DNA of 64,000 bases from an uncultured Flavobacteriales bacterium (GTDB taxonomy: Bacteria > Bacteroidota > Bacteroidia > Flavobacteriales_G > Salibacteraceae). The position numbers and the translations under genes are program-made. Below the pieces are notes generated by a model. It did not search any database and was not told the origin of the DNA. It worked only from the letters and a program-made list of their open reading frames with translations. Location: assembly GCA_905479105.1 (NCBI GenBank), contig CAJQLE010000004.1, positions 62,001 through 126,000 of the forward strand, given 5' to 3'. Positions 1 through 64,000 of this stretch are shown here, piece by piece (position 1 is the stretch's first letter; each line of letters opens with the position of its first letter).

Positions 1-59
1 AGCTCAAAACATTCATGAAAGCACTATCAATCCGCGTGAATCACGATTAAATAAATTTC

Positions 60-1058
60 ATGATTAAATATATTCTATACATCCATTTAGTTCTAATGTC
101 TTTTACCTCATCAGTACTTGGACAAGATCAGTTATCTCCATCTAGTGACAAAACACTTGTAATTCTTAAAGTACTTAATCCTGATGATTCTCCATATAAA
201 AATGCTTTAGTAAAGTTTATCAACAGCAGCATGATCGAGTTTGAAGCGACAACTGATAATAACGGTGTTTTAAGAATATTGCTGCCTATTGGGAATAAAT
301 TCATGGTAACCTGTGGTGAATTAAAAAATGAACGTTTAATCAATTTAAGTAACAGAGGGTATGCCACTTGGACTGGAACTAGATATACCTCTAGGTTTAT
401 AAAATTCACTTTTAACTTTAGAGATTATCAAAACAAACCTATTTATCAAGAAAGCATATTTACTGTTTTGGACTCTGGAGACACCTTAATTGAAAAAACC
501 AATCAAGATGGAAATGCTAAATTTTTCGTACCAATAGAAAGAGCTTTTGAAGTGAGTACAAAACACAAGGTAATTAAGCGTTTTGAGATTCCTGATGATG
601 GATATGAAGCAATTTCTTTAAGCTTTAAATATCGCGGGCAAAGCAGTAAGGCTATTGAAAAAGAGGAAAAAGAAGATCAATTAGCTCAGATTGAATATGA
701 GAAACTTCAAAAGACTCGCGATTCCATTCTGGCATACGAAGATTCTATTCGCTCAACTCAGCCTACAGGAATTATATTTTTTGCTTCAGATAAAGAAATG
801 AGGTATCTTGGTGAAATAAGCGTATTTGATGGCGGTAAAGAAGGTGACAAACTTGGAACTGTTAATGCTGTATGGAGTTGTCACTCTGGTCCAGGGGTGA
901 AAGACGCAGAAGTAACACTTGAAAAAACAAAAGGCAATTATTCATACTATGCGAAAAGTAGCCAAGGGTATGAATGGGAAGGATACTATGAAATAACCGG
1001 TGGTGGATGGAAGACCATAATTTTAGAGATTAGCGAAGGTAAAAAAGTAGTGAATTAA
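60..1058 (+). CDS. Secreted protein of unknown function
   Basis: I do not recognise the family. Residues 1-21 form a signal peptide ending near VLGQ, so the protein is exported. Two successive beta-rich segments (about 30-115 and 125-195) resemble the Ig-like, carboxypeptidase-regulatory-type modules common in Bacteroidota surface proteins; this is an impression, not a domain hit. A charged, probably helical linker (about 198-235, rich in E, K, Q) leads to a Trp/Gly-rich C-terminal domain (245-332). There is no T9SS sorting tail. It converges on the lipoprotein gene at 1153-1680 and stands alone in an accessory-looking region. Confidence 0.7.
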   Translation: MIKYILYIHLVLMSFTSSVLGQDQLSPSSDKTLVILKVLNPDDSPYKNALVKFINSSMIEFEATTDNNGVLRILLPIGNKFMVTCGELKNERLINLSNRGYATWTGTRYTSRFIKFTFNFRDYQNKPIYQESIFTVLDSGDTLIEKTNQDGNAKFFVPIERAFEVSTKHKVIKRFEIPDDGYEAISLSFKYRGQSSKAIEKEEKEDQLAQIEYEKLQKTRDSILAYEDSIRSTQPTGIIFFASDKEMRYLGEISVFDGGKEGDKLGTVNAVWSCHSGPGVKDAEVTLEKTKGNYSYYAKSSQGYEWEGYYEITGGGWKTIILEISEGKKVVN

Positions 1059-1152
1059 TACCTCACACCAACTAAAACCTAAAATCACCTTGGGGGTGTG
1101 TGATTCTAATTCGGTTTCCTGTTTTGGTTAAGATTTTAGATGTTTAGTAGGT

Positions 1153-1680
1153 TTATTCTACCTCCATGTCATTTTGATATTCTGTGACTTCTCTGACAGC
1201 CCCGTCTTTTTTATAATAGATACACTTTCCTTCCTGAATGAAACCAAGAAAGTTTCCCTTTAAATCTCTGTTTAGATACCCCTGTCTTTCTATCTCTACT
1301 TGCTTGGAATTATCAAAATAAACGATTTGTTTATCTATTGTTGTCTCTTCGTCTAACATCGCCAGCTTATATATTACACCATTTGTGGTAGTAATATTTC
1401 CAATTATCTTTTCATTGCGGTGGCTTCTTACAATTCCAGTTGGTATACCATCCTTTACTTCTCTTAGTTCTTTAGCTGCTGTTTTATTCCTCCACGTAAA
1501 TACCAATATACCTGTTAGTGGTTTACCTTCATAATAAGCCTTTTCTACACCTTCTATTTCCTTTACTACAATATCGTCTCGGTCTACAAAAACTAAATTC
1601 GAATTATCAGATGAATTTTTATCGGACGAGCAGCTAAATAATAGTGTCACACATAAAATAGTTGATAATACCTGTTTCAT
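1153..1680 (-). CDS. Lipoprotein with MORN/YwqK-like repeats
   Basis: The N-terminus is a lipoprotein signal with lipobox LFSC (Cys17), so it should be anchored in an envelope membrane. The mature part holds segments such as YYEGKPLTGI and the later GKCIYYKKDGAVREVTEYQND, which match the G-x-x-x-x-Y-Y-x-x-G pattern of MORN-2/YwqK-like repeats seen in many Bacteroidota lipoproteins. The function of these repeats is not known. It is monocistronic, convergent with the gene at 60-1058. Confidence 0.65.
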   Translation of the reverse strand: MKQVLSTILCVTLLFSCSSDKNSSDNSNLVFVDRDDIVVKEIEGVEKAYYEGKPLTGILVFTWRNKTAAKELREVKDGIPTGIVRSHRNEKIIGNITTTNGVIYKLAMLDEETTIDKQIVYFDNSKQVEIERQGYLNRDLKGNFLGFIQEGKCIYYKKDGAVREVTEYQNDMEVE

Positions 1681-2036
1681 ACCTCAAATATAAGTTTAAC
1701 CCCAAGGCTTATTTCAGTTTTAAGCGCTTTAAGTTTTTCTAATTCAGTCTTGTCGTTCATAGTTGTTCTATAGTTCGTAAAAATACAAATCGTAAACGCT
1801 CGTGCTTTTATTCAATTAAGGTATTAAAGCCAAAAAGCACAAGAAAATTACTTTGTCAAAATTGAGAATATCCCGAACCCCATGCTCAGGGAATAAGGAA
1901 AATAGTATAGCCAATGATTTAGATTGTCTGTGGCGTCTAAAAACGCAAATAGAGGCGCTCCTAATTGGATTCGTACCCAACCATTGTTTGTATCAATCGC
2001 AAGTCAATTACGCGATCCATCAAGTGTGGTGTAAAA
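1681..2036. other. Intergenic region, no feature recognised
   Basis: About 356 bp between the MORN-like lipoprotein and the 3' end of the endonuclease gene. A 68-codon open frame at 1853-2059 has no signal peptide, no domain I know and runs into the antisense of the endonuclease gene, so I do not call it. It could hold decayed coding DNA, but I could not reconstruct any protein. Confidence 0.4.
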
Positions 2037-3551
2037 CTATTCCTTCGCATGTTTGGTGAAAACCTTCTCTGCGCTTCCATCATCATACACATTGATTAAT
2101 AGTGTATTTGGTTTAAAGGTAGTTTCTCTGCCCATTATATTAAAGGTCTTAATGAGGGTTTTAGATGAAGTGTATTGCTTTATCCCCACAACAGAACTAC
2201 AATCTTCATTGAAAGATGTTTGTGCATCAATATTTGTCCAATTAGCTTTTGAATAGGCTGCATCATCTACATTAATACAAGTTAAATTTGGATTTCCGAT
2301 GGTGCTAAAATCTACTACTAGAGTATTGCTGCCATTTCTAAAGTCAAGACTTGTTAGTTGATTGTTTTCACAATAAAATTCAGTCAAGGCAGCGTTTAGG
2401 CTTAAGTCTAAACTTGTTAATTGATTATCCGCACCTTCAAAAAAAGTCAGAGCAATATTTGAACTTAAGTCTAATGCTGTTAGAGCATTAGCATCAATAT
2501 CCAAATAATTTAAAGCTGTATTTTGGCTTAAATCTAATGTTACTAGTTTATTCTGCTCGCAATCTAATCTAGTTAAGGTAGTAAAATCTTCAATTCCTGT
2601 TAGGTCGCTTATGTTAAGACTATTTACATCTAAATTTATTACAGTGTTAATATTAGCGGTAGTTACTGAGTCATCTAAAACAGCATCATATCCCTGTTTA
2701 ATTAATTCATTTTCAAAATTATCATCGGGCACATATGTTTGAGCCATCCATTTGACACTTTTAAGGTTACCGAAAATATAATCTGCTAGTTCAGGGTGGT
2801 CTATGTAAGGGTTTCTGTTTTTTTGAAACTCATCATAAATGATATTGTTTCTCCTTTTTTCCTTTGCGCTTACCTTATCTAATTTATTCCAAATCAACAG
2901 CGTTGTAAGTACTGAATGAAAAGGGCTTTGGTCGATGTTACTTCGAATGGTGTCATCAAGTTCTAAGTCAACGCCATCTTCTTGCTCATAACGAGTAGCC
3001 ATGTAGAAAATCATTCGGGCAACATCACCTTTCATTTCATCTCTTGGCTCAAAAGTCCATACATTAGAATCTGTAAAGCTGCCAGTATTCGAACCTAAGT
3101 ATTGAACATTATTGCAGCTTGAACAATTATTAAAAGCACGATTATTTCTTGACGAATTAATGGAGTTATAACATGGTCTTATGGCATGAACATCTGTACC
3201 AGGTCCTGCAGATGTCCCGAAATTACCTCTTGATTTAGCCCAAACGTGCTCTCTCGTCCACCCTGAACCACTATTGTACTCCTGCGCCCCATTAACTAAA
3301 GCACCGCTGTAAATCAACTCTACCAAGGTAGTATCAGAAGGGTCTCTATCGGTTAGTTTAAGGATGTCCCAAACGTCTGTTGATGAACTTGTGTAAGGGA
3401 ACTCAACATGACCTTTTATAATCTCATGTAAGGCATCTTTAAGGTCATTTCCTGTCTTATTCCGAGCATTATCATAATATCCAACTGGCTGAGCAAAGAC
3501 AACCTTAGCAAGTATTAAAATCAAAAAAACTAAACTGAATCTCATGTACAT
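2037..3551 (-). CDS. Secreted endonuclease I with leucine-rich repeats
   Basis: Extracellular DNA/RNA-degrading nuclease of the endonuclease I family (His-Me finger nucleases). Signal peptide about 1-20, starting at Met1 or, more naturally, Met3 (3545). The nuclease domain (about 22-270) has the family hallmarks REHVWAKSRG with the catalytic His and GTDVHAIRPCYNSINSSRNN with the conserved Asn/Arg. Residues about 310-430 are several roughly 21-residue leucine-rich repeats of the LDLSxNxxLTxL type. The last 40 residues (with NIMGRET and VYDDGSAEK) match a C-terminal tail found on T9SS cargo in flavobacteria, so export by T9SS is likely. The LRR block between nuclease and tail is the odd part. 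Confidence 0.85.
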   Translation of the reverse strand: MYMRFSLVFLILILAKVVFAQPVGYYDNARNKTGNDLKDALHEIIKGHVEFPYTSSSTDVWDILKLTDRDPSDTTLVELIYSGALVNGAQEYNSGSGWTREHVWAKSRGNFGTSAGPGTDVHAIRPCYNSINSSRNNRAFNNCSSCNNVQYLGSNTGSFTDSNVWTFEPRDEMKGDVARMIFYMATRYEQEDGVDLELDDTIRSNIDQSPFHSVLTTLLIWNKLDKVSAKEKRRNNIIYDEFQKNRNPYIDHPELADYIFGNLKSVKWMAQTYVPDDNFENELIKQGYDAVLDDSVTTANINTVINLDVNSLNISDLTGIEDFTTLTRLDCEQNKLVTLDLSQNTALNYLDIDANALTALDLSSNIALTFFEGADNQLTSLDLSLNAALTEFYCENNQLTSLDFRNGSNTLVVDFSTIGNPNLTCINVDDAAYSKANWTNIDAQTSFNEDCSSVVGIKQYTSSKTLIKTFNIMGRETTFKPNTLLINVYDDGSAEKVFTKHAKE

Positions 3552-3869
3552 TATTATTAAGTCCGAAAGTAAAATTTAACTTGGGGATAAGATAAAAGGT
3601 ATTTTGAATATAAAATTGAAAAGTTTCTGATCTATCTTTAACACGAAACACAGGGGACAAGAGCGTAGGTGCTGAAATATGGATAGGGTAAGTCAAAACA
3701 TTTATAATCGGGTATATGATGGCCGAAACACGGTTATGAAGCTCTGTCCCTGAGGGGCATAGGGAAGAGGCTTCATTGAAGTTGTTAGCTGGCTCAGAAA
3801 ATAAATATAGCTTTGAAATGCAATTGGTTATCAATCCAAGAGGGCCTATCAAATACCTTATCCATTATC
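3552..3869. other. Intergenic region with attC-like hairpin
   Basis: 318 bp with no credible gene. It holds one imperfect inverted repeat at 3738-3774 followed by GTTAGCT at 3784-3790, listed separately. A 115-codon antisense frame (3505-3852) lacks protein-like features and overlaps the endonuclease start; rejected. Confidence 0.5.
3731..3790 (+). repeat. Imperfect hairpin resembling an integron attC site
   Basis: The arms 3738-3750 (gaagctctgtccc) and 3762-3774 (gggaagaggcttc) pair except for an extrahelical base and a mismatch. A bulged, imperfect stem is typical of folded attC sites. A GTTAGCT at 3784-3790 is close to the attC R-box consensus GTTRRRY but fails one position. It lies 80 bp before the start of a small secreted-protein gene, as a cassette attC would. 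There is no integrase or second clear attC in the window, so this is only suggestive. Confidence 0.25.
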
Positions 3870-4292
3870 ATGAGACTTCTCCTCACCGTATTCTTCATGA
3901 CTTCAGTCGTCTGCTCGAATGCCCAAGATTGTTGTTCTCCAGTTTTTGGGTATAAACTGTTTGAGATCATATTTGGCGGAATAAACCATAACGATAACAC
4001 AGAGGGTTTCGTTGGTAAAGAGCACCAAGTTAAAAACAACTTAGCCCGAGTTGATTCATTAGACAACGTTTACATTTTTACAGATTGTCAGCCTATTACA
4101 GAATATGAAAAAGTGGGGCAGATCGACATTAGAGGCGGTAAATGGAATTTGGATAGTTACGAAGAAATGAAACAGAATTTAGTGAGAGACGCAAAAGCGC
4201 AGTACAATGATTTTGATGCGATTTTATTTAAACCTCCTGGGGGATCAATTTTTGACGATGGAAATGCGGTGCTAATAAAATTTAAATTCTAA
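3870..4292 (+). CDS. Small secreted protein of unknown function
   Basis: The start at 3870 rather than the upstream in-frame ATG at 3813 is chosen because it gives a clean signal peptide (MRLLLTVFFMTSVVCSNAQ). The mature protein is about 120 residues, begins DCCSPVFGYK and ends in a segment (VYIFTDCQPITEYEKVGQID...AILFKPPGG) whose alternation suggests an alpha/beta fold similar in feel to small heavy-metal-binding YbjQ-like domains; this is not a firm assignment. It is monocistronic and preceded by an attC-like hairpin, so it may be an inserted cassette. Confidence 0.55.
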   Translation: MRLLLTVFFMTSVVCSNAQDCCSPVFGYKLFEIIFGGINHNDNTEGFVGKEHQVKNNLARVDSLDNVYIFTDCQPITEYEKVGQIDIRGGKWNLDSYEEMKQNLVRDAKAQYNDFDAILFKPPGGSIFDDGNAVLIKFKF

Positions 4293-4385
4293 CAAACTTA
4301 TATGCGGTGGAAGTCATAATCATAAATAGTTAAATCGATTATAGACGCTTCCTCTTGCTTTGTTTTCTGCATTTTCATAATTCAT

Positions 4386-6158
4386 TCAAAAAGAGTTGGT
4401 TTTCACAGCTATTTCTGTAACGGATTTATTATTCGAGAAGTTAATCAACACAAAATACACACCATTTCTCCAGTCTAATGTGTTAATGTGATTACTGAAG
4501 CCTATATTTTCCCTATAAAAAATTACCTGACCCAATAAACTTACTACGGTCAAATTTTCTATATAATGAGAGCTTTTTATAATCATTTTAGATTGCAATG
4601 GATTTGGGAAAATCAAGATGTTTTCTTTTCCTTCAAAACTCTCCGCGACACCTATTGAAAGATCGTTACATGCATTGCTAAAAATTGTTCCTGAAGCATA
4701 CCTATCATAGGCAGGTATGGAAGCCGAACCCAAACTATTTGGAGTTCCAATTCCCGCCCATTGTACAATGGGCACGAAATCAGGTCTTTCGGCATAAGCA
4801 TAGCTTATATCGCTTAATGTATTTGTGCCTGTAGGGTGGATTACTCCTTTGTTATTATTGCTATATATAAAGTGGCCGACTCCTTGAATAGTGTAGTTGA
4901 CCAGACTGTAGGGAAAATTCGTATTCGGAATTTCATTACCCAATAAATTCTGATCTGGTGAATTATTTGCACTAAAGAAAACACCAAATCCTTCTGCTCT
5001 ATTTCTGAAAATGGTGTTATAGGGACCATTCGGCCCGTGTGAATCGTCAATAACAATATTCTGACAGATGTTTTGTTCAAACAAGTTAGCATAGGGATAA
5101 TTACCATGTAAAACCAGATCTCCTGAGGCATCATTTGGCGCTGAATCCCAATAAGGATCAAATGAATAATTATAGGCAAATACGTTTCCATTGGCACCTG
5201 ACTGGAGAATCATGGAATGGCGTAAATGTTCAAAGACATTGTTTTCAGCAAGACATTCGTTAGATGTAGCTTGAAGCATTACGCCATAGGCACGTCCATC
5301 GCCTCCATAATCAAAGCCATCATGAATATAAGATCCTGAAACATAAAGGTTAGAGGACTTTATAGCTTGAATATGACTAAAAGTGCAGTTTTCAGATTCT
5401 ATGCCCATGACCCAGCAATTGACTGCATAAGAGAAAGAAACATTGCTAGATTGCTCTGGTGCAGTGTCATCGATGCGGTGTATCTTAAGGCATTCTAAAC
5501 CAACATTTTTAACTGGAACAATTTTCGATACATGCGGTGAACGGGAAATATCAAAATCCATCCGCAGCGGAGATTCGAGTACGATTTTATTACTGACAAT
5601 GGTTTTAACTTCAGCAATTTGACCCACCGTATTTTTTGCCCACAAAGAGGTCACTAGATCGCTATCAATCTGAACAATTTGCAACCAATCTCCTGCTGTA
5701 AATACAGCAGGATCCGATGCGATTACAAAACTACTGTCCTTAATAGCTGATTCTATTAGTGAATTGGTGTCAGCGTTGATTGAATTACCTTGAATATTAA
5801 AAGAATGGCCAGTGCCGCCTAAGTTCATCGTGAAAGTAGTGTTATCAGCACCTTGCCCTCGAACAATAATATTACTTGGAATATCTATCGTGTTATTAAA
5901 AAGGAAATTTCCAGAAGGGAAATTCAGAATTGCACCAGGTCCAACTATAGAAGATATTACATTGTTAACAATGGAATCATTAGGAGCAATGCCATCACCA
6001 ACAACGCCTTCAGCTTGCATATCCACCAATTGAAAACCAACTGTTGTTGTGTCTCTCAAACCAGCGAGGGTCCAATCAACACTGCGAGAAGGAGGTAAGG
6101 TTTGTGAAAACCCACCTACGGCAATTAAAAAAAAGAATAAAGAATGTATTCGCTGCAT
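4386..6158 (-). CDS. T9SS-exported right-handed beta-helix protein
   Basis: The start is placed at 6158 (MQRIHSLFFFLIAVGGFSQ), which gives a signal peptide; the frame stays open to 6275 but those residues are not signal-like. The central region (about 60-470) has the short N-, G- and S-rich repeating strands of a pectate-lyase-type parallel beta-helix (for example NIIVRGQGADNTTF, SFAYNYSFDP-like rungs). No catalytic motif of a known lyase is evident. The last 80 residues (from IFPNPLQSKMIIKS to the end) are a type A T9SS sorting domain. Likely a surface or secreted polysaccharide-binding or -cleaving protein; the substrate is unknown. Confidence 0.8.
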   Translation of the reverse strand: MQRIHSLFFFLIAVGGFSQTLPPSRSVDWTLAGLRDTTTVGFQLVDMQAEGVVGDGIAPNDSIVNNVISSIVGPGAILNFPSGNFLFNNTIDIPSNIIVRGQGADNTTFTMNLGGTGHSFNIQGNSINADTNSLIESAIKDSSFVIASDPAVFTAGDWLQIVQIDSDLVTSLWAKNTVGQIAEVKTIVSNKIVLESPLRMDFDISRSPHVSKIVPVKNVGLECLKIHRIDDTAPEQSSNVSFSYAVNCWVMGIESENCTFSHIQAIKSSNLYVSGSYIHDGFDYGGDGRAYGVMLQATSNECLAENNVFEHLRHSMILQSGANGNVFAYNYSFDPYWDSAPNDASGDLVLHGNYPYANLFEQNICQNIVIDDSHGPNGPYNTIFRNRAEGFGVFFSANNSPDQNLLGNEIPNTNFPYSLVNYTIQGVGHFIYSNNNKGVIHPTGTNTLSDISYAYAERPDFVPIVQWAGIGTPNSLGSASIPAYDRYASGTIFSNACNDLSIGVAESFEGKENILIFPNPLQSKMIIKSSHYIENLTVVSLLGQVIFYRENIGFSNHINTLDWRNGVYFVLINFSNNKSVTEIAVKTNSF

Positions 6159-6726
6159 TTTTTTTGGTAATAATTTGTTATCGGGCTTGTATAAGAGCAG
6201 TAGCGGATTAAAACCACTGGTTTTTCCGAAAGCAAAATACTTAAATAAAACAAAAAGCGGTCTGGGTGAAAACACAGACCGCTATTGCATCTATATAGTG
6301 TTGTAAGTAGTTTTTAATTGAGCTCTTTCAATAAAGTATCTTATTTACCCAAATATAACATAACTACCTGATTATTCTAATACTCAAATTTCTGAATTAC
6401 TTCAATTAACTCGACAGATAGTACATAAGCATCGGGTCGAAATATCTTGGGGTAATTCATCAAATTGACATCTTCATTGAGGGTAAATTAACTGTCTCAT
6501 AACTGTCTAAAAGGATGTTTTTTGTACTTTTCGAGCCGTATAGCGTGTTCCTTCTATATTTGATTATTGCCTCTGTTTTTAGCTAAAGTTGACTGGCAGA
6601 ATAATGGCAGTAGAGAGCTAATAATAGCTAAATTTGAATAAATCAAACGTTATTTAATTTACCAGTAATTAATCTGAAAATCTCAAACTGCAACAGATAA
6701 AATTGAAAAGGCATTAGAGCTTATAT
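6159..6726. other. Intergenic region with an orphan terminator and possible gene relic
   Basis: About 570 bp. A minus-strand terminator lies at 6256-6283 although no intact minus-strand gene lies upstream of it. On the minus strand a short frame ending at about 6384 encodes a protein-like segment (MNYPKIFRPDAYVLSVELIE plus seven more residues) that opens just after a stop and has no room for a domain. This could be the tail of a deleted gene. I see no tRNA or known RNA family here. Confidence 0.35.
6248..6283 (-). terminator. Intrinsic terminator, minus strand
   Basis: Perfect 9-bp stem 6256-6264 / 6275-6283 (agcggtctg / cagaccgct), followed on the minus strand by an interrupted T tract (6248-6256). 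It points away from an apparently empty stretch upstream. Confidence 0.7.
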
Positions 6727-6743
6727 GTGACCCAATCAGGATT
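6727..6743 (-). repeat. 17-bp copy of the tRNA-Arg 3' end (att-like)
   Basis: gtgacccaatcaggatt here is identical to 6900-6916, the 3' end of the tRNA-Arg gene plus one flanking base, in the same orientation, 173 bp away. A duplicated tRNA 3' end is the usual scar of tyrosine-integrase-mediated insertion. The copy lies beyond the tRNA terminator, so it is not part of a mature tRNA. Confidence 0.65.
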
Positions 6744-6816
6744 ATTTCATGTTCCTGATCTTATCCGTAAAGTAGATTTCCGTCTTGGTCTTGCTGTGCA
6801 ATCCGAGTTTTTATCC

Positions 6817-6852
6817 TGTCCATTCTAATTAGCATGCTCATAAGAATGGACA
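6817..6852. repeat. 10-bp perfect inverted repeat
   Basis: tgtccattct (6817-6826) and agaatggaca (6843-6852) flank a 16-bp spacer, between the att-like tRNA fragment and the tRNA terminator. It could be an integrase arm-type or operator site, or a hairpin; the sequence does not say which. Confidence 0.4.
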
Positions 6853-6887
6853 TAAAAAAAGCCTTGCCCAGCTTTCGCTGACAAGGC
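6853..6887 (-). terminator. Intrinsic terminator of the tRNA-Pro/tRNA-Arg unit
   Basis: Stem gccttg (6861-6866) / caaggc (6882-6887) with a second inner stem cagc/gctg, followed on the minus strand by seven T residues. It sits 14 bp past the tRNA-Arg 3' end. Confidence 0.85.
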
Positions 6888-6900
6888 TTCAATCATTAAG

Positions 6901-6974
6901 TGACCCAATCAGGATTCGAACCTGAGACCTACTGCTTAGAAGGCAGTTGCTCTATCCAGCTGAGCTATTGGGCC
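6901..6974 (-). tRNA. tRNA-Arg (anticodon TCT)
   Basis: Folds as a cloverleaf read on the minus strand: acceptor GGCCCAA/TTGGGTC with one G-T pair, D arm AGCTCAGCTGGATAGAGC, anticodon stem ACTGC/GCAGT with loop CTTCTAA (TCT reads AGA) and T arm with GGTTCGAATCC. 74 nt, no encoded CCA. Its 3' end is duplicated at 6727-6743. Confidence 0.95.
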
Positions 6975-6994
6975 GATATTTCTAGTATCAAATA

Positions 6995-7017
6995 AAAAGC
7001 CTCAAAATGAGGCTTTT
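6995..7017. terminator. Hairpin between tRNA-Pro and tRNA-Arg
   Basis: Symmetrical AAAAGCCTCA / TGAGGCTTTT stem with a 3-nt loop and flanking A/T runs. It may act as a terminator in either direction or as a processing signal in a tRNA-Pro/tRNA-Arg precursor. Confidence 0.5.
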
Positions 7018-7023
7018 AAGTAG

Positions 7024-7098
7024 TCGGGGTGGCAGGATTCGAACCTGCGACCTCCTGCTCCCAAAGCAGGCGCGATAACCGGGCTACGCTACACCCCG
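7024..7098 (-). tRNA. tRNA-Pro (anticodon TGG)
   Basis: Minus-strand cloverleaf: acceptor CGGGGTG/CACCCCG, anticodon stem CCTGC/GCAGG with loop TTTGGGA (TGG reads CCA and, by wobble, the other CCN codons), T arm GCAGGTTCGAATCCTGC. 75 nt, no encoded CCA. It lies 49 bp upstream of tRNA-Arg. Confidence 0.95.
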
Positions 7099-7119
7099 AT
7101 GAAAAGAACTTCTAATAAC

Positions 7120-7147
7120 AAAAAAGCCGTCCTTTCAAAAGGACGGC
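7120..7147 (-). terminator. Intrinsic terminator of the lipoprotein gene
   Basis: Stem gccgtcctt / aaggacggc (7126-7147) with a T6 run on the minus strand, 35 bp downstream of the stop of the gene at 7182-8003 and just upstream of tRNA-Pro. Confidence 0.85.
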
Positions 7148-7181
7148 AAATGTAATATTTCTTTAAATAAAAGCGGAAGAA

Positions 7182-8003
7182 TTAATAAAGTCCTCCTCTA
7201 ATTTCTGAAACTGCTGCTCCCAACTCATCTACGTCATTGGTGCTGAACTTCTTAGCGTTATTTCTTATTTTGGAAATAGGATCACTTATGGCACTTAGTT
7301 TTTCTGAAACTGCTTTCATCTCGGCATTGTCTTTAAAAACATCACACATATGCAGCACACTTGAGTAAGCATCGCACATGCTCCATACTCCTAGTCTCAC
7401 ATCCATATTGCTTAAGTCATTTTTTGATGTTTGACAAGCAATGTGCAAACCTTCTACCCATCCACCAACTACCATGAATGTCGCATATTGCGCTCGTTCA
7501 TCTGAAAAGAGCTGATCCTTTGCTGTTAGGTACGCTTTGGTTAATAGAACTGATTTATTAATGGTAGTATCCTCAGATGCCATCTTTTCAATCAAGGTTT
7601 GATTAAAGGCTTCAGCAATACCTAAAGCTCCAGCGGTCTTCATTAATCCTTCCATTCTCGACATTGCACTTTGGTTTTGTCCAAATGCAGAGCAATAAAC
7701 CATATCACTTCCTATAGCACCTATTCCTAATCCCTGCTTTGAAGATCCACTGAAACTTTTACCTGCAGAAAGCATTGCTGATTCTGAAAATGAAAATCCA
7801 GATGAATTCATCGTTTCATAAAGCTTTGCTGTTAACTCAATATTGGTTTTAATGATTCCGAGTTCAGCTAGATAGCCATCAGGAAGTGTTTCAGCTCTCT
7901 CGAAGTTATATTTAGGGGCAGGAGCTTCTTCCCCTCCACAGGCACTTAATAAGGACAAAGCTGAAACGGACAATGCCAATAGAGATAAGTTGGTTCTTTT
8001 CAT
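7182..8003 (-). CDS. Lipoprotein of unknown function
   Basis: Lipoprotein signal with lipobox LSAC (Cys22) followed by GGEEAPAPK, so it is membrane-anchored at the cell envelope. The mature part is largely helical, with small-residue-rich segments (for example GKSFSGSSKQGLGIGAIGSD) and four scattered cysteines, and looks like a helical bundle. I do not recognise a named family. It has its own terminator at 7120-7147 and is divergent from the SpoIIE gene at 8230. Being outside both tRNA-repeat brackets, it is probably part of the resident chromosome. Confidence 0.75.
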   Translation of the reverse strand: MKRTNLSLLALSVSALSLLSACGGEEAPAPKYNFERAETLPDGYLAELGIIKTNIELTAKLYETMNSSGFSFSESAMLSAGKSFSGSSKQGLGIGAIGSDMVYCSAFGQNQSAMSRMEGLMKTAGALGIAEAFNQTLIEKMASEDTTINKSVLLTKAYLTAKDQLFSDERAQYATFMVVGGWVEGLHIACQTSKNDLSNMDVRLGVWSMCDAYSSVLHMCDVFKDNAEMKAVSEKLSAISDPISKIRNNAKKFSTNDVDELGAAVSEIRGGLY

Positions 8004-8130
8004 TTTAGTAAGAATCGATTTAGCAACGAAATTAATGTGTCAGCATAAATTGACAAGGAAAACTTATTAAGCTTGTTCATATTTCAATGTGAATAGATCA
8101 ATCTATTTTGATGACTCTACTGTGAAAGAA

Positions 8131-8160
8131 AAAATCCCTGCCCAATAAAGACAGGGATTT
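8131..8160. terminator. Orphan hairpin next to a tRNA-Ser fragment
   Basis: aaaatccctg (8131-8140) pairs with cagggattt (8152-8160). It lies between two divergent genes, where no terminator is expected, and directly abuts the tRNA-Ser 3'-end copy at 8166-8178. The real tRNA-Ser at 10549 also has a hairpin directly beyond its 3' end, so this may be the former terminator of that locus. Confidence 0.6.
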
Positions 8161-8165
8161 AAGGG

Positions 8166-8178
8166 TGCGGAGAGAGGG
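8166..8178 (-). repeat. 13-bp copy of the tRNA-Ser 3' end (att-like)
   Basis: tgcggagagaggg is identical to 10547-10559, which spans the tRNA-Ser discriminator and acceptor strand, in the same orientation. The two copies bracket 2.4 kb containing one gene. The length is short but a chance match to a tRNA 3' end is unlikely. Confidence 0.5.
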
Positions 8179-8187
8179 TATAAATTT

Positions 8188-8195
8188 TATATTTG
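8188..8195 (+). promoter_or_regulatory. Putative -7 promoter element (TATATTTG)
   Basis: Perfect match to the Bacteroidota -7 consensus TAnnTTTG, 34 bp before the ATG of the SpoIIE gene. The -33 region would fall on or next to the tRNA-Ser fragment. Confidence 0.5.
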
Positions 8196-8229
8196 ACCGA
8201 ATCTGTCGACATTAAACCTATCCAATTTT

Positions 8230-10179
8230 ATGAATAGTAAATTTCAAATTAATCTTCTTACTGTGATCCTAAGTGCTTGTTTTTTTTGTTTTTCTAAGAA
8301 CCTGAAATCAGCCAATTCTGATTCTTTGAAAATGAGTGTTGCACTTGACTCAATTAGTTCAATTTATGATGATGCAGGGATGTCCGCTTATGAAGTTAAG
8401 GAAGCTTTTAAGGACATGCATATCCAGTTTGAGGGGGATTGTAAAACGTATTTAGAAATAGAGGAAAAATATTTTCTAGCGAACATTTTTATGGATCACA
8501 ACTTGGACGAATTTGTCTGGAAATATGCTCAGGACATTGAAATAGAATCTAGAAAGATTAATTATAAACATGGTTTGAGCGGTGCTTATAGTCTCTACGC
8601 ATATATTCATCATTTGCGCGGTGAACATGAAGAAGCTATCAAATACGCTTCACAAAACCTGGAGTTTTATTCTAATAAATCCACGGAAACGGATAATCTA
8701 ATTTCGGCATTGATAATGAGATCCATTGTGGAAACAGATACTGCTTCAGAGATTAATTATCTGCATCAAGCCTTAAGTGTTGCCATTCAAGCGAAGGATA
8801 CTAGCGCTATGAACTCTGTTTATGGCAATATAGCATTCGACTTTATGCAGTTTCGTCAGTTAGATTCAGCATCAATTTATGTTAAAAAAGACTTTGAAAC
8901 AGCGCAAATTTTGAACACCAATAAGGCTTATGCTTATTCATATTGGCTAAAAGGTAACTTGGCAGTATTACAAAAGAATTACGATTCAGCTTATACCTAT
9001 TTTGAGAAGGCGTTAGCTTATAAAACAGACTCTACGAGCAATTTATCACTGGTGAGTTTAAATATGATAATACAGCTTTCTCAAAAAAAGAAGGATTACA
9101 AAACAGCTTTGAGATTAAACAAGAGAAAAGCTTACTATGAGGATAAAAATAATGAGCATTCTAAAATAGAATTGAAGCAAATTTTTGATGAAGTTGCTTA
9201 CTTGAATGAGAAGAAAATCGAACAGCATGCAAGTATTCAATTGCTAGAGGCTGAAAAATTTCAATTCAAGCTTATCCTTATACTCACAGGTTTAATGATT
9301 TTGACACTCGTTGTGTTTATGATTCAGCAATTTAGGATCAAGAGACTGTTGGTAGAGAAGAATAAAGAAATTAGTGCTTCCGAAAAAGAAATAACACAAA
9401 AAAATAAAGAGTTGACAGACTCTATTGCTTATGCCAAGCGGATACAAAGTTCATTGCTCCCAACAAACAATAAATTGGCGTCAACTTTATCTGAACATTT
9501 TGTTTTATATAGTCCAAAAGATATTGTTTCTGGCGACTTTTATTGGCTTACCACTGTCGAAGAATCAGTGCTGTTTGCAGTTGCTGATTGCACTGGACAC
9601 GGTGTGCCTGGGGCATTGGTTAGTGTGGTATGCTACAATAGCTTAAATAAAAGTATTAATGAACTTGGCTCAAGCAAGACCGCTGATATTCTGAACCGAA
9701 CCCGAGAATTGGTTATCTATGAATTTGAAAAGTCTAATGAATCAGTTTCTGATGGAATGGACATTGCACTTTGTGCCTTGGATAAAGAAGGTGTTCTCAG
9801 ATTTTCAGGCGCTAATAGTGGATTGTTAATTTTAAGAAATGATGATATTTTGGAATTTAAAGCAGACAAAATGCCAATAGGTAGCTTTCCAGTCAAATCG
9901 AGTTTTAAGGAGATTAACATTCCATTAGAGGATGGCGATATCATTTATTTGTGCTCAGATGGTTTTTCAGATCAATTTGGAGGGGAGGCAGGCAAAAAGA
10001 TGAAAAAATCAAAATTTAAATCTCTTTTACTTTCTATAAAAGATATGCCAATGACTGATCAGCAATCATTTTTAAACAATGCGCTAAACCAATGGAAAGG
10101 TCAATATGAACAGGTTGATGACATTTGTGTAATGGGTATAAAATTTAAGAAGGGCGCAAATCAATGGCTAAACGCTTAG
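8230..10179 (+). CDS. TPR sensor with SpoIIE/PP2C-type phosphatase domain
   Basis: A signal-transduction protein: the extracytoplasmic N-terminal part senses something and the cytoplasmic domain dephosphorylates Ser/Thr, by family analogy an anti-sigma antagonist. Signal peptide about 1-28; helical TPR-like repeats about 60-320; one transmembrane helix about 345-366; coiled coil about 370-400 (EKEITQKNKELTDSIAYAKR); SpoIIE domain about 410-645 with metal-binding motifs GDFYW, VADCTGHGVPGALVS, DGMDIALCALD and CSDGFSDQFGG. Full length for this common Bacteroidota architecture. No anti-sigma antagonist gene lies next to it. It is the only gene between the two tRNA-Ser 3'-end copies and could have arrived with them. 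Confidence 0.88.
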   Translation: MNSKFQINLLTVILSACFFCFSKNLKSANSDSLKMSVALDSISSIYDDAGMSAYEVKEAFKDMHIQFEGDCKTYLEIEEKYFLANIFMDHNLDEFVWKYAQDIEIESRKINYKHGLSGAYSLYAYIHHLRGEHEEAIKYASQNLEFYSNKSTETDNLISALIMRSIVETDTASEINYLHQALSVAIQAKDTSAMNSVYGNIAFDFMQFRQLDSASIYVKKDFETAQILNTNKAYAYSYWLKGNLAVLQKNYDSAYTYFEKALAYKTDSTSNLSLVSLNMIIQLSQKKKDYKTALRLNKRKAYYEDKNNEHSKIELKQIFDEVAYLNEKKIEQHASIQLLEAEKFQFKLILILTGLMILTLVVFMIQQFRIKRLLVEKNKEISASEKEITQKNKELTDSIAYAKRIQSSLLPTNNKLASTLSEHFVLYSPKDIVSGDFYWLTTVEESVLFAVADCTGHGVPGALVSVVCYNSLNKSINELGSSKTADILNRTRELVIYEFEKSNESVSDGMDIALCALDKEGVLRFSGANSGLLILRNDDILEFKADKMPIGSFPVKSSFKEINIPLEDGDIIYLCSDGFSDQFGGEAGKKMKKSKFKSLLLSIKDMPMTDQQSFLNNALNQWKGQYEQVDDICVMGIKFKKGANQWLNA

Positions 10180-10635
<456 letters not shown>

Positions 10636-10652
10636 ATTTGAAATTGGGAGCG

Positions 10653-10660
10653 CAAAAGTA
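10653..10660 (-). promoter_or_regulatory. Putative tRNA-Ser promoter -7 element (TACTTTTG)
   Basis: On the minus strand TATACTTTTGCG lies 18 bp upstream of the tRNA-Ser 5' end and matches TAnnTTTG. The same 12-mer context occurs upstream of the SRP RNA (37701), supporting use as a strong stable-RNA promoter. Confidence 0.65.
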
Positions 10661-10690
10661 TAAGAATCATGAAATAATTTTAAGTTTTAG

Positions 10691-11113
10691 CTATAATCTT
10701 TCAATAACTACTTTATTTCCTTTCAATTTATGTTTCCATTCATTTTCTGGAAATATTCTCTTCGCCCATTTAAGATAGACTTTAGTGCGCTTTGTAGGTC
10801 CATTATCAGACTCATTGTTTTCTGTTGGTTCTCCTGAAAACTCGTAGTGATGAACCTTTATATTTTTGGTTTTAAAGTCTTGAATGATCTCAAGTATGGT
10901 CATCATCACTGAATAGAACTCGCCTTTATTGGTCAATACATATTCCTCTCCTTCGAATTCATCGTTCAAAACGCCAAAAACTATATTGGCTGAGAGAATA
11001 TCAGATTGTTTCCTTCCTAAACGCACCTCATAGAGAATATCTGCATCGGTAGTAAAAAAGTATACACCAGCCGATGGGATTGAAGGAGCAATATATTTAA
11101 AGACCTTTGGCAT
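10691..11113 (-). CDS. Conserved-looking hypothetical protein
   Basis: 140 residues, no signal peptide or membrane segment, so cytoplasmic. Pattern: beta-strands with FGVLND in the middle, a helix (YSVMMTILEIIQDFKTK), then a beta segment and a C-terminal basic helix (KWAKRIFPENEW) ending KVVIERL. This resembles small alpha/beta proteins of unknown function that occur in Bacteroidota next to tRNAs or toxin-antitoxin loci, but I cannot name the family. Divergent from the TerB-DnaJ gene. Confidence 0.6.
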   Translation of the reverse strand: MPKVFKYIAPSIPSAGVYFFTTDADILYEVRLGRKQSDILSANIVFGVLNDEFEGEEYVLTNKGEFYSVMMTILEIIQDFKTKNIKVHHYEFSGEPTENNESDNGPTKRTKVYLKWAKRIFPENEWKHKLKGNKVVIERL

Positions 11114-11142
11114 TTACTTTAATAGCCACAATTTTAATCAAT

Positions 11143-11150
11143 TATCTTTG
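11143..11150 (+). promoter_or_regulatory. Putative -7 promoter element (TATCTTTG)
   Basis: TATCTTTG fits TAnnTTTG and lies 11 bp before the ATG of the TerB-DnaJ gene, implying a very short leader. Confidence 0.45.
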
Positions 11151-11161
11151 GCTGCTTCATT

Positions 11162-11881
11162 ATGGGTTCAAAGTATGCAAAATGGCTCGGAGGAGCATTA
11201 GGATGGACGTTTGGCGGTCCAATTGGTGGGTTAGTAGGATTTTCCCTGGGATATTTATGGCAAAATGCCACGCTAGAAGTTAATCCATCTGGCGATCATT
11301 CTGGTCGACAGACCCATCAAGGTGATTTCGCAATTAGTTTACTTGTGCTTGCATCTGAAATAATGCGTGCAGATGATAAAGTACTCAAATCTGAATTGAA
11401 TTATGTCAAACGATTTTTGATTGCACAATTTGGTGATGACAAATCGAAAGAATTATTACGCGTTTTAAAGGATTTGCTTCAGCGAGATATTGACCTTGTG
11501 CCCGTTTGTAAGCAAATTGTCGGCTTTATGAGTCATGCGCAGAGACTTCAATTGGTGCATTTTTTAATTGGAATTGCAAATGCTGATGGGGAATTACATA
11601 AAAAGGAATGGGAGCTCGTAAAGCGCATAGCGGGTCTCTTATTAATTTCCCGAAAGGATTTGATATCGCTTGAGGCTATGTATGAGATTGACGCTGATCG
11701 ATACTATCGTATTTTGGAAATTGAACCGAATGCAACTGCGGACGAGATAAAGACTGCCTATCGAAAAATGGCAAAGAAATATCATCCCGATAAGTTGGGA
11801 GATGTTGGTGAAGATGTTCTAAAGGCTGCAGAAGAGAAATTTCGACAGGTGCAGGAAGCTTATGAAAAATTGAATAAATAA
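11162..11881 (+). CDS. TerB-like/DnaJ-domain membrane-associated co-chaperone (DjlA-like)
   Basis: Domain order matches DjlA-type proteins: a Gly-rich hydrophobic N-terminal segment (about 8-38), a TerB-like helical domain (about 55-165, acidic, with [16 protein letters not shown]) and a C-terminal J domain (about 178-239) with the HPDK motif needed to stimulate Hsp70 ATPase. It would act with DnaK at the inner membrane. Four bases separate it from the FKBP gene, and both are folding factors, so a two-gene operon is likely. Confidence 0.88.
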
Positions 11882-11888
11882 TAAATTG

Positions 11889-12665
11889 ATGAAAAAAGTA
11901 GTTGTTTTTAGTTTTCTTATTGGATTAACTTTTGTCTCTCTTGCTCAAAAGGCTACAGGAGATAAACAAGATGAAATTATTAAATCTCAAAAGGAGACAA
12001 CGGAAAAGCTGAATGCCGTTATCGAGAATCAGTCAGACTTAATTAGTCTTTACGGTGGTCAAGTAGATATGACGAAAGAAATAGATGCAGTAAGTTACGC
12101 GTATGGCATTTCTATTGGTGAAAATCTGAAAGCGCAGGGCATGAGTGATATGAATCTTTCTGCATTGAGTAAAGGATTGATTGAATCAATGCTAGGAAGA
12201 AATACACTGATTTCACCGCAGAATGCTCAAGAAATTTTAAATCAATACATGACTAAATTAACAGAAGAGAGAATGAAAGAGGCACAGTTGGCATCAAAGG
12301 CATATTTTGATCAAAATGGAAAGCGTGAAGGGGTTACGAGTACCGAAAGTGGTCTTCAATATGAAGTGCTTAAAAAAGGAGATGGAGCTAAGCCTTCAGC
12401 CACTAGTAAGGTTACTGTTCATTATCACGGAACGAAACTTGATGGTAGTGTTTTCGATAGCAGTGTAGATCGGGGAGAGCCTGCTACTTTTGGACTTAAC
12501 CAAGTTATTAAAGGATGGACCGAAGGTGTCCAGTTGATGAGCCTTGGTTCTAAGTTTAAGTTTTATGTGCCTAGTGATTTAGCATATGGAGATCGCGGTG
12601 CAGGAGGAAAGATTGGTCCGGGAGAGACGTTGATTTTTGAAGTCGAGTTAATCTCTTTTGAATAG
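11889..12665 (+). CDS. Exported FKBP-type peptidyl-prolyl isomerase
   Basis: The ATG at 11889 is preferred to the overlapping TTG at 11886. Signal peptide MKKVVVFSFLIGLTFVSLAQ, so periplasmic or outer-membrane associated. Residues about 65-145 form the helical FkpA/Mip-type dimerisation domain (SYAYGISIGENLKAQGM), and 165-258 the FKBP domain with VHYHGTKLDGSVFDSS, the GWTEGVQLM loop, YGDRGAGGKIGPGETLIFEVEL. All core active-site aromatic positions are present. Catalyses proline isomerisation of envelope proteins. Confidence 0.92.
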   Translation: MKKVVVFSFLIGLTFVSLAQKATGDKQDEIIKSQKETTEKLNAVIENQSDLISLYGGQVDMTKEIDAVSYAYGISIGENLKAQGMSDMNLSALSKGLIESMLGRNTLISPQNAQEILNQYMTKLTEERMKEAQLASKAYFDQNGKREGVTSTESGLQYEVLKKGDGAKPSATSKVTVHYHGTKLDGSVFDSSVDRGEPATFGLNQVIKGWTEGVQLMSLGSKFKFYVPSDLAYGDRGAGGKIGPGETLIFEVELISFE

Positions 12666-12672
12666 AGATTAT

Positions 12673-13539
12673 TTAGTTGTTTTTCCAACCATCTATGTCA
12701 GACTGTATTCTCTCCTCATAGGAGAATTCACCGTCATTTTTCTTTGCATCCTCTATTCCAATTACAATTGCTTTTTCTGCCATTGCTATTGCTTGCTTTG
12801 AGTCTTTATTCTGAGCTAGTAAACTAGAGTAAACCCAGCAGCTATACCAGTTTGTACTGTTTAGTTCAATTGACTTTTTGATCCATTCAAGACCTTCTGT
12901 TGTCATTTCAACGTCACGCGCATAACTCGCAGCTGATCGGTAAACCTTCCACTTATCTTCTTCTTTTGAATCGGCAAGAGCATTTTCTATGTTGACTTTA
13001 ACTTGGGAAGTAGGGTCCGCTTGAATATTCAAATTAACTTGTAGATCTGACCAATTCATTGATAAAACAGCTGAATTCATGCTTACATCCGTGAAATGAT
13101 ACTCCAGTCGCTCAGCAGGAGTGCTTGCTTTAATTGGAGCAACTGATACGCGCAATTGATCCATTTCTTTTTTGTAATCGCCAGCTCCCCAAAGCTCAGT
13201 TTCTTTATTAAAAATCAAGGTCCATTCCTTTTCAGAAATTGGAATGATGAATAGTGAATAGTTTCCTTTCGGTAAAGATTCATTTTCAATTTTTATATCT
13301 GCTGAAGTGATTACTTGAGTCGCCTTATTTGCTCCAGCTCTCCAGATTTCATTGTAAGGAACTAAGTCTCCCCAAATAGTTCTGTCGTTAACACCAGGAC
13401 GAGAATACTCAATAGTTACATCTGTAAATCCAATTCTTTGCATAACAGATGCTGAAGGACTTGGTTTAGGTAGATCTTGGGCTTGAACGCCTGCGGTGAA
13501 GGATAGACCGACTAATATGGAAATAAATATTTGTTTCAT
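12673..13539 (-). CDS. Secreted DUF2911 protein
   Basis: Signal peptide (MKQIFISILVGLSFTAGVQAQ). The DUF2911 domain (about 22-175) is recognised by its conserved core SASVMQRIGFTDVTIEYSRP, then GRxIWG-like RTIWGDLVPYNEIWRAGANKAT and LPKGNYSLFIIP. The C-terminal 110 residues are helical and TPR-like (WIKKSIELN...AIAMAEKAIVIG). Family function is unknown; such proteins are abundant in gliding and marine Bacteroidota. It converges on the FKBP gene with 7 bp between stops, leaving no room for a separate terminator. Confidence 0.88.
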   Translation of the reverse strand: MKQIFISILVGLSFTAGVQAQDLPKPSPSASVMQRIGFTDVTIEYSRPGVNDRTIWGDLVPYNEIWRAGANKATQVITSADIKIENESLPKGNYSLFIIPISEKEWTLIFNKETELWGAGDYKKEMDQLRVSVAPIKASTPAERLEYHFTDVSMNSAVLSMNWSDLQVNLNIQADPTSQVKVNIENALADSKEEDKWKVYRSAASYARDVEMTTEGLEWIKKSIELNSTNWYSCWVYSSLLAQNKDSKQAIAMAEKAIVIGIEDAKKNDGEFSYEERIQSDIDGWKNN

Positions 13540-13565
13540 GTTTAATTTAATTGATTTGTATGGAA

Positions 13566-13593
13566 CAAAAAAAGGCTGAATAAACCAGCCTTT
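13566..13593 (-). terminator. Intrinsic terminator of the SPT-like gene
   Basis: Stem aaaggctg (13571-13578) / cagccttt (13586-13593) with a T7 run on the minus strand, 20 bp past the stop at 13614. Confidence 0.85.
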
Positions 13594-13613
13594 TAGAATT
13601 TTGAATGATATGA

Positions 13614-14858
13614 TTAAGCGTAAACTATTTTGTCTTTTGAGTAAAAACCATTCTGAAGTTTGTCTTTCACTTTGGTGAAAATGTCAATTGTGTAAAGAAC
13701 GTCTTCTTCGGTATGAGAGGCCGTTGGTATAAGCCTAAGCATGATCGTGTCTTTTGGCACTACAGGATAAATTACCATAGAGCAGAAGATACCGTGATTC
13801 TCTCTTAGATCAAGAATAACATTGGCAGCTTCAAATGGCCCGCCACTCAAGAAAACCGGAGTCACTGGAGAATTTGTTCTTCCAAGATTGAATCCATTCG
13901 CCACCAATTTGCTTTGTAATGAGTTTACAATCTTCCAAAGTTTTTCTTTATGCTGAGGCTGATCTCTCATTAATTCAAGTCTTTTCAATGCGCCAATTAC
14001 AATAGGCATTGGCAATGATTTAGCGAAAATTTGAGAACGAGTGTTGTATCTCAAGTATTCAACAATCTTTTCATCACTTGAAATGAATCCTCCGATTAGG
14101 GCGAATGATTTAGCAAATGTTCCAAAGTAAACATCAATGCCATCCATGCAGCTTTGCTCTTCACCTGTTCCCGCACCTGTTGCACCCATTGTTCCTATTC
14201 CATGGGCATCATCCACAAAAAGGCGGAAGTCAAACTCACTCTTCAAGTCGACAACCTCTTTTAATTTTCCTTGGTCTCCTGCCATTCCGAAAACACCTTC
14301 AGTGATTACTAAAATACCACCATTGGTATCCTCAACAAGTTTTTCAGCTCTTCCAAGCTGAGTTCTAAGGCTTTCAATGTCATTATGTTGGTATACGAAT
14401 CGCTTGCCAACATGCATTCTCATGCCATCCATAATGCAGGCATGAGCTTCACTGTCATAAACTATAACGTCATTTCTGTCAACTAAAGCGTCAACCGTTG
14501 AAGCCATCCCTTGGTAACCAAAGTTTAATAAGATGGTATCTTCTTTTCCAACGTAGGCGGATAGTTCATTCTCAAGCTGCTCATGATAATTGGAATTACC
14601 CGACATCATTCTAGCTCCCATTGGATAAGCCAATCCCCAATCTGCCGCAGCTTTAGTGTCTGCTTCGCGCACTTCGGGGTGATTTGCTAATCCTAAGTAG
14701 TTATTTAAACTCCACGTGAGCACATCCTTTCCTCGGAATTGCATTCTATTGGATATAGGGCCTTCTAACTTAGGGAAGAAAAAGTATCCATGTCCCACTT
14801 GACTATATTGACCAAGTGGTCCTCTGTTTTCCTTAATTTTCTCAAAAATGTCTTTCAT
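13614..14858 (-). CDS. Serine palmitoyltransferase-like alpha-oxoamine synthase
   Basis: PLP enzyme that condenses an amino acid with an acyl thioester, releasing CO2. 414 residues, usual length. Visible motifs: YLGLANHP near residue 54, GARMMSGNS (82-90), EAHA with stacking His139, DDAHG (216-220) and PLP lysine K250 in GTFAKSFALIGG. In Bacteroidota this subgroup makes the base of sphingolipids (serine plus palmitoyl-CoA) or of sulfonolipids (cysteate in place of serine); glycine C-acetyltransferase (Kbl) is the close relative. The sequence alone does not settle the substrate. Monocistronic with its own terminator, divergent from bamD. Confidence 0.85.
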   Translation of the reverse strand: MKDIFEKIKENRGPLGQYSQVGHGYFFFPKLEGPISNRMQFRGKDVLTWSLNNYLGLANHPEVREADTKAAADWGLAYPMGARMMSGNSNYHEQLENELSAYVGKEDTILLNFGYQGMASTVDALVDRNDVIVYDSEAHACIMDGMRMHVGKRFVYQHNDIESLRTQLGRAEKLVEDTNGGILVITEGVFGMAGDQGKLKEVVDLKSEFDFRLFVDDAHGIGTMGATGAGTGEEQSCMDGIDVYFGTFAKSFALIGGFISSDEKIVEYLRYNTRSQIFAKSLPMPIVIGALKRLELMRDQPQHKEKLWKIVNSLQSKLVANGFNLGRTNSPVTPVFLSGGPFEAANVILDLRENHGIFCSMVIYPVVPKDTIMLRLIPTASHTEEDVLYTIDIFTKVKDKLQNGFYSKDKIVYA

Positions 14859-14978
14859 ACAATGAGATATTGGTTTAATTCAAAAATGATCGCAAAGTTA
14901 GTAACATTAATTTCGATAGAATGTTGATTAAGCTGTATAAGGAATCATTTATTAACACGTTAAAACGAATAAGAGCAT

Positions 14979-14986
14979 TAATTTCG
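14979..14986 (+). promoter_or_regulatory. Putative bamD operon -7 element (TAATTTCG)
   Basis: Seven of eight matches to TAnnTTTG, 8 bp before the bamD ATG, giving a nearly leaderless transcript start for the bamD-rpoZ-coaBC-DUF4835 unit. Confidence 0.45.
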
Positions 14987-14994
14987 CGGGTTCA

Positions 14995-15801
14995 ATGAAA
15001 CTAAGACTTCTCATAGCTATTTTGACGTTTTTCACCATTCTAAATTCATGCACTGAATATAGAAAGGTTTTGAAAAGTGATGATATGCAATACAAGTATG
15101 ATACGGCTTTGAAGTATTATAAAGATGGAAAGTACACTAGAGCCTATCCGCTTCTAGAAGAATTATACATCGTTTATAGAGGAACAACAAAAGGTGAGCG
15201 AATTGCTTATTTGCAAGCGAAGTCTGACTTTAATTTGAAAGACTACATCTTAGCTTCTCATCGATTGAGTCAGTTTTACAAGAATTATCCTGGATCTGAG
15301 TATGCTGAAGAGTGTCAGTTTTTATCGGCTTATTGTAATTATTTAATGTCTCCAAAGTGGTCTTTGGATCAGGCCGATACTTACAAGGCAATTCGTTCTT
15401 TTCAATTATTCACTATTGAATACCCCGAGAGCTCGAGAATTGATTCTTGCAATATGCTGCTGGATGAGATGCGTTTAAAATTGGAATTGAAGGATTACAA
15501 AGCAGCCAAGTTGTTCTATAAAATGGATCGCTATCGCGCTGCTCAGATGGCTTTTTCAAATTTTAATAGATCTTATCCGTCTAGTAAAATGAAGGAGGAA
15601 ACATCCTTTTTGGAATATAAGTCTGCCTTCTTACTTGCATCAAATAGTGTAGAAGATAAAAAAATGGAGAGAATTGAAGCAGCAATGGATGCTTACGTTA
15701 CTTTTGTCGACCGTTTTCCAAGTAGTGAAAACCTTAGAGAAGCAGAGAGTATGTTCGAAAAGCTTCAAAGAATGCAACAGGAATCTAAAAACATAAGTTG
15801 A
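14995..15801 (+). CDS. bamD: Outer membrane assembly lipoprotein BamD
   Basis: Essential lipoprotein of the BAM complex that folds beta-barrel proteins into the outer membrane. Lipobox LNSC at Cys19; the remaining sequence is TPR repeats of the BamD type (KYYKDGKYTRAYPLLEELY, then SQFYKNYPGSEYAEECQFLSAYC and FTIEYPESSRIDSCNMLLDEMR). 268 residues, normal length. It leads a compact operon; rpoZ starts 1 bp after its stop. This gene order is characteristic of Bacteroidota and supports the assignment. Confidence 0.95.
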   Translation: MKLRLLIAILTFFTILNSCTEYRKVLKSDDMQYKYDTALKYYKDGKYTRAYPLLEELYIVYRGTTKGERIAYLQAKSDFNLKDYILASHRLSQFYKNYPGSEYAEECQFLSAYCNYLMSPKWSLDQADTYKAIRSFQLFTIEYPESSRIDSCNMLLDEMRLKLELKDYKAAKLFYKMDRYRAAQMAFSNFNRSYPSSKMKEETSFLEYKSAFLLASNSVEDKKMERIEAAMDAYVTFVDRFPSSENLREAESMFEKLQRMQQESKNIS

Positions 15802-15802
15802 A

Positions 15803-16162
15803 ATGGATTTATTGAAAGAATATCAGAAATATGAAGCACCAGCGAGTGCAGTTACCCGCGATGTTCAAACATTAGAGGCGCAGTGTACGAATCTATATGA
15901 GGCGATTACGATTGTTGCGAAGCGCTCAAATCAAGTTGGAACTCAGATCAAACAAGAACTTGACTCGAAGTTGTTGGAATTTGCTTCAGTCACTGATAGC
16001 CTTGAGGAGATCTTTGAAAATAGAGAGCAAATCGAAATTTCAAAGATGTACGAGAGATTGCCTAAGCCATCAACCTTGGCTATGGAAGAATTCATTGCTG
16101 GTCGCGTTTATTACCGTAGACCAGAGATAGAATCATCTACTGAGGAAAGCTCAGAAGCCTAA
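15803..16162 (+). CDS. rpoZ: RNA polymerase omega subunit (RpoZ/Rpb6 family)
   Basis: Small subunit that stabilises RNA polymerase assembly. 119 residues; the conserved core is NLYEAITIVAKRSNQVG followed by the helix QIKQELDSKLLEFA and, late, LPKPSTLAMEEFIAGRVYYRRP, all typical of the Bacteroidota omega/K14-like family. Located between bamD and coaBC, the usual position in this phylum. Confidence 0.93.
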   Translation: MDLLKEYQKYEAPASAVTRDVQTLEAQCTNLYEAITIVAKRSNQVGTQIKQELDSKLLEFASVTDSLEEIFENREQIEISKMYERLPKPSTLAMEEFIAGRVYYRRPEIESSTEESSEA

Positions 16163-16172
16163 TTATTTCCCG

Positions 16173-17366
16173 ATGCTGAAGGGGAAAAAGATACTGCTTG
16201 GCATTACAGGTAGTATTGCAGCGTATAAAGTTATTTCTCTCGCAAGAGAGCTAGTAAAGAAAGGAGCCGATGTGCGTGTTGTAATGACGCCATCGGCTTT
16301 ATCTTTTGTTACCCCTCTTACACTGGCCACAATTACTAAGAACCCTGTTCACAGTGCATATATAGCTGATGAACTAACTGGTGAATGGTCAAATCACGTT
16401 GAACTTGGTAAGTGGGCTGACCTTATGGTTATTGCCCCTCTATCAGCCAATACATTAGCTAAGTTGGTGACTGGTGAATGTGATAATTTGCTTTTGGCTG
16501 TCGTTCTTAGTCTAAGCTGTCCGCTTGTTGTCGCTCCAGCAATGGATTTGGATATGTCTGATCATTGGACTACTGTCGGGAATCTCAAAATCCTGAAGGA
16601 TAAAGGAGTTAATGTTTTAGATTTTGATGAAGGAGAGCTCGCAAGTGGATTGGTTGGAAAAGGCAGAATGAAGGAGCCTGAATATATCCTTGAAATTGTT
16701 GATGAGTTCTTTGACCTAAAATCTAATTTGAAAGGAAAAAAGCTTCTTATTACTGCAGGACCTACGTATGAAGCTATAGATCCCGTCCGTTTTATTGGAA
16801 ATCACTCGTTAGGAAAAATGGGTTTTGCTATTGCAGCCGAAGCAGTTGAACGCGGTGCCGAAGTTGTTTTAATTTCTGGTCCAACACAGCTTGAAACACC
16901 CAGCAATCTTGAAAGGATTAATATCACATCAGCTGCTGAAATGTTTAAAGCAGTTGAAGAACATTATGATTCTTGTGATTCTCTGATAATGTCAGCGGCT
17001 GTTGCCGATTATAGACCCGCAGTTGTTGCCGAGAATAAGCTTAAAAAAGAGAAGGACTCTTTACAAAGCATTCAGATGGAGCCTACTCAAGATATTCTGT
17101 TGAATTGTGGGAAAAATAAGAAAAGACAAGTGCTTATAGGGTTTGCTCTTGAAACTGAAAATGAATTAGAGAATGCTAAGAAAAAGCTAAGTAATAAAAA
17201 CTTAGACTTACTCGTTTTAAACTCTCTAAGAGATGAAGGAGCGGGATTTGGCACTGACACTAATCGTGTAACTTTTGTATTTCCAGACAGAACACAACAA
17301 AATGATTTAAAAACAAAGCATGACGTTGCTAAAGACATACTCGATGAGCTCGAAAAGCTGGTATAA
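16173..17366 (+). CDS. coaBC: Bifunctional phosphopantothenoylcysteine decarboxylase/synthetase
   Basis: Catalyses two coenzyme A steps: CTP-dependent ligation of cysteine to 4'-phosphopantothenate (CoaB) and decarboxylation by an FMN enzyme (CoaC). CoaC half about 1-180 with LGITGSIAAYK and the catalytic-His region SNHVELGKWAD. CoaB half about 185-397 with ITAGPTYEAIDPVRFIGN, the SLGKMGFAIA nucleotide loop and KLKKEK. 397 residues, full length. Third gene of the bamD operon; its 3' end overlaps the DUF4835 gene. Confidence 0.95.
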   Translation: MLKGKKILLGITGSIAAYKVISLARELVKKGADVRVVMTPSALSFVTPLTLATITKNPVHSAYIADELTGEWSNHVELGKWADLMVIAPLSANTLAKLVTGECDNLLLAVVLSLSCPLVVAPAMDLDMSDHWTTVGNLKILKDKGVNVLDFDEGELASGLVGKGRMKEPEYILEIVDEFFDLKSNLKGKKLLITAGPTYEAIDPVRFIGNHSLGKMGFAIAAEAVERGAEVVLISGPTQLETPSNLERINITSAAEMFKAVEEHYDSCDSLIMSAAVADYRPAVVAENKLKKEKDSLQSIQMEPTQDILLNCGKNKKRQVLIGFALETENELENAKKKLSNKNLDLLVLNSLRDEGAGFGTDTNRVTFVFPDRTQQNDLKTKHDVAKDILDELEKLV

Positions 17367-18267
17367 ATCAGTCCTGTTAGTTTTTGCATTTGCGATGATC
17401 AACCCGATGCTAGGTCGTTCCCAGGAGTTGAATTGTCAAGTGCAAATTAATAGTCAGCAGATTGCCATTGGTGATAACACCATTTTTGATGCTCTTCAAC
17501 AATCTGTATTTGAGTTTATGAATAATAGGAGATGGACAAATGACAAGTATTCTCCTGCCGAACGCATTGATTGCAGTATTTTGATTCAGATGGATAAGCG
17601 CCTTTCTACGGATACGTATGAGGCTACATTTCAAATTTCCTCTTCTCGTCCTATCTATGGAACAACATTCTCTAGTAATGTTTTTAAATATCAGGATGAG
17701 TCTGTGCAGTTTAAATATTTACAGTTCGATGTTTTGGACTTTTCAACAAATGCATATATCTCTGAACTCACCTCTATTTTAGGCTATTATGCTTATCTCA
17801 TTTTAGCGATGGACTATGATTCATACTCACTTTATGGAGGAGATGAAAACTGGCAACTAGCGCAGCAAATTGTGAGTAATTCTACTTCCTCAGGTCAAGC
17901 CGGTTGGCAATCATTTTCCTCAAGGAATAACAGGTACTGGCTTGTTCAGAATTACTTGAATCCTAGATTCAAGCCATTGAGGGAATGCCAGTACAAATAC
18001 CACAGACTGGGTTTTGATCAAATGGTTGATAATGTTCAGAAGGGAAGGGCTGAAGTTACAAAGGCGCTTACCATGATTGAGAAGGTTCACAAGGCTGAGC
18101 CAAACTCTTTCAATACAAGGCTTTATTTTACAGCTAAAAATGATGAAATTATCAAGCTTTACTCTAAGGCTGAACCAAGTGAGAAGGAGCAGATAATTAC
18201 CTTACTCGAAACGATTGATCCCGCGAATTCAAATAAGTATTCAGACATACGCACTGCTGGTCAATAA
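17344..18267 (+). CDS. Exported DUF4835 protein
   Basis: The start at 17344 (MSSKSWYKSVLLVFAFAMI...) gives a signal peptide and a 23-bp overlap with coaBC; the alternative in-frame start at 17320 only lengthens the overlap. The mature protein begins QELNCQVQINSQQI and contains the family hallmark segments FEFMNNRRWTNDKY, YGTTFSSNVFKYQDE and YLILAMDYDSYSLYGGD. DUF4835 proteins are Bacteroidota-specific, found next to coaBC, and have no established function; export and linkage to bamD hint at an envelope role. Confidence 0.9.
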   Translation: MSSKSWYKSVLLVFAFAMINPMLGRSQELNCQVQINSQQIAIGDNTIFDALQQSVFEFMNNRRWTNDKYSPAERIDCSILIQMDKRLSTDTYEATFQISSSRPIYGTTFSSNVFKYQDESVQFKYLQFDVLDFSTNAYISELTSILGYYAYLILAMDYDSYSLYGGDENWQLAQQIVSNSTSSGQAGWQSFSSRNNRYWLVQNYLNPRFKPLRECQYKYHRLGFDQMVDNVQKGRAEVTKALTMIEKVHKAEPNSFNTRLYFTAKNDEIIKLYSKAEPSEKEQIITLLETIDPANSNKYSDIRTAGQ

Positions 18268-18278
18268 GCCAAATCGTG

Positions 18279-18668
18279 TCACTCAATTTCTCGCAGAACG
18301 CTCAGTAAATTGGATCTTTTTACGGGTTTAATGATATAATCAGTAACCTCTGTATATTCTTTTGACCTGTTAATGTCTCGGTCATCAAATGAGCTGCTAA
18401 CCAAATAAATGGTGATTTCTTTAGCGATTTTAGGTTGAATCTGCTTGAATTGCTCCAGAGATTGCCAGCCATTCATAATTGGCATGTTAATGTCAAGGAA
18501 AATCACGTCAGGCAAAAGCTCTATGGACTTTTTATTTTCGATGAAATAATCTATCGCTTTTTGTCCATCCGTAAAAACCTGTATTTTGTCTACTAAATTG
18601 GTGTGCTTGAGTTCTTTTTTTAGAAGAAACTGATAAATATCGTCATCGTCAATAACACAAACTTTCAT
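18279..18668 (-). CDS. Single-domain response regulator (CheY-like)
   Basis: 129 residues forming only a receiver domain: acidic pair DDDD near residues 7-10, phospho-acceptor Asp in VIFLDINMPIMNG, conserved Ser/Thr in LVSSSFDD and Lys in DYIIKPVKR. No output domain, so it acts by protein-protein contact or as a phosphate relay. No histidine kinase is adjacent, so its partner lies elsewhere. It follows the DUF4835 gene convergently. Confidence 0.9.
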   Translation of the reverse strand: MKVCVIDDDDIYQFLLKKELKHTNLVDKIQVFTDGQKAIDYFIENKKSIELLPDVIFLDINMPIMNGWQSLEQFKQIQPKIAKEITIYLVSSSFDDRDINRSKEYTEVTDYIIKPVKRSNLLSVLREIE

Positions 18669-18727
18669 TGTAGAATAGGTAATAAGTTAAAGTGAAAATC
18701 CCAGAAGAATTATACGTTCAAAATCGA

Positions 18728-19342
18728 TTATAATTTTGATTGTATCTTATCTACGATGCCATATTCAATGGAGTCTTTGGCGTTCAACCAATGATCTCGA
18801 TTAAAATCTTTCATCACTTTTTCAAAGTCTTGACCGCAGTTGTCGGCTAAGATGTGTGCACTTAATTCCTTTGTTTTAACAATTTCCCTTGTTTGAATTT
18901 CAATATCACTTGCAGTGCCTTGAAATCCTCCTAGACTGGGCTGGTGAATCATAACTCTACCATTGTTGAAAATTTTTCGTTGGCCTTTTTCGCCACCTGA
19001 AAGTAGAATAGATCCCATTGAAGCAGCCAATCCCATGCAAACAGTATGCACTGGCGAAGAGATCATCTTCATAGTATCATATATGGCCATTCCGGAGGTT
19101 ACATATCCTCCTGGAGAGTTTATGTAAAAATGAATTGGATCACCTGGCTTTTCACTTTCAAGATAGAGTAACCTATCTATAACATGTTTTGCAGAAGCAT
19201 CATCAACACCTCCCCAAAGAAAAACCATTCTTTTTTCGAGATGTTTCTCAGAAATCATGCGGCTTTCCGACTTTTTATCTTTTCCTTCTTCCTTTTTATC
19301 TCCCGCTAAATAATGCTCCATATTTTCTTTCTCTTGATTCAC
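18728..19342 (-). CDS. clpP: ClpP protease subunit
   Basis: Serine peptidase chamber of the Clp ATP-dependent protease. Catalytic triad visible: Ser108 (GLAASMGSILLSGG), His133 (RVMIHQPSLGG) and Asp183 (NRDHWLNA). The N-terminal 30 residues are unusually charged (GDKKEEGKDKKSESR), unlike the short axial loops of canonical ClpP. It is not next to clpX or tig, so it may be a second ClpP paralogue; Bacteroidota often carry two. Likely housekeeping or stress proteolysis in the cytoplasm. Confidence 0.92.
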   Translation of the reverse strand: MNQEKENMEHYLAGDKKEEGKDKKSESRMISEKHLEKRMVFLWGGVDDASAKHVIDRLLYLESEKPGDPIHFYINSPGGYVTSGMAIYDTMKMISSPVHTVCMGLAASMGSILLSGGEKGQRKIFNNGRVMIHQPSLGGFQGTASDIEIQTREIVKTKELSAHILADNCGQDFEKVMKDFNRDHWLNAKDSIEYGIVDKIQSKL

Positions 19343-19412
19343 GCATCAAACCTACATGATTTTTATTTAAAATCTTGAAATTCAAACGAAGGAAAATGAA
19401 GATGTTCGGATG

Positions 19413-20405
19413 TTATATTGGATCAGGATTCATCGTGATGTTTTCCGTTTGGATAACATAGGACTTTTGCTTATTAACTATTGAATAAACAACGGCATTC
19501 ATCTGAAAAGTTTCTATGTTTAATTCAGTCAAATAAATCAACTCTCCGGATTGAGAATATTTTGGGAAAAGATTAATGTTGTTGTCCTCGATCAGGACAT
19601 ATTCTGCCATAGACGACAAGTTCATTTCTTTTATGGCCCACTTTCCTATTGAGAGATAATCCGGGTCAACAAGGGATTCAAAAAGGATTGTATTTCCATC
19701 TGGCGATATATCAGGATGATGATCTCTGAATTTATTAAAAGTCAATCGTTCCTCTTCACCAGAAATAATGTCAATTCGAACGATTTCGATATTCGAGTTC
19801 ACCATATCTTCTCCTTCTGGAACTGTTGAGCATAAAATGGTTCTATCATCCAAGTTGAAAATAGGATCGAAATAATCGACTTCATTTCGCTTTGTTATCC
19901 TAGCAGGGTTTTCACCATTGGCATCAGTAATATATACCTGCCATGTGCCTATGGCTGAATCAACAGCCGCCATTAGAGTTGAACTTCCATCATGTGACCA
20001 GTTGCACTGTCCTTGTTTATCCCATCCAAAAGCTCCTTGAGGAATAAGTTCTTCTAAACCTCCTGAAGTATTTATCATCCATAGTGAGGCAGATGAATAA
20101 TCGTTTATATCTCTTGTTCTATTTGATTGATAGAATAGAATTTCATTGCTTACAGGAGAATGTTTGGGCCACCATTTGTCTTTTCCGTTGGAGGTGGTGA
20201 GTGTAGAATGTTCTTGATTATGTGTTTTACAAATTTCAAATACACCATCGATCTGTTGAGTGTAGATGCATGAAACCACATTAGGTGAGAGTTCATTAGA
20301 AGAAATTTCCACAGGTTCAATCGGATCTTTTGAGCAGGCGGCTAACAATGCAATTTGCGTTGCAACTAGAATTGCAAATTTGACTTTAAACGTATTGGAC
20401 TTCAT
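19413..20405 (-). CDS. Lipoprotein with TolB-like beta-propeller repeats
   Basis: Lipobox LLAAC (Cys24) follows an N-terminal hydrophobic stretch, so it is an envelope lipoprotein. The body shows repeated PD40/WD40-like blades: KHSPVSNEILFYQSNRT, CNWSHDGSSTLMAA, DPIFNLDDRTILCSTVP, HPDISPDGNTILFES and FPKYSQSGELIYLTE, the classic xPxxSPDGxxIxF pattern of TolB propellers. It lacks the TolB N-terminal domain and has no Tol-Pal neighbours. Probably a surface or periplasmic scaffold; function unknown. Confidence 0.8.
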   Translation of the reverse strand: MKSNTFKVKFAILVATQIALLAACSKDPIEPVEISSNELSPNVVSCIYTQQIDGVFEICKTHNQEHSTLTTSNGKDKWWPKHSPVSNEILFYQSNRTRDINDYSSASLWMINTSGGLEELIPQGAFGWDKQGQCNWSHDGSSTLMAAVDSAIGTWQVYITDANGENPARITKRNEVDYFDPIFNLDDRTILCSTVPEGEDMVNSNIEIVRIDIISGEEERLTFNKFRDHHPDISPDGNTILFESLVDPDYLSIGKWAIKEMNLSSMAEYVLIEDNNINLFPKYSQSGELIYLTELNIETFQMNAVVYSIVNKQKSYVIQTENITMNPDPI

Positions 20406-20526
20406 ATCTGCTGTAAAGACGGTAATCTATAATATTAAGTTAGTTCGACAAGAAGTCTTAAAGATTCAAATATTATAAAAAGCTTCTTTTCAGCGAAGCG
20501 CTTTTAATCTTCTTATCCTTGCCAAC

Positions 20527-20937
20527 GTGAATGACTCTCTAAAATATGGCCTGCCTGCTGGGCTAGTTTCAGCTTTATTGCTCTATATTAATGTCAGCAT
20601 ATTTAACCAATTTCCTCTTGAGCTTCGTTGGGCTTTTGATTCAATTTATAGCCAATTGATTGTCTTGTATTTCTTGAAAAAATCGAATGGTGTTTATTTC
20701 CCCTATTCATTTGCATTTTTTAGTGGTTTTAACACCTTGTTTATTATAATCTTCGTCAAGGCATTATTGATGATTGTTTTCTCTGACAAAGTAATTGCAG
20801 TCTCAGCTGATGGTTTTAATAGCTCAAAGTTGATTGCTTATAACATATTTAGAGAATCCATAGGCCACTTTGTAGTTGGACTTTTGATCGTAGCGTTGCT
20901 CTCATGGATAATGAAGAAAAAAAAGAATAGAATATGA
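20527..20937 (+). CDS. Four-helix integral membrane protein (DUF4199-like)
   Basis: 136 residues with four hydrophobic helices (about 8-28, 36-55, 65-90, 108-130) and a basic C-terminus KKKKNRI. The layout resembles DUF4199 proteins, which occur elsewhere in this window (37785). Only a GTG start (20527) is available in frame. Its last codons overlap the ATG of the LOG-family gene by 4 bp, so the two are probably translationally coupled. Confidence 0.7.
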   Translation: MNDSLKYGLPAGLVSALLLYINVSIFNQFPLELRWAFDSIYSQLIVLYFLKKSNGVYFPYSFAFFSGFNTLFIIIFVKALLMIVFSDKVIAVSADGFNSSKLIAYNIFRESIGHFVVGLLIVALLSWIMKKKKNRI

Positions 20938-21629
20938 CTCCTGAAGAAAGACATTTAGAATCGAAGAGTTGGAATGAAGTTATTAGTAATGATTCTTGGA
21001 TGGTTTTTAAGATCATGGCAGAGTTTGTTGAAGGCTTTCAAACGCTTCAAAAGATAGGGCCTTGTGTAAGTATTTTCGGTTCAGCAAGAATTGAATCAAG
21101 TCATCCATTTTACAGTTTAGCGGAAGAAATTGCTTACCAAATTACTCAAGAAGGATTTGGGGTGATAAGTGGTGGAGGTGGCGGCATCATGGAGGCTGCA
21201 AACAGAGGTGCTAAGCGAGGTATGGGTAAGTCGGTAGGGTTGAATATTGAATTACCTTTTGAGCAAGACGCTAATGCTTACATTGATAAGGATAAATTGT
21301 TGCATTTCGACTATTTCTTTGTGCGAAAGGTTATGTTTATGAAATACGCTCAAGGGTTCGTCATTCTTCCAGGGGGTTTTGGAACTTTAGATGAGACTTT
21401 CGAGGCGATTACGCTTGTTCAAACGGGCAAAAGTGAGCGTTTTCCTATAATTTTGGTTGGCTCTGACTATTGGTCGGGCCTTTTGGCATGGATCAAGGAT
21501 AAGATGGTTTCTGAAAAAATGATTTCGCCAAAGGATCTTGACTTAATAAAGGTTTGTGATAAGCCTGAAGAGGTAGTTAGAGAAATAAGAGATTTCTATT
21601 TGAAGTCTAATCTAAGACCTAATTTCTAG
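20934..21629 (+). CDS. LOG-family nucleotide phosphoribohydrolase
   Basis: Rossmann-fold enzyme that cleaves the N-glycosidic bond of (modified) AMP or other nucleotide monophosphates (TIGR00730/LOG family; in plants it activates cytokinins). Motifs: SGGGGGIMEAANRGA for phosphate binding and PGGFGTLDETFE, the PGGxGTxxE signature with the catalytic Glu. 231 residues, typical of the longer bacterial subgroup. The bacterial physiological substrate is uncertain. Ends with TAG. Confidence 0.9.
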   Translation: MTPEERHLESKSWNEVISNDSWMVFKIMAEFVEGFQTLQKIGPCVSIFGSARIESSHPFYSLAEEIAYQITQEGFGVISGGGGGIMEAANRGAKRGMGKSVGLNIELPFEQDANAYIDKDKLLHFDYFFVRKVMFMKYAQGFVILPGGFGTLDETFEAITLVQTGKSERFPIILVGSDYWSGLLAWIKDKMVSEKMISPKDLDLIKVCDKPEEVVREIRDFYLKSNLRPNF

Positions 21630-21730
21630 TCAATTAACAAAATTCTGTTTGTAATTGTGGGTTGATCCACCAAAACCCGCTATCAACAAGGGTTAGATTT
21701 GTTTTCCAACGACACTAACTCCTTGGTAAC

Positions 21731-23110
21731 ATGCTGAAACAACTCATTCTTCTATTCAATCTTATTTCGATGTCCTTCGTAACCATCTTTCTTGCAGATG
21801 GTATTGAAATAGAATCAAACCTTCCAAATGAGTTGGTGAAAGACTCAACCTACATTGTTGAAGTTGTAATAAAGAAAGGAGATCTATTTGGTTTTGCTAA
21901 GTTTCAACAGAATTTCCCGGAGGGATTTGATGCAAAACCCGTTGAAACATCTGAGGCAAGTTTCACTTTCGCGGATGGAAGAATGAAGTTCATTTGGATG
22001 GCTTTACCTGAAAAAGAAGAAGTAAAGATTTCTTATGCGGTAACGGCCATGGAAGGGGCTCCCAAAGAATCGATTGTTGATGGTAAATTCTCGTTTATAC
22101 AAGATAACGAGCGTAAGAGCTATGATATTCCAAATAAAACAATCACCATTATCACCATTATCAGCGATGAAGTAGAGGAAGAAAAGGTTCCTGCAATAGC
22201 AAGTGCTGCTCGTATTGTTAAGCCTCTTGGAAATAATACTTATCAAGTAGATCTTACTATATCCAAGCAAGGTGTTTATGGTTTTGCAAAGCTTGAAGAG
22301 TTTCTTCCCATTGGAGCTGAAGCAGAGGTTATGGATGATAAGAAGTCCGTTTTCAGTCAGGTGGATGAAAAAGCCAAGTTTGTTTGGATGAGCATTCCTG
22401 ATGATGCTGACTTAGTGATTTCATATCAAGTAAAAGCACCTTCTGATATATTGTCTCAATTGCAAAGTATGGAAGGTAATCTCGCCTTTTTAGATGAAAA
22501 TGAAACTAAAACGGTCCCTGTTTTGGGTGTTGAGGTGGATGAGTCTGCTGCAATGGCTGCGGTTTCAGAAGAGGCTTCAGAGGAAGTCGTTCCAATGGGA
22601 GAATCAATTGAAAAAGCCAACTCTGAGGAGCTTGCAAATGTCGCTCCAGTTGAGACGCCCGAGGAAGTAAATGAAACTGAAGTAGAAGCGGCAGAAGAGC
22701 CTGTCGTGGAAGTTGCTGAGATTGAAGAAATTCCAGAGGAAATAGTTGAAGAACCAGTTCGAATAGCTGATAATTCTAATGAGCCAATTGCACCAGTAAC
22801 CTCTATTCCAGACCCACAAACAGGAATTGTATATAGGGTTCAGATAGTTGCGGGTAAAAAATTAGTGCCGAATGCTCAAATCAAGAAAACATATGCGTTT
22901 AAGGAGGAGTTTTTTACTGAAAACCATGAGGGTTGGGTTAAGTATATAACGGGTCAGTTTGATGTTTATAAATCAGCAAGAGATAAGCGTGAAAATCTTG
23001 TTGCAGCTAATCATAAATTCCCTGGCCCATTTGTTACGGCATACAACGCGGGGGAAAGAATCACCGTGCAAGAAGCCCTTATGATCAGCAATCAAAAATG
23101 GTTTAAATAG
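21731..23110 (+). CDS. Exported repeat protein with C-terminal SPOR-like domain
   Basis: Signal peptide about 1-22. Two homologous beta-rich domains follow (about 25-145 and 155-265); each has the core GFAK-x-Q/E-x-FP-x-G and a later K/R-F-x-WM-x-x-P motif. A long acidic linker (about 270-360, rich in E, V, A, P) leads to a SPOR-like domain (about 365-459: VYRVQIVAGKK...TGQFDVYKSARDKR). SPOR domains bind denuded peptidoglycan. It directly precedes the barrel-plus-SPOR gene at 23186 with similar C-terminal modules, so the pair probably works at the cell wall/outer-membrane interface. Confidence 0.75.
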   Translation: MLKQLILLFNLISMSFVTIFLADGIEIESNLPNELVKDSTYIVEVVIKKGDLFGFAKFQQNFPEGFDAKPVETSEASFTFADGRMKFIWMALPEKEEVKISYAVTAMEGAPKESIVDGKFSFIQDNERKSYDIPNKTITIITIISDEVEEEKVPAIASAARIVKPLGNNTYQVDLTISKQGVYGFAKLEEFLPIGAEAEVMDDKKSVFSQVDEKAKFVWMSIPDDADLVISYQVKAPSDILSQLQSMEGNLAFLDENETKTVPVLGVEVDESAAMAAVSEEASEEVVPMGESIEKANSEELANVAPVETPEEVNETEVEAAEEPVVEVAEIEEIPEEIVEEPVRIADNSNEPIAPVTSIPDPQTGIVYRVQIVAGKKLVPNAQIKKTYAFKEEFFTENHEGWVKYITGQFDVYKSARDKRENLVAANHKFPGPFVTAYNAGERITVQEALMISNQKWFK

Positions 23111-23185
23111 CCTTGCAATATTAAATTGCCTTGTGTTTAGGCTTTCATTACATTAGCGTTTCATAAAAACTACCTATTAACTGAG

Positions 23186-25366
23186 ATGGGATTTACTTTC
23201 ATTAATCATAGTTTCAAGACGGCTCTCTTGCTTTTGGTTACACTTGTTCTTTCATTACCAGTGTCCTTAAATGCCCAGGATAGTCTCTCGACTGACTCTT
23301 CAGTGCAGCCGCAATGGACGATTAGACCTAAAATTTCTGCTGGAGTTGGGATGATGAATTACCAAGGAGACTTGGTTAGTAACAGAAGTTATTTCAATCC
23401 TTTTCAAAATAAGTTGTCATTTCATGTTCAAGTATCGCAGCCGGTGTTTGATTATTTAGATGTCAATTTTTTCATGTTATTCGGAAAATTGGGCGCGGAC
23501 GAAAGAACCCTTGTTCGTAATCTAAATTTTGAAAGTCAAATTACAGCCGGAGGAATAAGTGCTTCTTATAATTTCGATCACTTTCTTAAAAAAGACAGAA
23601 TAATTGAACCTTATGTTTCGCTTGGTTTTGAAGCTTTTGAATTTCTTTCAAAAACCGACTTAATCGATCAGTATGGCAATAATTACAATTATTGGTCAGA
23701 CGGGACTATTCGAAACCTTCCTGAGATGGATGTTTTCTTAGAGAATGCCATCGAAATCACAAGGGATTATGAGTACGAGTCTGATATAAGAGCTTTAAAT
23801 GCAGACGGGTTTAGTGCTTATTCTGAGCGGTCATTTGCCATTCCGATTGGTGTTGGATTTAATTTAATGATGAATTCAAAGACAAGCTTCCAAATGGGGA
23901 TGGATTATCATTGGACATTTACCGATTACATTGATGGAATCACTTCTGACTCGAGAGGTGTTAGGAAAGGAAATGAACGGACCGATAAGTTTTTGAATAC
24001 CTACATGCGCCTAACATTTAACCTTACTACTCCTCCACATGAACAGGTGGAAGATTTTTCAGGAGCTGATTTTGGTGACTCGGATTTGGATAGTATTCCA
24101 GACATGGAAGATTTGTGTCCAAATACTCCAATAGGAGTTGAAGTTGACCTTGCGGGATGCCCAATAGATAGTGATGCTGATGGTGTAGCTGATTACAGAG
24201 ATCTGGAGTTGAACTCGCTTGAAAATGCTGTGGTGGATACGAATGGAATCACTCTATCTGATGCTGTTATTGAACAGATGTATCTTGAATATACAGATGA
24301 AGAAGGTAAGTATTCTCAATACACAAATACTGCATATTCTCAGGAAACAGTTGAACGAAAGACGATAAGAAAGAAGCAAAACTATACTGTTCAAATTGGT
24401 GAATTTGAAGAAGGCGTCAACGATAGTTTGGCAAATGCATTATTAAGTATGCCAGATGTAACTACCAGAACTACAGAAGATGGTAGAAAGATTATTGAAG
24501 TGGGTAATTTTGAGAATTTACCGGATGCAATTCAACGTAAGATTGATTTAGAAACGGGAGGAATTGCAACCAAGAATGTTATAGAAACTACTTCTTCTGG
24601 AGAATCTTCGAGAGTTACAAATATTGAACAGGACATGATTTCTCGAGAAACTCTGGGAATGACTGTTGAAGAGGCAATTTCAAAGAATAAGACGTTGCCA
24701 GCCCCAGATAGATTGATTCTTAGTAAGAATGAATACACGCTGGATAGACCTATCGATACAAGAAGCGTTGCAAAAGCTAGCGATGAAACATACGGTGATT
24801 TTACTGTGTTTCGTGTTCAGATAGGTGCATTTGCTAACAAGCTTTCGCAGGACGTTTTTGATGGAATAGATGATCTTTTGGTTATAACCTCAGAAGATGG
24901 ATTAACACGTTATTATTCAGGCGCATTTACTTCCTATGATAAAGCAGCTCGAAGAAAAATTGATTTAATGCAAGGTGGTTTCGATGGTTCGCATGTTATT
25001 CCATTTAAAGGAGGAAAGCGATCATTATTGAATGAATCTGGTGCAACTCCAGCTGATAATGTTCTTCCTTTAAATAGTTCATCATCTGCAAACTTTGGAA
25101 AGGTTAAGTTCAAAGTTCAGATAGGAGTATATTCTGGTCAAATTCCGATGGATATCTTAGATAGGATGATGAGTTTGGGTAGAATTGATCAGCGCGAAGG
25201 TGATGGAGGAGCAGTGAGATATTTTATTGGTGAATTCAACACTTATGAAGAGGCAGAGGCCTTTAAAGACAATTTGACTGCAGAGGGATTTGCAGATGCT
25301 TTTATCGCAGCTGAGTATAATGGAAACATTATTTCTGCGACCGATGGAATACAACTTTTAAAATAA
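23186..25366 (+). CDS. Outer-membrane beta-barrel protein with TSP3 and three SPOR-like domains
   Basis: Signal peptide ends near LNAQD. Residues about 45-285 form an outer-membrane barrel (alternating strands, e.g. KISAGVGMMNYQGDL, YLDVNFFMLFGKLG, SFQMGMDYHWTFTDY). A calcium-binding thrombospondin type 3 segment follows (DSDLDSIPDMEDLCPNTP and DSDADGVADYRD). Then three SPOR-like repeats: YTVQIGEFEEG..., FRVQIGAFANKLSQ... and FKVQIGVYSGQIPMD..., spaced through residues about 390-725. The plan resembles an OmpA-like anchor, with SPOR modules replacing the OmpA domain as the peptidoglycan contact. Related proteins occur near gliding/T9SS genes in Bacteroidota; that link is inference here. Confidence 0.82.
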   Translation: MGFTFINHSFKTALLLLVTLVLSLPVSLNAQDSLSTDSSVQPQWTIRPKISAGVGMMNYQGDLVSNRSYFNPFQNKLSFHVQVSQPVFDYLDVNFFMLFGKLGADERTLVRNLNFESQITAGGISASYNFDHFLKKDRIIEPYVSLGFEAFEFLSKTDLIDQYGNNYNYWSDGTIRNLPEMDVFLENAIEITRDYEYESDIRALNADGFSAYSERSFAIPIGVGFNLMMNSKTSFQMGMDYHWTFTDYIDGITSDSRGVRKGNERTDKFLNTYMRLTFNLTTPPHEQVEDFSGADFGDSDLDSIPDMEDLCPNTPIGVEVDLAGCPIDSDADGVADYRDLELNSLENAVVDTNGITLSDAVIEQMYLEYTDEEGKYSQYTNTAYSQETVERKTIRKKQNYTVQIGEFEEGVNDSLANALLSMPDVTTRTTEDGRKIIEVGNFENLPDAIQRKIDLETGGIATKNVIETTSSGESSRVTNIEQDMISRETLGMTVEEAISKNKTLPAPDRLILSKNEYTLDRPIDTRSVAKASDETYGDFTVFRVQIGAFANKLSQDVFDGIDDLLVITSEDGLTRYYSGAFTSYDKAARRKIDLMQGGFDGSHVIPFKGGKRSLLNESGATPADNVLPLNSSSSANFGKVKFKVQIGVYSGQIPMDILDRMMSLGRIDQREGDGGAVRYFIGEFNTYEEAEAFKDNLTAEGFADAFIAAEYNGNIISATDGIQLLK

Positions 25367-25375
25367 TAATTGAAA

Positions 25376-25651
25376 ATGAAAAATGTAATTCTTTCAGCGG
25401 CTACAATTCTATTTTGTAGCGTTGGTTTCGCTCAAACAAGTTCAACTACTAATGCTGCCTCTAATACATCAGAGGTGCAGAAAGTAGAAACTAGAAAGGC
25501 TGCTCCTTCAAAAGGCGGTTGTTGCTCAATGGCAGAAGGTAAAGCTGGATGTGCGGATAAGTCTGCTAAATCTTGCGCTCCAAAATCAGCGACATCTTCG
25601 TCTGAAAAGTCGTCTGTAAAGACTGACTCAAAAGCGAAAATGGAAGGCTAA
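25376..25651 (+). CDS. Small exported cysteine-rich protein
   Basis: Start ATG 25376; the upstream TTG at 25370 is less likely. Signal peptide MKNVILSAATILFCSVGFAQ. The mature part is about 70 residues, mostly S, K, A and T, with a cluster of five cysteines (GGCCSMAEGKAGC then SCAPK). This could bind metal or form disulfides. No family recognised. It follows the SPOR protein by 10 bp and ends at a strong terminator, so it closes that operon. Confidence 0.6.
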   Translation: MKNVILSAATILFCSVGFAQTSSTTNAASNTSEVQKVETRKAAPSKGGCCSMAEGKAGCADKSAKSCAPKSATSSSEKSSVKTDSKAKMEG

Positions 25652-25674
25652 AAATGGATTTAATATAATCGATG

Positions 25675-25702
25675 AAGGTGGTTTTATGACCACCTTTTTT
25701 TT
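25675..25702 (+). terminator. Intrinsic terminator
   Basis: aaggtggt / accacctt stem with an 8-T tract, closing the transcription unit ending with the Cys-rich gene, just before the EEP nuclease gene at 25708. Confidence 0.9.
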
Positions 25703-25707
25703 GGACT

Positions 25708-26715
25708 ATGAAGGCATATTTTATTATAATTCTGGGTTTTTTTATTTCACTTCCTTCTTTGGGACAGGAGGTGAAGACATTCAACGTGATGTTTTATAAC
25801 GTTGAAAATCTTTTTGATACAATCGATAATCCTCAAACATTAGATGAGGATTTCACGCCTAATGGTAAGTTGGAATATACTACAACGCGCTATCATGAAA
25901 AACTAAAGAATCTAGCTATGGTCATTGATTCAAGTTTCACTGGAAAGTCGCCTAGTATTCTTGGGCTTTGTGAAGTTGAGAATAAGAATGTGGTGGAAGA
26001 ATTGAAAAATAGGATATCCATCGATAACAGTTTGGCCGTTCTTCATATGGAGTCTCCTGATGGACGGGGAATCGATAATGTCATACTATATGACTCCACC
26101 CTTTTTGGTTTGAAGAGTTTTGGGCTAGAACAAATTGAGTTGGGAGCAGATGAGCGTCCTACACGAGGAGTTTTATGGGCTGTTTTTATAGAGAGGTCGT
26201 TGAATCAAAAATTGATTGTCCTTGTGAATCACTGGCCGTCACGGTATGGAGGAGCAGAAGAGTCTGAATGGAAAAGAGTTAAAGCTGCGCAAACATCAAT
26301 TGACCTGATGGATTCTTTACATTCAAATAACCCTGATGCGGGGCTTATATTGATGGGAGATTTAAATGATCACCCTGACAATGCAAGCGTTAAACTGCTT
26401 AAAAATTGCAACCAAGGCGAAGGTCCTTGTATGACGAATGTCCATGAGAAGTATTTAGGAACAGATAAGGGAAGTCATGCCTATAGAGGAGAATGGGGTG
26501 TTTTGGATCAAATATTAGTGAATCAAGTTATATTATCTGGCGAATTAGGCTGGTCTATCTCAAAAGATGCAGGCGATTTCGTTAAGAAACCTTGGATGCT
26601 TTATTTTAGTGAAAAGGATGAAGATTATTTTCCCAGCAGATCATATGGAGGAATAAATTATTTCGGTGGTTTCTCAGATCACCTTCCTGCAATTATGACT
26701 TTGCAGCTGAGATAG
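25708..26715 (+). CDS. Exported endonuclease/exonuclease/phosphatase family protein
   Basis: Signal peptide MKAYFIIILGFFISLPSLGQ. EEP-fold motifs in order: MFYNVENLFDT (metal-ligand Asn/Glu), LGLCEVENKNVVEEL (catalytic Glu), VNHWPSRYGG, LMGDLNDHPD (Asp/Asn) and SDHLPAIMTL (the DH pair). 335 residues, full length. The family hydrolyses phosphodiesters in nucleic acids, lipids or nucleotides; the substrate is unknown. Extracytoplasmic location suggests nutrient scavenging of DNA or phospholipid. A terminator immediately upstream implies its own promoter. Confidence 0.88.
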   Translation: MKAYFIIILGFFISLPSLGQEVKTFNVMFYNVENLFDTIDNPQTLDEDFTPNGKLEYTTTRYHEKLKNLAMVIDSSFTGKSPSILGLCEVENKNVVEELKNRISIDNSLAVLHMESPDGRGIDNVILYDSTLFGLKSFGLEQIELGADERPTRGVLWAVFIERSLNQKLIVLVNHWPSRYGGAEESEWKRVKAAQTSIDLMDSLHSNNPDAGLILMGDLNDHPDNASVKLLKNCNQGEGPCMTNVHEKYLGTDKGSHAYRGEWGVLDQILVNQVILSGELGWSISKDAGDFVKKPWMLYFSEKDEDYFPSRSYGGINYFGGFSDHLPAIMTLQLR

Positions 26716-26779
26716 ATTGAATCTGTTATGAAAGCATAAATTAATGAATGGCGGTTTTAATTTCGATATTTTCGGAAAT

Positions 26780-28384
26780 ATGATTCGAAATCTATTCCAG
26801 TTATTTTTCCTTCCACTTTTCCTAATATCACTTGGATCTCTGGATACGATTGCTCAGAATGATTTAAATTCTGACATCGACAAGCTAGAAAAGTTTGTAA
26901 AGAGCCTTGATCAGAACTATGTTGATCAAGTAGAAACAAAACCAATAATCGAGGCGGGAATCAAACGTATGCTCGAAGAGCTGGACCCTCATTCAGTCTA
27001 TTTCACCAAGGAAGCTTATAACCGTGCGAATGAGCCATTAAAGGGCAAGTATAAAGGAATAGGTGTCCGATTTTTGATGATTGAAGATACGATGACAATT
27101 CTTGATGTCATCGCTGGAGGAGCTGCTTACAACGCAGGAATTAGAGTGGGCGATAAAATTATTTCATTGAATATGGATACCATAGCCGGAAGGAGTATTA
27201 ATTCTAGCTCTGTTGTAAGAAAGATTAAGGAAGATAATAGTGCGGTAACCCAAATGGAGTTTATCCGAAGAAATTCTATTGGAGATTCATTCAACTCCAT
27301 AGAATTAACCAAGTCAGAGGTTGAGATAAGCAGTGTTCCTTCTTATTTTATGATGGATAACAAAACTGGTTACATTAAGCTGGAGAGGTTTAGTAGTTCA
27401 AGTCTATCTGATGTTCGTGAAGGAATTGACTTCATAAAAAAGAATAAAGCCAAGAATTTGGTTTTAGATTTAAGAGGAAACGGTGGGGGATACCTCAATG
27501 TTGCTATAAAAATTGTTGATGAGTTTTTAGAAGATAGAAAGCTCATTGTATATACTGAAGGCGAACATCAGACGAAACGAGAAACATTTGCGACAAGCGG
27601 TGGCAGGTTTATTCAAGGTGATTTGTATGTTCTCATTGACGATAACTCAGCCTCTGCCAGCGAGATTTTTGCAGGTGCAATTCAAGATTGGGATCGGGGT
27701 TTAATAGTTGGTAGAAGATCTTATGGCAAAGGGCTTGTGCAACGTACCATAGAATTTAATGATGGATCAGCTATGAGACTCACAATATCTCGATATTATA
27801 CGCCAACGGGTAGAAGTATTCAACGGCCTTATGAAGAAGGAGTGAATGCCTATAAGCAGGACTTGCGAAATCGAAGAGTAAGCGGAGAATTATATTCTGC
27901 TGATTCAATCCATATCAATGACTCCTTGATTTACTGCACACCTAACAATCGAAAAGTTTATGGTGGTGGTGGGATTATTCCTGACGTTTTTGTGCCTCTG
28001 GATACATCCAAGATTGATGACTTTCTTCGAAGTATTCAAAGAAATGGTCTAATTGAAGGATATGCGCTTAAAATGTTCGTAAAGACAAGCGAAAATATTA
28101 AACGTGATTTTTCTGATGTTTCAGTTTTTTTGGATGAATACAAATTCGATGATTCTCACACTGAGGCATTCAGAGCTTATGCTGATAGAAGAGGATTTAG
28201 CACTGAGGATGAAACATTTGAGGTGAATCTTCCTTATATCAATGAGAGAGTAAAAATTGACCTATCAAGATTCGTATATGGCTACACGTCTTATTATGAA
28301 GCTTTGGCTTATTATGACCCTGATGTTAATGCAGTCAGAGAAGAAATTGAAAGAGGAACGTATAAGGAATTAGGATTACGGTAA
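26780..28384 (+). CDS. C-terminal processing peptidase, S41 family (CtpA-like)
   Basis: Start at 26780 (MIRNLFQLFFLPLFLISLGS) is chosen over 26744 because it gives a proper signal peptide. PDZ domain about 75-165 (GIGVRFLMIEDTMTILDVI...AGIRVGDKIISLN) and peptidase core about 190-360 with the Ser-Lys dyad: Ser in NSASASEIFAGAIQD and Lys in RRSYGKGLVQ. The C-terminal tail (400-534) carries the usual Bacteroidota extension. Cleaves C-terminal tails of periplasmic proteins, thereby regulating envelope maintenance. Confidence 0.92.
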   Translation: MIRNLFQLFFLPLFLISLGSLDTIAQNDLNSDIDKLEKFVKSLDQNYVDQVETKPIIEAGIKRMLEELDPHSVYFTKEAYNRANEPLKGKYKGIGVRFLMIEDTMTILDVIAGGAAYNAGIRVGDKIISLNMDTIAGRSINSSSVVRKIKEDNSAVTQMEFIRRNSIGDSFNSIELTKSEVEISSVPSYFMMDNKTGYIKLERFSSSSLSDVREGIDFIKKNKAKNLVLDLRGNGGGYLNVAIKIVDEFLEDRKLIVYTEGEHQTKRETFATSGGRFIQGDLYVLIDDNSASASEIFAGAIQDWDRGLIVGRRSYGKGLVQRTIEFNDGSAMRLTISRYYTPTGRSIQRPYEEGVNAYKQDLRNRRVSGELYSADSIHINDSLIYCTPNNRKVYGGGGIIPDVFVPLDTSKIDDFLRSIQRNGLIEGYALKMFVKTSENIKRDFSDVSVFLDEYKFDDSHTEAFRAYADRRGFSTEDETFEVNLPYINERVKIDLSRFVYGYTSYYEALAYYDPDVNAVREEIERGTYKELGLR

Positions 28385-28418
28385 TCAAGCATTAAATTTG
28401 ACTAAACTATTTGAAAAC

Positions 28419-28973
28419 ATGAACGAGCAAACGAAGAACTATTTATTGATTGGTGTAGCAGCCTTAACAGTAGTAAATTCATTTTTTATTTTCACTATGG
28501 ATAAAGGTGGAAGGGTAATTGACACTCCTAAAACGAATACGGCTATTGTAGAATCCACGTTGCAACAGACACAGCAGCCTCAACAAGCTTCCACTACTCT
28601 TGATTTGAATCAAACTAAAAATCAGGAAGTTGCTCCAGCTCCTGTTGGACCGCCAACGAGCATAGGTTTTGCTCAAATGGAACATGATTTTGGTACGATT
28701 GATCAAAATACTGAAAACACTCATGTATTCTCTTTTACCAATACAGGTCAAGAGCCGCTAATTATTCAAGATGCTAAAGGTTCATGTGGTTGCACTGTTC
28801 CTAAGTATCCTAAGAATCCTTTAGCTCCAGGTGAGACTGGCGAGATAGAAGTTGTTTACAAGCCAGGAACTCAAAAAGGAAATCAAATGAAGACAGTTAC
28901 ACTAGTTGCCAATACGCAGCCTACTCAAACTGTTCTGAAGATTTCAGCAATGGTTGAAGAAGTTAAAAGCTAA
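28419..28973 (+). CDS. Membrane-anchored DUF1573 protein
   Basis: Start at ATG 28419; the upstream TTG (28398) would add a short tail without signal character. An N-terminal helix (about 7-26) anchors the protein, a Q/T/P-rich linker follows, and residues about 85-180 form a DUF1573 (ASPM/SPD-2-Hydin-like) domain: EHDFGTIDQN, FTNTGQEPLIIQDAKGSCGCTVPKYP and LAPGETGEIEVVYKPG. The Gly-Ser-Cys-Gly-Cys motif is characteristic. Function unknown, often an adhesion or scaffold module. It follows the CtpA-like gene and precedes a terminator. Confidence 0.88.
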   Translation: MNEQTKNYLLIGVAALTVVNSFFIFTMDKGGRVIDTPKTNTAIVESTLQQTQQPQQASTTLDLNQTKNQEVAPAPVGPPTSIGFAQMEHDFGTIDQNTENTHVFSFTNTGQEPLIIQDAKGSCGCTVPKYPKNPLAPGETGEIEVVYKPGTQKGNQMKTVTLVANTQPTQTVLKISAMVEEVKS

Positions 28974-28976
28974 TTA

Positions 28977-29002
28977 TAAAAGCGGGTTTACCCGCTTTTT
29001 TT
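28977..29002 (+). terminator. Intrinsic terminator abutting the next gene
   Basis: agcgggt / acccgct stem with a T7 tract ending at 29001. The ATG of the DUF3108 gene begins at 29003, so this hairpin lies inside the region where a leader or ribosome site would be expected. Confidence 0.85.
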
Positions 29003-29806
29003 ATGCGTTATATTCAACTAAATCTGGCTATTATGTTAGCTTGTTTTGCGGGAAAGGCTTTGTCGCAGAATAAATCGTTTCAGCCTGGTGAATCTTTGAA
29101 ATACTCTATTGGCTATCAATTAATGGGGGTTTGGGTTGGTGCTGGAGAAGTAACTTTCACTGTGGAAGAAGAAGATCTTTGGGGTAATCACTGCTATAAA
29201 TTCAAAGGTTTTGGTACAACTTACCCTCGATACGATTGGTTTTATAAGGTGCGGGATACATACACATCCTATGCGGATCAGAAAAGCTTACAACCATACC
29301 GATTTACTCGAGATGTGAGTGAAGGAGGCTTCTATTATCGAGAGGATAATATTTATAGGCACTCAGATAGTAGTGTTTACAGTGTACTGAAGGTGAAAGA
29401 GAAACCACTGAAGCTAGATACTTTTCCTATAAAAAAGAACAGCTTTGACGTACTTAGCTTGGTCTATGAAAGTCGATCTATCGATTTTAGTTCAAAAAGA
29501 ATTGGTGATCGCATTCTTCTTCGGATGGTGATAGACAGAGGTACACATGATATCTTCATTCGATACCTTGGAACCGACACGTATGAGCATGATGAATTAG
29601 GAGAGATAGAATGCTATGTTTTCTCTCCTCTCTTGGTCAAAGGCTCAATTTTTAAAGCCGGTGAGGGTATGCAGGTGTGGGTCAGTAAAGACAATAATCG
29701 AATCCCCATCTTTATTGAATCCGAGATACGCGTTGGAACAATTCGTTCTGAATTGATCGAATACTCAGGCTTGAGGTTTCCTTTAGGATCTAAAAGTCGT
29801 AATTGA
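29003..29806 (+). CDS. Exported DUF3108 protein
   Basis: Signal peptide MRYIQLNLAIMLACFAGKALS. Recognised by the DUF3108 layout: FQPGESLKYSIGYQLMGVWVGAGEVTF, then RFTRDVSEGGFYYREDNIYR and VWVSKDNNRIPIFIESEIRVGTI. 267 residues, typical. Beta-rich periplasmic protein of unknown function, abundant in Bacteroidota. The start follows a terminator without gap. Its 3' end overlaps the convergent ferredoxin gene by 17 bp. Confidence 0.88.
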   Translation: MRYIQLNLAIMLACFAGKALSQNKSFQPGESLKYSIGYQLMGVWVGAGEVTFTVEEEDLWGNHCYKFKGFGTTYPRYDWFYKVRDTYTSYADQKSLQPYRFTRDVSEGGFYYREDNIYRHSDSSVYSVLKVKEKPLKLDTFPIKKNSFDVLSLVYESRSIDFSSKRIGDRILLRMVIDRGTHDIFIRYLGTDTYEHDELGEIECYVFSPLLVKGSIFKAGEGMQVWVSKDNNRIPIFIESEIRVGTIRSELIEYSGLRFPLGSKSRN

Positions 29807-30062
29807 TTCTAACCTTATCTGAAGTAGGATGACTTTGGCATGTTACAATATAACCGTCTGCTAATTCCTCGTCAGTTAATACATGATTCATATCCATTTT
29901 AACTGTGCCCTCCTCAAGTTTAGCCATACATGTTGAACATATAGCGCTTCGACAAGAAAAAGGTGCTTCAACACCAGCCTTTATCGCTGCTTCTAGAATT
30001 GTTTCGGATCCAACGGTGATTACTCTCTCTTTGCCGTCTAATGTCAATGTTACTTCAGCCAT
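29790..30062 (-). CDS. Plant-type [2Fe-2S] ferredoxin
   Basis: 90 residues, single electron-transfer domain. Cluster ligands Cys37, Cys42, Cys45 and Cys75 in the canonical CX4CX2CX29C spacing (FSCRSAICSTCMAKLEEG ... VTCQSHP). Resembles the free-standing C-terminal domain of phenylacetyl-CoA oxygenase reductase (PaaE) and related ferredoxins. No obvious partner oxygenase or reductase adjacent. The RsmF-like gene ends 11 bp upstream of its start, so they may share a transcript. Confidence 0.92.
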   Translation of the reverse strand: MAEVTLTLDGKERVITVGSETILEAAIKAGVEAPFSCRSAICSTCMAKLEEGTVKMDMNHVLTDEELADGYIVTCQSHPTSDKVRINYDF

Positions 30063-30072
30063 ATCACAGTAC

Positions 30073-31422
30073 TTAATTTCTTAGTCTTAACCAGCTAGGA
30101 TAGTAGTTGTTTGATCGTTGATCAATTATTTTTATCCAACCTAGACTTTTGTTTTGAAATCCAACAAGAGCCCATCCCTTTGGTGAATTTTGCGGCAAAG
30201 AAATGGTTTCTTTTCTCAAGTATTGCAATGAATTTTCTTTATCCAACTCAATACTGGTTAAACCAAGATTGGCCATAGCCATTCCGTGAAGTGGAATTAC
30301 ATTTTTCCCCTTCATTTGGTAGAAGGGTAAGCCCGCCATTTTTAGAGGTATAGCCAAGTGTTCTATGAACGAATGGTTTTTTACAGCAAATAATTCTTCC
30401 TTAAGTTCCCAATAGACTAAATCTTTTGGGATTTGAGGATACAGATTTTCAAAGCCTTCATTGGGAGGGTTAAATGAAGTTTGAATTCGTTTGGTTGAGT
30501 AGTCTTCGTTTTCTGAGGGTGTTTTTTTTCTTAGGACAGAAATGAAAAGACCTTCTCCTGTTGAGGTTCCAGGGAGTAAATAGTGGCCTATGGTTTTTTC
30601 TCCGATTTTGGCTTCTATAAGATGCTCTTGATAATCTGACAGATCTACTTCTTTAATCTCGAAATCTCCACTTTCTATCAATTTTTGAATTTGATATTCA
30701 TTCTCCTCCCGATTCATGGTGCAAGTAGAGTAGATGAGGATACCACCTTGTTTTAGCGTTGGTGTTAATTCATTCAAGATGGTTTTCTGAGTGATTGCGC
30801 AGTTTTGAACAAGCTTTTCACTCCATTGAGTTAGTGCAAATTTGTCTTTTCGAAACATGCCTTCTCCAGAACACGGAGCATCAACTAGAATCAAATCGAA
30901 TGCACAATTCAAATCAATGAATTTTCGTGTGGGTAATGAAGTGACTCCTACATTGAGTCTTCCCCATTTCAGAATAATTTCACGAAGAATGGAGTTTCGT
31001 TTTCCGTCAACTTCATTGGATAATAGAAAGCCCTCGTTATTTAAATAATCTAATAGAACTGTTGATTTCCCTCCCGGGGCCGCGCATGCATCAAGATAAA
31101 GGCCGTCTCTTTCAGGTTTAAGTTTATTCAATAGTGTTTCTAAAATCATGCTTGAAGAATCTTGTACGTAATAACAACCAGCATGAAAATGAGGGTCTAA
31201 TGAGAAGAATGGTCTGTCTTTTAATAGGTGGCCATTTTTAGACCAAGGAATAGGAGTGTCAGTTGAAAAACCTTCTATCGGTTTCAAAGGGTTAATGCGG
31301 ATCGAGACACTGCTTGTATCACTAAGTGCTTTCAGAGTCTTCTCCGCAATTTTTTCTCCAAAATGATTTTGAAGTTCCTTAATGAATTCTATTGGAAATT
31401 TTGATGTCAAAGATTGCTCCAA
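30073..31422 (-). CDS. rRNA (cytosine-C5-)-methyltransferase, RsmF/NOL1-NOP2-Sun family
   Basis: SAM-dependent RNA m5C methylase. SAM motif DACAAPGGKSTVLLDYL (residue about 108), DAPCSGEGMFRK with one active cysteine and YSTCTMNREENE with the catalytic Cys of motif VI. The N-terminal RsmB/RsmF leader and a C-terminal PUA-like domain (about 330-449) match RsmF (YebU), but the exact target nucleotide is not provable here. Overlaps aat by 16 bp, so a two-gene unit is likely. Confidence 0.9.
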   Translation of the reverse strand: MEQSLTSKFPIEFIKELQNHFGEKIAEKTLKALSDTSSVSIRINPLKPIEGFSTDTPIPWSKNGHLLKDRPFFSLDPHFHAGCYYVQDSSSMILETLLNKLKPERDGLYLDACAAPGGKSTVLLDYLNNEGFLLSNEVDGKRNSILREIILKWGRLNVGVTSLPTRKFIDLNCAFDLILVDAPCSGEGMFRKDKFALTQWSEKLVQNCAITQKTILNELTPTLKQGGILIYSTCTMNREENEYQIQKLIESGDFEIKEVDLSDYQEHLIEAKIGEKTIGHYLLPGTSTGEGLFISVLRKKTPSENEDYSTKRIQTSFNPPNEGFENLYPQIPKDLVYWELKEELFAVKNHSFIEHLAIPLKMAGLPFYQMKGKNVIPLHGMAMANLGLTSIELDKENSLQYLRKETISLPQNSPKGWALVGFQNKSLGWIKIIDQRSNNYYPSWLRLRN

Positions 31423-32087
31423 TTATGATTTAGATCTTGATGGTCTAAAGCTCTATTTAATTTTTCAAGGTACTGAGCTCTGTCAATTTCTTTTGCCCCT
31501 AGAGATGAGAGATGTGAAGTGTAAAGTTGACAATCAATAAAGTCAAAATCGTTTTTCAGGGCAAATTGGGTTAGATGATAGAATGCCGCTTTGCTTGAGT
31601 CAGAAACATGGCTAAACATTGACTCTCCGAAGAAGGCTCTGCCCAAGGAGATGCCGTAAAGTCCTCCTACTAATTCATCATTTACATATGCTTCAAAGCT
31701 ATGAGCAAATCCGAGATTATGTAGATCGATATATGCTTTTTGCATTTCGTTCGTAATCCAGGTGCCGTCTTGATCTTTTCTAGGAGCTGCAGCACATTGT
31801 TGAATAACCTCTTCAAAGGCTTTGTCAATTTTAAGCTCAAACGTTTCCTTTTTCAACTTTTGCCTGAGTGATTTGCTTAGCTTAAACTCATTTGGGTATA
31901 GAATCATCCGCTTCGGTGGGTTCCACCATAAAATAGGTTGACCTAATTCATACCAAGGAAAAACGCCAGATTCGTAAGCGGTTATTAACCTTTCAGATGA
32001 TAGATCACCACCGTATGCTAGCAAACCGTTTTCATCCGCTTCCTCAGGGGAAGGAAATGTAAAATGCTGATGACGTTTTATTCGCAA
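31407..32087 (-). CDS. aat: Leucyl/phenylalanyl-tRNA--protein transferase
   Basis: Transfers Leu or Phe from aminoacyl-tRNA to N-terminal Arg/Lys, marking proteins for the ClpAP/ClpS N-end rule pathway. Motifs: WWNPPKRMILYPNEFKLSKS, a FELKIDKAFEEVIQQCA segment and GGLYGISLGRAFFGESMFS, characteristic of Aat. 226 residues, full length. A ClpP gene is present at 18728 but no ClpS or ClpA in the window. Followed closely by an RsmF-like methylase. Confidence 0.95.
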   Translation of the reverse strand: MRIKRHQHFTFPSPEEADENGLLAYGGDLSSERLITAYESGVFPWYELGQPILWWNPPKRMILYPNEFKLSKSLRQKLKKETFELKIDKAFEEVIQQCAAAPRKDQDGTWITNEMQKAYIDLHNLGFAHSFEAYVNDELVGGLYGISLGRAFFGESMFSHVSDSSKAAFYHLTQFALKNDFDFIDCQLYTSHLSSLGAKEIDRAQYLEKLNRALDHQDLNHNWSNL

Positions 32088-32099
32088 TTAAAAGAAGCT

Positions 32100-33077
32100 T
32101 TAATACTGTGGCATTTCTGGCTTATTATCCAAGACAGCTTCAATAGCCTCCATTACTGAAGTATCTATCTTCTCCACCACATCCATAGATTTTAAGTTTT
32201 CTTGCAATTGACTCAGTTTGGTTGATCCAGTAATTACGGTGCTTACATGTTCATTTTTTAAACACCAGGCCATCGCTAAATTGGCAACAGAAGTAGTTAG
32301 ATCATCGGCTATTTTTTGAAGTGCAATAACCTTGTGAATGTTTTGCTCTGTCAATACCTTCTCCCTAAGCCATGTTAAATCGTCCATGGTCAAGCGAGAA
32401 CCTTCAGGAACACCATTGTTATATTTTCCAGTTAAGATACCACTGGCAAGAGGGGACCAAATTGTTGATCCGTAACCGTAGTCACGAAAAAGTTTGTTGA
32501 ATTCCACCTCCACCTTATTTCGAACAAACATATTGTATTGGGGTTGTTCCATTGATGGTCCAATCAAGTGGTTTTCACGGGCAACCATCATCGCCTCTTG
32601 AACTTCTTGCGCGCTCCATTCGCTTGTTCCCCAATAAAGAACTTTTCCTTGTTGAATCAGGTTGTGCATAGCCCAAACTGTTTCTTCCATCGGTGTATTT
32701 TTATCAGGTCTGTGGCAGAAATAAAAGTCTAAATAATCGACACGCAGTCTTTTCAACGCAGCATGACAAGCTTCTACGACACGTTTTCTGCTTAATCCTA
32801 ATTGATTAGGGCCGTCACCGCCCCAAAATACTTTTGAGGAAACCAAGAATGAATCCCGATTCCAAGCGGCTTCAGAAATAATTTTACCCATCACTTCTTC
32901 TGACCTACCTGCGGCATAGACTTCAGCGTTGTCAAAGAAGTTGATTCCACTCTCATAAGCATGATACATGCAATCTTTTGCAACATCCATATTTACCTGA
33001 TTACCAAACGTAACCCATGATCCAAAGGATAGTGCGCTTACTTTTACTCCAGCTTTTCCTAATCTTCGATATTGCAT
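32100..33077 (-). CDS. Aldo/keto reductase (Kv-beta-like)
   Basis: NADPH-dependent carbonyl reductase of the AKR superfamily. TIM-barrel motifs: FFDNAEVYAAGRSEE (catalytic Asp/Tyr), Lys in VSSKVFW, YLDFYFCHRPD with the His, and the cofactor-binding strand around TVITGSTKLSQLQEN. The sequence resembles the Kv-channel beta-subunit/AKR6-like group (RSEEVMGKII, QYNMFVRNKVEVEF). Usual length. Located 12 bp from aat; a physiological substrate cannot be inferred. Confidence 0.9.
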   Translation of the reverse strand: MQYRRLGKAGVKVSALSFGSWVTFGNQVNMDVAKDCMYHAYESGINFFDNAEVYAAGRSEEVMGKIISEAAWNRDSFLVSSKVFWGGDGPNQLGLSRKRVVEACHAALKRLRVDYLDFYFCHRPDKNTPMEETVWAMHNLIQQGKVLYWGTSEWSAQEVQEAMMVARENHLIGPSMEQPQYNMFVRNKVEVEFNKLFRDYGYGSTIWSPLASGILTGKYNNGVPEGSRLTMDDLTWLREKVLTEQNIHKVIALQKIADDLTTSVANLAMAWCLKNEHVSTVITGSTKLSQLQENLKSMDVVEKIDTSVMEAIEAVLDNKPEMPQY

Positions 33078-33169
33078 AGCATTCTAATTGTGATACAAAT
33101 GTAACGTCATAAATAAGGCTTAGGTTGAAAGCTTTTGCTCATATTTGATGAAATTTTAATCTTTATTTC

Positions 33170-35107
33170 ATGAAATTAGTTTTATTCTCTTTCATTGTAC
33201 TTTTTTCTTTTTCATCAGCATTAATTGCTGCAGAAGGAGATACTGTCAAGGTTCAATCACATCAAGAAACTCATTGGGATTGGTATGGCAACTGGTATGA
33301 TACCACGGCATTTCCGGCTTCAGGTGAATACAGAAGAATCATTATGTATTACACTTTAGGATGTCCTTCTGGTGGCTGCAGTGAATGGGATTATACTACA
33401 ATAATTGAGGTTGAAGATCCTATTGATGATTCTACTTCTCGCTGGGTTGAGTTGACACGAATTATTACACCATATGCTGGGAATAAGGGGAATAGCTGGG
33501 AGTTTGTATATGAGATTGATGTAACGGACTATGCTCCTGTTTTAACTGGTGAAAGAAGGGTTAGAGCACAATACAGAGGTTGGCAAGATGGGTTTACAGT
33601 ATCAATTGATTTTGACTTTATTGAGGGTACTCCACCTCGTGAGGTATTAGATGTGACTACACTTTATGACGGCACATTTAAGTATGGGTTTTCCAATAAT
33701 CCTATCGAAAATTACCTTGTTCCAACAGACATTACTATGCACCCTGAATTGGGAGGTGCGAAATTCAGAATGGTAGCTTCAGGTCACAGCTTTGGCGGTA
33801 ACGAAAACTGTGCAGAGTTTTGCCAAAAATGGTATCAACTGAATGTTAATGGAAATAATGCAATTCAAGAAGATATATGGAGAGATGATTGTGGCAGTAA
33901 TCCTCTAGAAGCTCAGACGGGAACTTGGATTTATGATAGAGCTGGCTGGTGCCCGGGAATGGAGACAAAGCGATTTGATAACAACATCTCGGCATACGTG
34001 GCTGCCGGTCAAACAGCTGAATTTGATGTTAATTGGGAATCTTATAATTACAATGGTGGTGCTGGATTTGATCCTGAATACATAATAGAAGCTACCATAT
34101 TTCAATATGGAGATTGGAATTATGCAAATGATGTGGCCATTCATGATGTGCTAAGCCCCTCTTCTAAAGATCAATACTGGGACAAAAATCCAGTTTGTAA
34201 TAACCCTGAAATTGTACTGGCAAATACTGGATCGGAAGCCGTAACTACTGTTAAGTTGGAATATTGGGTAGAAGGCAGTCCTGAAATTATTCGTCACACG
34301 TTTGTGGGTGCTATTCCTTCTGGAGAGTCAAGAAGTATTGTACTTCCTGCTTATGATAAATGGCTGTTTGGCGAAAAGACCAAGAATTTATTTCATGTTC
34401 AAGTAGTTGGAGTAAATAATACCGATGATGAATATGAAGGGAACAATCATTTCGTGTCTTCATTTGAGGATACAAAGGTGTTTCCTGAGCAATTTATTAT
34501 TGCTTTTAATAATAATGGAGGTGGATCTGAAACGAAGTATAGGGTTGAAGATGAGCGCGGAAATGCGGTGTATGAAAGAACGAGTGCCAGTTCTAATACT
34601 AACTACTTAGACACTGTGACATGTGCCCCAGGTTGCTACACCATGTATGTTGAAGATTCTGGATGTGATGGATTGAGGTTTTTTGCGAATAATGATGGTA
34701 ATGGTCGCATATGGCTTCACTCTGCGGCAGAAGGCCAATTCTTCCCGCCATTGCATCAGTTTGAAGATGAATTTGGTTGTGACGCCCAATTATCATTTAC
34801 AGTAGGTTATGAAATGGGTGATGAAGAAACAATGGAGTATCCAGCGGCAATTGATAAGCTCAATTATGAATCAAGCCTTTTAGCATATCCTAACCCAAGT
34901 TCTGGAGAAATTACGATAGCTATTCAAGGTCAGGTCGAGCTCGGAGGCGAAGTTTTCGTTTATAACTCTACTGGACAGATGGTTCAAAAAACTATAATGA
35001 CTGACTTCAATGGAGTTAAGTTTTCTGGATTAGCAATGGGAAATTATATTGCCCAATACAGAACAATAAACGAGCTTAAAACGGTGAAGTTTACTATAGT
35101 TGACTAA
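33170..35107 (+). CDS. T9SS-exported PNGase F-like protein
   Basis: Signal peptide about 1-20. Two domains resemble peptide-N-glycosidase F: the N-terminal half (about 25-170, YYTLGCPSGGCSEWDYTTIIEVED) and the C-terminal half (about 175-330, VASGHSFGGNENCAEFCQKWYQLNVNG, DDCGSNPLEAQTGTWIYDRAGWCPGME). The cysteine-rich DDCGxNP...GTWxYDRAGWCPG stretch is a strong signature. A further beta domain (340-460), a CUB-like Cys-pair segment (TCAPGCYTMYVEDSGCDG) and a type A T9SS sorting domain (AYPNPSSGEITIAIQG...) follow. It may remove N-glycans or bind glycoprotein; the activity is not proven here. Confidence 0.87.
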   Translation: MKLVLFSFIVLFSFSSALIAAEGDTVKVQSHQETHWDWYGNWYDTTAFPASGEYRRIIMYYTLGCPSGGCSEWDYTTIIEVEDPIDDSTSRWVELTRIITPYAGNKGNSWEFVYEIDVTDYAPVLTGERRVRAQYRGWQDGFTVSIDFDFIEGTPPREVLDVTTLYDGTFKYGFSNNPIENYLVPTDITMHPELGGAKFRMVASGHSFGGNENCAEFCQKWYQLNVNGNNAIQEDIWRDDCGSNPLEAQTGTWIYDRAGWCPGMETKRFDNNISAYVAAGQTAEFDVNWESYNYNGGAGFDPEYIIEATIFQYGDWNYANDVAIHDVLSPSSKDQYWDKNPVCNNPEIVLANTGSEAVTTVKLEYWVEGSPEIIRHTFVGAIPSGESRSIVLPAYDKWLFGEKTKNLFHVQVVGVNNTDDEYEGNNHFVSSFEDTKVFPEQFIIAFNNNGGGSETKYRVEDERGNAVYERTSASSNTNYLDTVTCAPGCYTMYVEDSGCDGLRFFANNDGNGRIWLHSAAEGQFFPPLHQFEDEFGCDAQLSFTVGYEMGDEETMEYPAAIDKLNYESSLLAYPNPSSGEITIAIQGQVELGGEVFVYNSTGQMVQKTIMTDFNGVKFSGLAMGNYIAQYRTINELKTVKFTIVD

Positions 35108-35108
35108 C

Positions 35109-37505
35109 CTAGTTTTTAGCGGATTCAAGCGCTTCTTTTAATGAGATGCGTTTGTCATTTTTGAAGGCTACAATGAAGGCGAGAGAATATCCTTTCGCCT
35201 TCATTGTTTCTTTTGCTTTTATTGCTTCTCCTAGATTATTGTATTGACCTAGAGCGTAGCGGTATCTTCCACTTTCAATGTACTCTCGAATATTACTTTC
35301 ATTCTTGAACGTTTTTGCCATATCCAAAGCTTCATTGCTCGATATAACGTTAATGCTGTAAACCACTCTTTCTTCGTCTTTAACTTTCCCAGCAGACTTT
35401 GGTTTTAATGGGGTTTGACCATTTGAAAGTTCATTAGCGAAGGCGATGGCGCCTTCTTCATTGCGCTTACTTTCAATCAGTTCTGACTGAAGCTGCTCAA
35501 CGGTTAATTGGGAGCTTTCATATTTCTTTTTGTAAGACTCCCGTTCTATCCTCATGGCTTCAATGTCTCCCTTAAGCTCTTGAAAAGTAAAATCATTGCT
35601 GAGGTGAGCATTGGTTAACCTGTTTTCTAGATCATTAGCTTTTGCTTTATAATCCGCTTCTTTTTGTTGTGATGATATCACTTGATTGTGCAGGGCTAAT
35701 ATGTCATTCTCTAATATCTTAGAGTTTTCTTCTTTCTTATTGAGCTGCTGTTTGAGTGAGTCAATCATAGAATCGCTATTCGACAATTCTCCCTGGGCTA
35801 TTTGAAGATCACTTTGAAGGGAGAGACGTTGTTTTTTAACCGATGTGAGTTCTGATTCCTTCAGTTCGATTTTTGATGATAAGGTTTTAATAGAGGCTTC
35901 TTTATCGCCTATTTTACTCACTAATTCATTCACAGATTGTCTTGTACTATCTTCTTTATATCGGCTTTGTTTGACCGTTAATCTCAGCTCTTTTATTTCT
36001 AGTTGAGCCTGAGTTTCTTTTTCTGCTAAGCCATTAATACGATACATTAAATTGTGTGCTTGCTCTTGCTGCTTGGTTGTAGCTCTTTCAAGAGCATCCA
36101 TATTTTTCTTCGTTTCATCTCGCTCCTTTTCAAGACGTGCAAGTTCTTGTTCTTTTTGAATGACGGACTCTTTAAGCTGAGCGTCTTGTGTTTCAATGTT
36201 AGCAAGTTCTGTTCTGAGTCTTTCGAGCTCTTCAATAGATTCTTTCTCAGAAGAATTTACTTCAGCGGTGGCCTGCTGCAGACTGTCAATTTTAGATTCG
36301 TAATTAGATATTCTGCCATTACTCTGTTCAAGTTGATTTAGGAGACGCTCATTTTCATCAGCACTCGATGCCGCAAATACTGAAAGACTATCAGCAGATT
36401 GTTTTATAAAGTCATTTTCCTTCTTGAGTAGTTCTATTTTCTCTTGCTGATATTTTGACTGATTTTCTTGTATAGCTTGTTCTTTCTTTTTTTGAATTAG
36501 CTCGCTTCTTAAACGCATGATCTCTTTGCTAACTTCTTCCTTATTAATTCCTGATTTTAAGACTTGGCTTAAAGAATCTATGCGCTCTTGTTGCTGTCGC
36601 TCGGTAAGCTTTTTTTGCTGCAATTGAACTTCAAGTATTTGAGCTTTTTCCATAGCCCGTGCCTCACTTTCAAATTGTGCTTGAAGTTGTGCACTTAAAT
36701 CTTGGGCATAATTTCTAGCTGAATCGGCTTGACTTTTAAGAATGTCGTATTGCTTCTCTTGATTGTTAATCTCAGATCGTAATAAACTATCAGACGTTCT
36801 CATATCAGTTAATCTTGAGCTCAATTCGTTAAGTTGGCTCAAGGCCGCTGTATTGCCTTGTTCGTTGTTCTCTTTTAATACTTTTTCTAAGCTGGCTAAT
36901 CGCTCGAAATTCTCTTTTTCTTGAGCTTGCTTCTTGAATAGATCATCACTGAGTTTAGCTATAAGATCACTTTTGAGTTCCACTTGTTTTTTAAGAAAGG
37001 TGATTTCAGATTCAGCTCGACTTAATTTATCAGAGCCCAAAAAACCTTCCATAGTTTCAATATCCTGAGGGGAAACCTCCACTGAGGTTGATATTGCTCC
37101 ATCTTCAAACGCTCGTTGGTCTTTTTTCTTGCCGTCTTTATTGATTCTTGCTCTAATATAAATCACTTCGCTTTTTATGTCATCTCCATCTTTCAGAGTG
37201 ATGTAAACCTCGTCATGAAAAAGACCTTGAAGGGAGTCTGTATGAATTTTTACCTTAACAAAGCCGTACTCGCCAGTTAGCACATCTGAACGAGTATAAA
37301 TAAACGAAAGAGCGGACTGAACTGAACGTACAGAGAGAATTTTAATGTTGTTGCTTCCCGTGTTTCGAAACAAAAAATCTTCCTCAAAATGACCAACTTC
37401 CTTGGCCAGTGAGCCAAAGTCGAATTCAGTTTTAATGAATACCGCTTGGCTAAATGATGATAGCCCTATCAACATGAATATGATGAAGTGCAGGTTTCTT
37501 AGCAT
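35109..37505 (-). CDS. Exported DUF1573-coiled coil-SPOR-like protein
   Basis: Signal peptide MLRNLHFIIFMLIGLSSFSQ. Residues about 21-120 resemble a DUF1573/ASH-type beta domain (FDFGSLAKEVGHFEEDFLFRNTG). Residues about 150-690 are one long, nearly unbroken coiled coil (heptads rich in Q, E, K, L; SMC-like but with no ATPase motifs). The C-terminal 75 residues are SPOR-like (YSINVISSNEALDMAKTF...GQYNNLGEAIKAKETMKAKGY). Predicted to reach from the envelope to peptidoglycan as an elongated periplasmic fibre. No named family known to me. Confidence 0.75.
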   Translation of the reverse strand: MLRNLHFIIFMLIGLSSFSQAVFIKTEFDFGSLAKEVGHFEEDFLFRNTGSNNIKILSVRSVQSALSFIYTRSDVLTGEYGFVKVKIHTDSLQGLFHDEVYITLKDGDDIKSEVIYIRARINKDGKKKDQRAFEDGAISTSVEVSPQDIETMEGFLGSDKLSRAESEITFLKKQVELKSDLIAKLSDDLFKKQAQEKENFERLASLEKVLKENNEQGNTAALSQLNELSSRLTDMRTSDSLLRSEINNQEKQYDILKSQADSARNYAQDLSAQLQAQFESEARAMEKAQILEVQLQQKKLTERQQQERIDSLSQVLKSGINKEEVSKEIMRLRSELIQKKKEQAIQENQSKYQQEKIELLKKENDFIKQSADSLSVFAASSADENERLLNQLEQSNGRISNYESKIDSLQQATAEVNSSEKESIEELERLRTELANIETQDAQLKESVIQKEQELARLEKERDETKKNMDALERATTKQQEQAHNLMYRINGLAEKETQAQLEIKELRLTVKQSRYKEDSTRQSVNELVSKIGDKEASIKTLSSKIELKESELTSVKKQRLSLQSDLQIAQGELSNSDSMIDSLKQQLNKKEENSKILENDILALHNQVISSQQKEADYKAKANDLENRLTNAHLSNDFTFQELKGDIEAMRIERESYKKKYESSQLTVEQLQSELIESKRNEEGAIAFANELSNGQTPLKPKSAGKVKDEERVVYSINVISSNEALDMAKTFKNESNIREYIESGRYRYALGQYNNLGEAIKAKETMKAKGYSLAFIVAFKNDKRISLKEALESAKN

Positions 37506-37592
37506 ACACCGAAAGTAGAGAAGGGGAAGGTGGTAAATTGAGCCTTACACGCTCTGTTTTCAACAGAGACTTGCACAATAAGAAGAAAAAAT

Positions 37593-37693
37593 AAGGGCAA
37601 GCTACTTACATCGCACCGCTACGACCGGTTACCCTTGCTTCATTCCTGACCTGGGGGAGTTCACCAGGAGCTGGTCGTATAAGACTTGCCCTT
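37593..37693 (-). ncRNA. ffs: Signal recognition particle RNA (4.5S/SRP small type)
   Basis: About 101 nt read on the minus strand. The domain IV core is unmistakable: ACTCCCCCAGGTCAGGAATGA near 37640-37660 followed by AGCAAGGGTAA, the M-domain-binding loop of bacterial SRP RNA. The ends pair as AAGGGCAAG/CTTGCCCTT (37685-37693 with 37593-37601), and a run of T residues follows on the minus strand (37583-37590). It lies between the coiled-coil gene and a DUF4199 gene. Confidence 0.93.
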
Positions 37694-37700
37694 AAGGACG

Positions 37701-37730
37701 CAAAAGTATAATTCATTGTTGTGATAGCAA
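37701..37730 (-). promoter_or_regulatory. Promoter of the SRP RNA gene
   Basis: Minus-strand -7 element TACTTTTG (37701-37708) fits TAnnTTTG, with TTG (37728-37730) 19 bp upstream fitting the -33 element. Transcription would begin right at the first paired base of the SRP RNA. Confidence 0.75.
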
Positions 37731-37784
37731 TACTTCTTTTGAATCATTGAATATTACATTTGTTCCTCCCAATTTTTGAATTGA

Positions 37785-38321
37785 ATGAATCGCTACATCA
37801 CTATAATTAATGGAGCAAGCTTGGCTGGAGCAATTGCGTTTGGCTTGTTTCTTACTTCATATCACGTTTTGTCATTGAACCCTTTTGGTGCAATCAAGTT
37901 TTTTGGTTTAGCCGTTCCTGCCTTGTTAATGTACAATGCTGTGAAGAAGTATAAGGAAATAGAAGGCGAGGGATTCCTCACTTATGGCAAGGGATTTATG
38001 ACTGGAGTAATATTCACATTTGTTTATGCATCCTTGAGCGCAATGCTCGTCTATTTATATGGATTAATTGTTGATGGCAGTTTTGTGCAATTTTTCATTG
38101 ATGATAATCTGCGCTCATTAGGAGAGGCGAAAGAGCAAATTATATCACTTATGGGAGAGGATTCATACAAAGAGATGATTGGGGAATTTCAAAATTTTGA
38201 TCTCGCCAGTCTCGCTTTAGGGGACTTTCAATCTAAAACCATGGGAGGATTCATTATAGCGCTAATAGTTGCTGCAATTTTGAAACAAAAACCACCGATC
38301 TTTGACTCAGCCGATGAATAG
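37785..38321 (+). CDS. DUF4199 membrane protein
   Basis: 178 residues with four transmembrane helices (about 8-30, 33-52, 68-95, 150-172) and an amphipathic acidic loop before the last helix (SLGEAKEQIISLMGEDSYKEMI). This matches DUF4199, a Bacteroidota family that commonly precedes a GT2 glycosyltransferase. Its last 8 bp overlap that glycosyltransferase here. Function unknown. Confidence 0.85.
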   Translation: MNRYITIINGASLAGAIAFGLFLTSYHVLSLNPFGAIKFFGLAVPALLMYNAVKKYKEIEGEGFLTYGKGFMTGVIFTFVYASLSAMLVYLYGLIVDGSFVQFFIDDNLRSLGEAKEQIISLMGEDSYKEMIGEFQNFDLASLALGDFQSKTMGGFIIALIVAAILKQKPPIFDSADE

Positions 38322-39276
38322 TAATATTGATATTTCCTTAGTTATTCCATTGCTCAATGAGGAGGAGTCATTGCCTGAGTTGCATGAATGGATCCTTCGT
38401 GTGATGAATGCGAACAATTTCTCTTATGAAGTATGGTTTGTGGATGATGGTAGTAAGGATAGTTCATGGTCAATTATTGAAACCATCAACGCTAAAGACC
38501 CAAATGTAAAAGGTATCCGTTTCAAAAGAAACTATGGGAAATCAGCGGCATTGAATGTGGGTTTCGGAGCTTCCTTGGGTGACGTTGTAATGACCATGGA
38601 TGCTGATTTGCAAGATAGTCCTGATGAAATCCCTGAATTGTATAGGATGATTATATCTGATGGTTACGATTTGGTTTCAGGCTGGAAAAAGAAACGATAT
38701 GATCCGATATCTAAAACGATTCCGACTAAATTATACAATTGGGCTACACGTAAAATGAGCGGTATTCACTTGCATGATTTTAACTGTGGCTTAAAAGCAT
38801 ACAAGGGAGAAGTTGTAAGATCGATTGAAGTATATGGCGAAATGCACCGCTACATTCCTGTCATTGCTAAATGGGCGGGCTACAGTAACATAGGTGAGAA
38901 AGTTGTTCAGCATCAAGAAAGAAAATATGGAACAACCAAGTTTGGTTGGATCCGCTTCATCAATGGGCCTCTTGATTTACTTTCCATAATGTTTGTGAGT
39001 CGGTTTGGTAAAAAGCCGATGCATTTATTCGGAATGGCGGGAACGTTGATGTTTCTAATTGGCTTTGCCCTTACTGCATATTTAGGGCTCGAAAAGCTCT
39101 TTTATCTCAGCGCTAAAATCAAGGCACCTTTGATTACCGATAGACCATGGTTCTATTTGGCCTTAGTGGCAATGATTATCGGTGTCCAACTCTTTTTAGC
39201 GGGATTCTTAGGCGAGTTGTTATCTCGATCTTCATCTGATCGAAACCACTATTTGGAGCATCCTCGCCTACAATAA
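38314..39276 (+). CDS. GT2 glycosyltransferase, undecaprenyl/dolichyl-phosphate sugar transferase-like
   Basis: Start at ATG 38314 (MNSNIDISLVIPLLNEEES), overlapping the DUF4199 gene by 8 bp; the TTG at 38302 is less likely. GT-A fold motifs: PLLNEEESLPELH, VDDGSKDSSW, MDADLQDSPDEIPEL (DxD) and the C-terminal KYGTTKFGWIRFINGP. Two transmembrane helices at about 238-262 and 280-305 match DPM1/GtrB-type enzymes, which transfer a sugar from a nucleotide donor to a polyprenyl phosphate. A hairpin terminator follows. Confidence 0.9.
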   Translation: MNSNIDISLVIPLLNEEESLPELHEWILRVMNANNFSYEVWFVDDGSKDSSWSIIETINAKDPNVKGIRFKRNYGKSAALNVGFGASLGDVVMTMDADLQDSPDEIPELYRMIISDGYDLVSGWKKKRYDPISKTIPTKLYNWATRKMSGIHLHDFNCGLKAYKGEVVRSIEVYGEMHRYIPVIAKWAGYSNIGEKVVQHQERKYGTTKFGWIRFINGPLDLLSIMFVSRFGKKPMHLFGMAGTLMFLIGFALTAYLGLEKLFYLSAKIKAPLITDRPWFYLALVAMIIGVQLFLAGFLGELLSRSSSDRNHYLEHPRLQ

Positions 39277-39280
39277 AAAA

Positions 39281-39302
39281 CCCGATCCATTTCTGAATCG
39301 GG
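39281..39302. terminator. Bidirectional intrinsic terminator
   Basis: cccgatcc / gaatcggg-type stem with an A6 run before and a short T-rich run after, between the GT2 gene (plus) and the convergent DsrE-like gene (minus). Confidence 0.8.
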
Positions 39303-39325
39303 CCTTCTTTAGTGGTTGATAGATT

Positions 39326-39838
39326 CTAAATGAACATTAAATGTGATCCTTCCCCGTGTGCTCTGTTGTAAAAATCACCCACAGTAAGCACGCCTTCTAA
39401 ATCATCAATGAGATCTTCTTTTTGAAGATGGAACATATCCATCGCTAATTTACAAGCCCAAATCTTAACGCCTGAAGCAACCAAGATTTCTAGGAACTCA
39501 TCGATCGGAGGAATGTCAAGTTTCTCCATTTCTTTTTTCATCATTGATGTTGCCATTGCTTCCATTCCAGGTAGGCCTCCTAAAAGAGTTGGAATGTGCA
39601 TTGCTGGATTACCAACTGTTGCAACATGCAGGTCATTCAACTTCTTCTTATTAATTGCTTCTAAGCCAAAGAAGGTGAAGAAAAGTTCAGCTTCAATTCC
39701 TTCCATTCTCGCTCCATTTGCAAGAATGAAGCTTGCATATACATTCTCAAGTGTGGCTTTTGATACGATGATCATTACCTTTTTCACTTTGGCATCGGGT
39801 TTTGTTTGCGGATTCTTTACCGCTTGTAATACTTCCAT
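39326..39838 (-). CDS. DsrE/DsrF-like (DrsE2) sulfur-relay protein
   Basis: 170-residue cytoplasmic protein of the DsrE2 type: VMIIVSKATLENVYASFILANGARMEG, then LFFTFFGLEAINKKKLNDL, a Met-rich helix (GLPGMEAMATSMMKKEMEKLD) and the conserved Cys in KIWACKLAMDMFHL. Such proteins carry persulfide sulfur between sulfide oxidation or rhodanese enzymes and DsrC/TusA-like carriers. The next two genes are a DsrC/TusE-like and an SQR-like gene, each broken by TAG, so this one may be the only intact member. Confidence 0.88.
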   Translation of the reverse strand: MEVLQAVKNPQTKPDAKVKKVMIIVSKATLENVYASFILANGARMEGIEAELFFTFFGLEAINKKKLNDLHVATVGNPAMHIPTLLGGLPGMEAMATSMMKKEMEKLDIPPIDEFLEILVASGVKIWACKLAMDMFHLQKEDLIDDLEGVLTVGDFYNRAHGEGSHLMFI

Positions 39839-39857
39839 GATTTCTTTATTTAATAAT

Positions 39858-40166
39858 TTAGATGCAACTAACTGGCTTTGGAATACCTGAAATTCTACTC
39901 GCTTTCTTTAGAGGTCCCTCAGGAAATAAAGACTAGAATCCTTTGATGTCCACAACGCCACTCTTTCCAATTTTTCTAATGGTAAGAGGCACATCGTTTT
40001 TATATTGATGTTGGATGTAATCAATCACTTTCCAATGATCATCTGTCATCGTGATTCCTTCTTCTTGTGCGATTCCTTCTCCTAGTTCTTTGTTCCAATC
40101 AGAGAAGTTAAGAAGATATCCTTCATCACTAACTTCTATTGTCTTATTTGCAATTGTCTTTTCCAT
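39858..40166 (-). pseudogene. DsrC/TusE-like sulfur carrier interrupted by in-frame TAG
   Basis: The open frame 39933-40166 encodes 77 residues ending VDIKGF, the middle of a DsrC/TusE protein. Reading through the TAG (39933-39935) in the same frame gives another 24 codons with SLFPEGPLKKAS and a C-terminus IPKPVSCI, including the penultimate Cys of this family, to a TAA at 39858. The full 102-residue length matches DsrC/TusE. A single substitution explains the break (Tyr codons or CAG are one base from TAG). Either a recent null, a readthrough product, or an assembly error. Neighbours are DsrE-like and SQR-like genes. Confidence 0.85.
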
Positions 40167-40193
40167 GATTTCTTTTTTTTTGTTTGGTGTTTT

Positions 40194-41429
40194 CTAATCA
40201 AAATTTTTGCCGGCTTCTTGCATTTTGGTCGTCACAAAAGGAAGGTGCCTTCCGGTTATGAGCATATTCCAATATATCCATTTGAAGGCCATTTTACCCA
40301 TGTGATTCATACGACTTTCTTTGAGCAGGGTCAAGGGCCCTACACCAGGAAATGGGAAGCTTCCTGTTACTGGTTCATGCGTGTAGTTGAAGTCGATCAA
40401 CAGTCCTTTGCCATGACCTGTCTCAATAAAACAGTTTGCATGGCCATCAAAACCTTCTTTCAATTTCACTCCGTTGATATAATTAAGAACATTCTCTAGT
40501 AAAACCTCTCCTTCAAAGTGCGCTACTGAGCCAGCTTTAGAAGCAGGCACATTGGTTGCATCACCAATGGCGAAAATGTTCTCCTTTACTTTGGTTTGCA
40601 ACGTGGCTCGGTCTGTAGGGATGTAATTAAGCTCATCACCAATTCCATATCTCTCCATGAGAGCACTTCCTTTATTCGTTGGGACGGTTACAAGTACATC
40701 ATATGATATTTCCTTACCGCCATAATCCATAATGGTTTTGGCTTCACCATCGACAGACATAAGGTTGTAATCTGGAACAATTTCGATGTTCTTTTCCTTT
40801 AGGAGGTAGTCCAACTTTTCGGTAGCCTTGGGTTTAGTAAAAGCTCCGCTCATTGGTGTAGCAAATACAATGTCTACTTTGTCTCTCATTCCTTTTTCTT
40901 CAAAGAATGCATCTGCTAGAAATGCAAATTCAAGAGGTGCTACTGGACATTTGATTGGCATCTCAACAATATTAATCACCAACTTGCCACCTTCCCAATC
41001 CTTGAATTTTTCTGCAAGGGCAGTTGCTCCTTCTAGTGTGTAGAAGTCAAAGACATCTTTTTGCCAATGTGGGCCCATCATGCCTTCAGTTTCTTCAGGA
41101 GCAATATCCGTTCCTGTTGCAACTATTAAGATGTCATAATCATGTTCTTCTCCAGAAACCATGACCACTTTGTCTTTCTCAGGAATAATCTTTTCAATAG
41201 CACCAAGTTTTAAATCAACTCCTTTCGGAATAAATTTCTCTATTGGCTTTACTATTTCATCGGCCTCATAAATGCCAAAAGGAACAAACAAATAACCTGG
41301 TTGATAATGGTGTACTGTTCGTTGATCAATTATGGTGATCTTCTATTCTTCGCCTAAGGCTCTTCTGAGGTGATTACTCATCATCGTTCCAGCGGTTCCA
41401 GCACCTAATATTACTATATTCTTAGTCAT
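40194..41429 (-). pseudogene. SQR-like FAD/NAD(P) oxidoreductase interrupted by in-frame TAG
   Basis: The open part 40194-41291 (365 residues) lacks the N-terminal Rossmann strand. In the same frame upstream, an ATG at 41427-41429 begins with NIVILGAGTAGTMMSNHL, the FAD-binding GxGxxG motif, then a TAG (codon 29, 41343-41345) breaks it, and KITIIDQRTVHHYQPGYL continues into the open part. Restored length is about 411 residues, typical of sulfide:quinone oxidoreductase-like enzymes (MPIKCPVAPLEFAFLADAFF with a redox Cys; GLLIDFNYTHEPVTGSFP; IYWNMLITGRHLP). Without the N-terminus it cannot hold FAD properly. Upstream of the DsrC-like gene by 27 bp. Confidence 0.85.
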
Positions 41430-41597
41430 GACTTCTTTTTGTTTAGCTTTTAATCACAGATAGAAAGTAATGCTGCCAAACACTTCTAAACATGACGTTT
41501 GTCAGTGTCCAAATTGATAATATCTCCGTGATATTTGTCACATAGCTTGATGCATCGGCTGTAGCCTTATAGTTACATTTGAATTGTGTTTTTATCT

Positions 41598-43457
41598 ATG
41601 AACAGAATGCTAAACATTTTTCTTCCGAATGGATTAATTGAAAGTATAAAAACTAGTTCACATAAGAACTTGATCCTGCTAATTATTCTATTCATTGCCG
41701 CTATAATAAGGTTTTGGCATTGGCCCGAAATGCAGTTTCATCATGATGAGTTGAGTGCTTTATTGCGGACTCGTTTTCAATCATTCGATGAGCTTATTAT
41801 GAATGGTGTTTGGGTAGATGGTCATCCGGCTTTTACTCAAGTTTTCCTGTGGGTTTGGACTGCCTTATTAGGATATAATCCAATGCTCGTCAAACTTCCA
41901 TTTATTCTTGCTGGAATTGTTTCTGTTTACCTTGTATATTATCTTGCCAAAGAGCTCTTTAACTTCAAGAGTGCCGTTGTTTCAGGAGCGTTAATGGCGG
42001 TATTGCAATACTCAGTTGTATACTCACAATGGGCCAGACCTTATGCTTTTGGTTTGTTATTTATGCTTTCGGCATTTTGCTTCTTACTTAAGTATTCGGA
42101 TGAAAACCGAAAAATTAGCTTGCTTGGGTTTTCAGTTATGGCGGCACTCACGGCTTATACTCATTATTTCGCCTTACTTCAGGTAATTATTTTTTCAGGG
42201 TTATGGTTTTTATTCAGACTGAATAGGAATCAGAGGATTTGGTTTCTTGTATCTTCATTATTGGCATTTGCCTTTTGGCTTCCTCATTTACACTTGACTT
42301 TGCATCATCTTTCACTCGGTGGGATAGGTGATTGGCTTAAAGTTCAAAAGCCAGACTATTGGATGGAACTATTGAGTTTTTCCTTTCATTACTCTTGGTT
42401 TCTCGTTCTTCCCTTTATCCTTGCCATCGCAGTTTATGTTTTAAAGGCTAGGTTCAATAGAAGTGTTCTCCTCACTCAGTTTTTACTGCTTGGCAGTTGG
42501 ATATTGCCCTATTTAATTACTTATTTCTATTCCACTGAAGTAAGTGCCTTGATGCATTTTGGAACCATGCTTTTTACGTTTCCTTCTTTGGTATTATTTG
42601 CTGGATCCCTTTTTGAGTCGTTTGACAAGGCATTTGCTAAAATTGCTATGCTCTTCACTTTAGTTTTTGGTGTACAAACGTTGGTGGAACGAGAGCATTT
42701 TCGACTCAATATTAAAACTGAGTTTCAAGAGCCTATCCATAAATATCATGCGTTGAAAGCCCGTGATTTTGATCTCACTGCGTTATTTGACTTGCGAGGA
42801 GATGCGGTTGCCTTTTTGGATAAAAATAATGTTGAGGATATGAGCGAAGTTATGTTGGTTCAACCTTTGGTTGATTCAGGTGAACTGGCAGCATACTTGA
42901 ACGAGTTAAAATCTGAAAACGTTTTGTTGGTAACGCAAGCTGGATCGGCCAAAGAAGTTTTCTCAACTGTCACAGCTTATTTCCCTGAGATGTTGGAGCT
43001 TTATTCATATCAATCTGCTACCGCATACTTATTAACGAGATCAAACCAATCAAAAGAATTGAACAAAGAAAATCCTGATAATTTAAAAGGCTTGGAATAT
43101 GGGGAATCTGTCTTTTATAGCTCTTCAGATTCAGTTGGAAATGATAACCTATCCTTCAGAATTCGTTGGGCTGGTGAGTTGCAAAACCGTGCACTTATGG
43201 TTGTTGATTGGAAATCGAATCGTGAAGATTCCTTATGGCAGGCCTCAGAAATGAAGAAATTCATTACTGAAAACGAAAATCAAATGACATCTATGTCATT
43301 TGATTTTCGAGACATGCCTGGTTTTGAATTTGGAGGTCAATTTTCAGCGTATGTTTGGAACAGAGGTCTTGATTCGATTGATGTGTTAGCCTTTAAAATT
43401 GAGCAATTCCCAGCAAATCGATTACGGTATGGATTGTTCAAAAGAATAAATAATTGA
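41598..43457 (+). CDS. GT39/ArnT-like integral membrane glycosyltransferase
   Basis: Start at ATG 41598; the GTG at 41586 is less likely. About ten transmembrane helices in the first 370 residues, with the acidic loop motif WPEMQFHHDELSALLRTR after helix 1 and GHPAFTQVFLW, characteristic of GT-C mannosyl/arabinosyl transferases that use a polyprenyl-phosphate sugar donor. The C-terminal 240 residues are a soluble, probably periplasmic domain, as in ArnT-like proteins. The transferred sugar and acceptor are unknown. It stands alone in the region. Confidence 0.82.
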   Translation: MNRMLNIFLPNGLIESIKTSSHKNLILLIILFIAAIIRFWHWPEMQFHHDELSALLRTRFQSFDELIMNGVWVDGHPAFTQVFLWVWTALLGYNPMLVKLPFILAGIVSVYLVYYLAKELFNFKSAVVSGALMAVLQYSVVYSQWARPYAFGLLFMLSAFCFLLKYSDENRKISLLGFSVMAALTAYTHYFALLQVIIFSGLWFLFRLNRNQRIWFLVSSLLAFAFWLPHLHLTLHHLSLGGIGDWLKVQKPDYWMELLSFSFHYSWFLVLPFILAIAVYVLKARFNRSVLLTQFLLLGSWILPYLITYFYSTEVSALMHFGTMLFTFPSLVLFAGSLFESFDKAFAKIAMLFTLVFGVQTLVEREHFRLNIKTEFQEPIHKYHALKARDFDLTALFDLRGDAVAFLDKNNVEDMSEVMLVQPLVDSGELAAYLNELKSENVLLVTQAGSAKEVFSTVTAYFPEMLELYSYQSATAYLLTRSNQSKELNKENPDNLKGLEYGESVFYSSSDSVGNDNLSFRIRWAGELQNRALMVVDWKSNREDSLWQASEMKKFITENENQMTSMSFDFRDMPGFEFGGQFSAYVWNRGLDSIDVLAFKIEQFPANRLRYGLFKRINN

Positions 43458-43524
43458 ATTCTTTGACACTTATCAGTGTAATTCGAATAAATCCTTGCTT
43501 TATTTGTTCTATAAATAACAAGCC

Positions 43525-43962
43525 ATGAAGACTCAGCTAATTTTTATCCTAACTCTCTTTTTTGGATCCAATGTATTTTCTCAAACGATGTTTTTAGATT
43601 ATACGGAACGCACAAAAGAAAATACCGGAACTATTCATCTAGTTGAATCAAAACTTCCAATTGAAAAAGAGGACTTCACGGACATTAGCACGGCTAAAGT
43701 GAAACTAATTAGAACCATTGAGAATTATAGAACAGACGGCTACACAGTTCGAGCTACTTCAGTAACTACTCATACCCATAAACGAAGTCTGCATTATCAC
43801 TACCAGTATATTCTTCAAAAAACGACACATTTGGATAGTTTTATTAATGAGTTAGATGACGCTGAGGCCCCAGTGCAAATGCGTAAAAAGAAACAAAGAA
43901 GACAGACACAGCAGCAACCGCTCAAGCCTCAGTCTCCTCAGCCAAAGAAGGTTGATATGTAG
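43525..43962 (+). CDS. Small exported protein of unknown function
   Basis: Signal peptide MKTQLIFILTLFFGSNVFSQ. A 95-residue mature core (TMFLDYTERTKENTGTIHLVES...HYHYQYILQKTT) with several His and Thr, ending in a very basic, Gln/Pro-rich tail (about residues 120-145, KKKQRRQTQQQPLKPQ). Such a tail is probably disordered. No family recognised. Monocistronic and 47 bp from the convergent BNR protein gene. Confidence 0.6.
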   Translation: MKTQLIFILTLFFGSNVFSQTMFLDYTERTKENTGTIHLVESKLPIEKEDFTDISTAKVKLIRTIENYRTDGYTVRATSVTTHTHKRSLHYHYQYILQKTTHLDSFINELDDAEAPVQMRKKKQRRQTQQQPLKPQSPQPKKVDM

Positions 43963-44008
43963 AGGTAATTGTGGGTTCTGAATTTGATTATTCGAACACT
44001 TTCTCAGT

Positions 44009-46777
44009 TTATTTTATCATGATTTTTTGAGAGAATTCTGATTCTTTCTGAGTGGCCCTGATTATATAAATTCCGCTTGATAGATGGGTGGTGTTGATCC
44101 CGATAGGTTTGTTTTTAATAAAATCAACCCGTTTAGAATAAACAGAATTTCCTTTTGCATCAAGCATTTGAAGAGATATAACACCATTTGTAAAGGCATT
44201 TGACTCTATGCTGACAAAATCAGAAGCAGGATTGGGATATATTTTAAATTGAGTGGCTTCAATAGATGTCTTATTTACTGAGGTAATGTTCCAATTATTT
44301 GGAATGATGCCAGTATACATTCCTGATCCGTGTGTTGCAGCAGCAAGTAATTGATCTTCGTCTCGACTATCGAGCATCATGACTACTGTATTTCCAATTT
44401 CTTCTTTTGCAATTTGCACCCACTTTGTTGAGTCGCTTTGGCGGTCGGTGCCATAGGCTAAGCTTCTCGTAGCAAACAATCCCACGCTAGTCCCTACAAA
44501 ATAAACCTTACCACCCGATACATTCATAATACGAGCCCAACGGATTGATGGTGCCGTGCTTACGTTATACAAATCATCTGGAAAACCTTCTGGAGCGTTC
44601 TCTGCTTCGAGATTACCGCCTGCCCTATACCACGTGGAGCCTCCGTCTTCTGTGAAGTGAATACTGTGTGCGTTATAATTACTGAATACGGCAATTGCAT
44701 GATCTCCGTTTTCTGGATCTACTGCAATGCAATTAAGATTCCCAGAAGCATTCAAGAAATTCGAGACATTGATGAATGAAGGTGAAAGAGTGTTCGCATT
44801 GTCTACTCGATAGCAATTTCCAGAAGCCGTGCCTACATAAACTCTATGCGAAGGGTTTGTTGTAGATACGCCCACGGCACTTCCGCTTCCACCTAAAGTA
44901 AAGGAAGATTGTCTCCAACCAGTGCTTATAGAGTCAGTTCCATTATCAATAGGTAATTCATCGACCATATCATTGGTCCATAGTCGGCTCCTTAGCGGGA
45001 GATATACAATTCCGTTGTCAGATGGATCCATCGCCCAAGGATGAATAAAGTAATAGTTACTTCCTCCAATCGGGTCGAAACGTTTCCATCCCGTTCTATT
45101 GCCATTAGCATCCAATTGAATCTTGAACATGCGCCCCAATTGTATAGAAGTCAAATGCATCGTTCCACCATCAGCAATGGCTGTAAATGCTCCGTCATAA
45201 CTCCATGGAAACTTCCAGTTAAAAGGATCATCTGAATTGGTGTAGAAAGTGCCATTGTCTTGCAATCCGCCTATGAGCTCATTACTTCCAGATGTGCCAT
45301 GATCTAAAGCAACTGAATAAAACTGTGTGGTGTTGTATCCATTGTTCAATGATTCCCAAACTACAGGAGTTGCCGTGATGTCTGAAGTTCGTTGAACTCC
45401 TCCATCATTGGCCGAATACATGACGTTTGGATTAGAAGGTGAGAAAAACACCTTGTGTTGATCAGGATGATGGTTCTGATAGATTTGAAAATCAGGTAGG
45501 TCAGTAGTCTCTTCATAACCACCTATAAATATGGTGTTCGTGCTATCAGCAAAAGCACTTGTTGATCTAAATAGATTCGTTCCACCAATGATCACCGTGT
45601 TTTCATCATTGGGTAAAACGGCAACAAGCATATTGTAACCTCCTTGAAGATTTAGATCATCAAATTTGAAAGGACCACGAGGTAAGTTAACTGAGCGATC
45701 TTCCCAAAAGCCCCCAACACCACTTCCGTCACCATTGATGTAACTGTATTTCCAAAAACTAATCCACTCCACATCGCCTCTGAAATTTTCAAATCGTTTT
45801 CCAGCTCCAGGTGACTCAGCCATGAAATAGACTTCCGCCTCATCACTCGGGTTGATTCCCATAACCACTCGGTTGTATGCGTTTGGAAAGCTTGGAGGTG
45901 TGATATTTGTCCAGTCGATCCCGTTTATACTTCGAAAGATTCCACGTGTTGCCCCATCAGAACTAAGCGTAGCATAGAACACACCGTCAGAAGTTACAAC
46001 AATGTCAGAGTAATATGCTTCCGTTCCCGTTCCACCTAATGACTCTGTCCATGAAACTCCACCATCTTCACTGCGCATTATACCACCCGATAGAGCACTC
46101 ATTACAACATCATTTGGTGATGTTGGATCAAGGGCGATCCTCCAAATACGATCCCATGAATCAATCTTTTGAGGAGTTTGATTTTGTGTGCTTTCTAATG
46201 AAAACCAAGTTTCACCATTATCCTCTGATTTTAAGATTCCATTTCCAATGTATCGTGCCGCGCTTCCCTGACTTGCACTGTTGTAACTTTCACCTGATCC
46301 AGCATACCAAGTTCCTGTTTCCTCCGGCCTCGTGTCTTGAACTAAACAAGTAATTCCCCAGGTTTGCTCACTGGCTGTTTTCTTTTCCCAGCTCGCGCCT
46401 TGGTCTGTAGATTTATAAATATGTCCAGAAATGGATCCAGCAATCAAAATGCTGTCATTCGTGATGTCCACTCCAGCGCCTCTAGTTCTTCCACCAAAAT
46501 TGAATGGTCCACGTGCTGTGAAATCATAATATTCTCCTCTGCTCGATTGAGATTCTAACGCTGGTAATTTGCTGGCGAAAGCCAACTCTTGGGCTCTGCT
46601 TACTGGGATTAGTCCAGTTTCAGGATCTTCTAAAAGTCGGTGCTCCCATGCTTCTCTGAGCTGAGGGTTCATCATTCCTTCTGAATTCTCGTTTTCATCT
46701 GCATTGTTTTGTATTAAGAAGTAGCCACTAATGGCAATTAGAAATACAGTTGATAGGAGTAGAATTGACTTGTTCAT
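44009..46777 (-). CDS. T9SS-exported BNR/Asp-box beta-propeller protein
   Basis: 922 residues. Hydrophobic N-terminus about 5-23 (LLLSTVFLIAISGYFLI). Two large VPS10/exo-sialidase-like propellers carry at least four Asp boxes, e.g. STDQGASWEK, SEDNGETWFS, SEDGGVSWTES and TEDGGSTWYRA. No sialidase catalytic triad was identified, so a glycan-binding or reader role is as likely as hydrolysis. The C-terminal 80 residues (IYPNPASDFVSIES ... SGIYIIRATQ) are a type A T9SS sorting domain. Divergent from IcmF. Confidence 0.85.
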   Translation of the reverse strand: MNKSILLLSTVFLIAISGYFLIQNNADENENSEGMMNPQLREAWEHRLLEDPETGLIPVSRAQELAFASKLPALESQSSRGEYYDFTARGPFNFGGRTRGAGVDITNDSILIAGSISGHIYKSTDQGASWEKKTASEQTWGITCLVQDTRPEETGTWYAGSGESYNSASQGSAARYIGNGILKSEDNGETWFSLESTQNQTPQKIDSWDRIWRIALDPTSPNDVVMSALSGGIMRSEDGGVSWTESLGGTGTEAYYSDIVVTSDGVFYATLSSDGATRGIFRSINGIDWTNITPPSFPNAYNRVVMGINPSDEAEVYFMAESPGAGKRFENFRGDVEWISFWKYSYINGDGSGVGGFWEDRSVNLPRGPFKFDDLNLQGGYNMLVAVLPNDENTVIIGGTNLFRSTSAFADSTNTIFIGGYEETTDLPDFQIYQNHHPDQHKVFFSPSNPNVMYSANDGGVQRTSDITATPVVWESLNNGYNTTQFYSVALDHGTSGSNELIGGLQDNGTFYTNSDDPFNWKFPWSYDGAFTAIADGGTMHLTSIQLGRMFKIQLDANGNRTGWKRFDPIGGSNYYFIHPWAMDPSDNGIVYLPLRSRLWTNDMVDELPIDNGTDSISTGWRQSSFTLGGSGSAVGVSTTNPSHRVYVGTASGNCYRVDNANTLSPSFINVSNFLNASGNLNCIAVDPENGDHAIAVFSNYNAHSIHFTEDGGSTWYRAGGNLEAENAPEGFPDDLYNVSTAPSIRWARIMNVSGGKVYFVGTSVGLFATRSLAYGTDRQSDSTKWVQIAKEEIGNTVVMMLDSRDEDQLLAAATHGSGMYTGIIPNNWNITSVNKTSIEATQFKIYPNPASDFVSIESNAFTNGVISLQMLDAKGNSVYSKRVDFIKNKPIGINTTHLSSGIYIIRATQKESEFSQKIMIK

Positions 46778-46931
46778 TCATCGAATATAAGATGCACTGA
46801 GGCTAAATCGGTTAAAAGTTAGATGTGGACATGCGCTTTGTTCATACCAGCTTGTCGATGAAGCCTTAGGATTGAAAAGACACTTTAGTCTAAATCAGAT
46901 AAAAGTCATCCTTTTCCGCCTTTACAATACT

Positions 46932-46939
46932 TATTTTCG
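46932..46939 (+). promoter_or_regulatory. Putative icmF -7 element (TATTTTCG)
   Basis: Seven of eight matches to TAnnTTTG, 22 bp before the ATG at 46961. Confidence 0.45.
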
Positions 46940-46960
46940 TTCTCCCAAATCACATTGGAT

Positions 46961-49900
46961 ATGCAACAAGAAAAGCCCTACACTCCCAAGAATAAGATCC
47001 GCATTGTTACTGCAGCTTCGCTGTTTGATGGCCATGATGCTGCGATCAATATCATGCGAAGAATTATTCAAAGTACAGGTGCGGAGGTTATTCATCTTGG
47101 GCATGATAGGAGTGTGGAGGAAGTGGTGAATTGCGCTATTCAAGAAGATGCTCAAGCCATCGCAATGACGAGCTACCAAGGTGGGCATGTGGAGTATTTC
47201 AAGTACATGTTTGATTTATTGAAGGAAAAAGGAGCCAGTCACATCAAGATATTTGGTGGAGGCGGAGGAACCATTCTTCCTGAAGAGATCAAGGAATTGC
47301 ATAAGTATGGTGTTACTCGATTGTATCATCCTGACGATGGAAGGTCAATGGGACTCCAAGGCATGATCAACGATATGTTGAAGCAGGCTGACTTCCCAAC
47401 GGGAATGACGTTGAATGGCGAAGTATCTCATTTAAGTTCGAAAGATCGAGGTTCGATAGCGCGCCTGATTTCAGCTGCTGAGAATAACCCTGAAGGTTCT
47501 AAAGAAGAGATGGCCAAGGTGCATGCGATGGCTGATAAGAACAATGTGCCGATTCTCGGAATCACCGGAACGGGTGGATCGGGAAAGAGCTCTTTGGTTG
47601 ACGAATTAGTACGCAGGTTTTTGGTTGATTTTCCTGATAAAACATTAGGAATTGTAAGTGTAGATCCATCGAAGAAGAAAACGGGCGGTGCATTACTTGG
47701 AGATAGAATCCGAATGAATGCGATACGAAATGACCGTGTTTACATGCGCTCATTGGCGACTCGCCAGAGCAATTTGGCTTTAAGCAAGCATGTGAGAGAA
47801 GCCCTTTCGATTTTGAAGGCGGCAAAGTTTGACCTGATCATATTAGAAACTTCAGGAATCGGACAAAGTGATACCGAAATCTTAGATCACAGCGATGCCA
47901 GTTTGTATGTGATGACTCCTGAGTTTGGAGCAGCCACGCAATTGGAGAAAATTGACATGCTTGATTTTGCGGACATCGTAGCGTTAAACAAGTTTGATAA
48001 GCGGGGAGCATTGGATGCAGTGCGAGATGTGAAAAAGCAATACAAGAGAAACCATAATTTGTGGGATACACCAGACGATCAAATTCCTGTTTACGGAACG
48101 ATCGCGAGTCAATTCAACGATCCGGGAATGAATACGCTGTATAAGCGCATCATGGATTTGATGGTGACTAAAGCTGGTGCAACAGAACTCAAATCTACAT
48201 TCGAAATAACGGATGAGATGAGCGAGAAAATTTTCATTATTCCTCCTGCTAGAACACGCTATTTGAGCGAGATTGCTGAAAATAATAGAGCTTTTGATAA
48301 ATGGGAAGCTGAGCAAAGTAAAATTGCCGATTCATTGTATGCGATTTCTCGAACAATTGAAGAGCTAAAGGCGGGCAGCGGAAGCGCTGATTTGGTATCT
48401 GCACTAGAAGAAAAATTTGAGCAAGTCAAGAAAGATTTGGATCCGCATAACTGGGATTCTATCCAAGAATTCTCAGCAGAAATGCAACGCTACAAGGATG
48501 AGTTTTATTCATTCAAAGTGCGCGATAAAGAGATCAAGATCGCAACGCACTCTGTGTCATTGAGTCAATCGCAAATTCCAAAAATTGCGACACCTAAGTA
48601 CAGAAGTTGGGGCGATATTTTGAGATGGACATTGCAGGAGAATGTGCCAGGTAAATTCCCATACACGGCCGGATTGTTTCCTTTCAAAAGAGAAGGAGAA
48701 GACCCAACACGAATGTTTGCTGGAGAAGGCGGGCCTGAGCGTACGAACAGACGTTTTCACTATGTGAGTTTGGGCATGCCAGCGAAGCGTTTGAGTACAG
48801 CTTTCGATTCTGTGACGTTGTATGGTAACGACCCAGATCACCGACCAGATATTTATGGTAAAGTGGGGAACTCAGGAGTGAGCATCTGTTGCTTAGACGA
48901 TGCTAAGAAATTGTATTCTGGGTTTGACCTTTCCGATCCAAAAACATCCGTTTCAATGACCATCAATGGTCCAGCTCCAATGCTATTGGGTTTCTTCATG
49001 AACGCGGCTGTCGATCAAGCGTGTGAGAAGTACATCGTTGCCAATAAACTCGAGAAAAAAGTCGAAGCGAAACTCAAAGAGATTTGGGAAGATCGCGGCT
49101 TGGAGCGACCAAAATATCAAGGCGAATTACCTGAAGGAAATGATGGACTTGGTTTGATGCTGTTGGGTGTTACCGGTGATCTAGTTCTTGAAAAAGACGC
49201 TTACGAGAAAATCAAGAAAGAGACCATGAGCGTTGTTCGTGGAACAGTTCAGGCAGACATCTTGAAGGAAGATCAAGCACAAAACACCTGTATTTTCAGT
49301 ACAGAATTTGCCTTGCGATTAATGGGTGATGTGCAAGAAAGTTTCATTAAGAATGCGGTGCGTAACTTCTATTCAGTTTCCATCAGCGGTTATCACATTG
49401 CCGAGGCAGGTGCGAATCCGATTACGCAGCTGGCGTTCACATTGTCTAATGGATTTACCTACGTTGAATACTACCTCAGCCGTGGAATGGATATCAATGA
49501 TTTCGGACCAAACTTGAGCTTCTTCTTTAGCAACGGTATTGATCCAGAATACGCAGTGATTGGTCGCGTTGCACGAAGAATTTGGGCAAAGGCTTTAGCC
49601 AAGAAATACGGAGCAAATCCACGTGCGCAGATGTTGAAATACCACATCCAAACAAGCGGAAGAAGCTTACATGCGCAAGAGATTGATTTCAATGATATCC
49701 GCACAACGTTGCAGGCTTTGTATGCGATTTATGACAACTGTAATTCACTGCATACCAATGCGTATGACGAAGCCATTACAACGCCTACAGAAGAAAGCGT
49801 GCGCAGGGCGATGGCCATACAGTTGATCATCAACCGAGAGTTGGGACTTGCTAAGAATGAGAATCCATTGCAAGGTTCTTTTATCATTGAAGAATTGACC

Positions 49901-50338
49901 GAATTGGTTGAAGAAGCTGTATTGCTTGAGTTTGATCGCATCACAGAACGCGGTGGCGTTTTAGGAGCGATGGAAACTATGTACCAACGCAGCAAGATTC
50001 AAGAAGAAAGCTTGTATTACGAAACCTTGAAGCATACAGGCGAATTTCCAATCATTGGGGTGAACACCTTCTTGAGTTCAAAGGGCAGTCCAACGGTGCT
50101 TCCAAGAGAAGTAATCCGCGCAACAGAAGAAGAGAAGCAATACCAGATTGCGATGAAGAATCGCTTGCAAGAAGCCTATGGCGATAAGCAAGAAGATCTA
50201 TTGCGCAACCTTCAATTAGCAGCCATCAATAACAGAAACATGTTTGAAGAACTCATGGAAGTATGTAAGTATTCTTCTTTGGGCCAGATTACTGATTCGT
50301 TGTTCGAGGTTGGTGGTCAGTATAGGAGAAATATGTAG
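46961..50338 (+). CDS. icmF: Fused B12-dependent acyl-CoA mutase (IcmF)
   Basis: Interconverts isobutyryl-CoA and n-butyryl-CoA (some members also act on pivalyl or isovaleryl substrates) with adenosylcobalamin. ATG 46961 preferred to TTG 46955. Domain order as in IcmF: B12-binding domain about 1-140 ([26 protein letters not shown]), a MeaB-like GTPase chaperone about 150-420 with P-loop [12 protein letters not shown] near residue 200, a linker, then the mutase TIM barrel about 540-1125 ([43 protein letters not shown]). Chaperone and mutase in one chain ensures correct B12 loading. It looks richer in G+C codons than its neighbours, which may reflect high expression or transfer. Confidence 0.95.
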
Positions 50339-50614
50339 TAGAAAGCTTTTACTGAAGATTCAGAGCTTGTCGAAGGGTACGTGGCCAAAATAGGCGTAAC
50401 ATTCAGATGAAGGGGAAAGTCAGCGAGTCTTTAAGCCAGAAGTCACACTCTTTTTTTAGCACGTATACTTTGAATATGACTGGTCGAATTCGACTGAAAA
50501 AAGGAGCCATGAATACTCATCTTTTTAAATACATGATGACCCTAGAATAGATTAAATCTGAGCCTAGAATGGCTCGAGCTTTGGGCCAGAAACGCTAGTC
50601 TGAGTTTTGCAGTA

Positions 50615-50746
50615 TTAGCTCGACTCTTCGGTAATTTTTTCTTCTTTGGTTTGAATCCTGTTTTGATTCCAAATCATTCTTAGTAAGAAGAACATATAAG
50701 AGGAGAATATGCAAAAGCCGATAAAAAATAATGTTGTATTATTCAT
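50615..50746 (-). CDS. Very small membrane protein (43 aa)
   Basis: Too short for standard ORF cut-offs. Begins MNNTTLFFIGFCIFSSYMFF, i.e. a single transmembrane helix, followed by RMIWNQNRIQTKEEKITEES, a basic then acidic cytoplasmic tail (positive-inside). Starts 2 bp after the stop of the small membrane protein at 50749, in the same direction, so they are almost surely co-transcribed. No family recognised. Confidence 0.6.
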   Translation of the reverse strand: MNNTTLFFIGFCIFSSYMFFLLRMIWNQNRIQTKEEKITEESS

Positions 50747-50748
50747 AT

Positions 50749-50916
50749 CTAGTGGGTTTTTACAATTCTAAAATAGATGCCAAAGCCGAGTATGGATGGC
50801 ACCCATATTCCTACAAACATGCCTTCATCTTTTTGACCGTTAAACCAGAGAGAAACGGAGAGCAAAAAGCTAATAAAGGCCAGAATAACTGGATAGTATT
50901 TTTCAAAAAATTTCAT
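50749..50916 (-). CDS. Small two-helix membrane protein (55 aa)
   Basis: Coding sequence starts at ATG 50916: MKFFEKYYPVILAFISFLLS begins an N-terminal helix, then a polar turn NGQKDEG and a second helix (MFVGIWVPSILGFGIYFRIV). Coherent hydrophobic pattern and a plausible family-like N-terminus (FFEKYYPVILAF) argue that this is real. Paired with the 43-residue gene directly downstream. Function unknown; the couple could be a subunit pair or a small regulatory hairpin membrane module. Confidence 0.65.
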   Translation of the reverse strand: MKFFEKYYPVILAFISFLLSVSLWFNGQKDEGMFVGIWVPSILGFGIYFRIVKTH

Positions 50917-51563
50917 CGCGATATAAGTTAGTTAATAGTATTAACAGTTTCGGCTTACTTATTGTTTAATAGCAATCATTCGTATAGGATCAAAGCTCAA
51001 CAACTTATGCGGTTCTGTCTCCGCCATTTTCTTCATTCTTTTTGGTTGATGGGCTTATGACTTTAATCCTCGGTAACCATGTCAAAGTTTCACATACCTC
51101 ACGATGGTCTGTCTAGTTGAATGTACAAAACCTGAATAAAAATGGATGGACTATGAATGCGGGTCCTTAGGTCGAATTACTATTGCCTTTTTCGAATAAT
51201 CGATTTACATACATCTATCGTTCTTCTGCCCAGTCATTTCTAATGACAATTGATGTTTTAAAATAAAATTGAGTAAAATGACACTTCATATTGGGTCAAA
51301 AAAAACCGATGTGCTTTAAGCGACCAGGGTAAATAATCTAGGAATTGACAACACCTACTTTGGATCTACATCATGAAACGTGTAAAACGTATCGTATTCT
51401 AATCCTGTCGGATTTTGATAATCCACGTTCAGTATGAATTTAAAAAGGCGTTTCATGATTTCCATTGTTGATTCTGTCAACGAGCGCATTTGATATGGTT
51501 GCTAGTGCTTGGTGAAAAATTTTTGCGTCTATAGCTTTATCTTTGTGGAGGCCATCTTAATAA
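50917..51563. other. Gene-poor stretch upstream of the sigma factor
   Basis: About 650 bp. On the minus strand two short frames look mildly protein-like: 51355-51489 (44 aa, ends ...LEYDTFYTFHDVDPK) and 50959-51036 (25 aa, ends KLLSFDPIRMIAIKQ). Both are too short to support as genes; they may be gene remnants. No RNA or repeat was recognised. 50339-50614 on the other side of the small genes is likewise empty. Confidence 0.4.
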
Positions 51564-51572
51564 GGCAATTTC

Positions 51573-52118
51573 ATTTCAAATTCCAAAAATATAGCAAGAT
51601 TTCGTGAGGTTTATGAAACATATTCAAGCATGGTATATAATGTTTGCCTAAATTATTTACACAATACCCAAGATGCAGAGGAAGCAACACAAGATGTATT
51701 TGTTCGTATTCACGGTTCCCTAAATTCATATTGTCAGAAAGCAACACTAAAGACATGGATATATAGGATTGCTGTTAATCATTGCTTTGATAGGGTTAAA
51801 GCGAACAAAGCTCAGAAGCGCTTTGCACAGATTCAATCATTATTTGGAATAGGAAAGAATGAAATCACTCCGGTTGATTTCAATCATCCAGGTGTAAAAC
51901 TCGAAGATCAAGAGGCTGTATCTGAGATTATGAAGGCGATACATGCCTTGCCTGAAAATCAGAAAACAGCCCTCATTTTAAAATCCGTTGAAGGTTTGTC
52001 TCAAAAAGAAATTGCGGCTGTGATGGAAATCGGAGAGAAGGCTGCAGAATCTCTTTTATCCCGTGCTAAGGTCAATTTGAAAAGAATGTTGAACGATAAA
52101 GAAGGAAACGTGTTTTAA
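51573..52118 (+). CDS. ECF sigma factor with non-canonical start
   Basis: Extracytoplasmic-function sigma factor that directs RNA polymerase to its own regulon. Region 2 (SSMVYNVCLNYLHNTQDAEEATQDVFVRIH) and region 4 (ALPENQKTALILKSVEGLSQKEIAAVMEIGEKAAESLLSRAKVNLKRML) are intact. Met at 51630 is inside region 2; the same frame continues upstream (ARFREVYETYSS) with family-like sequence to 51564. No ATG, GTG or TTG is available there, so I place the start tentatively at ATT 51573. Internal Met 51630 would lose part of helix 2.1. First gene of the operon that includes MbnP/MbnH. Confidence 0.85.
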   Translation: MSNSKNIARFREVYETYSSMVYNVCLNYLHNTQDAEEATQDVFVRIHGSLNSYCQKATLKTWIYRIAVNHCFDRVKANKAQKRFAQIQSLFGIGKNEITPVDFNHPGVKLEDQEAVSEIMKAIHALPENQKTALILKSVEGLSQKEIAAVMEIGEKAAESLLSRAKVNLKRMLNDKEGNVF

Positions 52119-52139
52119 AGTCGTCTAAATATCACAACC

Positions 52140-52415
52140 ATGGAAAGAACAGAAGAGTATATAAAACAGCAGCTTAAAAAGATCAATCGGGTAGAGCCAT
52201 CTCCATTTTTATGGACTCAACTGAAAGCCAAGCTGGAATCAAGCTCAGAGGCCACTTCTTTCCAACCACGACTGGCTCTTGCAGCCATGACTTTGCTGGT
52301 TGTAATAAATGTATCAGTAATAAGCTTTTCAATGAGCGGAAATGACGGGCAAGAATCTGCTGTGCTGCTGAGCGAATTGAATATTAAAACTTCAAATCAA
52401 TTGTATAGTGACTAA
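52140..52415 (+). CDS. Small single-pass membrane protein, probable anti-sigma factor
   Basis: 91 residues: a charged N-terminal helix (MERTEEYIKQQLKKINRVEP) with segment PFLWTQLKAKLE, a transmembrane helix about 45-65 (ALAAMTLLVVINVSVISFSM) and a short extracytoplasmic tail. Position directly after an ECF sigma gene, 22 bp away, and the N-in topology fit a minimal anti-sigma factor. No zinc-binding HxxxCxxC motif. Its end overlaps the CpxP/Spy-like gene (GTG start). Confidence 0.7.
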   Translation: MERTEEYIKQQLKKINRVEPSPFLWTQLKAKLESSSEATSFQPRLALAAMTLLVVINVSVISFSMSGNDGQESAVLLSELNIKTSNQLYSD

Positions 52416-52872
52416 GTCTAAACTGTTTCAATGGACAACGCTTTTGTTAGCAATACTCAATATCATTTTGATTGCTTTTGTATTAAATAAGCCGCATCAT
52501 CGAGGACAGCATAGGTCAGATGGTAACAAGCGTATGATCATTGAGAAATTGCAATTTGACGAAGAACAAGTTGTGCAATATGAAGCGCTCATTCACGAAC
52601 ATCGTCATGCTGTATCTAGTCTAGACAAAGAAATCATGCAGGGGAAGTATGAATTGTATAGTTTGTTTAATCATGACGATGAGTCCGAAAAAGATGCTTT
52701 TATAGAGTTCATAATCGAAAAGCAAAAGTCCATTGAAGAAGTTCATTTGAACCATTTCCAACAAATCAAATCGTTGTGCAGGACTGATCAGCAGGACCAA
52801 TTTGAAAGTATGACTGAAGAGCTTGCGCAGATGTTTGCCAATCATCCCAAGCCAAATCCCGAGCATCATTGA
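52408..52872 (+). CDS. CpxP/Spy-like periplasmic sensor protein
   Basis: GTG start at 52408 overlaps the upstream gene by 8 bp. A signal anchor about 8-25 is followed by an almost all-helical periplasmic domain rich in His, Glu and Gln (LQFDEEQVVQYEALIHEHRHAV, then helices with LDKEIMQGKYELYSLF). This resembles Spy/CpxP/ZraP-type heavy-metal-resistance proteins, which sense misfolding or metals. There is no perfect LTxxQ motif. Overlaps the MbnP-like gene by 4 bp. Confidence 0.75.
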   Translation: MTKSKLFQWTTLLLAILNIILIAFVLNKPHHRGQHRSDGNKRMIIEKLQFDEEQVVQYEALIHEHRHAVSSLDKEIMQGKYELYSLFNHDDESEKDAFIEFIIEKQKSIEEVHLNHFQQIKSLCRTDQQDQFESMTEELAQMFANHPKPNPEHH

Positions 52873-53558
52873 GGTTATTCGTTTTAATTAGCATTGTTTT
52901 AATGCTTCCGACTTACTTGGAGGCTCAGGAAGCGAAGCAACAAATCGTCATTTCATTTTCAGCAGAATTCGGTGATCATGAAATTCAATTGGGTGAACCA
53001 TACGATTGGGAAAATGAGACAGTATCCATCACTGCATTGAAATACTACATTAGTAATTTGAAATTGAAGTATCAGGGGCAAGTTGTTTATCTAGATAATG
53101 CTCAAGCCCAACTGATCGATTATTCCATTCCCGAATCGAAGCAGATTCGATTGGAAATTCCTGAATATGCCAAGTTTGATGAGGTTAGCTGCAATTTGGG
53201 AATTGACAGTGCGATGAATGTCAGTGGCGCGTTGGATGGAGATCTGGATCCGACCAAAGGCATGTATTGGACATGGCAAAGTGGATACGTCAATTTTAAG
53301 GTGGAAGGTTTTTCTTCGGCAATTGCTTCAAAAGATGGGAAGTTTATGTTTCATCTGGGAGGGTACTTGTCTCCCAACTTGGCGGTTCAATCATTGAATT
53401 TCTCAGTTGATTCAATGTCTGAAATCAATTTTCTTTTGGACTTAGATCAACTCCTGAGGACGATTGATTTGAATGAAAACTCTTCTGTTATGTCGCCCAG
53501 CTTGAAAGCTGTGGAGCTATCTGAGTCAGTGGCTCAATCAATCCGTATTCATGAATAA
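52869..53558 (+). CDS. MbnP-like periplasmic protein
   Basis: TTG start overlapping the previous stop (attga); signal peptide MRLFVLISIVLMLPTYLEAQ supports it. MbnP family signature: DLDPTKGMYWTWQSGYVNFK (residues 126-145) with Trp134 and Trp136, and NLGIDSAMNVSGALDGDL before it. In characterised MbnP-MbnH pairs, the di-heme enzyme MbnH oxidises an MbnP tryptophan to kynurenine, creating a copper-binding site. The partner gene is directly downstream with an 8-bp overlap. That the same chemistry occurs here is inference. Confidence 0.85.
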   Translation: MRLFVLISIVLMLPTYLEAQEAKQQIVISFSAEFGDHEIQLGEPYDWENETVSITALKYYISNLKLKYQGQVVYLDNAQAQLIDYSIPESKQIRLEIPEYAKFDEVSCNLGIDSAMNVSGALDGDLDPTKGMYWTWQSGYVNFKVEGFSSAIASKDGKFMFHLGGYLSPNLAVQSLNFSVDSMSEINFLLDLDQLLRTIDLNENSSVMSPSLKAVELSESVAQSIRIHE

Positions 53559-54573
53559 AAGAGCTGTGGTCATATTGTTTATAGTGGGCTTAGTCAGTGT
53601 CTCCTTTCTTGTTCCTGAGGAAAATAAAGTGCTGAAGTTTAATTATCCAGAATCATGGCCAAAGCCGGTCTACGATTTTGAGTCTAATCCTCTGACCCAA
53701 GCAAAAATTGATTTAGGAAGGAAACTGTTTTACGACCCAATTTTATCAAAAGACAATATGATTTCTTGTGCTAGTTGTCATTTGTCATACACAGCCTTTA
53801 CACACGTTGATCATGCGTTGAGTCATGGCGTTGGAGACAGTATTGGAGTGCGAAATTCGATGAGCTTAGTGAATATGGCTTGGAGTAAGCATTTTATGTG
53901 GGATGGAGCGGTAAATAATCTCGATGTTCAAGCTTTGGCGCCAATTTCAAATGAGGATGAGATGGGTGAGAATATTGTCTCGGTCATCCAAAAACTTCAA
54001 GACAATAATGAGTACCCAGCACTCTTTTCAAAGGCTTTTGGTGATACTGTAATTTCTTCACAAAACTTGCTCAGAGCGATTGCCCAGTTTGAATTGACAT
54101 TTATTTCAGCCAATTCAAAATACGACAAGGTTATGCGTGGTGAAGATCAATTCACTGAACAAGAGGCGAGAGGATATGCTTTTTTCAAGGATAAATGTGC
54201 TTCCTGCCACAAAGAACCTTTGTTTACCAATGGAGAATTTGAAAACAACGGTTTAGAAATAGATCCCTCGTTATACGATTTGGGTCGGTTTGGAATCACT
54301 CACCGATCGTTAGATTCATTGAAGTTTAAAACACCTTCTCTTCGAAATGTAGAGTTCAGTCAGCCTTATATGCACGATGGTCGTTTTACCTCGTTGCATG
54401 AAGTGATGAATCATTATTCTGAAGGAATTCATTATTCAAAAACAGTCTCAAAACATATCGGAAGAGGTATAGCTTTAACAGAAGATAATCGGGTTGATGT
54501 TGTCGCTTTTATGCTCACCTTAACCGATAAAGACTTTCTTTTCAATCAAGATTTATCGTTCCCAAGAAAATAA
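53551..54573 (+). CDS. MbnH/MauG-like di-heme cytochrome c peroxidase
   Basis: Signal anchor about 5-22. Two heme c motifs: CASCH at 73-77 and CASCH at 216-220. Family motifs GRKLFYDPILSKDN, SMSLVNMAWSKHFMWDGA, and FSQPYMHDGRFTSLHEVMNHYSEG with the distal-ligand region are all present. MauG/MbnH enzymes use H2O2 to generate high-valent hemes that oxidise tryptophan residues of partner proteins. Its only obvious partner is the MbnP-like protein overlapping by 8 bp. An ordinary H2O2-detoxifying peroxidase is the alternative. Confidence 0.9.
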   Translation: MNKRAVVILFIVGLVSVSFLVPEENKVLKFNYPESWPKPVYDFESNPLTQAKIDLGRKLFYDPILSKDNMISCASCHLSYTAFTHVDHALSHGVGDSIGVRNSMSLVNMAWSKHFMWDGAVNNLDVQALAPISNEDEMGENIVSVIQKLQDNNEYPALFSKAFGDTVISSQNLLRAIAQFELTFISANSKYDKVMRGEDQFTEQEARGYAFFKDKCASCHKEPLFTNGEFENNGLEIDPSLYDLGRFGITHRSLDSLKFKTPSLRNVEFSQPYMHDGRFTSLHEVMNHYSEGIHYSKTVSKHIGRGIALTEDNRVDVVAFMLTLTDKDFLFNQDLSFPRK

Positions 54574-54632
54574 TTTGCATGAAGCGAAGGATTAAGAGAA
54601 ATAATCAGTCTAAGTAAGAAGACAATTAAAAT

Positions 54633-55985
54633 ATGCACCAATTCAATCGACTCCTAATCATTGCAGTTTGCTCTCTTTTTGCAAGTAATGTTTTTGCGCA
54701 AATCGAGCCTGCTATTACTTCATGGTTGCAAAACACCACTGAAGTTGGTAGTTACTATATGCAAGGAAATTCCACAGCCATTTCAAACAATATTCTCGTG
54801 AATGCACAGAGTGTAGATTATTCGAATGATTGGGTTTATGTCACCACCAATGGGATTCCTTCTTATCCGACAGGTCCATTTTTAGACGGCAATCCTTCAC
54901 AAGCCGAATCTCAATCAGCAATATTTAAAATTCCGTTGGTTCCATCTATGAACTCTGGAACATTAACTGCAACAACTCCTGGAAATATTGGAGTATTCAT
55001 TAATGGCGTTGCATTATTCGATTGGAGAGACGGAGTAGCATGGAATCCAAATACAAGCTCACTTTGCGGTGGTCCAGGAAATCCACCTTGCCCAGGTGGA
55101 ATGGGTGCTCAAATGGATTGGAATCGAGATGCTGTTCCTGCAGAGAAGGAAGGGTTTGATTGCTCAAAAGGTCATCCTGCAATGGGGAATTATCATCACC
55201 ATCAAAATCCTTCAGCATTTAAATTGGATGAAGAAGTGGTTTCGACAATTTGTAATCTTTATGATGCAGATGGACTTTACGCCATTGACAGCACCATGCA
55301 TTCACCATTGATCGGATTTGCTTATGATGGTTTTCCCATTTACGGAGCTTATGGCTTTACAAACACCGATGGAACCGGTGGAATTTCAAGAATGAAGTCA
55401 AGTTATCAATTGAGCAGTTCGGCAACACGGTTAGGCGGACCTGATGTGGATGCAACCTATTTTGCTGGCTACTTCAAAGAAGATTACCAATATGTGGCTA
55501 ATGCTGCCAGTGACTATTTAGACGAGCACAATGGTCGATTTTGTGTTACTCCTGAATATCCAGAAGGCACTTATGCTTATTTCACCTCGGTAGATGAAAA
55601 TTGGAATTCTACTTTTCCTTATGTTGTTGGACCAACATTTTACGGAAATGTAGTAGTGACCAACGTGACAAGCATTTCAGAAGCTGTAACCAATTATATT
55701 TCGGATCAATCGACTGGGTTAGGTTGTGGTCTGAGCGAACTTAGTGTTTCCATTTTTCCAAATCCAGCCTCAGATCTGATTGCAATTCAGATCAATGGTT
55801 TAATTAGAGAAGATGCGGAAATAGGCCTGTTTGACTTAACCGGTAAATTGATCAGATCCAACACCATTAAAAGCGGAAGTACTATCTCGTACATTGATAC
55901 TAAAGTCCTGAAAAGTGGATTATATATCGTTTTAATTACATCGAATGAAGTGAATGAAAGACAAACTATTGTTATTCAGCATTAG
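54633..55985 (+). CDS. YHYH-domain T9SS-exported protein
   Basis: Signal peptide ends near VFAQ. Residues about 100-340 form a YHYH-domain protein: the eponymous motif reads YHHH at 187-190 (GNYHHHQNPS), followed by HSPLIGFAYDGFPIYGAYGF and LDEHNGRFCVTPEYPEGTYAYF, which are typical. A clustered-His motif could bind a metal. The C-terminus (IFPNPASDLIAIQING...) is a type A T9SS sorting domain. Fifth downstream gene of the ECF sigma operon, 59 bp after the peroxidase. Confidence 0.83.
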   Translation: MHQFNRLLIIAVCSLFASNVFAQIEPAITSWLQNTTEVGSYYMQGNSTAISNNILVNAQSVDYSNDWVYVTTNGIPSYPTGPFLDGNPSQAESQSAIFKIPLVPSMNSGTLTATTPGNIGVFINGVALFDWRDGVAWNPNTSSLCGGPGNPPCPGGMGAQMDWNRDAVPAEKEGFDCSKGHPAMGNYHHHQNPSAFKLDEEVVSTICNLYDADGLYAIDSTMHSPLIGFAYDGFPIYGAYGFTNTDGTGGISRMKSSYQLSSSATRLGGPDVDATYFAGYFKEDYQYVANAASDYLDEHNGRFCVTPEYPEGTYAYFTSVDENWNSTFPYVVGPTFYGNVVVTNVTSISEAVTNYISDQSTGLGCGLSELSVSIFPNPASDLIAIQINGLIREDAEIGLFDLTGKLIRSNTIKSGSTISYIDTKVLKSGLYIVLITSNEVNERQTIVIQH

Positions 55986-56352
55986 ATTCGTTGGTTAAAT
56001 TGCTCGAGAAGCCTCGTAAATTGAGGGGATTTTTTGCTCTTGACTTATTGTGATTTGAGAATGAGGAATGTCTAAATCGTTAATTTGAAGAATCTAGAAT
56101 ATTGATCAAGGGCGCGAGTATATGTTTGAAATTGGGCGGATTAACAGGTTTTCAGATGTATCAATGGCATAGTTTCTTCTTTAACGGAATGGGACAGCGT
56201 TCAGATTGAATTTTTAAAGACTCATAGCTATTGTAAGTCTCTGAAAAAGGAGAAATTTGGAGGTTAAAGGTAGAAAAACCTTGAGCGTTTAATTCAATCC
56301 AAGAGGTGAGTTCACAATCCCAGGAATAAGTGATCATAAATGAGCACAAGAG
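55986..56352. other. Intergenic region
   Basis: 367 bp. A weak hairpin (cctc/gagg) followed by T6 near 56011-56035 may end the YHYH operon. A 62-codon minus-strand frame at 56161-56349 has no recognisable features and would begin only 3 bp from the ligT-like gene start. Nothing else seen. Confidence 0.35.
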
Positions 56353-56901
56353 ATGAATCCAGAAGTTCCAACATTACATCAGTATTTGTTTGTCATTAAT
56401 CCTTCACCTGAGATAAGTGAGAAAGTCATCGGTTTCAAACATGAATTGGAAAGCCATATTGGTGAATTCTCTAGTCTTCACTCTGAACCGCATATCACTA
56501 TTGGTACTATTACGCTCAGCCAACTAAAAGAAGAAATGCTTCTGGAGCGTATACAATATGTCTGTGCTCATACAAAGCCGTTCAGTATAGCATTGGATGG
56601 GTTTGGCAGTTTTAAGCCGCATACCGTTTATGTACGGTTGATGGATTCTCAAGCGGTAAGAGTGTTCATGAGCGCTTGCGAAAGCTCATGTGAAGGATTA
56701 CCAAGCAAGAAAGGATGGCAGCCAAAGGCAAAAAACCCACATTTAACTATAGGTAGAGAGCTAGGTTCTAATTTTAAGCAGTCAAAGCAACTTTTTGAAG
56801 ACAGCGCTTATCAGTCTCGATTTGAAGTGAATCAGCTTCGGATTATACGGAGAGAATTGGGGGGAAAGTATCATTTGCTATCAGAAATCGCTTTCCATTG
56901 A
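56353..56901 (+). CDS. 2H phosphoesterase (2'-5' RNA ligase/LigT family)
   Basis: Cytoplasmic 2H-superfamily enzyme. Two HxTx motifs: EPHITIGTI (first) and NPHLTIGREL (second), which form the active site for 2',3'-cyclic phosphodiesters or 2'-5' linkages. 182 residues, usual length, with the beta-strand FSIALDGFGSFKPHTVYVRL between them. The physiological substrate is unknown. Monocistronic. Confidence 0.9.
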   Translation: MNPEVPTLHQYLFVINPSPEISEKVIGFKHELESHIGEFSSLHSEPHITIGTITLSQLKEEMLLERIQYVCAHTKPFSIALDGFGSFKPHTVYVRLMDSQAVRVFMSACESSCEGLPSKKGWQPKAKNPHLTIGRELGSNFKQSKQLFEDSAYQSRFEVNQLRIIRRELGGKYHLLSEIAFH

Positions 56902-57076
56902 CCTGACAACTTACCTGAAGATTGTTTTGTAATTGGATGTAAAAGCTGCACAAAATAGTTTTGAGATAAAATAGTAAAATATTTTAATTATTTTATATTA
57001 CCTTAAAAAAGATTAATGATCAGTAATTTGAGTTGTTTTTATTCGATTATTGAGTAATAAATACAAGAAATACTGT

Positions 57077-57394
57077 CTATCGAACCAACCCCTCGTGAAC
57101 CATTTTTGTGAGATCAGCAGTAGGTGGTGTGCAATGAATTGGGCCTTGGAAACCCTCCCTCACTAATTTCGGTAAATAGCTACAATGGTCAAGATGGGCA
57201 TGTGTCAAGATAACTTCATCTATCTCGCTTGCTTTAATTAGGAAATCCTCCCAATTCTTTAAGCGTAATTCTTTTGAACCTTGAAAAAGCCCACAGTCAA
57301 TTAGGATTTTCTTTCCTTAATATTCAAATAGGGTTTTTGATCCTGTGACCGTTCCAGCAGCGCCTAAAAAAGTCAATGTTGCTTTTGCTTACAT
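57077..57394 (-). pseudogene. Remnant of an MBL-fold RNA exonuclease gene
   Basis: Translation in one minus-strand frame gives the N-terminal third of a YSH1/CPSF73-type metallo-beta-lactamase nuclease: ATLTFLGAAGTVTGSKTLFE, GKKILIDCGLFQGSKELRL, EVILTHAHLDHCSYLPKLV with the HxHxDH zinc site, and GPIHCTPPTADLTK. A TAA follows the ATG (57389-57391), another TAA splits it after LFEY, and the frame ends at TAG (57077) before the beta-CASP region. Clearly inactive. Confidence 0.85.
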
Positions 57395-57437
57395 CGCCTA
57401 AAGGTGCGATAAGGTTCGATCTTATTCTATGAGATAA

Positions 57438-57463
57438 GTCATACAATTAAATAATTGTATGAC
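57438..57463. repeat. 12-bp perfect inverted repeat
   Basis: gtcatacaatta / taattgtatgac with a 2-bp centre, upstream of the MBL pseudogene. Symmetry this good and this AT-rich could be a terminator or an operator; there is no T tract beyond it. Confidence 0.5.
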
Positions 57464-57518
57464 CTAATTCTAATTCGGTTTTAGGAGCTGAATAGGTGGT
57501 ATAGCAAGACGTATGATG

Positions 57519-57977
57519 CTAAGGTTGAATCTTTAATTTGTTAATCGCTTTAACTGGTCCAGGGCATTTTTGCTGGTGACAAACCAGGCAGTTTTGCAGC
57601 ATGATGTTGAATGCTTCGGTTTGATTTTCTGCTGTTTGCTCAAACAAAGAGTAGTTATCCAAAAACGCTCCAGCCATAGCTTGATAGGTGTCGTCAATTT
57701 TTTCTGGCTCTGTGGCATGAGCAGTTTGAATGCGTTTAAACTCTTCGTAGAAATCAGTCTTCACTTCATACCCTTGATTGATCGAATCTTTTACGAGTTT
57801 CATCTCATCATACATTTTGCGCATCAATAGGGCGAGCTCGCTGCGCTCAACACCATTTACAATGGTCATTCCTGTTTCAGAAAGTTCTTGTTTTTCTTCT
57901 TTTGGCACATCCTTGGTTGCCTCGTTGCATGACCATGCAAAGGAGATGAGAAGGAATGCTGTAAATAATTTTTTCAT
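57519..57977 (-). CDS. Lipoprotein with a single heme c motif
   Basis: Lipobox FAWSC (Cys17). The mature part is helical and ends with CLVCHQQKCPGP (residues about 130-141), a CXXCH heme c site, in the position typical of four-helix-bundle cytochrome c'-like proteins, so it is probably an outer-membrane or periplasmic electron carrier. It is followed on the same strand, upstream, by two exported proteins of unknown function; operon structure is uncertain. Confidence 0.8.
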   Translation of the reverse strand: MKKLFTAFLLISFAWSCNEATKDVPKEEKQELSETGMTIVNGVERSELALLMRKMYDEMKLVKDSINQGYEVKTDFYEEFKRIQTAHATEPEKIDDTYQAMAGAFLDNYSLFEQTAENQTEAFNIMLQNCLVCHQQKCPGPVKAINKLKIQP

Positions 57978-57991
57978 GGGTGATTAATGAA

Positions 57992-58477
57992 TTAATAATC
58001 GCCCTTTTGCCACCATTTGGTTGCCGTTGCATTTCCACCTTTAAAAGCGAAAATCAAATAGTCTTTCTTTCTCCAGAGGTAAACAGCGAAGTATTCTCCC
58101 GCGGGAAGTTTATATGATGGCGGTAATGATTTCCCAGATGGTTTGCCATTGCGGCCGATGGTTACTTTTTGATTCTCGTAATCAGCCAATGATCCCTTAT
58201 AATAAGGTTCGCCCATAGATCCCAAAACCTGATCAGTACTCGCTTTAACTTCTAAAAGGTCAATACTTACTTTTTTCATGAGCTTTTCGAAGTCACTGCC
58301 AGTTGTGTCACAATAAGGATTTTTATAGGATAGAAGTCTTTTGAATTCCACACTGGCTTCATCAAGAGATGCATTTTCAATTGACTCCAATAAAGTTGAG
58401 CATGCACCTTGGGCATTAATATTCTGAGTGAGAGTAAGTGAAAAGGCAATAATTAGAGTTGATATCTGAAGTTTCAT
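57992..58477 (-). CDS. Small exported protein of unknown function
   Basis: Signal peptide MKLQISTLIIAFSLTLTQNINAQ. The mature core is helical at first (CSTLLESIENASLDEASVEF) then beta-rich with many aromatics at the end (YFAVYLWRKKDYLIFAFKGG, KWWQKGDY). This is vaguely SmpA/BamE-like in the STDQVLGSMGEPYYKGSLAD region (Vxx GxP-Y), but not firmly so. Upstream of the heme lipoprotein by 15 bp, same direction, so likely co-transcribed. Confidence 0.65.
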   Translation of the reverse strand: MKLQISTLIIAFSLTLTQNINAQGACSTLLESIENASLDEASVEFKRLLSYKNPYCDTTGSDFEKLMKKVSIDLLEVKASTDQVLGSMGEPYYKGSLADYENQKVTIGRNGKPSGKSLPPSYKLPAGEYFAVYLWRKKDYLIFAFKGGNATATKWWQKGDY

Positions 58478-58521
58478 TGTGATTGTTTTAAACGAACTAC
58501 AATATTAGAATTCTACTAGAA

Positions 58522-59079
58522 TTAGAGACCCACATTTACTCCAGCCCTAATAATCGGATTTACATAAGGTGAGTATGTTCGTTGTATGACTTCGTATAAT
58601 GCCATTATATTAAAACTAACATTATCAGATATAGGGTATTGATATCCACCTCCGATAAAAAAGTGAGGTATGTTGGTTCTTTTGCCTGAGTAATCAAAGT
58701 ATCCGTTTAGTACTTGATACTCAGCATATCCAAAGAGATTATTTGTAAAGGAGTATCGAGCAAAGCCAGAGTATCCGAAAACGTGAGATTGAATAACGCG
58801 ACCAATATTGTATCTGAAATATTGATATTGAAGTTGCGTCCCGATGGAGAACCTGTCAGTAACTTTAAAGCCTACTAAAGGTGCCACATTTATGAATGTA
58901 TAAGTACCAAACTGTGCTCCTAGATTTCCACCAAAAAAGACCCGTTCCTTCCAATCGAATTTAGGCGCAGGAGTATCATATGATTCAAAACTTTGAGATG
59001 TTCCATTTAGAGATGAAATTATCAAAGCAAAAAATACAATGAAAATCTTAAGTTTTGTATTTGAAATTATCACGTTCAT
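58522..59079 (-). CDS. Small outer-membrane beta-barrel protein
   Basis: Start set at Met4 of the open frame (59079), giving signal peptide MNVIISNTKLKIFIVFFALI. About 155 mature residues of alternating hydrophobic/aromatic strands (FFGGNLGAQFGTYTFINVAPL, IGTQLQYQYFRYN, HFFIGGGYQYPISDNVSFNI) ending in a C-terminal aromatic-free GVNVGL. Matches the small 8-stranded porin family. First of a run of minus-strand exported proteins, 44 bp before the next. Confidence 0.8.
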   Translation of the reverse strand: MNVIISNTKLKIFIVFFALIISSLNGTSQSFESYDTPAPKFDWKERVFFGGNLGAQFGTYTFINVAPLVGFKVTDRFSIGTQLQYQYFRYNIGRVIQSHVFGYSGFARYSFTNNLFGYAEYQVLNGYFDYSGKRTNIPHFFIGGGYQYPISDNVSFNIMALYEVIQRTYSPYVNPIIRAGVNVGL

Positions 59080-59110
59080 TTGGATCAAAGGTAACGTCTA
59101 AGTTCAAAAA

Positions 59111-60229
59111 TTATTTCACTTCTTCCCACCACGGTTCAGACGTAAGTGGGGTGTTAAGTGTAACACGCTCACCAATTTTCGGTGTGAAAATCGGCATGTT
59201 AAGTTCCTTAGCTTTCACAGTAAGTCTTTCCACTGGCTCTTTCCAAGGGTGTAAGGATAATTCGAACATTGCCCAATGGATGGGCATCATCATATCTGCT
59301 TTCAAATCAACGGCTGCCTGGGCTGATTCTTCTGGCAGCATATGAATGTCATGCCATAATTTATTGTATTGGCCACATTCAACCATTGCCAAATCAAAGG
59401 GGCCATATTTTTCACCGATTTTCTTGAATCCCGGAAAGTAGCCTGAGTCGCCACTGAAGAAGACTTTGCTTCGTTTTCCCTTAATAACCCAAGATGACCA
59501 AAGTGTGCTGGCTCTATCATTCAGTCCTCTTCCAGAAAAATGTTGCGAGGGGGTGCATGCTAACTCTATTCCTTCAAAGGAAGCTTCATCCCACCAATCT
59601 AGTTCAAAGATTTTATCTTCTGCTATTCCCCAATGTTTAAGATGACTTCCAAGTCCTAGAGGGACATAAAAACTAGATACTTTGTCTTTAATGAGCATCA
59701 CAGTATGGTAATCAAGATGATCATAGTGATCATGCGAAAAGATCACAGCATCTATAAACGGAAGATCCTTGATGGCAATAGGCAGGTCATTTGAAAACCT
59801 ATTTACTTGAAAACTAAATGGAGCGGCAGCAGGACCGAGCATCGGGTCTAATAGGATTTTTTTACCATCCATTTCTAACAAAAACGCACTATGACCAAAC
59901 CATGTCAATGCAGTTACTGTATCTGGTGAATGTTCAATTACATTCAAATCTGGATGAAGAATTGGAAGCGAATCTGGTCTCATCCCCTGCACCTCTTCCA
60001 TATATGCTTTAATTATTTCAATGATCTTTGAGAAGGACATTTCCATGTCAATAACATCTGAGTTTTCGAAAATATCGTCAATGTATTGAGGGGAGCTTTT
60101 TATGATGTCTAGATGAACTCCCTGCGGCTTCTGCCCAAATTGAGGTTGGTGCAGCACAAAATACCCTCCGATAGATATAACTAAGACCAAAAAAGTTATG
60201 ATTAACAAGGAATATTTAAGTAACCGCAT
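59111..60229 (-). CDS. MBL-fold hydrolase, NAPE-PLD/UlaG-like
   Basis: A membrane anchor (residues 3-25) precedes an MBL domain with zinc motif FSHDHYDHLD and a later CTPSQHFSGRG, GDSGYFPGFK and PIHWAMFELSLHPW. This matches the NAPE-PLD/UlaG-like group (lipid or sugar-lactone hydrolases). 372 residues, typical. Function uncertain; an envelope-anchored phospholipase-D-like hydrolase is one reading. Monocistronic. Confidence 0.87.
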   Translation of the reverse strand: MRLLKYSLLIITFLVLVISIGGYFVLHQPQFGQKPQGVHLDIIKSSPQYIDDIFENSDVIDMEMSFSKIIEIIKAYMEEVQGMRPDSLPILHPDLNVIEHSPDTVTALTWFGHSAFLLEMDGKKILLDPMLGPAAAPFSFQVNRFSNDLPIAIKDLPFIDAVIFSHDHYDHLDYHTVMLIKDKVSSFYVPLGLGSHLKHWGIAEDKIFELDWWDEASFEGIELACTPSQHFSGRGLNDRASTLWSSWVIKGKRSKVFFSGDSGYFPGFKKIGEKYGPFDLAMVECGQYNKLWHDIHMLPEESAQAAVDLKADMMMPIHWAMFELSLHPWKEPVERLTVKAKELNMPIFTPKIGERVTLNTPLTSEPWWEEVK

Positions 60230-60350
60230 TCGTTGAATTTATAGTTCAAAGAAATATCAAATTTGAATGTGTTATGGCTGGAATTGCTAATTGGTGTTAT
60301 AAGATGTATAAACGGAGATTAATCAGCTAAGAAAAGCCTTATCGTACCAT

Positions 60351-60743
60351 CTATTTGCTGTTGTAAACAGAATTGTCCGATGTTGCTGTAATAATGTATT
60401 GACCAGCTGGAATAGTCTGGCTAATTTCCATGACTTCATATTGTTTGTCTGATGCGATGTAAGCTGTTTTTACGAAGATCTCTTTTCCATTCAAGTCTCT
60501 CAGGACAAGCAATAAGTCCTTTCCATCAAGGTTCTCAAGTACTAAGTTCAATCGATTGCCTTTTTCAATTGGATTGGGAAATGTTTGAAAAACGACCTCT
60601 AATTTACTGTCTTTGTCAGCGTAGAAAGGAACGAAAATAGTTTTTGAAAGCTCAGATTTACCATCGTAATCGACTTGATTTGACGATATGCAGAGACAGT
60701 AAGCTCGCGGGACAAGGCAGTTACAGTCTTCTTTTTCTTCAGG
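60351..60743 (-). pseudogene. T9SS sorting-domain fragment without a start
   Basis: A frame open from just after a TAA at 60744 to a TAG at 60351 encodes a Cys-rich segment (EDCNCLVPRAYCLCISS), then TFPNPIEKGNRLNLVLENLD and GQYIITATSDNS, a type A-like T9SS sorting domain. No ATG precedes it and nothing in frame lies upstream, so this is likely the C-terminal scar of a deleted secreted protein. The nominal 66-codon frame starts at an internal TTG. Confidence 0.6.
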
Positions 60744-60856
60744 TTAGTGCCGATAGAGGCTGAGAATTGCAGGTTCGCCTCAAAAAAGAAAATGAAGTCA
60801 GACTTCTGTATCTAGATTATTGTAAATCAACTAGTTTTTCTTAGGGTTTATCGCTG

Positions 60857-60864
60857 TACTTTCG
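60857..60864 (+). promoter_or_regulatory. Putative -7 promoter element (TACTTTCG)
   Basis: Seven of eight matches to TAnnTTTG, 38 bp before the ATG at 60903. Confidence 0.45.
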
Positions 60865-60902
60865 CGCCCCGAAATTTTCAACTCAATTAATTTTCAATTT
60901 CT

Positions 60903-61346
60903 ATGAAGCGCATAAATGAATACAAGAAGCTATTTGGAGTAGAGAAAGAAATTGAACTTGCCAAGCTAAAGACCACGTATAGAAACTTAGTCAAGGAATG
61001 GCATCCGGATAAGTTTCAAGATGGCGATGATAAAGCGCATGAGGCTGAAGCAATGAGCAGAAAAGTCATTGATGGTTATCATTTCCTAGTGAGCATCTCT
61101 TCGGAAACAAAAGCAGCGAATTTGAATGTATACTCCACAGAGATCATTGAGTCGGGTATATCTGATTATAAGCATAAAGGTCTCTTATTGGAGATTTCTT
61201 TTGGCAATGGAATGACCTATGAGTATTTCGGTGTCCCGAAGAATGTATTCAACAAATTCAACAATTCAGATAAGCAAGTGCGTTTTGCGAAGCGTAGTAT
61301 TTTTCATTCTTATCTGTACAGAAAAGCGAAGTCTGGACAAGACTAA
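60903..61346 (+). CDS. J-domain protein fused to a KTSC domain
   Basis: 147 residues. An N-terminal J domain (about 3-65) has the HPDK motif at 34-37, predicting interaction with an Hsp70. A KTSC domain (about 80-143, SKAANLNVYSTEII-like start, YEYFGVPKNVFNKFNNSD) follows; KTSC domains occur in RNA-related and stress proteins. No signal peptide; cytoplasmic. A Hsp70 partner is not in the window. Promoter at 60857. Confidence 0.9.
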   Translation: MKRINEYKKLFGVEKEIELAKLKTTYRNLVKEWHPDKFQDGDDKAHEAEAMSRKVIDGYHFLVSISSETKAANLNVYSTEIIESGISDYKHKGLLLEISFGNGMTYEYFGVPKNVFNKFNNSDKQVRFAKRSIFHSYLYRKAKSGQD

Positions 61347-61408
61347 ATTGAGTGACTTCAATCATCCTGATTAGCTCTAATATTGCAGAATAAGCAATCA
61401 GTGCAGTC

Positions 61409-63592
61409 CTGAAAGATATTTTACTCATAACACCTCCGTTTACTCAGCTGAACACTCCGTATCCAGCCACGGCTTATTTAAAGGGTTTTCTTAAAACTAA
61501 GGAAATAGATGCCTTTCAAATGGATTTGGGCATTGAGGTGATCTTAGAATTGTTTTCAAAACAAGGGTTGACAGACATGTTCAACCAGGCCGTTACGGAT
61601 GATATTTCAGAAAATGCAGAGCGAATTCTTTCGTTGCGTGATCACTATATTCTTAGCATTGATGATGTAATCGAGTTTCTTCAGGGAAAGCAGCCAACTT
61701 TTGCACGACAGTTATGCAGCGACAACTACCTGCCGCAAGCAAGTCGATTTAATCAGATTGATGATATGGATTGGGCTTTTGGAAACATGGGCTTGCAGGA
61801 TAAAGCGAAACATTTAGCGACATTGTTTTTAGAAGACTTGTCAGATTTTATTGTTGAATGTGTTGATGAGAATTTTGGATTTAGTCGCTATGCTGAAAGG
61901 CTAGGGCGCAGTGCAAATAAGTTTGATGAGCTATATACTCATTTAGCTGGAAAATCAACCTACATCGACCAGATAGCGCTCACACTTTTAGAAGAGAGAA
62001 TTAAGGAAGTTCATCCTAAACTTGTTTGTTTTTCGGTTCCATTTCCTGGTAATCTCTACAGCGCATTCAAATCTGCCAATTACATAAAGAAGAATTATCC
62101 TTTAATTTCTATTGCAATGGGCGGAGGGTTTCCGAACACTGAATTACGTTCACTGAAAGACCCTCGTGTATTTGAGTTTTTGGATTTTATAACCTTGGAT
62201 GATGGCGAATTGCCGATTGAATTGCTTTGCGATAGGGTTTTGAATAATAATCTAGATGCTTCTCTGAAGCGAACGTTCGTTCTCGAAAAAGGGGGAGTTA
62301 AGTATCACAATAATTCCATCTTAAGCGATTACAAACAAAGTCAAGTAGGAACTCCTGACTACTCAGATCTTTTATTGGATAAGTATATATCGGTAATTGA
62401 AATAGCCAATCCCATGCATAGTTTATGGAGCGATGGAAGGTGGAATAAACTGACCATGGCTCATGGCTGTTATTGGGGTAAATGCACCTTCTGTGATGTT
62501 TCATTAGACTACATCAAGATCTATGAGCCAATTGTGGCTAGTACACTTGTTGATAGGATGGAAGAGTTGATCGCACAAACCGGAGAAAAAGGATTTCATT
62601 TTGTGGATGAAGCTGCACCACCGGCTTTGATGCGCGAACTGGCTTTAGAAATACTTAGAAGAAAATTGAATGTCACATGGTGGACGAATATTCGCTTTGA
62701 AAAGAGCTTTACGCAGGATTTATGTAGACTTCTTAAAGCCTCTGGTTGCGTAGCCATATCTGGCGGGCTTGAGGTAGCTTCAGATAGACTTTTGGCATTG
62801 ATTCAGAAGGGAGTGACAGTGGAGCAAGTTGCTCGTGTCACTAGTTATTTTACAGAAGCAGGCATTATGGTGCATGCTTATCTCATGTATGGTTATCCAA
62901 CACAAACCGAACAAGAGACTATAGATAGTCTAGAAATGGTTCGTCAGATGTTTGAATTAGGAATTATACAATCTGGCTTTTGGCATCAATTTGCTTTGAC
63001 AGCTCATAGTCCAGTTGGACATAACCCAGATGCCTATGGAATCATTCCATTACAGGAGGAAATTGAATTTGCGAATAACGATATTCAATTTACTGACAGC
63101 ACTGGAATCGATCATGATAAGTTCAGTTTTGGATTGAAAAAATCACTATTCAATTATATGCACGACATGTGTTTTGATTTTAATCTTCAAGAGTGGTTTG
63201 ATTTTAAAATACCGAAATCAACAATTTCACTTGATTATATTGAGCAAAGTTTGGAGTCAAGGGATCCTCTGGATATAAAATCAAATGCAAAATTGATATG
63301 GATAGGCACCAGTCCCATAGTTAACGAATTCAAGAAAAGTAAGAAGGGGAAAGAGCAGCCTTATCTTCAAATGACCTTCAATTCTGTGAACGATAGTTTA
63401 GAGTTAGCCCTTCCAAAGCTAGAAGCAGAATGGTTATTGAACATTCTAGCGTCCTCTAGTGCATTATCACAGCCTTTAAAAACCATGGGGAGTGTTAAGA
63501 GTGACTATGAAAACCGATTTCCAAATTTTGAATCTTTTTGGTCTTCTGATGCTCTGCAAGATTTGAGATATTTTGGATTATTAAGCGTATAA
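61409..63592 (+). CDS. B12-binding radical SAM protein (probable CTG start)
   Basis: The first ATG (61520) would cut off the conserved N-terminus. The same frame upstream encodes KDILLITPPFTQLNTPYPAT, typical of this family, preceded only by CTG (61409) as a near-cognate start and a stop at 61391, so I place the start at CTG 61409 (727 residues). B12-binding domain about 1-260; the radical SAM core has HGCYWGKCTFCDVS near residue 353, with spacing CX4CX2C rather than canonical CX3CX2C. Likely methylates or rearranges an unknown substrate. Follows the J-KTSC gene by 62 bp. Confidence 0.85.
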   Translation: MKDILLITPPFTQLNTPYPATAYLKGFLKTKEIDAFQMDLGIEVILELFSKQGLTDMFNQAVTDDISENAERILSLRDHYILSIDDVIEFLQGKQPTFARQLCSDNYLPQASRFNQIDDMDWAFGNMGLQDKAKHLATLFLEDLSDFIVECVDENFGFSRYAERLGRSANKFDELYTHLAGKSTYIDQIALTLLEERIKEVHPKLVCFSVPFPGNLYSAFKSANYIKKNYPLISIAMGGGFPNTELRSLKDPRVFEFLDFITLDDGELPIELLCDRVLNNNLDASLKRTFVLEKGGVKYHNNSILSDYKQSQVGTPDYSDLLLDKYISVIEIANPMHSLWSDGRWNKLTMAHGCYWGKCTFCDVSLDYIKIYEPIVASTLVDRMEELIAQTGEKGFHFVDEAAPPALMRELALEILRRKLNVTWWTNIRFEKSFTQDLCRLLKASGCVAISGGLEVASDRLLALIQKGVTVEQVARVTSYFTEAGIMVHAYLMYGYPTQTEQETIDSLEMVRQMFELGIIQSGFWHQFALTAHSPVGHNPDAYGIIPLQEEIEFANNDIQFTDSTGIDHDKFSFGLKKSLFNYMHDMCFDFNLQEWFDFKIPKSTISLDYIEQSLESRDPLDIKSNAKLIWIGTSPIVNEFKKSKKGKEQPYLQMTFNSVNDSLELALPKLEAEWLLNILASSSALSQPLKTMGSVKSDYENRFPNFESFWSSDALQDLRYFGLLSV

Positions 63593-63622
63593 TAAGAACA
63601 CTCTTCTGGGATTAAATGAGAC

Positions 63623-63653
63623 AAAAAAAAGAGCCAAACTATGTTTGACTCTT
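63623..63653 (-). terminator. Intrinsic terminator, minus strand
   Basis: Stem aagagccaaac / gtttgactctt (one mismatch, 3-nt loop) with a T8 run on the minus strand (63623-63630). It is oriented to end a minus-strand transcript from about 63750, where only a 23-codon frame is seen. Confidence 0.75.
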
Positions 63654-63679
63654 GAGGAAATCTATAATACGTTGCTTTA

Positions 63680-63751
63680 TTAACTCTCAAACGTCCACTC
63701 AGCTCCATTATCAGCCTCCAGCTTAAGTTCTTTTGATTGAGAGAGTGTCAT
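63680..63751 (-). CDS. Possible 23-residue peptide
   Basis: Frame MTLSQSKELKLEADNGAEWT plus three residues, flanked upstream by a stop and downstream by the terminator at 63623-63653. Position before a terminator argues for transcription. It could equally be a leader/attenuator peptide or the scar of a longer gene. No family. Confidence 0.25.
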   Translation of the reverse strand: MTLSQSKELKLEADNGAEWTFES

Positions 63752-63765
63752 GATTTTCTAATTAG

Positions 63766-63780
63766 TATGTTAGTAACATA
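63766..63780. promoter_or_regulatory. Putative operator palindrome upstream of the VIT1-like gene
   Basis: TATGTTAGTAACATA is a perfect 7-1-7 palindrome ending 3 bp before the ATG of a transporter. Such perfect symmetry at a metal transporter gene suggests a repressor site; the regulator is unknown. Confidence 0.4.
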
Positions 63781-63783
63781 GAA

Positions 63784-64000
63784 ATGGAGAAGCATTATGT
63801 GATGCGAAGTGGCTGGCTCAGAGCTGCGATACTCGAGGCAAATGATGGTATTTTATCAACGGCAAGTATTGTGATTGGTGTCGCGGCTGCAAGTGACACT
63901 CGAGATCCCATTATACTGGCAGGCGTTGCCGGTTTGGTAGCGGGGGCGCTTTCGATGGCTGCAGGTGAATACGTTTCAGTGAGTTCACAATCCGATTTGG
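63784..64000 (+). CDS. VIT1/CCC1-family transporter, truncated by the window end
   Basis: 72 codons visible, 3' end outside the window. The sequence has the family's first two helices: [20 protein letters not shown] (helix 1 with the conserved Asp/Gly) and [20 protein letters not shown] (helix 2 with MAAGEYVSV). VIT1/CCC1 proteins transport Fe(II) or Mn(II) out of the cytosol in bacteria and into vacuoles in eukaryotes. A perfect palindrome just upstream suggests regulation. Confidence 0.93.

Follow-up and report, generated by a model that had tools for sequence, protein, structure and literature searches.

Six co-directional reading frames occupy positions 51573–55985 of the plus strand of the window, by which we mean the whole 64,000-nucleotide stretch of DNA analyzed here. 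All six are present and encode, in order, an ECF sigma factor, a one-pass membrane protein, a membrane-anchored His-rich protein, MbnP, a di-heme MbnH and a YHYH protein with a T9SS tail. Overlaps of 8 bp join the membrane protein to the His-rich protein, 4 bp the His-rich protein to MbnP and 8 bp MbnP to MbnH, while at the two remaining junctions the genes lie 21 and 59 bp apart. Short junctions recur in relatives, with medians of -8 (n=41), -4 (n=41) and -4 bp (n=96) across the loci listed. The six same-direction genes and three short overlaps claimed in a preliminary description of this DNA were borne out by the reading frames and by Pfam, and the motifs named there (Trp134/Trp136 at 53268–53276, two CASCH sites and a YHHH) were all found in the expected places. 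The six genes almost certainly form one transcription unit. A weak terminator-like hairpin lies 3’ of the last gene on the plus strand (56012–56026); three such sites occur in the region and 3.3 are expected by chance.

The sigma factor gene (51573–52118, plus strand) matches Sigma70_r2 (1.7e-14) and Sigma70_r4_2 (1.6e-14) in Pfam, and its product aligns with 33–46% identity to 19 sigma factors of named loci among the loci listed. Candidate starts are ATT at 51573, ATA at 51594 and ATG at 51630, the last of which would cut into region 2. The frame is closed by a stop at 51561, and from there to the ATG at 51630 it contains no ATG, GTG or TTG; as conserved region 2 already begins 5’ of that ATG, the start codon may be an unusual one. 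The gene itself, previously placed from 51573, is upheld by its Sigma70 domains, but the proposed start falls on an ATT codon. On the plus strand at 51538–51545, 35 bp before this ATT, the sequence TATCTTTG weakly matches TANNTTTG, which we take to be the -7 box consensus of Bacteroidota housekeeping promoters. Enrichment of the -7 motif in 45 sigma upstream regions was not convincing (6 occurrences against 3.2 expected, a count reached in 8 of 100 shuffles), and no promoter motif common to these 45 regions was found.

The second gene (52140–52415, plus strand) encodes a 91-aa protein with a single hydrophobic stretch (residues 42–68), a putative CnrY-like anti-sigma factor. It had no match in NCBIfam and only sub-cut-off matches in Pfam; in relatives a short protein of this kind likewise comes right after the sigma gene. 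The third gene (52408–52872, plus strand) encodes a 154-aa protein with 12 His, anchored by hydrophobic residues 4–31, a Metal_resist/LTXXQ-type putative periplasmic metal sensor. The window copy matches Metal_resist below the Pfam cut-off (E 1e-3, 19.7 bits, cut-off 29.2); across the family Metal_resist is matched by 8 of 12 members (best 4.2e-6) and LTXXQ by 3 of 12 (E up to 0.1). Conserved residues are His65 (34/35 rows), His116 (27/35) and Cys124 (27/35). This gene had been described as CpxP/Spy-like; the LTXXQ matches agree with that, whereas the membrane anchor and the position right after the putative anti-sigma gene argue against a free chaperone. A CnrX-like anchored metal sensor that works together with the products of genes 1 and 2 is the better reading, although the family match is weak and sequence matches of the sensor profile included no CnrX structure.

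Hydropathy of the window proteins gives, beside the ECF sigma factor, a short one-pass protein and an N-anchored protein, the set that CnrYXH-type signaling demands. In Cupriavidus metallidurans the same kinds of protein, including a periplasmic Metal_resist-like one, are encoded together, and we consider it quite probable that genes 1–3 are a CnrYXH-like metal switch. The window operon differs in carrying MbnP, MbnH and YHYH instead of an efflux pump; Pfam detected no RND efflux genes among its six genes, and we therefore do not file it as a Cnr system but only as working like one. The conserved sulfur residue of the weakly matching sensor is also Cys124 and not Met; exchange of Met123 for Cys in CnrX abolishes the Ni response, according to passages of PMC7689651. 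According to passages of PMC4598750 and PMC7689651, it is presumably the binding of metal that leads CnrX to activate its sigma factor.

MbnP (52869–53558, plus strand), with a TTG start overlapping the previous stop, matches PF20243 at 3.9e-40 (138.2 bits, cut-off 27). Its model (pLDDT 92.9) superimposes on solved MbnP 7l6g (Foldseek E 2.5e-9; VIA Z 17.9, rmsd 2.7, 206 aligned; next Z 4.7). Against the NCBIfam equivalog TIGR04052 it scores 40.8 bits, under the cut-off of 140, which makes it a distinct subfamily and not an equivalog. Met132, Trp134, Trp136 and His162 are each conserved in 66 of 66 rows, the window included, and Met208 in 59 of 66; the WxW signature formed by Trp134 and Trp136 (53268–53276, plus strand) is the candidate kynurenine site. 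The adjoining di-heme gene of the MbnH/MauG family (53551–54573, plus strand) matches CCP_MauG at 1.4e-55, and TIGR04039 at 8.7e-67 (225.5 bits), under the cut-off of 362.85. Both CASCH haem-c sites (53767–53781 and 54196–54210, plus strand) are kept in 71 of 71 rows. Its closest solved relative is 6e1c in the profile search; in the single-sequence search 6e1c ranks fourth. Tyr289 (54415–54417, plus strand) aligns with the position at which cytochrome c peroxidases have their axial Met ligand; it is Tyr in 71 of 71 rows and in 6e1c, and Met in 3o5c. Presumably Tyr289 is a haem ligand, as in MauG. MbnH probably oxidizes a Trp of MbnP. The pair shares with that of Methylosinus trichosporium (7l6g, 6e1c) the MbnP fold with WxW, the aligned Tyr and adjacent overlapping genes, but both window proteins fall under the NCBIfam cut-offs and share their operon with YHYH and an ECF module. 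A methanobactin operon would have an MbnB gene adjoining MbnP/MbnH; no MbnB-family gene lies beside the window pair, and the single match to this family in the genome belongs to a bufferin-like locus on contig C5.

The last gene (54633–55985, plus strand) encodes a YHYH-domain protein well above the cut-off of PF14240 (3.4e-56, 190.7 bits, cut-off 25; model pLDDT 82.5), a domain for which we found no tested function in the literature. The protein differs from the general domain by its T9SS tail fusion and by its tie to MbnP/MbnH. The YHHH motif (Y187 H188 H189 H190) lies at 55191–55202 on the plus strand; H188 is conserved in 76, H190 in 75, H181 in 76 and D232 in 77 of 79 rows, five of which are tail-only proteins, and His223 is also conserved. 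Both features of T9SS cargo are present, namely an N-terminal signal-like stretch (hydrophobic residues 4–26) and a C-terminal Por_Secre_tail sorting domain (55752–55976, plus strand; 4.7e-13, 49.7 bits, cut-off 27), for which there are matches to the T9SS C-terminal domains 8qb1 (1.5e-4) and 8glk (1.1e-3) in Foldseek. This tail, and nothing beyond it, backs the earlier proposal that YHYH is the surface component; at somewhat under even odds, YHYH may be a surface metalloprotein.

We analyzed the conservation of the gene order in the best 80 of at least 404 YHYH-anchored loci, named and ranked by likeness to the window YHYH, a sample that favors window-like context. With up to 1.7 kb permitted between neighbors, 27 of these 80 loci have all six families on the same strand and in the order of the window: 13 in Flavobacteriales, four in Saprospirales, two in Chitinophagales, one in Ignavibacteria, one by title in Kapaibacterium and the remainder less finely placed. 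Owing to the permitted distance some in-order loci hold an extra gene, such as a 530-aa gene, sulfatase-like by similarity, between MbnH and YHYH in L143. A lack of conservation in relatives had been named beforehand as the refuting result, and it did not occur: many Bacteroidota, and some lineages close to them, keep the order; Fluviicola chungangensis MAH-3 (L166) has the full operon. Together with the recurring junctions this gives good support to the gene identities and the single sigma-controlled unit. For 76 of the best 80 loci the sequence reaches 1 kb or more upstream; in 68 of these MbnH stands before YHYH in one chain with it, and in 65 both MbnP and MbnH do so. The sigma gene is in the chain in only 26 of 60 with at least 4 kb upstream, and YHYH stands alone in its chain in 15 of a further 38 loci among those listed. 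In L193 sigma, anti-sigma and sensor genes are linked to two small YHYH genes, and the stretch read holds no MbnP or MbnH.

Co-occurrence extends beyond linkage. Strong MbnP and full YHYH are both present in 19 and both missing in 36 of 60 relatives (p 8e-11, ignoring shared ancestry), and in 12 and 257 of 296 phylum genomes (p 2.5e-8, ignoring shared ancestry); in the larger sample strong MbnP is missing from 10 of 22 YHYH genomes, and YHYH from 17 of 29 MbnP genomes. Neither family was found in 14 control genomes. Of the 19 genomes that have the MbnP/YHYH set, 13 also have the sensor and six gave no match to it; of the 41 that lack the set, 6 have the sensor (p 6e-5, ignoring shared ancestry). 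When linked genomes are left out the effect is modest (6/12 versus 5/40, p 0.011, again ignoring shared ancestry). Close to YHYH, a multicopper-oxidase gene lies within about 0.5 kb in a small minority of the loci listed (7/118; those of L038, L117 and L185 were checked for Pfam domain and T9SS tail). An AhpC-TSA/Redoxin-family gene, which we read as SCO-like, is near YHYH in 5 of 118 loci listed. A Cu2_monoox_C T9SS protein is a neighbor in L174.

We propose, with a probability of about 0.5, that the six-gene unit responds to a metal in the periplasm, and that this metal is most probably copper. Gene order, families, folds and conserved residues are what we observed, whereas each step of the mechanism is inferred. 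The His-rich protein would act as CnrX-type sensor on the one-pass protein, which would keep the sigma factor at the inner membrane in an inactive state. When the metal in the periplasm changes, the sigma factor would be set free to transcribe its own operon and, where they are unlinked, MbnP, MbnH and YHYH genes elsewhere. Using peroxide, MbnH with its Tyr at the sixth-ligand position would convert a WxW tryptophan of MbnP to kynurenine and so complete a copper site, and YHYH, exported by the T9SS, may be the metal-binding outer part of the system. Copper is probably the metal. A copper or peroxide response had been suggested before; the MbnP fold, the MbnH-type Tyr and the multicopper oxidases beside some copies support copper indirectly, but peroxide gains nothing beyond the kinship of MbnH to peroxidases.

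The same operon might instead serve copper acquisition and be switched on at starvation, with MbnP and surface YHYH scavenging copper and passing it inward, a reading we hold to be possible but clearly less probable. Its model is CorA/CorB and MopE/SACCP of methanotrophs, where a surface protein is likewise encoded with a MauG-like di-heme protein; passages of PMC3912023 describe CorA and MopE as copper-binding, copper-repressed kynurenine proteins of the surface, co-transcribed with such di-heme proteins. YHYH, placed at the surface by its T9SS tail, belongs to a different Pfam family. In L117 the cluster is followed by a TonB receptor, but one was identified in that locus only; L171 has a similarly sized gene at the corresponding position. 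Activation of the sigma factor by bound metal, as thought for CnrX in passages of PMC4598750 and PMC7689651, speaks against starvation. We lean, at about 60:40, towards an excess of metal as the inducer, the case of CnrX, and away from starvation, the case of CorA/MopE. A peroxide or envelope-stress operon, with a CpxP/Spy-like third gene, a di-heme peroxidase and MbnP and YHYH as structural partners without a copper site, would fit the LTXXQ matches of 3 of 12 sensors and the CCP_MauG family of MbnH. We regard it as improbable, given the Tyr in place of the Met of true peroxidases in all 71 rows, the invariant WxW in 66 of 66 MbnP rows and the membrane anchor of gene 3 directly after the putative anti-sigma gene.

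YHYH could also be a secreted metal-dependent hydrolase that MbnP/MbnH and the sigma switch only control or metallate. In a passage of PMC7824862, a jumbo-phage survey predicts that YHYH domains are hydrolases with a Zn site of three His and one Asp; the YHYH model is matched by viral YHYH proteins, His181, 188, 190, 223 and Asp232 are conserved, and a sulfatase gene adjoins YHYH in L071 and L160. That assignment is a prediction only, however, and the Foldseek list of the YHYH model contains no solved enzyme covering the YHYH part. We rate this reading as possible but clearly less probable than the main one. Inheritance of the linkage by descent, without joint function, appears very improbable. 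YHYH linkage follows the MbnH tree, a pattern that also counts in favor of the proposed operon: 4 changes suffice, against 17.7 in shuffles, none of 500 of which came as low, suggesting that the linkage was gained few times. Order and overlaps are nevertheless kept where identity to the window MbnP is only 27–41%, and unlinked sensor modules still co-occur with MbnP/YHYH.

MbnP/MbnH pairs are widespread, and the metal-response operon proposed here brings such a pair and YHYH together with a sensor, a sigma factor and a route of export. Signal, modified residue and surface client thereby become testable in one strain. As the pair matures a copper protein and adjoins a probable metal sensor with its sigma switch, it can be tested directly whether the operon handles copper. 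Speculatively, MbnH may even serve two clients, MbnP and the exported YHYH, the latter oxidatively modified or given copper via MbnP as a new class of surface copper enzyme with an ECF sigma circuit of its own. This is unlikely at present, but if true it would give the YHYH domain its first function.

All six co-directional genes of the preliminary description were confirmed in the window at 51573–55985 on the + strand: an ECF sigma factor, a one-pass membrane protein, a His-rich membrane-anchored protein, MbnP, an MbnH-type di-heme protein and a YHYH protein with a T9SS tail. Genes 2 and 3 are a putative anti-sigma factor and a putative sensor. The window is part of contig C4 of a genome of 2.79 Mb in 7 contigs. 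Alignment with relatives showed that no standard start codon stands where the sigma gene should begin: between 51561 and 51630, ahead of conserved region 2, there is no ATG, GTG or TTG, which implies that translation starts at ATT or ATA or that the sequence contains an error. The closest MbnP found belongs to the same genus (genome G012, locus L037). Behind the operon, 57519–57977 on the − strand encodes a small protein that has a single CxxCH motif and matched no family above cut-off.

MbnP and YHYH were searched in 60 relatives and in 296 genomes of the phylum, and chosen neighbourhoods were mapped. The YHYH alignment was also scanned against genome contigs, giving at least 404 relatives, the best 80 of which were kept as loci; 129 YHYH frames were labelled, excluding proteins with only a T9SS tail. 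These 80 loci overlap with a second set of 38 loci picked from the genome searches (L106 and L037 are apparently one 5189-base contig), and the two sets were therefore counted apart and pooled only for the 118-locus multicopper-oxidase count and the junction counts. The same gene order in relatives, which the preliminary description had proposed to look for, was found: sigma, anti-sigma, sensor, MbnP, MbnH and YHYH follow each other on one strand in 27 of these best 80 of at least 404. Another 38 of the 80 show MbnP-MbnH-YHYH in a chain of same-strand neighbours up to 1.7 kb apart, and 15 show neither arrangement. Among the 76 of the best 80 with at least 1 kb upstream, the chain includes MbnH in 68 and both MbnP and MbnH in 65. 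In the 38-locus set all six genes are present in 8 loci including the window, and YHYH stands alone in 15. Median junctions in the pooled sets are close to the values of the window: −8 bp (anti-sigma to sensor), −4 bp (sensor to MbnP), −4 bp (MbnP to MbnH) and +47 bp (MbnH to YHYH). Two six-gene loci bear the titles Ignavibacteria (L183) and Candidatus Kapaibacterium (L117); all others with a phylum given belong to Bacteroidota. The full operon is also present in Fluviicola chungangensis MAH-3 (L166), with a second YHYH-type gene inserted between MbnH and YHYH.

MbnP and YHYH co-occur far above independence, a figure that is inflated by shared ancestry. For the 60 genomes the thresholds (E ≤1e-15 for MbnP, ≤1e-40 for YHYH) were chosen after the lists had been seen; for the phylum, those of the search itself were applied (1e-12 and 1e-20, respectively). 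On an MbnH tree built from 39 of the 93 linked rows and all 21 unlinked ones, leaving out 7 of 121 candidates as intermediate, linkage to YHYH requires just 4 changes.

The model of the window's MbnP (pLDDT 92.9) clearly matches MbnP 7l6g alone, whereas querying the solved structures with the MbnP sequence and with alignments A2 and A6 gave no credible relative; the solved MbnP was recovered by fold alone, not by sequence. All 66 rows share Met132, Trp134, Trp136 and His162. The structure nearest to the MbnH profile is 6e1c, which ranks fourth in a single-sequence search. MbnH Tyr289 aligns with a Tyr of 6e1c and with a Met of the peroxidase 3o5c; all 71 rows have it. Of these rows, 70 come from the 80-locus set, chosen under a labelling that still counted tail-only proteins as YHYH, and one is the window. 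The reaction known for the pair is the oxidation by MbnH of a Trp in MbnP to kynurenine, which completes a copper site. Both proteins of the window fall under the NCBIfam cut-offs, so for them the reaction is inferred. Kynurenine in MbnP was reportedly described in a 2021 PNAS paper, which may discuss such neighbourhoods. In the accessible portion of a 2013 paper the MbnP/MbnH pair is still termed mysterious (PMC3621798).

Further MbnP genes were seen at other loci. In the window's own genome (G000), L063 (G000:C1:482000-498000) carries at 7885–11001 an MbnP that has a T9SS-tail-like motif close to its end and lies ahead of two tandem MbnH-like genes, and L062 (G000:C4:447000-463000) carries at 7100–8711 two MbnP genes in tandem with no MbnH adjacent. 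L064–L066 hold MbnP genes like those of L062, with an MbnH-like neighbour in L066, and L074 has MbnH-like genes after an MbnP whose T9SS tail is matched by Pfam. In L096, L097, L098, L055 and L054, where the MbnP-MbnH pair has no YHYH partner, the pair precedes a gene of about 300–325 aa, which had no Pfam match in L096 and L098, the two scanned.

The YHYH model reached a pLDDT of 82.5, and its T9SS domain is backed by a fold match. Its YHYH part is similar to predicted YHYH proteins of viruses; in the part of the source available, YHYH is predicted to be a Zn-dependent hydrolase (PMC7824862). The T9SS tail leads the Foldseek list and fills a second structure comparison, so that finding no match for the YHYH part does not speak for a new fold. 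In the alignment used for structure (A5) 5 of 79 rows are tail-only, and the YHYH conservation counts include them.

Turning to the regulatory half, gene 2 has a single hydrophobic stretch and gene 3 a hydrophobic N-terminal anchor by hydropathy. Among gene 3 and its relatives, Metal_resist matched in 8 of 12 and LTXXQ in 3 of 12, the match of the window being weak. Conserved positions are His65 (34/35), His116 (27/35) and Cys124 (27/35), and when solved structures were searched by sequence with the sensor and with alignment A3 of it, no credible relative emerged. Genes 1–3 share the make-up of CnrH-CnrY-CnrX, namely a sigma factor, a one-pass protein and an N-anchored sensor-like protein. According to the accessible parts of two papers, metal-bound CnrX in the periplasm is believed to cause CnrY to let go of CnrH (PMC4598750, PMC7689651).

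The sensor was present in 19 of 60 relatives. It adjoins MbnP genes in 8 genomes (G000, G008, G011, G012, G015, G028, G034 and G049); in G008 it is convergent with the MbnP/YHYH set (L050), and in G011 the contig stops after MbnH, so that any YHYH gene would lie beyond view. The remaining 11 sensors are found in sigma/anti-sigma/sensor modules elsewhere, one of them (L196) in different order. Since 6 of the 11 genomes with such an unlinked module hold the MbnP/YHYH set on a separate stretch, this suggests control in trans. Co-occurrence of sensor and set, leaving out linked genomes, was modestly significant (p 0.011). In L193 (1–3524) an EF-hand gene and two small YHYH genes come after the module, MbnP and MbnH being absent from the stretch.

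Comparing 45 regions upstream of sigma genes (44 from the overlapping locus sets plus the window) with block shuffles revealed no convincing shared promoter motif; the regions were picked by the sigma label alone and some, e.g. L089_12, belong to other operons. Generic promoter and terminator scans remained at chance level.

Within about 0.5 kb of YHYH, a multicopper-oxidase gene occurs in 7 of 118 loci (L185, L117, L171, L038, L076, L127 and L152). Those of L038, L117 and L185 are Pfam-confirmed and carry a T9SS tail; those of L127 and L152 are short fragments of 238 and 251 aa. Multicopper oxidases at 2.7 kb (L178), 4.3 kb (L141) and, on the other strand, 4.1 kb (L078) were excluded from the seven. 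AhpC-TSA/Redoxin-family genes lie 4 bp to 6 kb away in five loci (Pfam-confirmed in L178), L174 encodes a Cu2_monoox_C T9SS protein and L117 a TonB receptor. The Pfam scan covered 50 chosen neighbours, many of them housekeeping or unrelated. The available text of one paper describes operons headed by CruR in which MbnPH-like genes occur along with copper-homeostasis genes (PMC9426467). In our loci copper neighbours are associations found in a minority. Another operon of the window's genome, L197 (G000:C5:56500-63500, 2033–4871), comprises genes for an ECF sigma factor, a small protein containing cysteine, a precursor in which KCGEGK-type motifs recur and a member of the MbnB family (PF05114), plus one more overlapping gene; we take it to be bufferin-like.

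In summary, the most likely reading is that a CnrYXH-like periplasmic metal switch drives a kynurenine-copper MbnP/MbnH pair together with a surface YHYH protein. A change in periplasmic metal would trip the sigma/anti-sigma/sensor switch, upon which the pair, predicted to be of the kynurenine-copper type, and the YHYH protein would be made. No description of this gene set was recognised among the papers listed from the literature searched, which was judged on titles and the start of abstracts and from which subscription papers were mostly absent. The MbnP/MbnH and CnrYXH parts are known already; what appears to be new is their combination with a YHYH protein that bears a T9SS tail.
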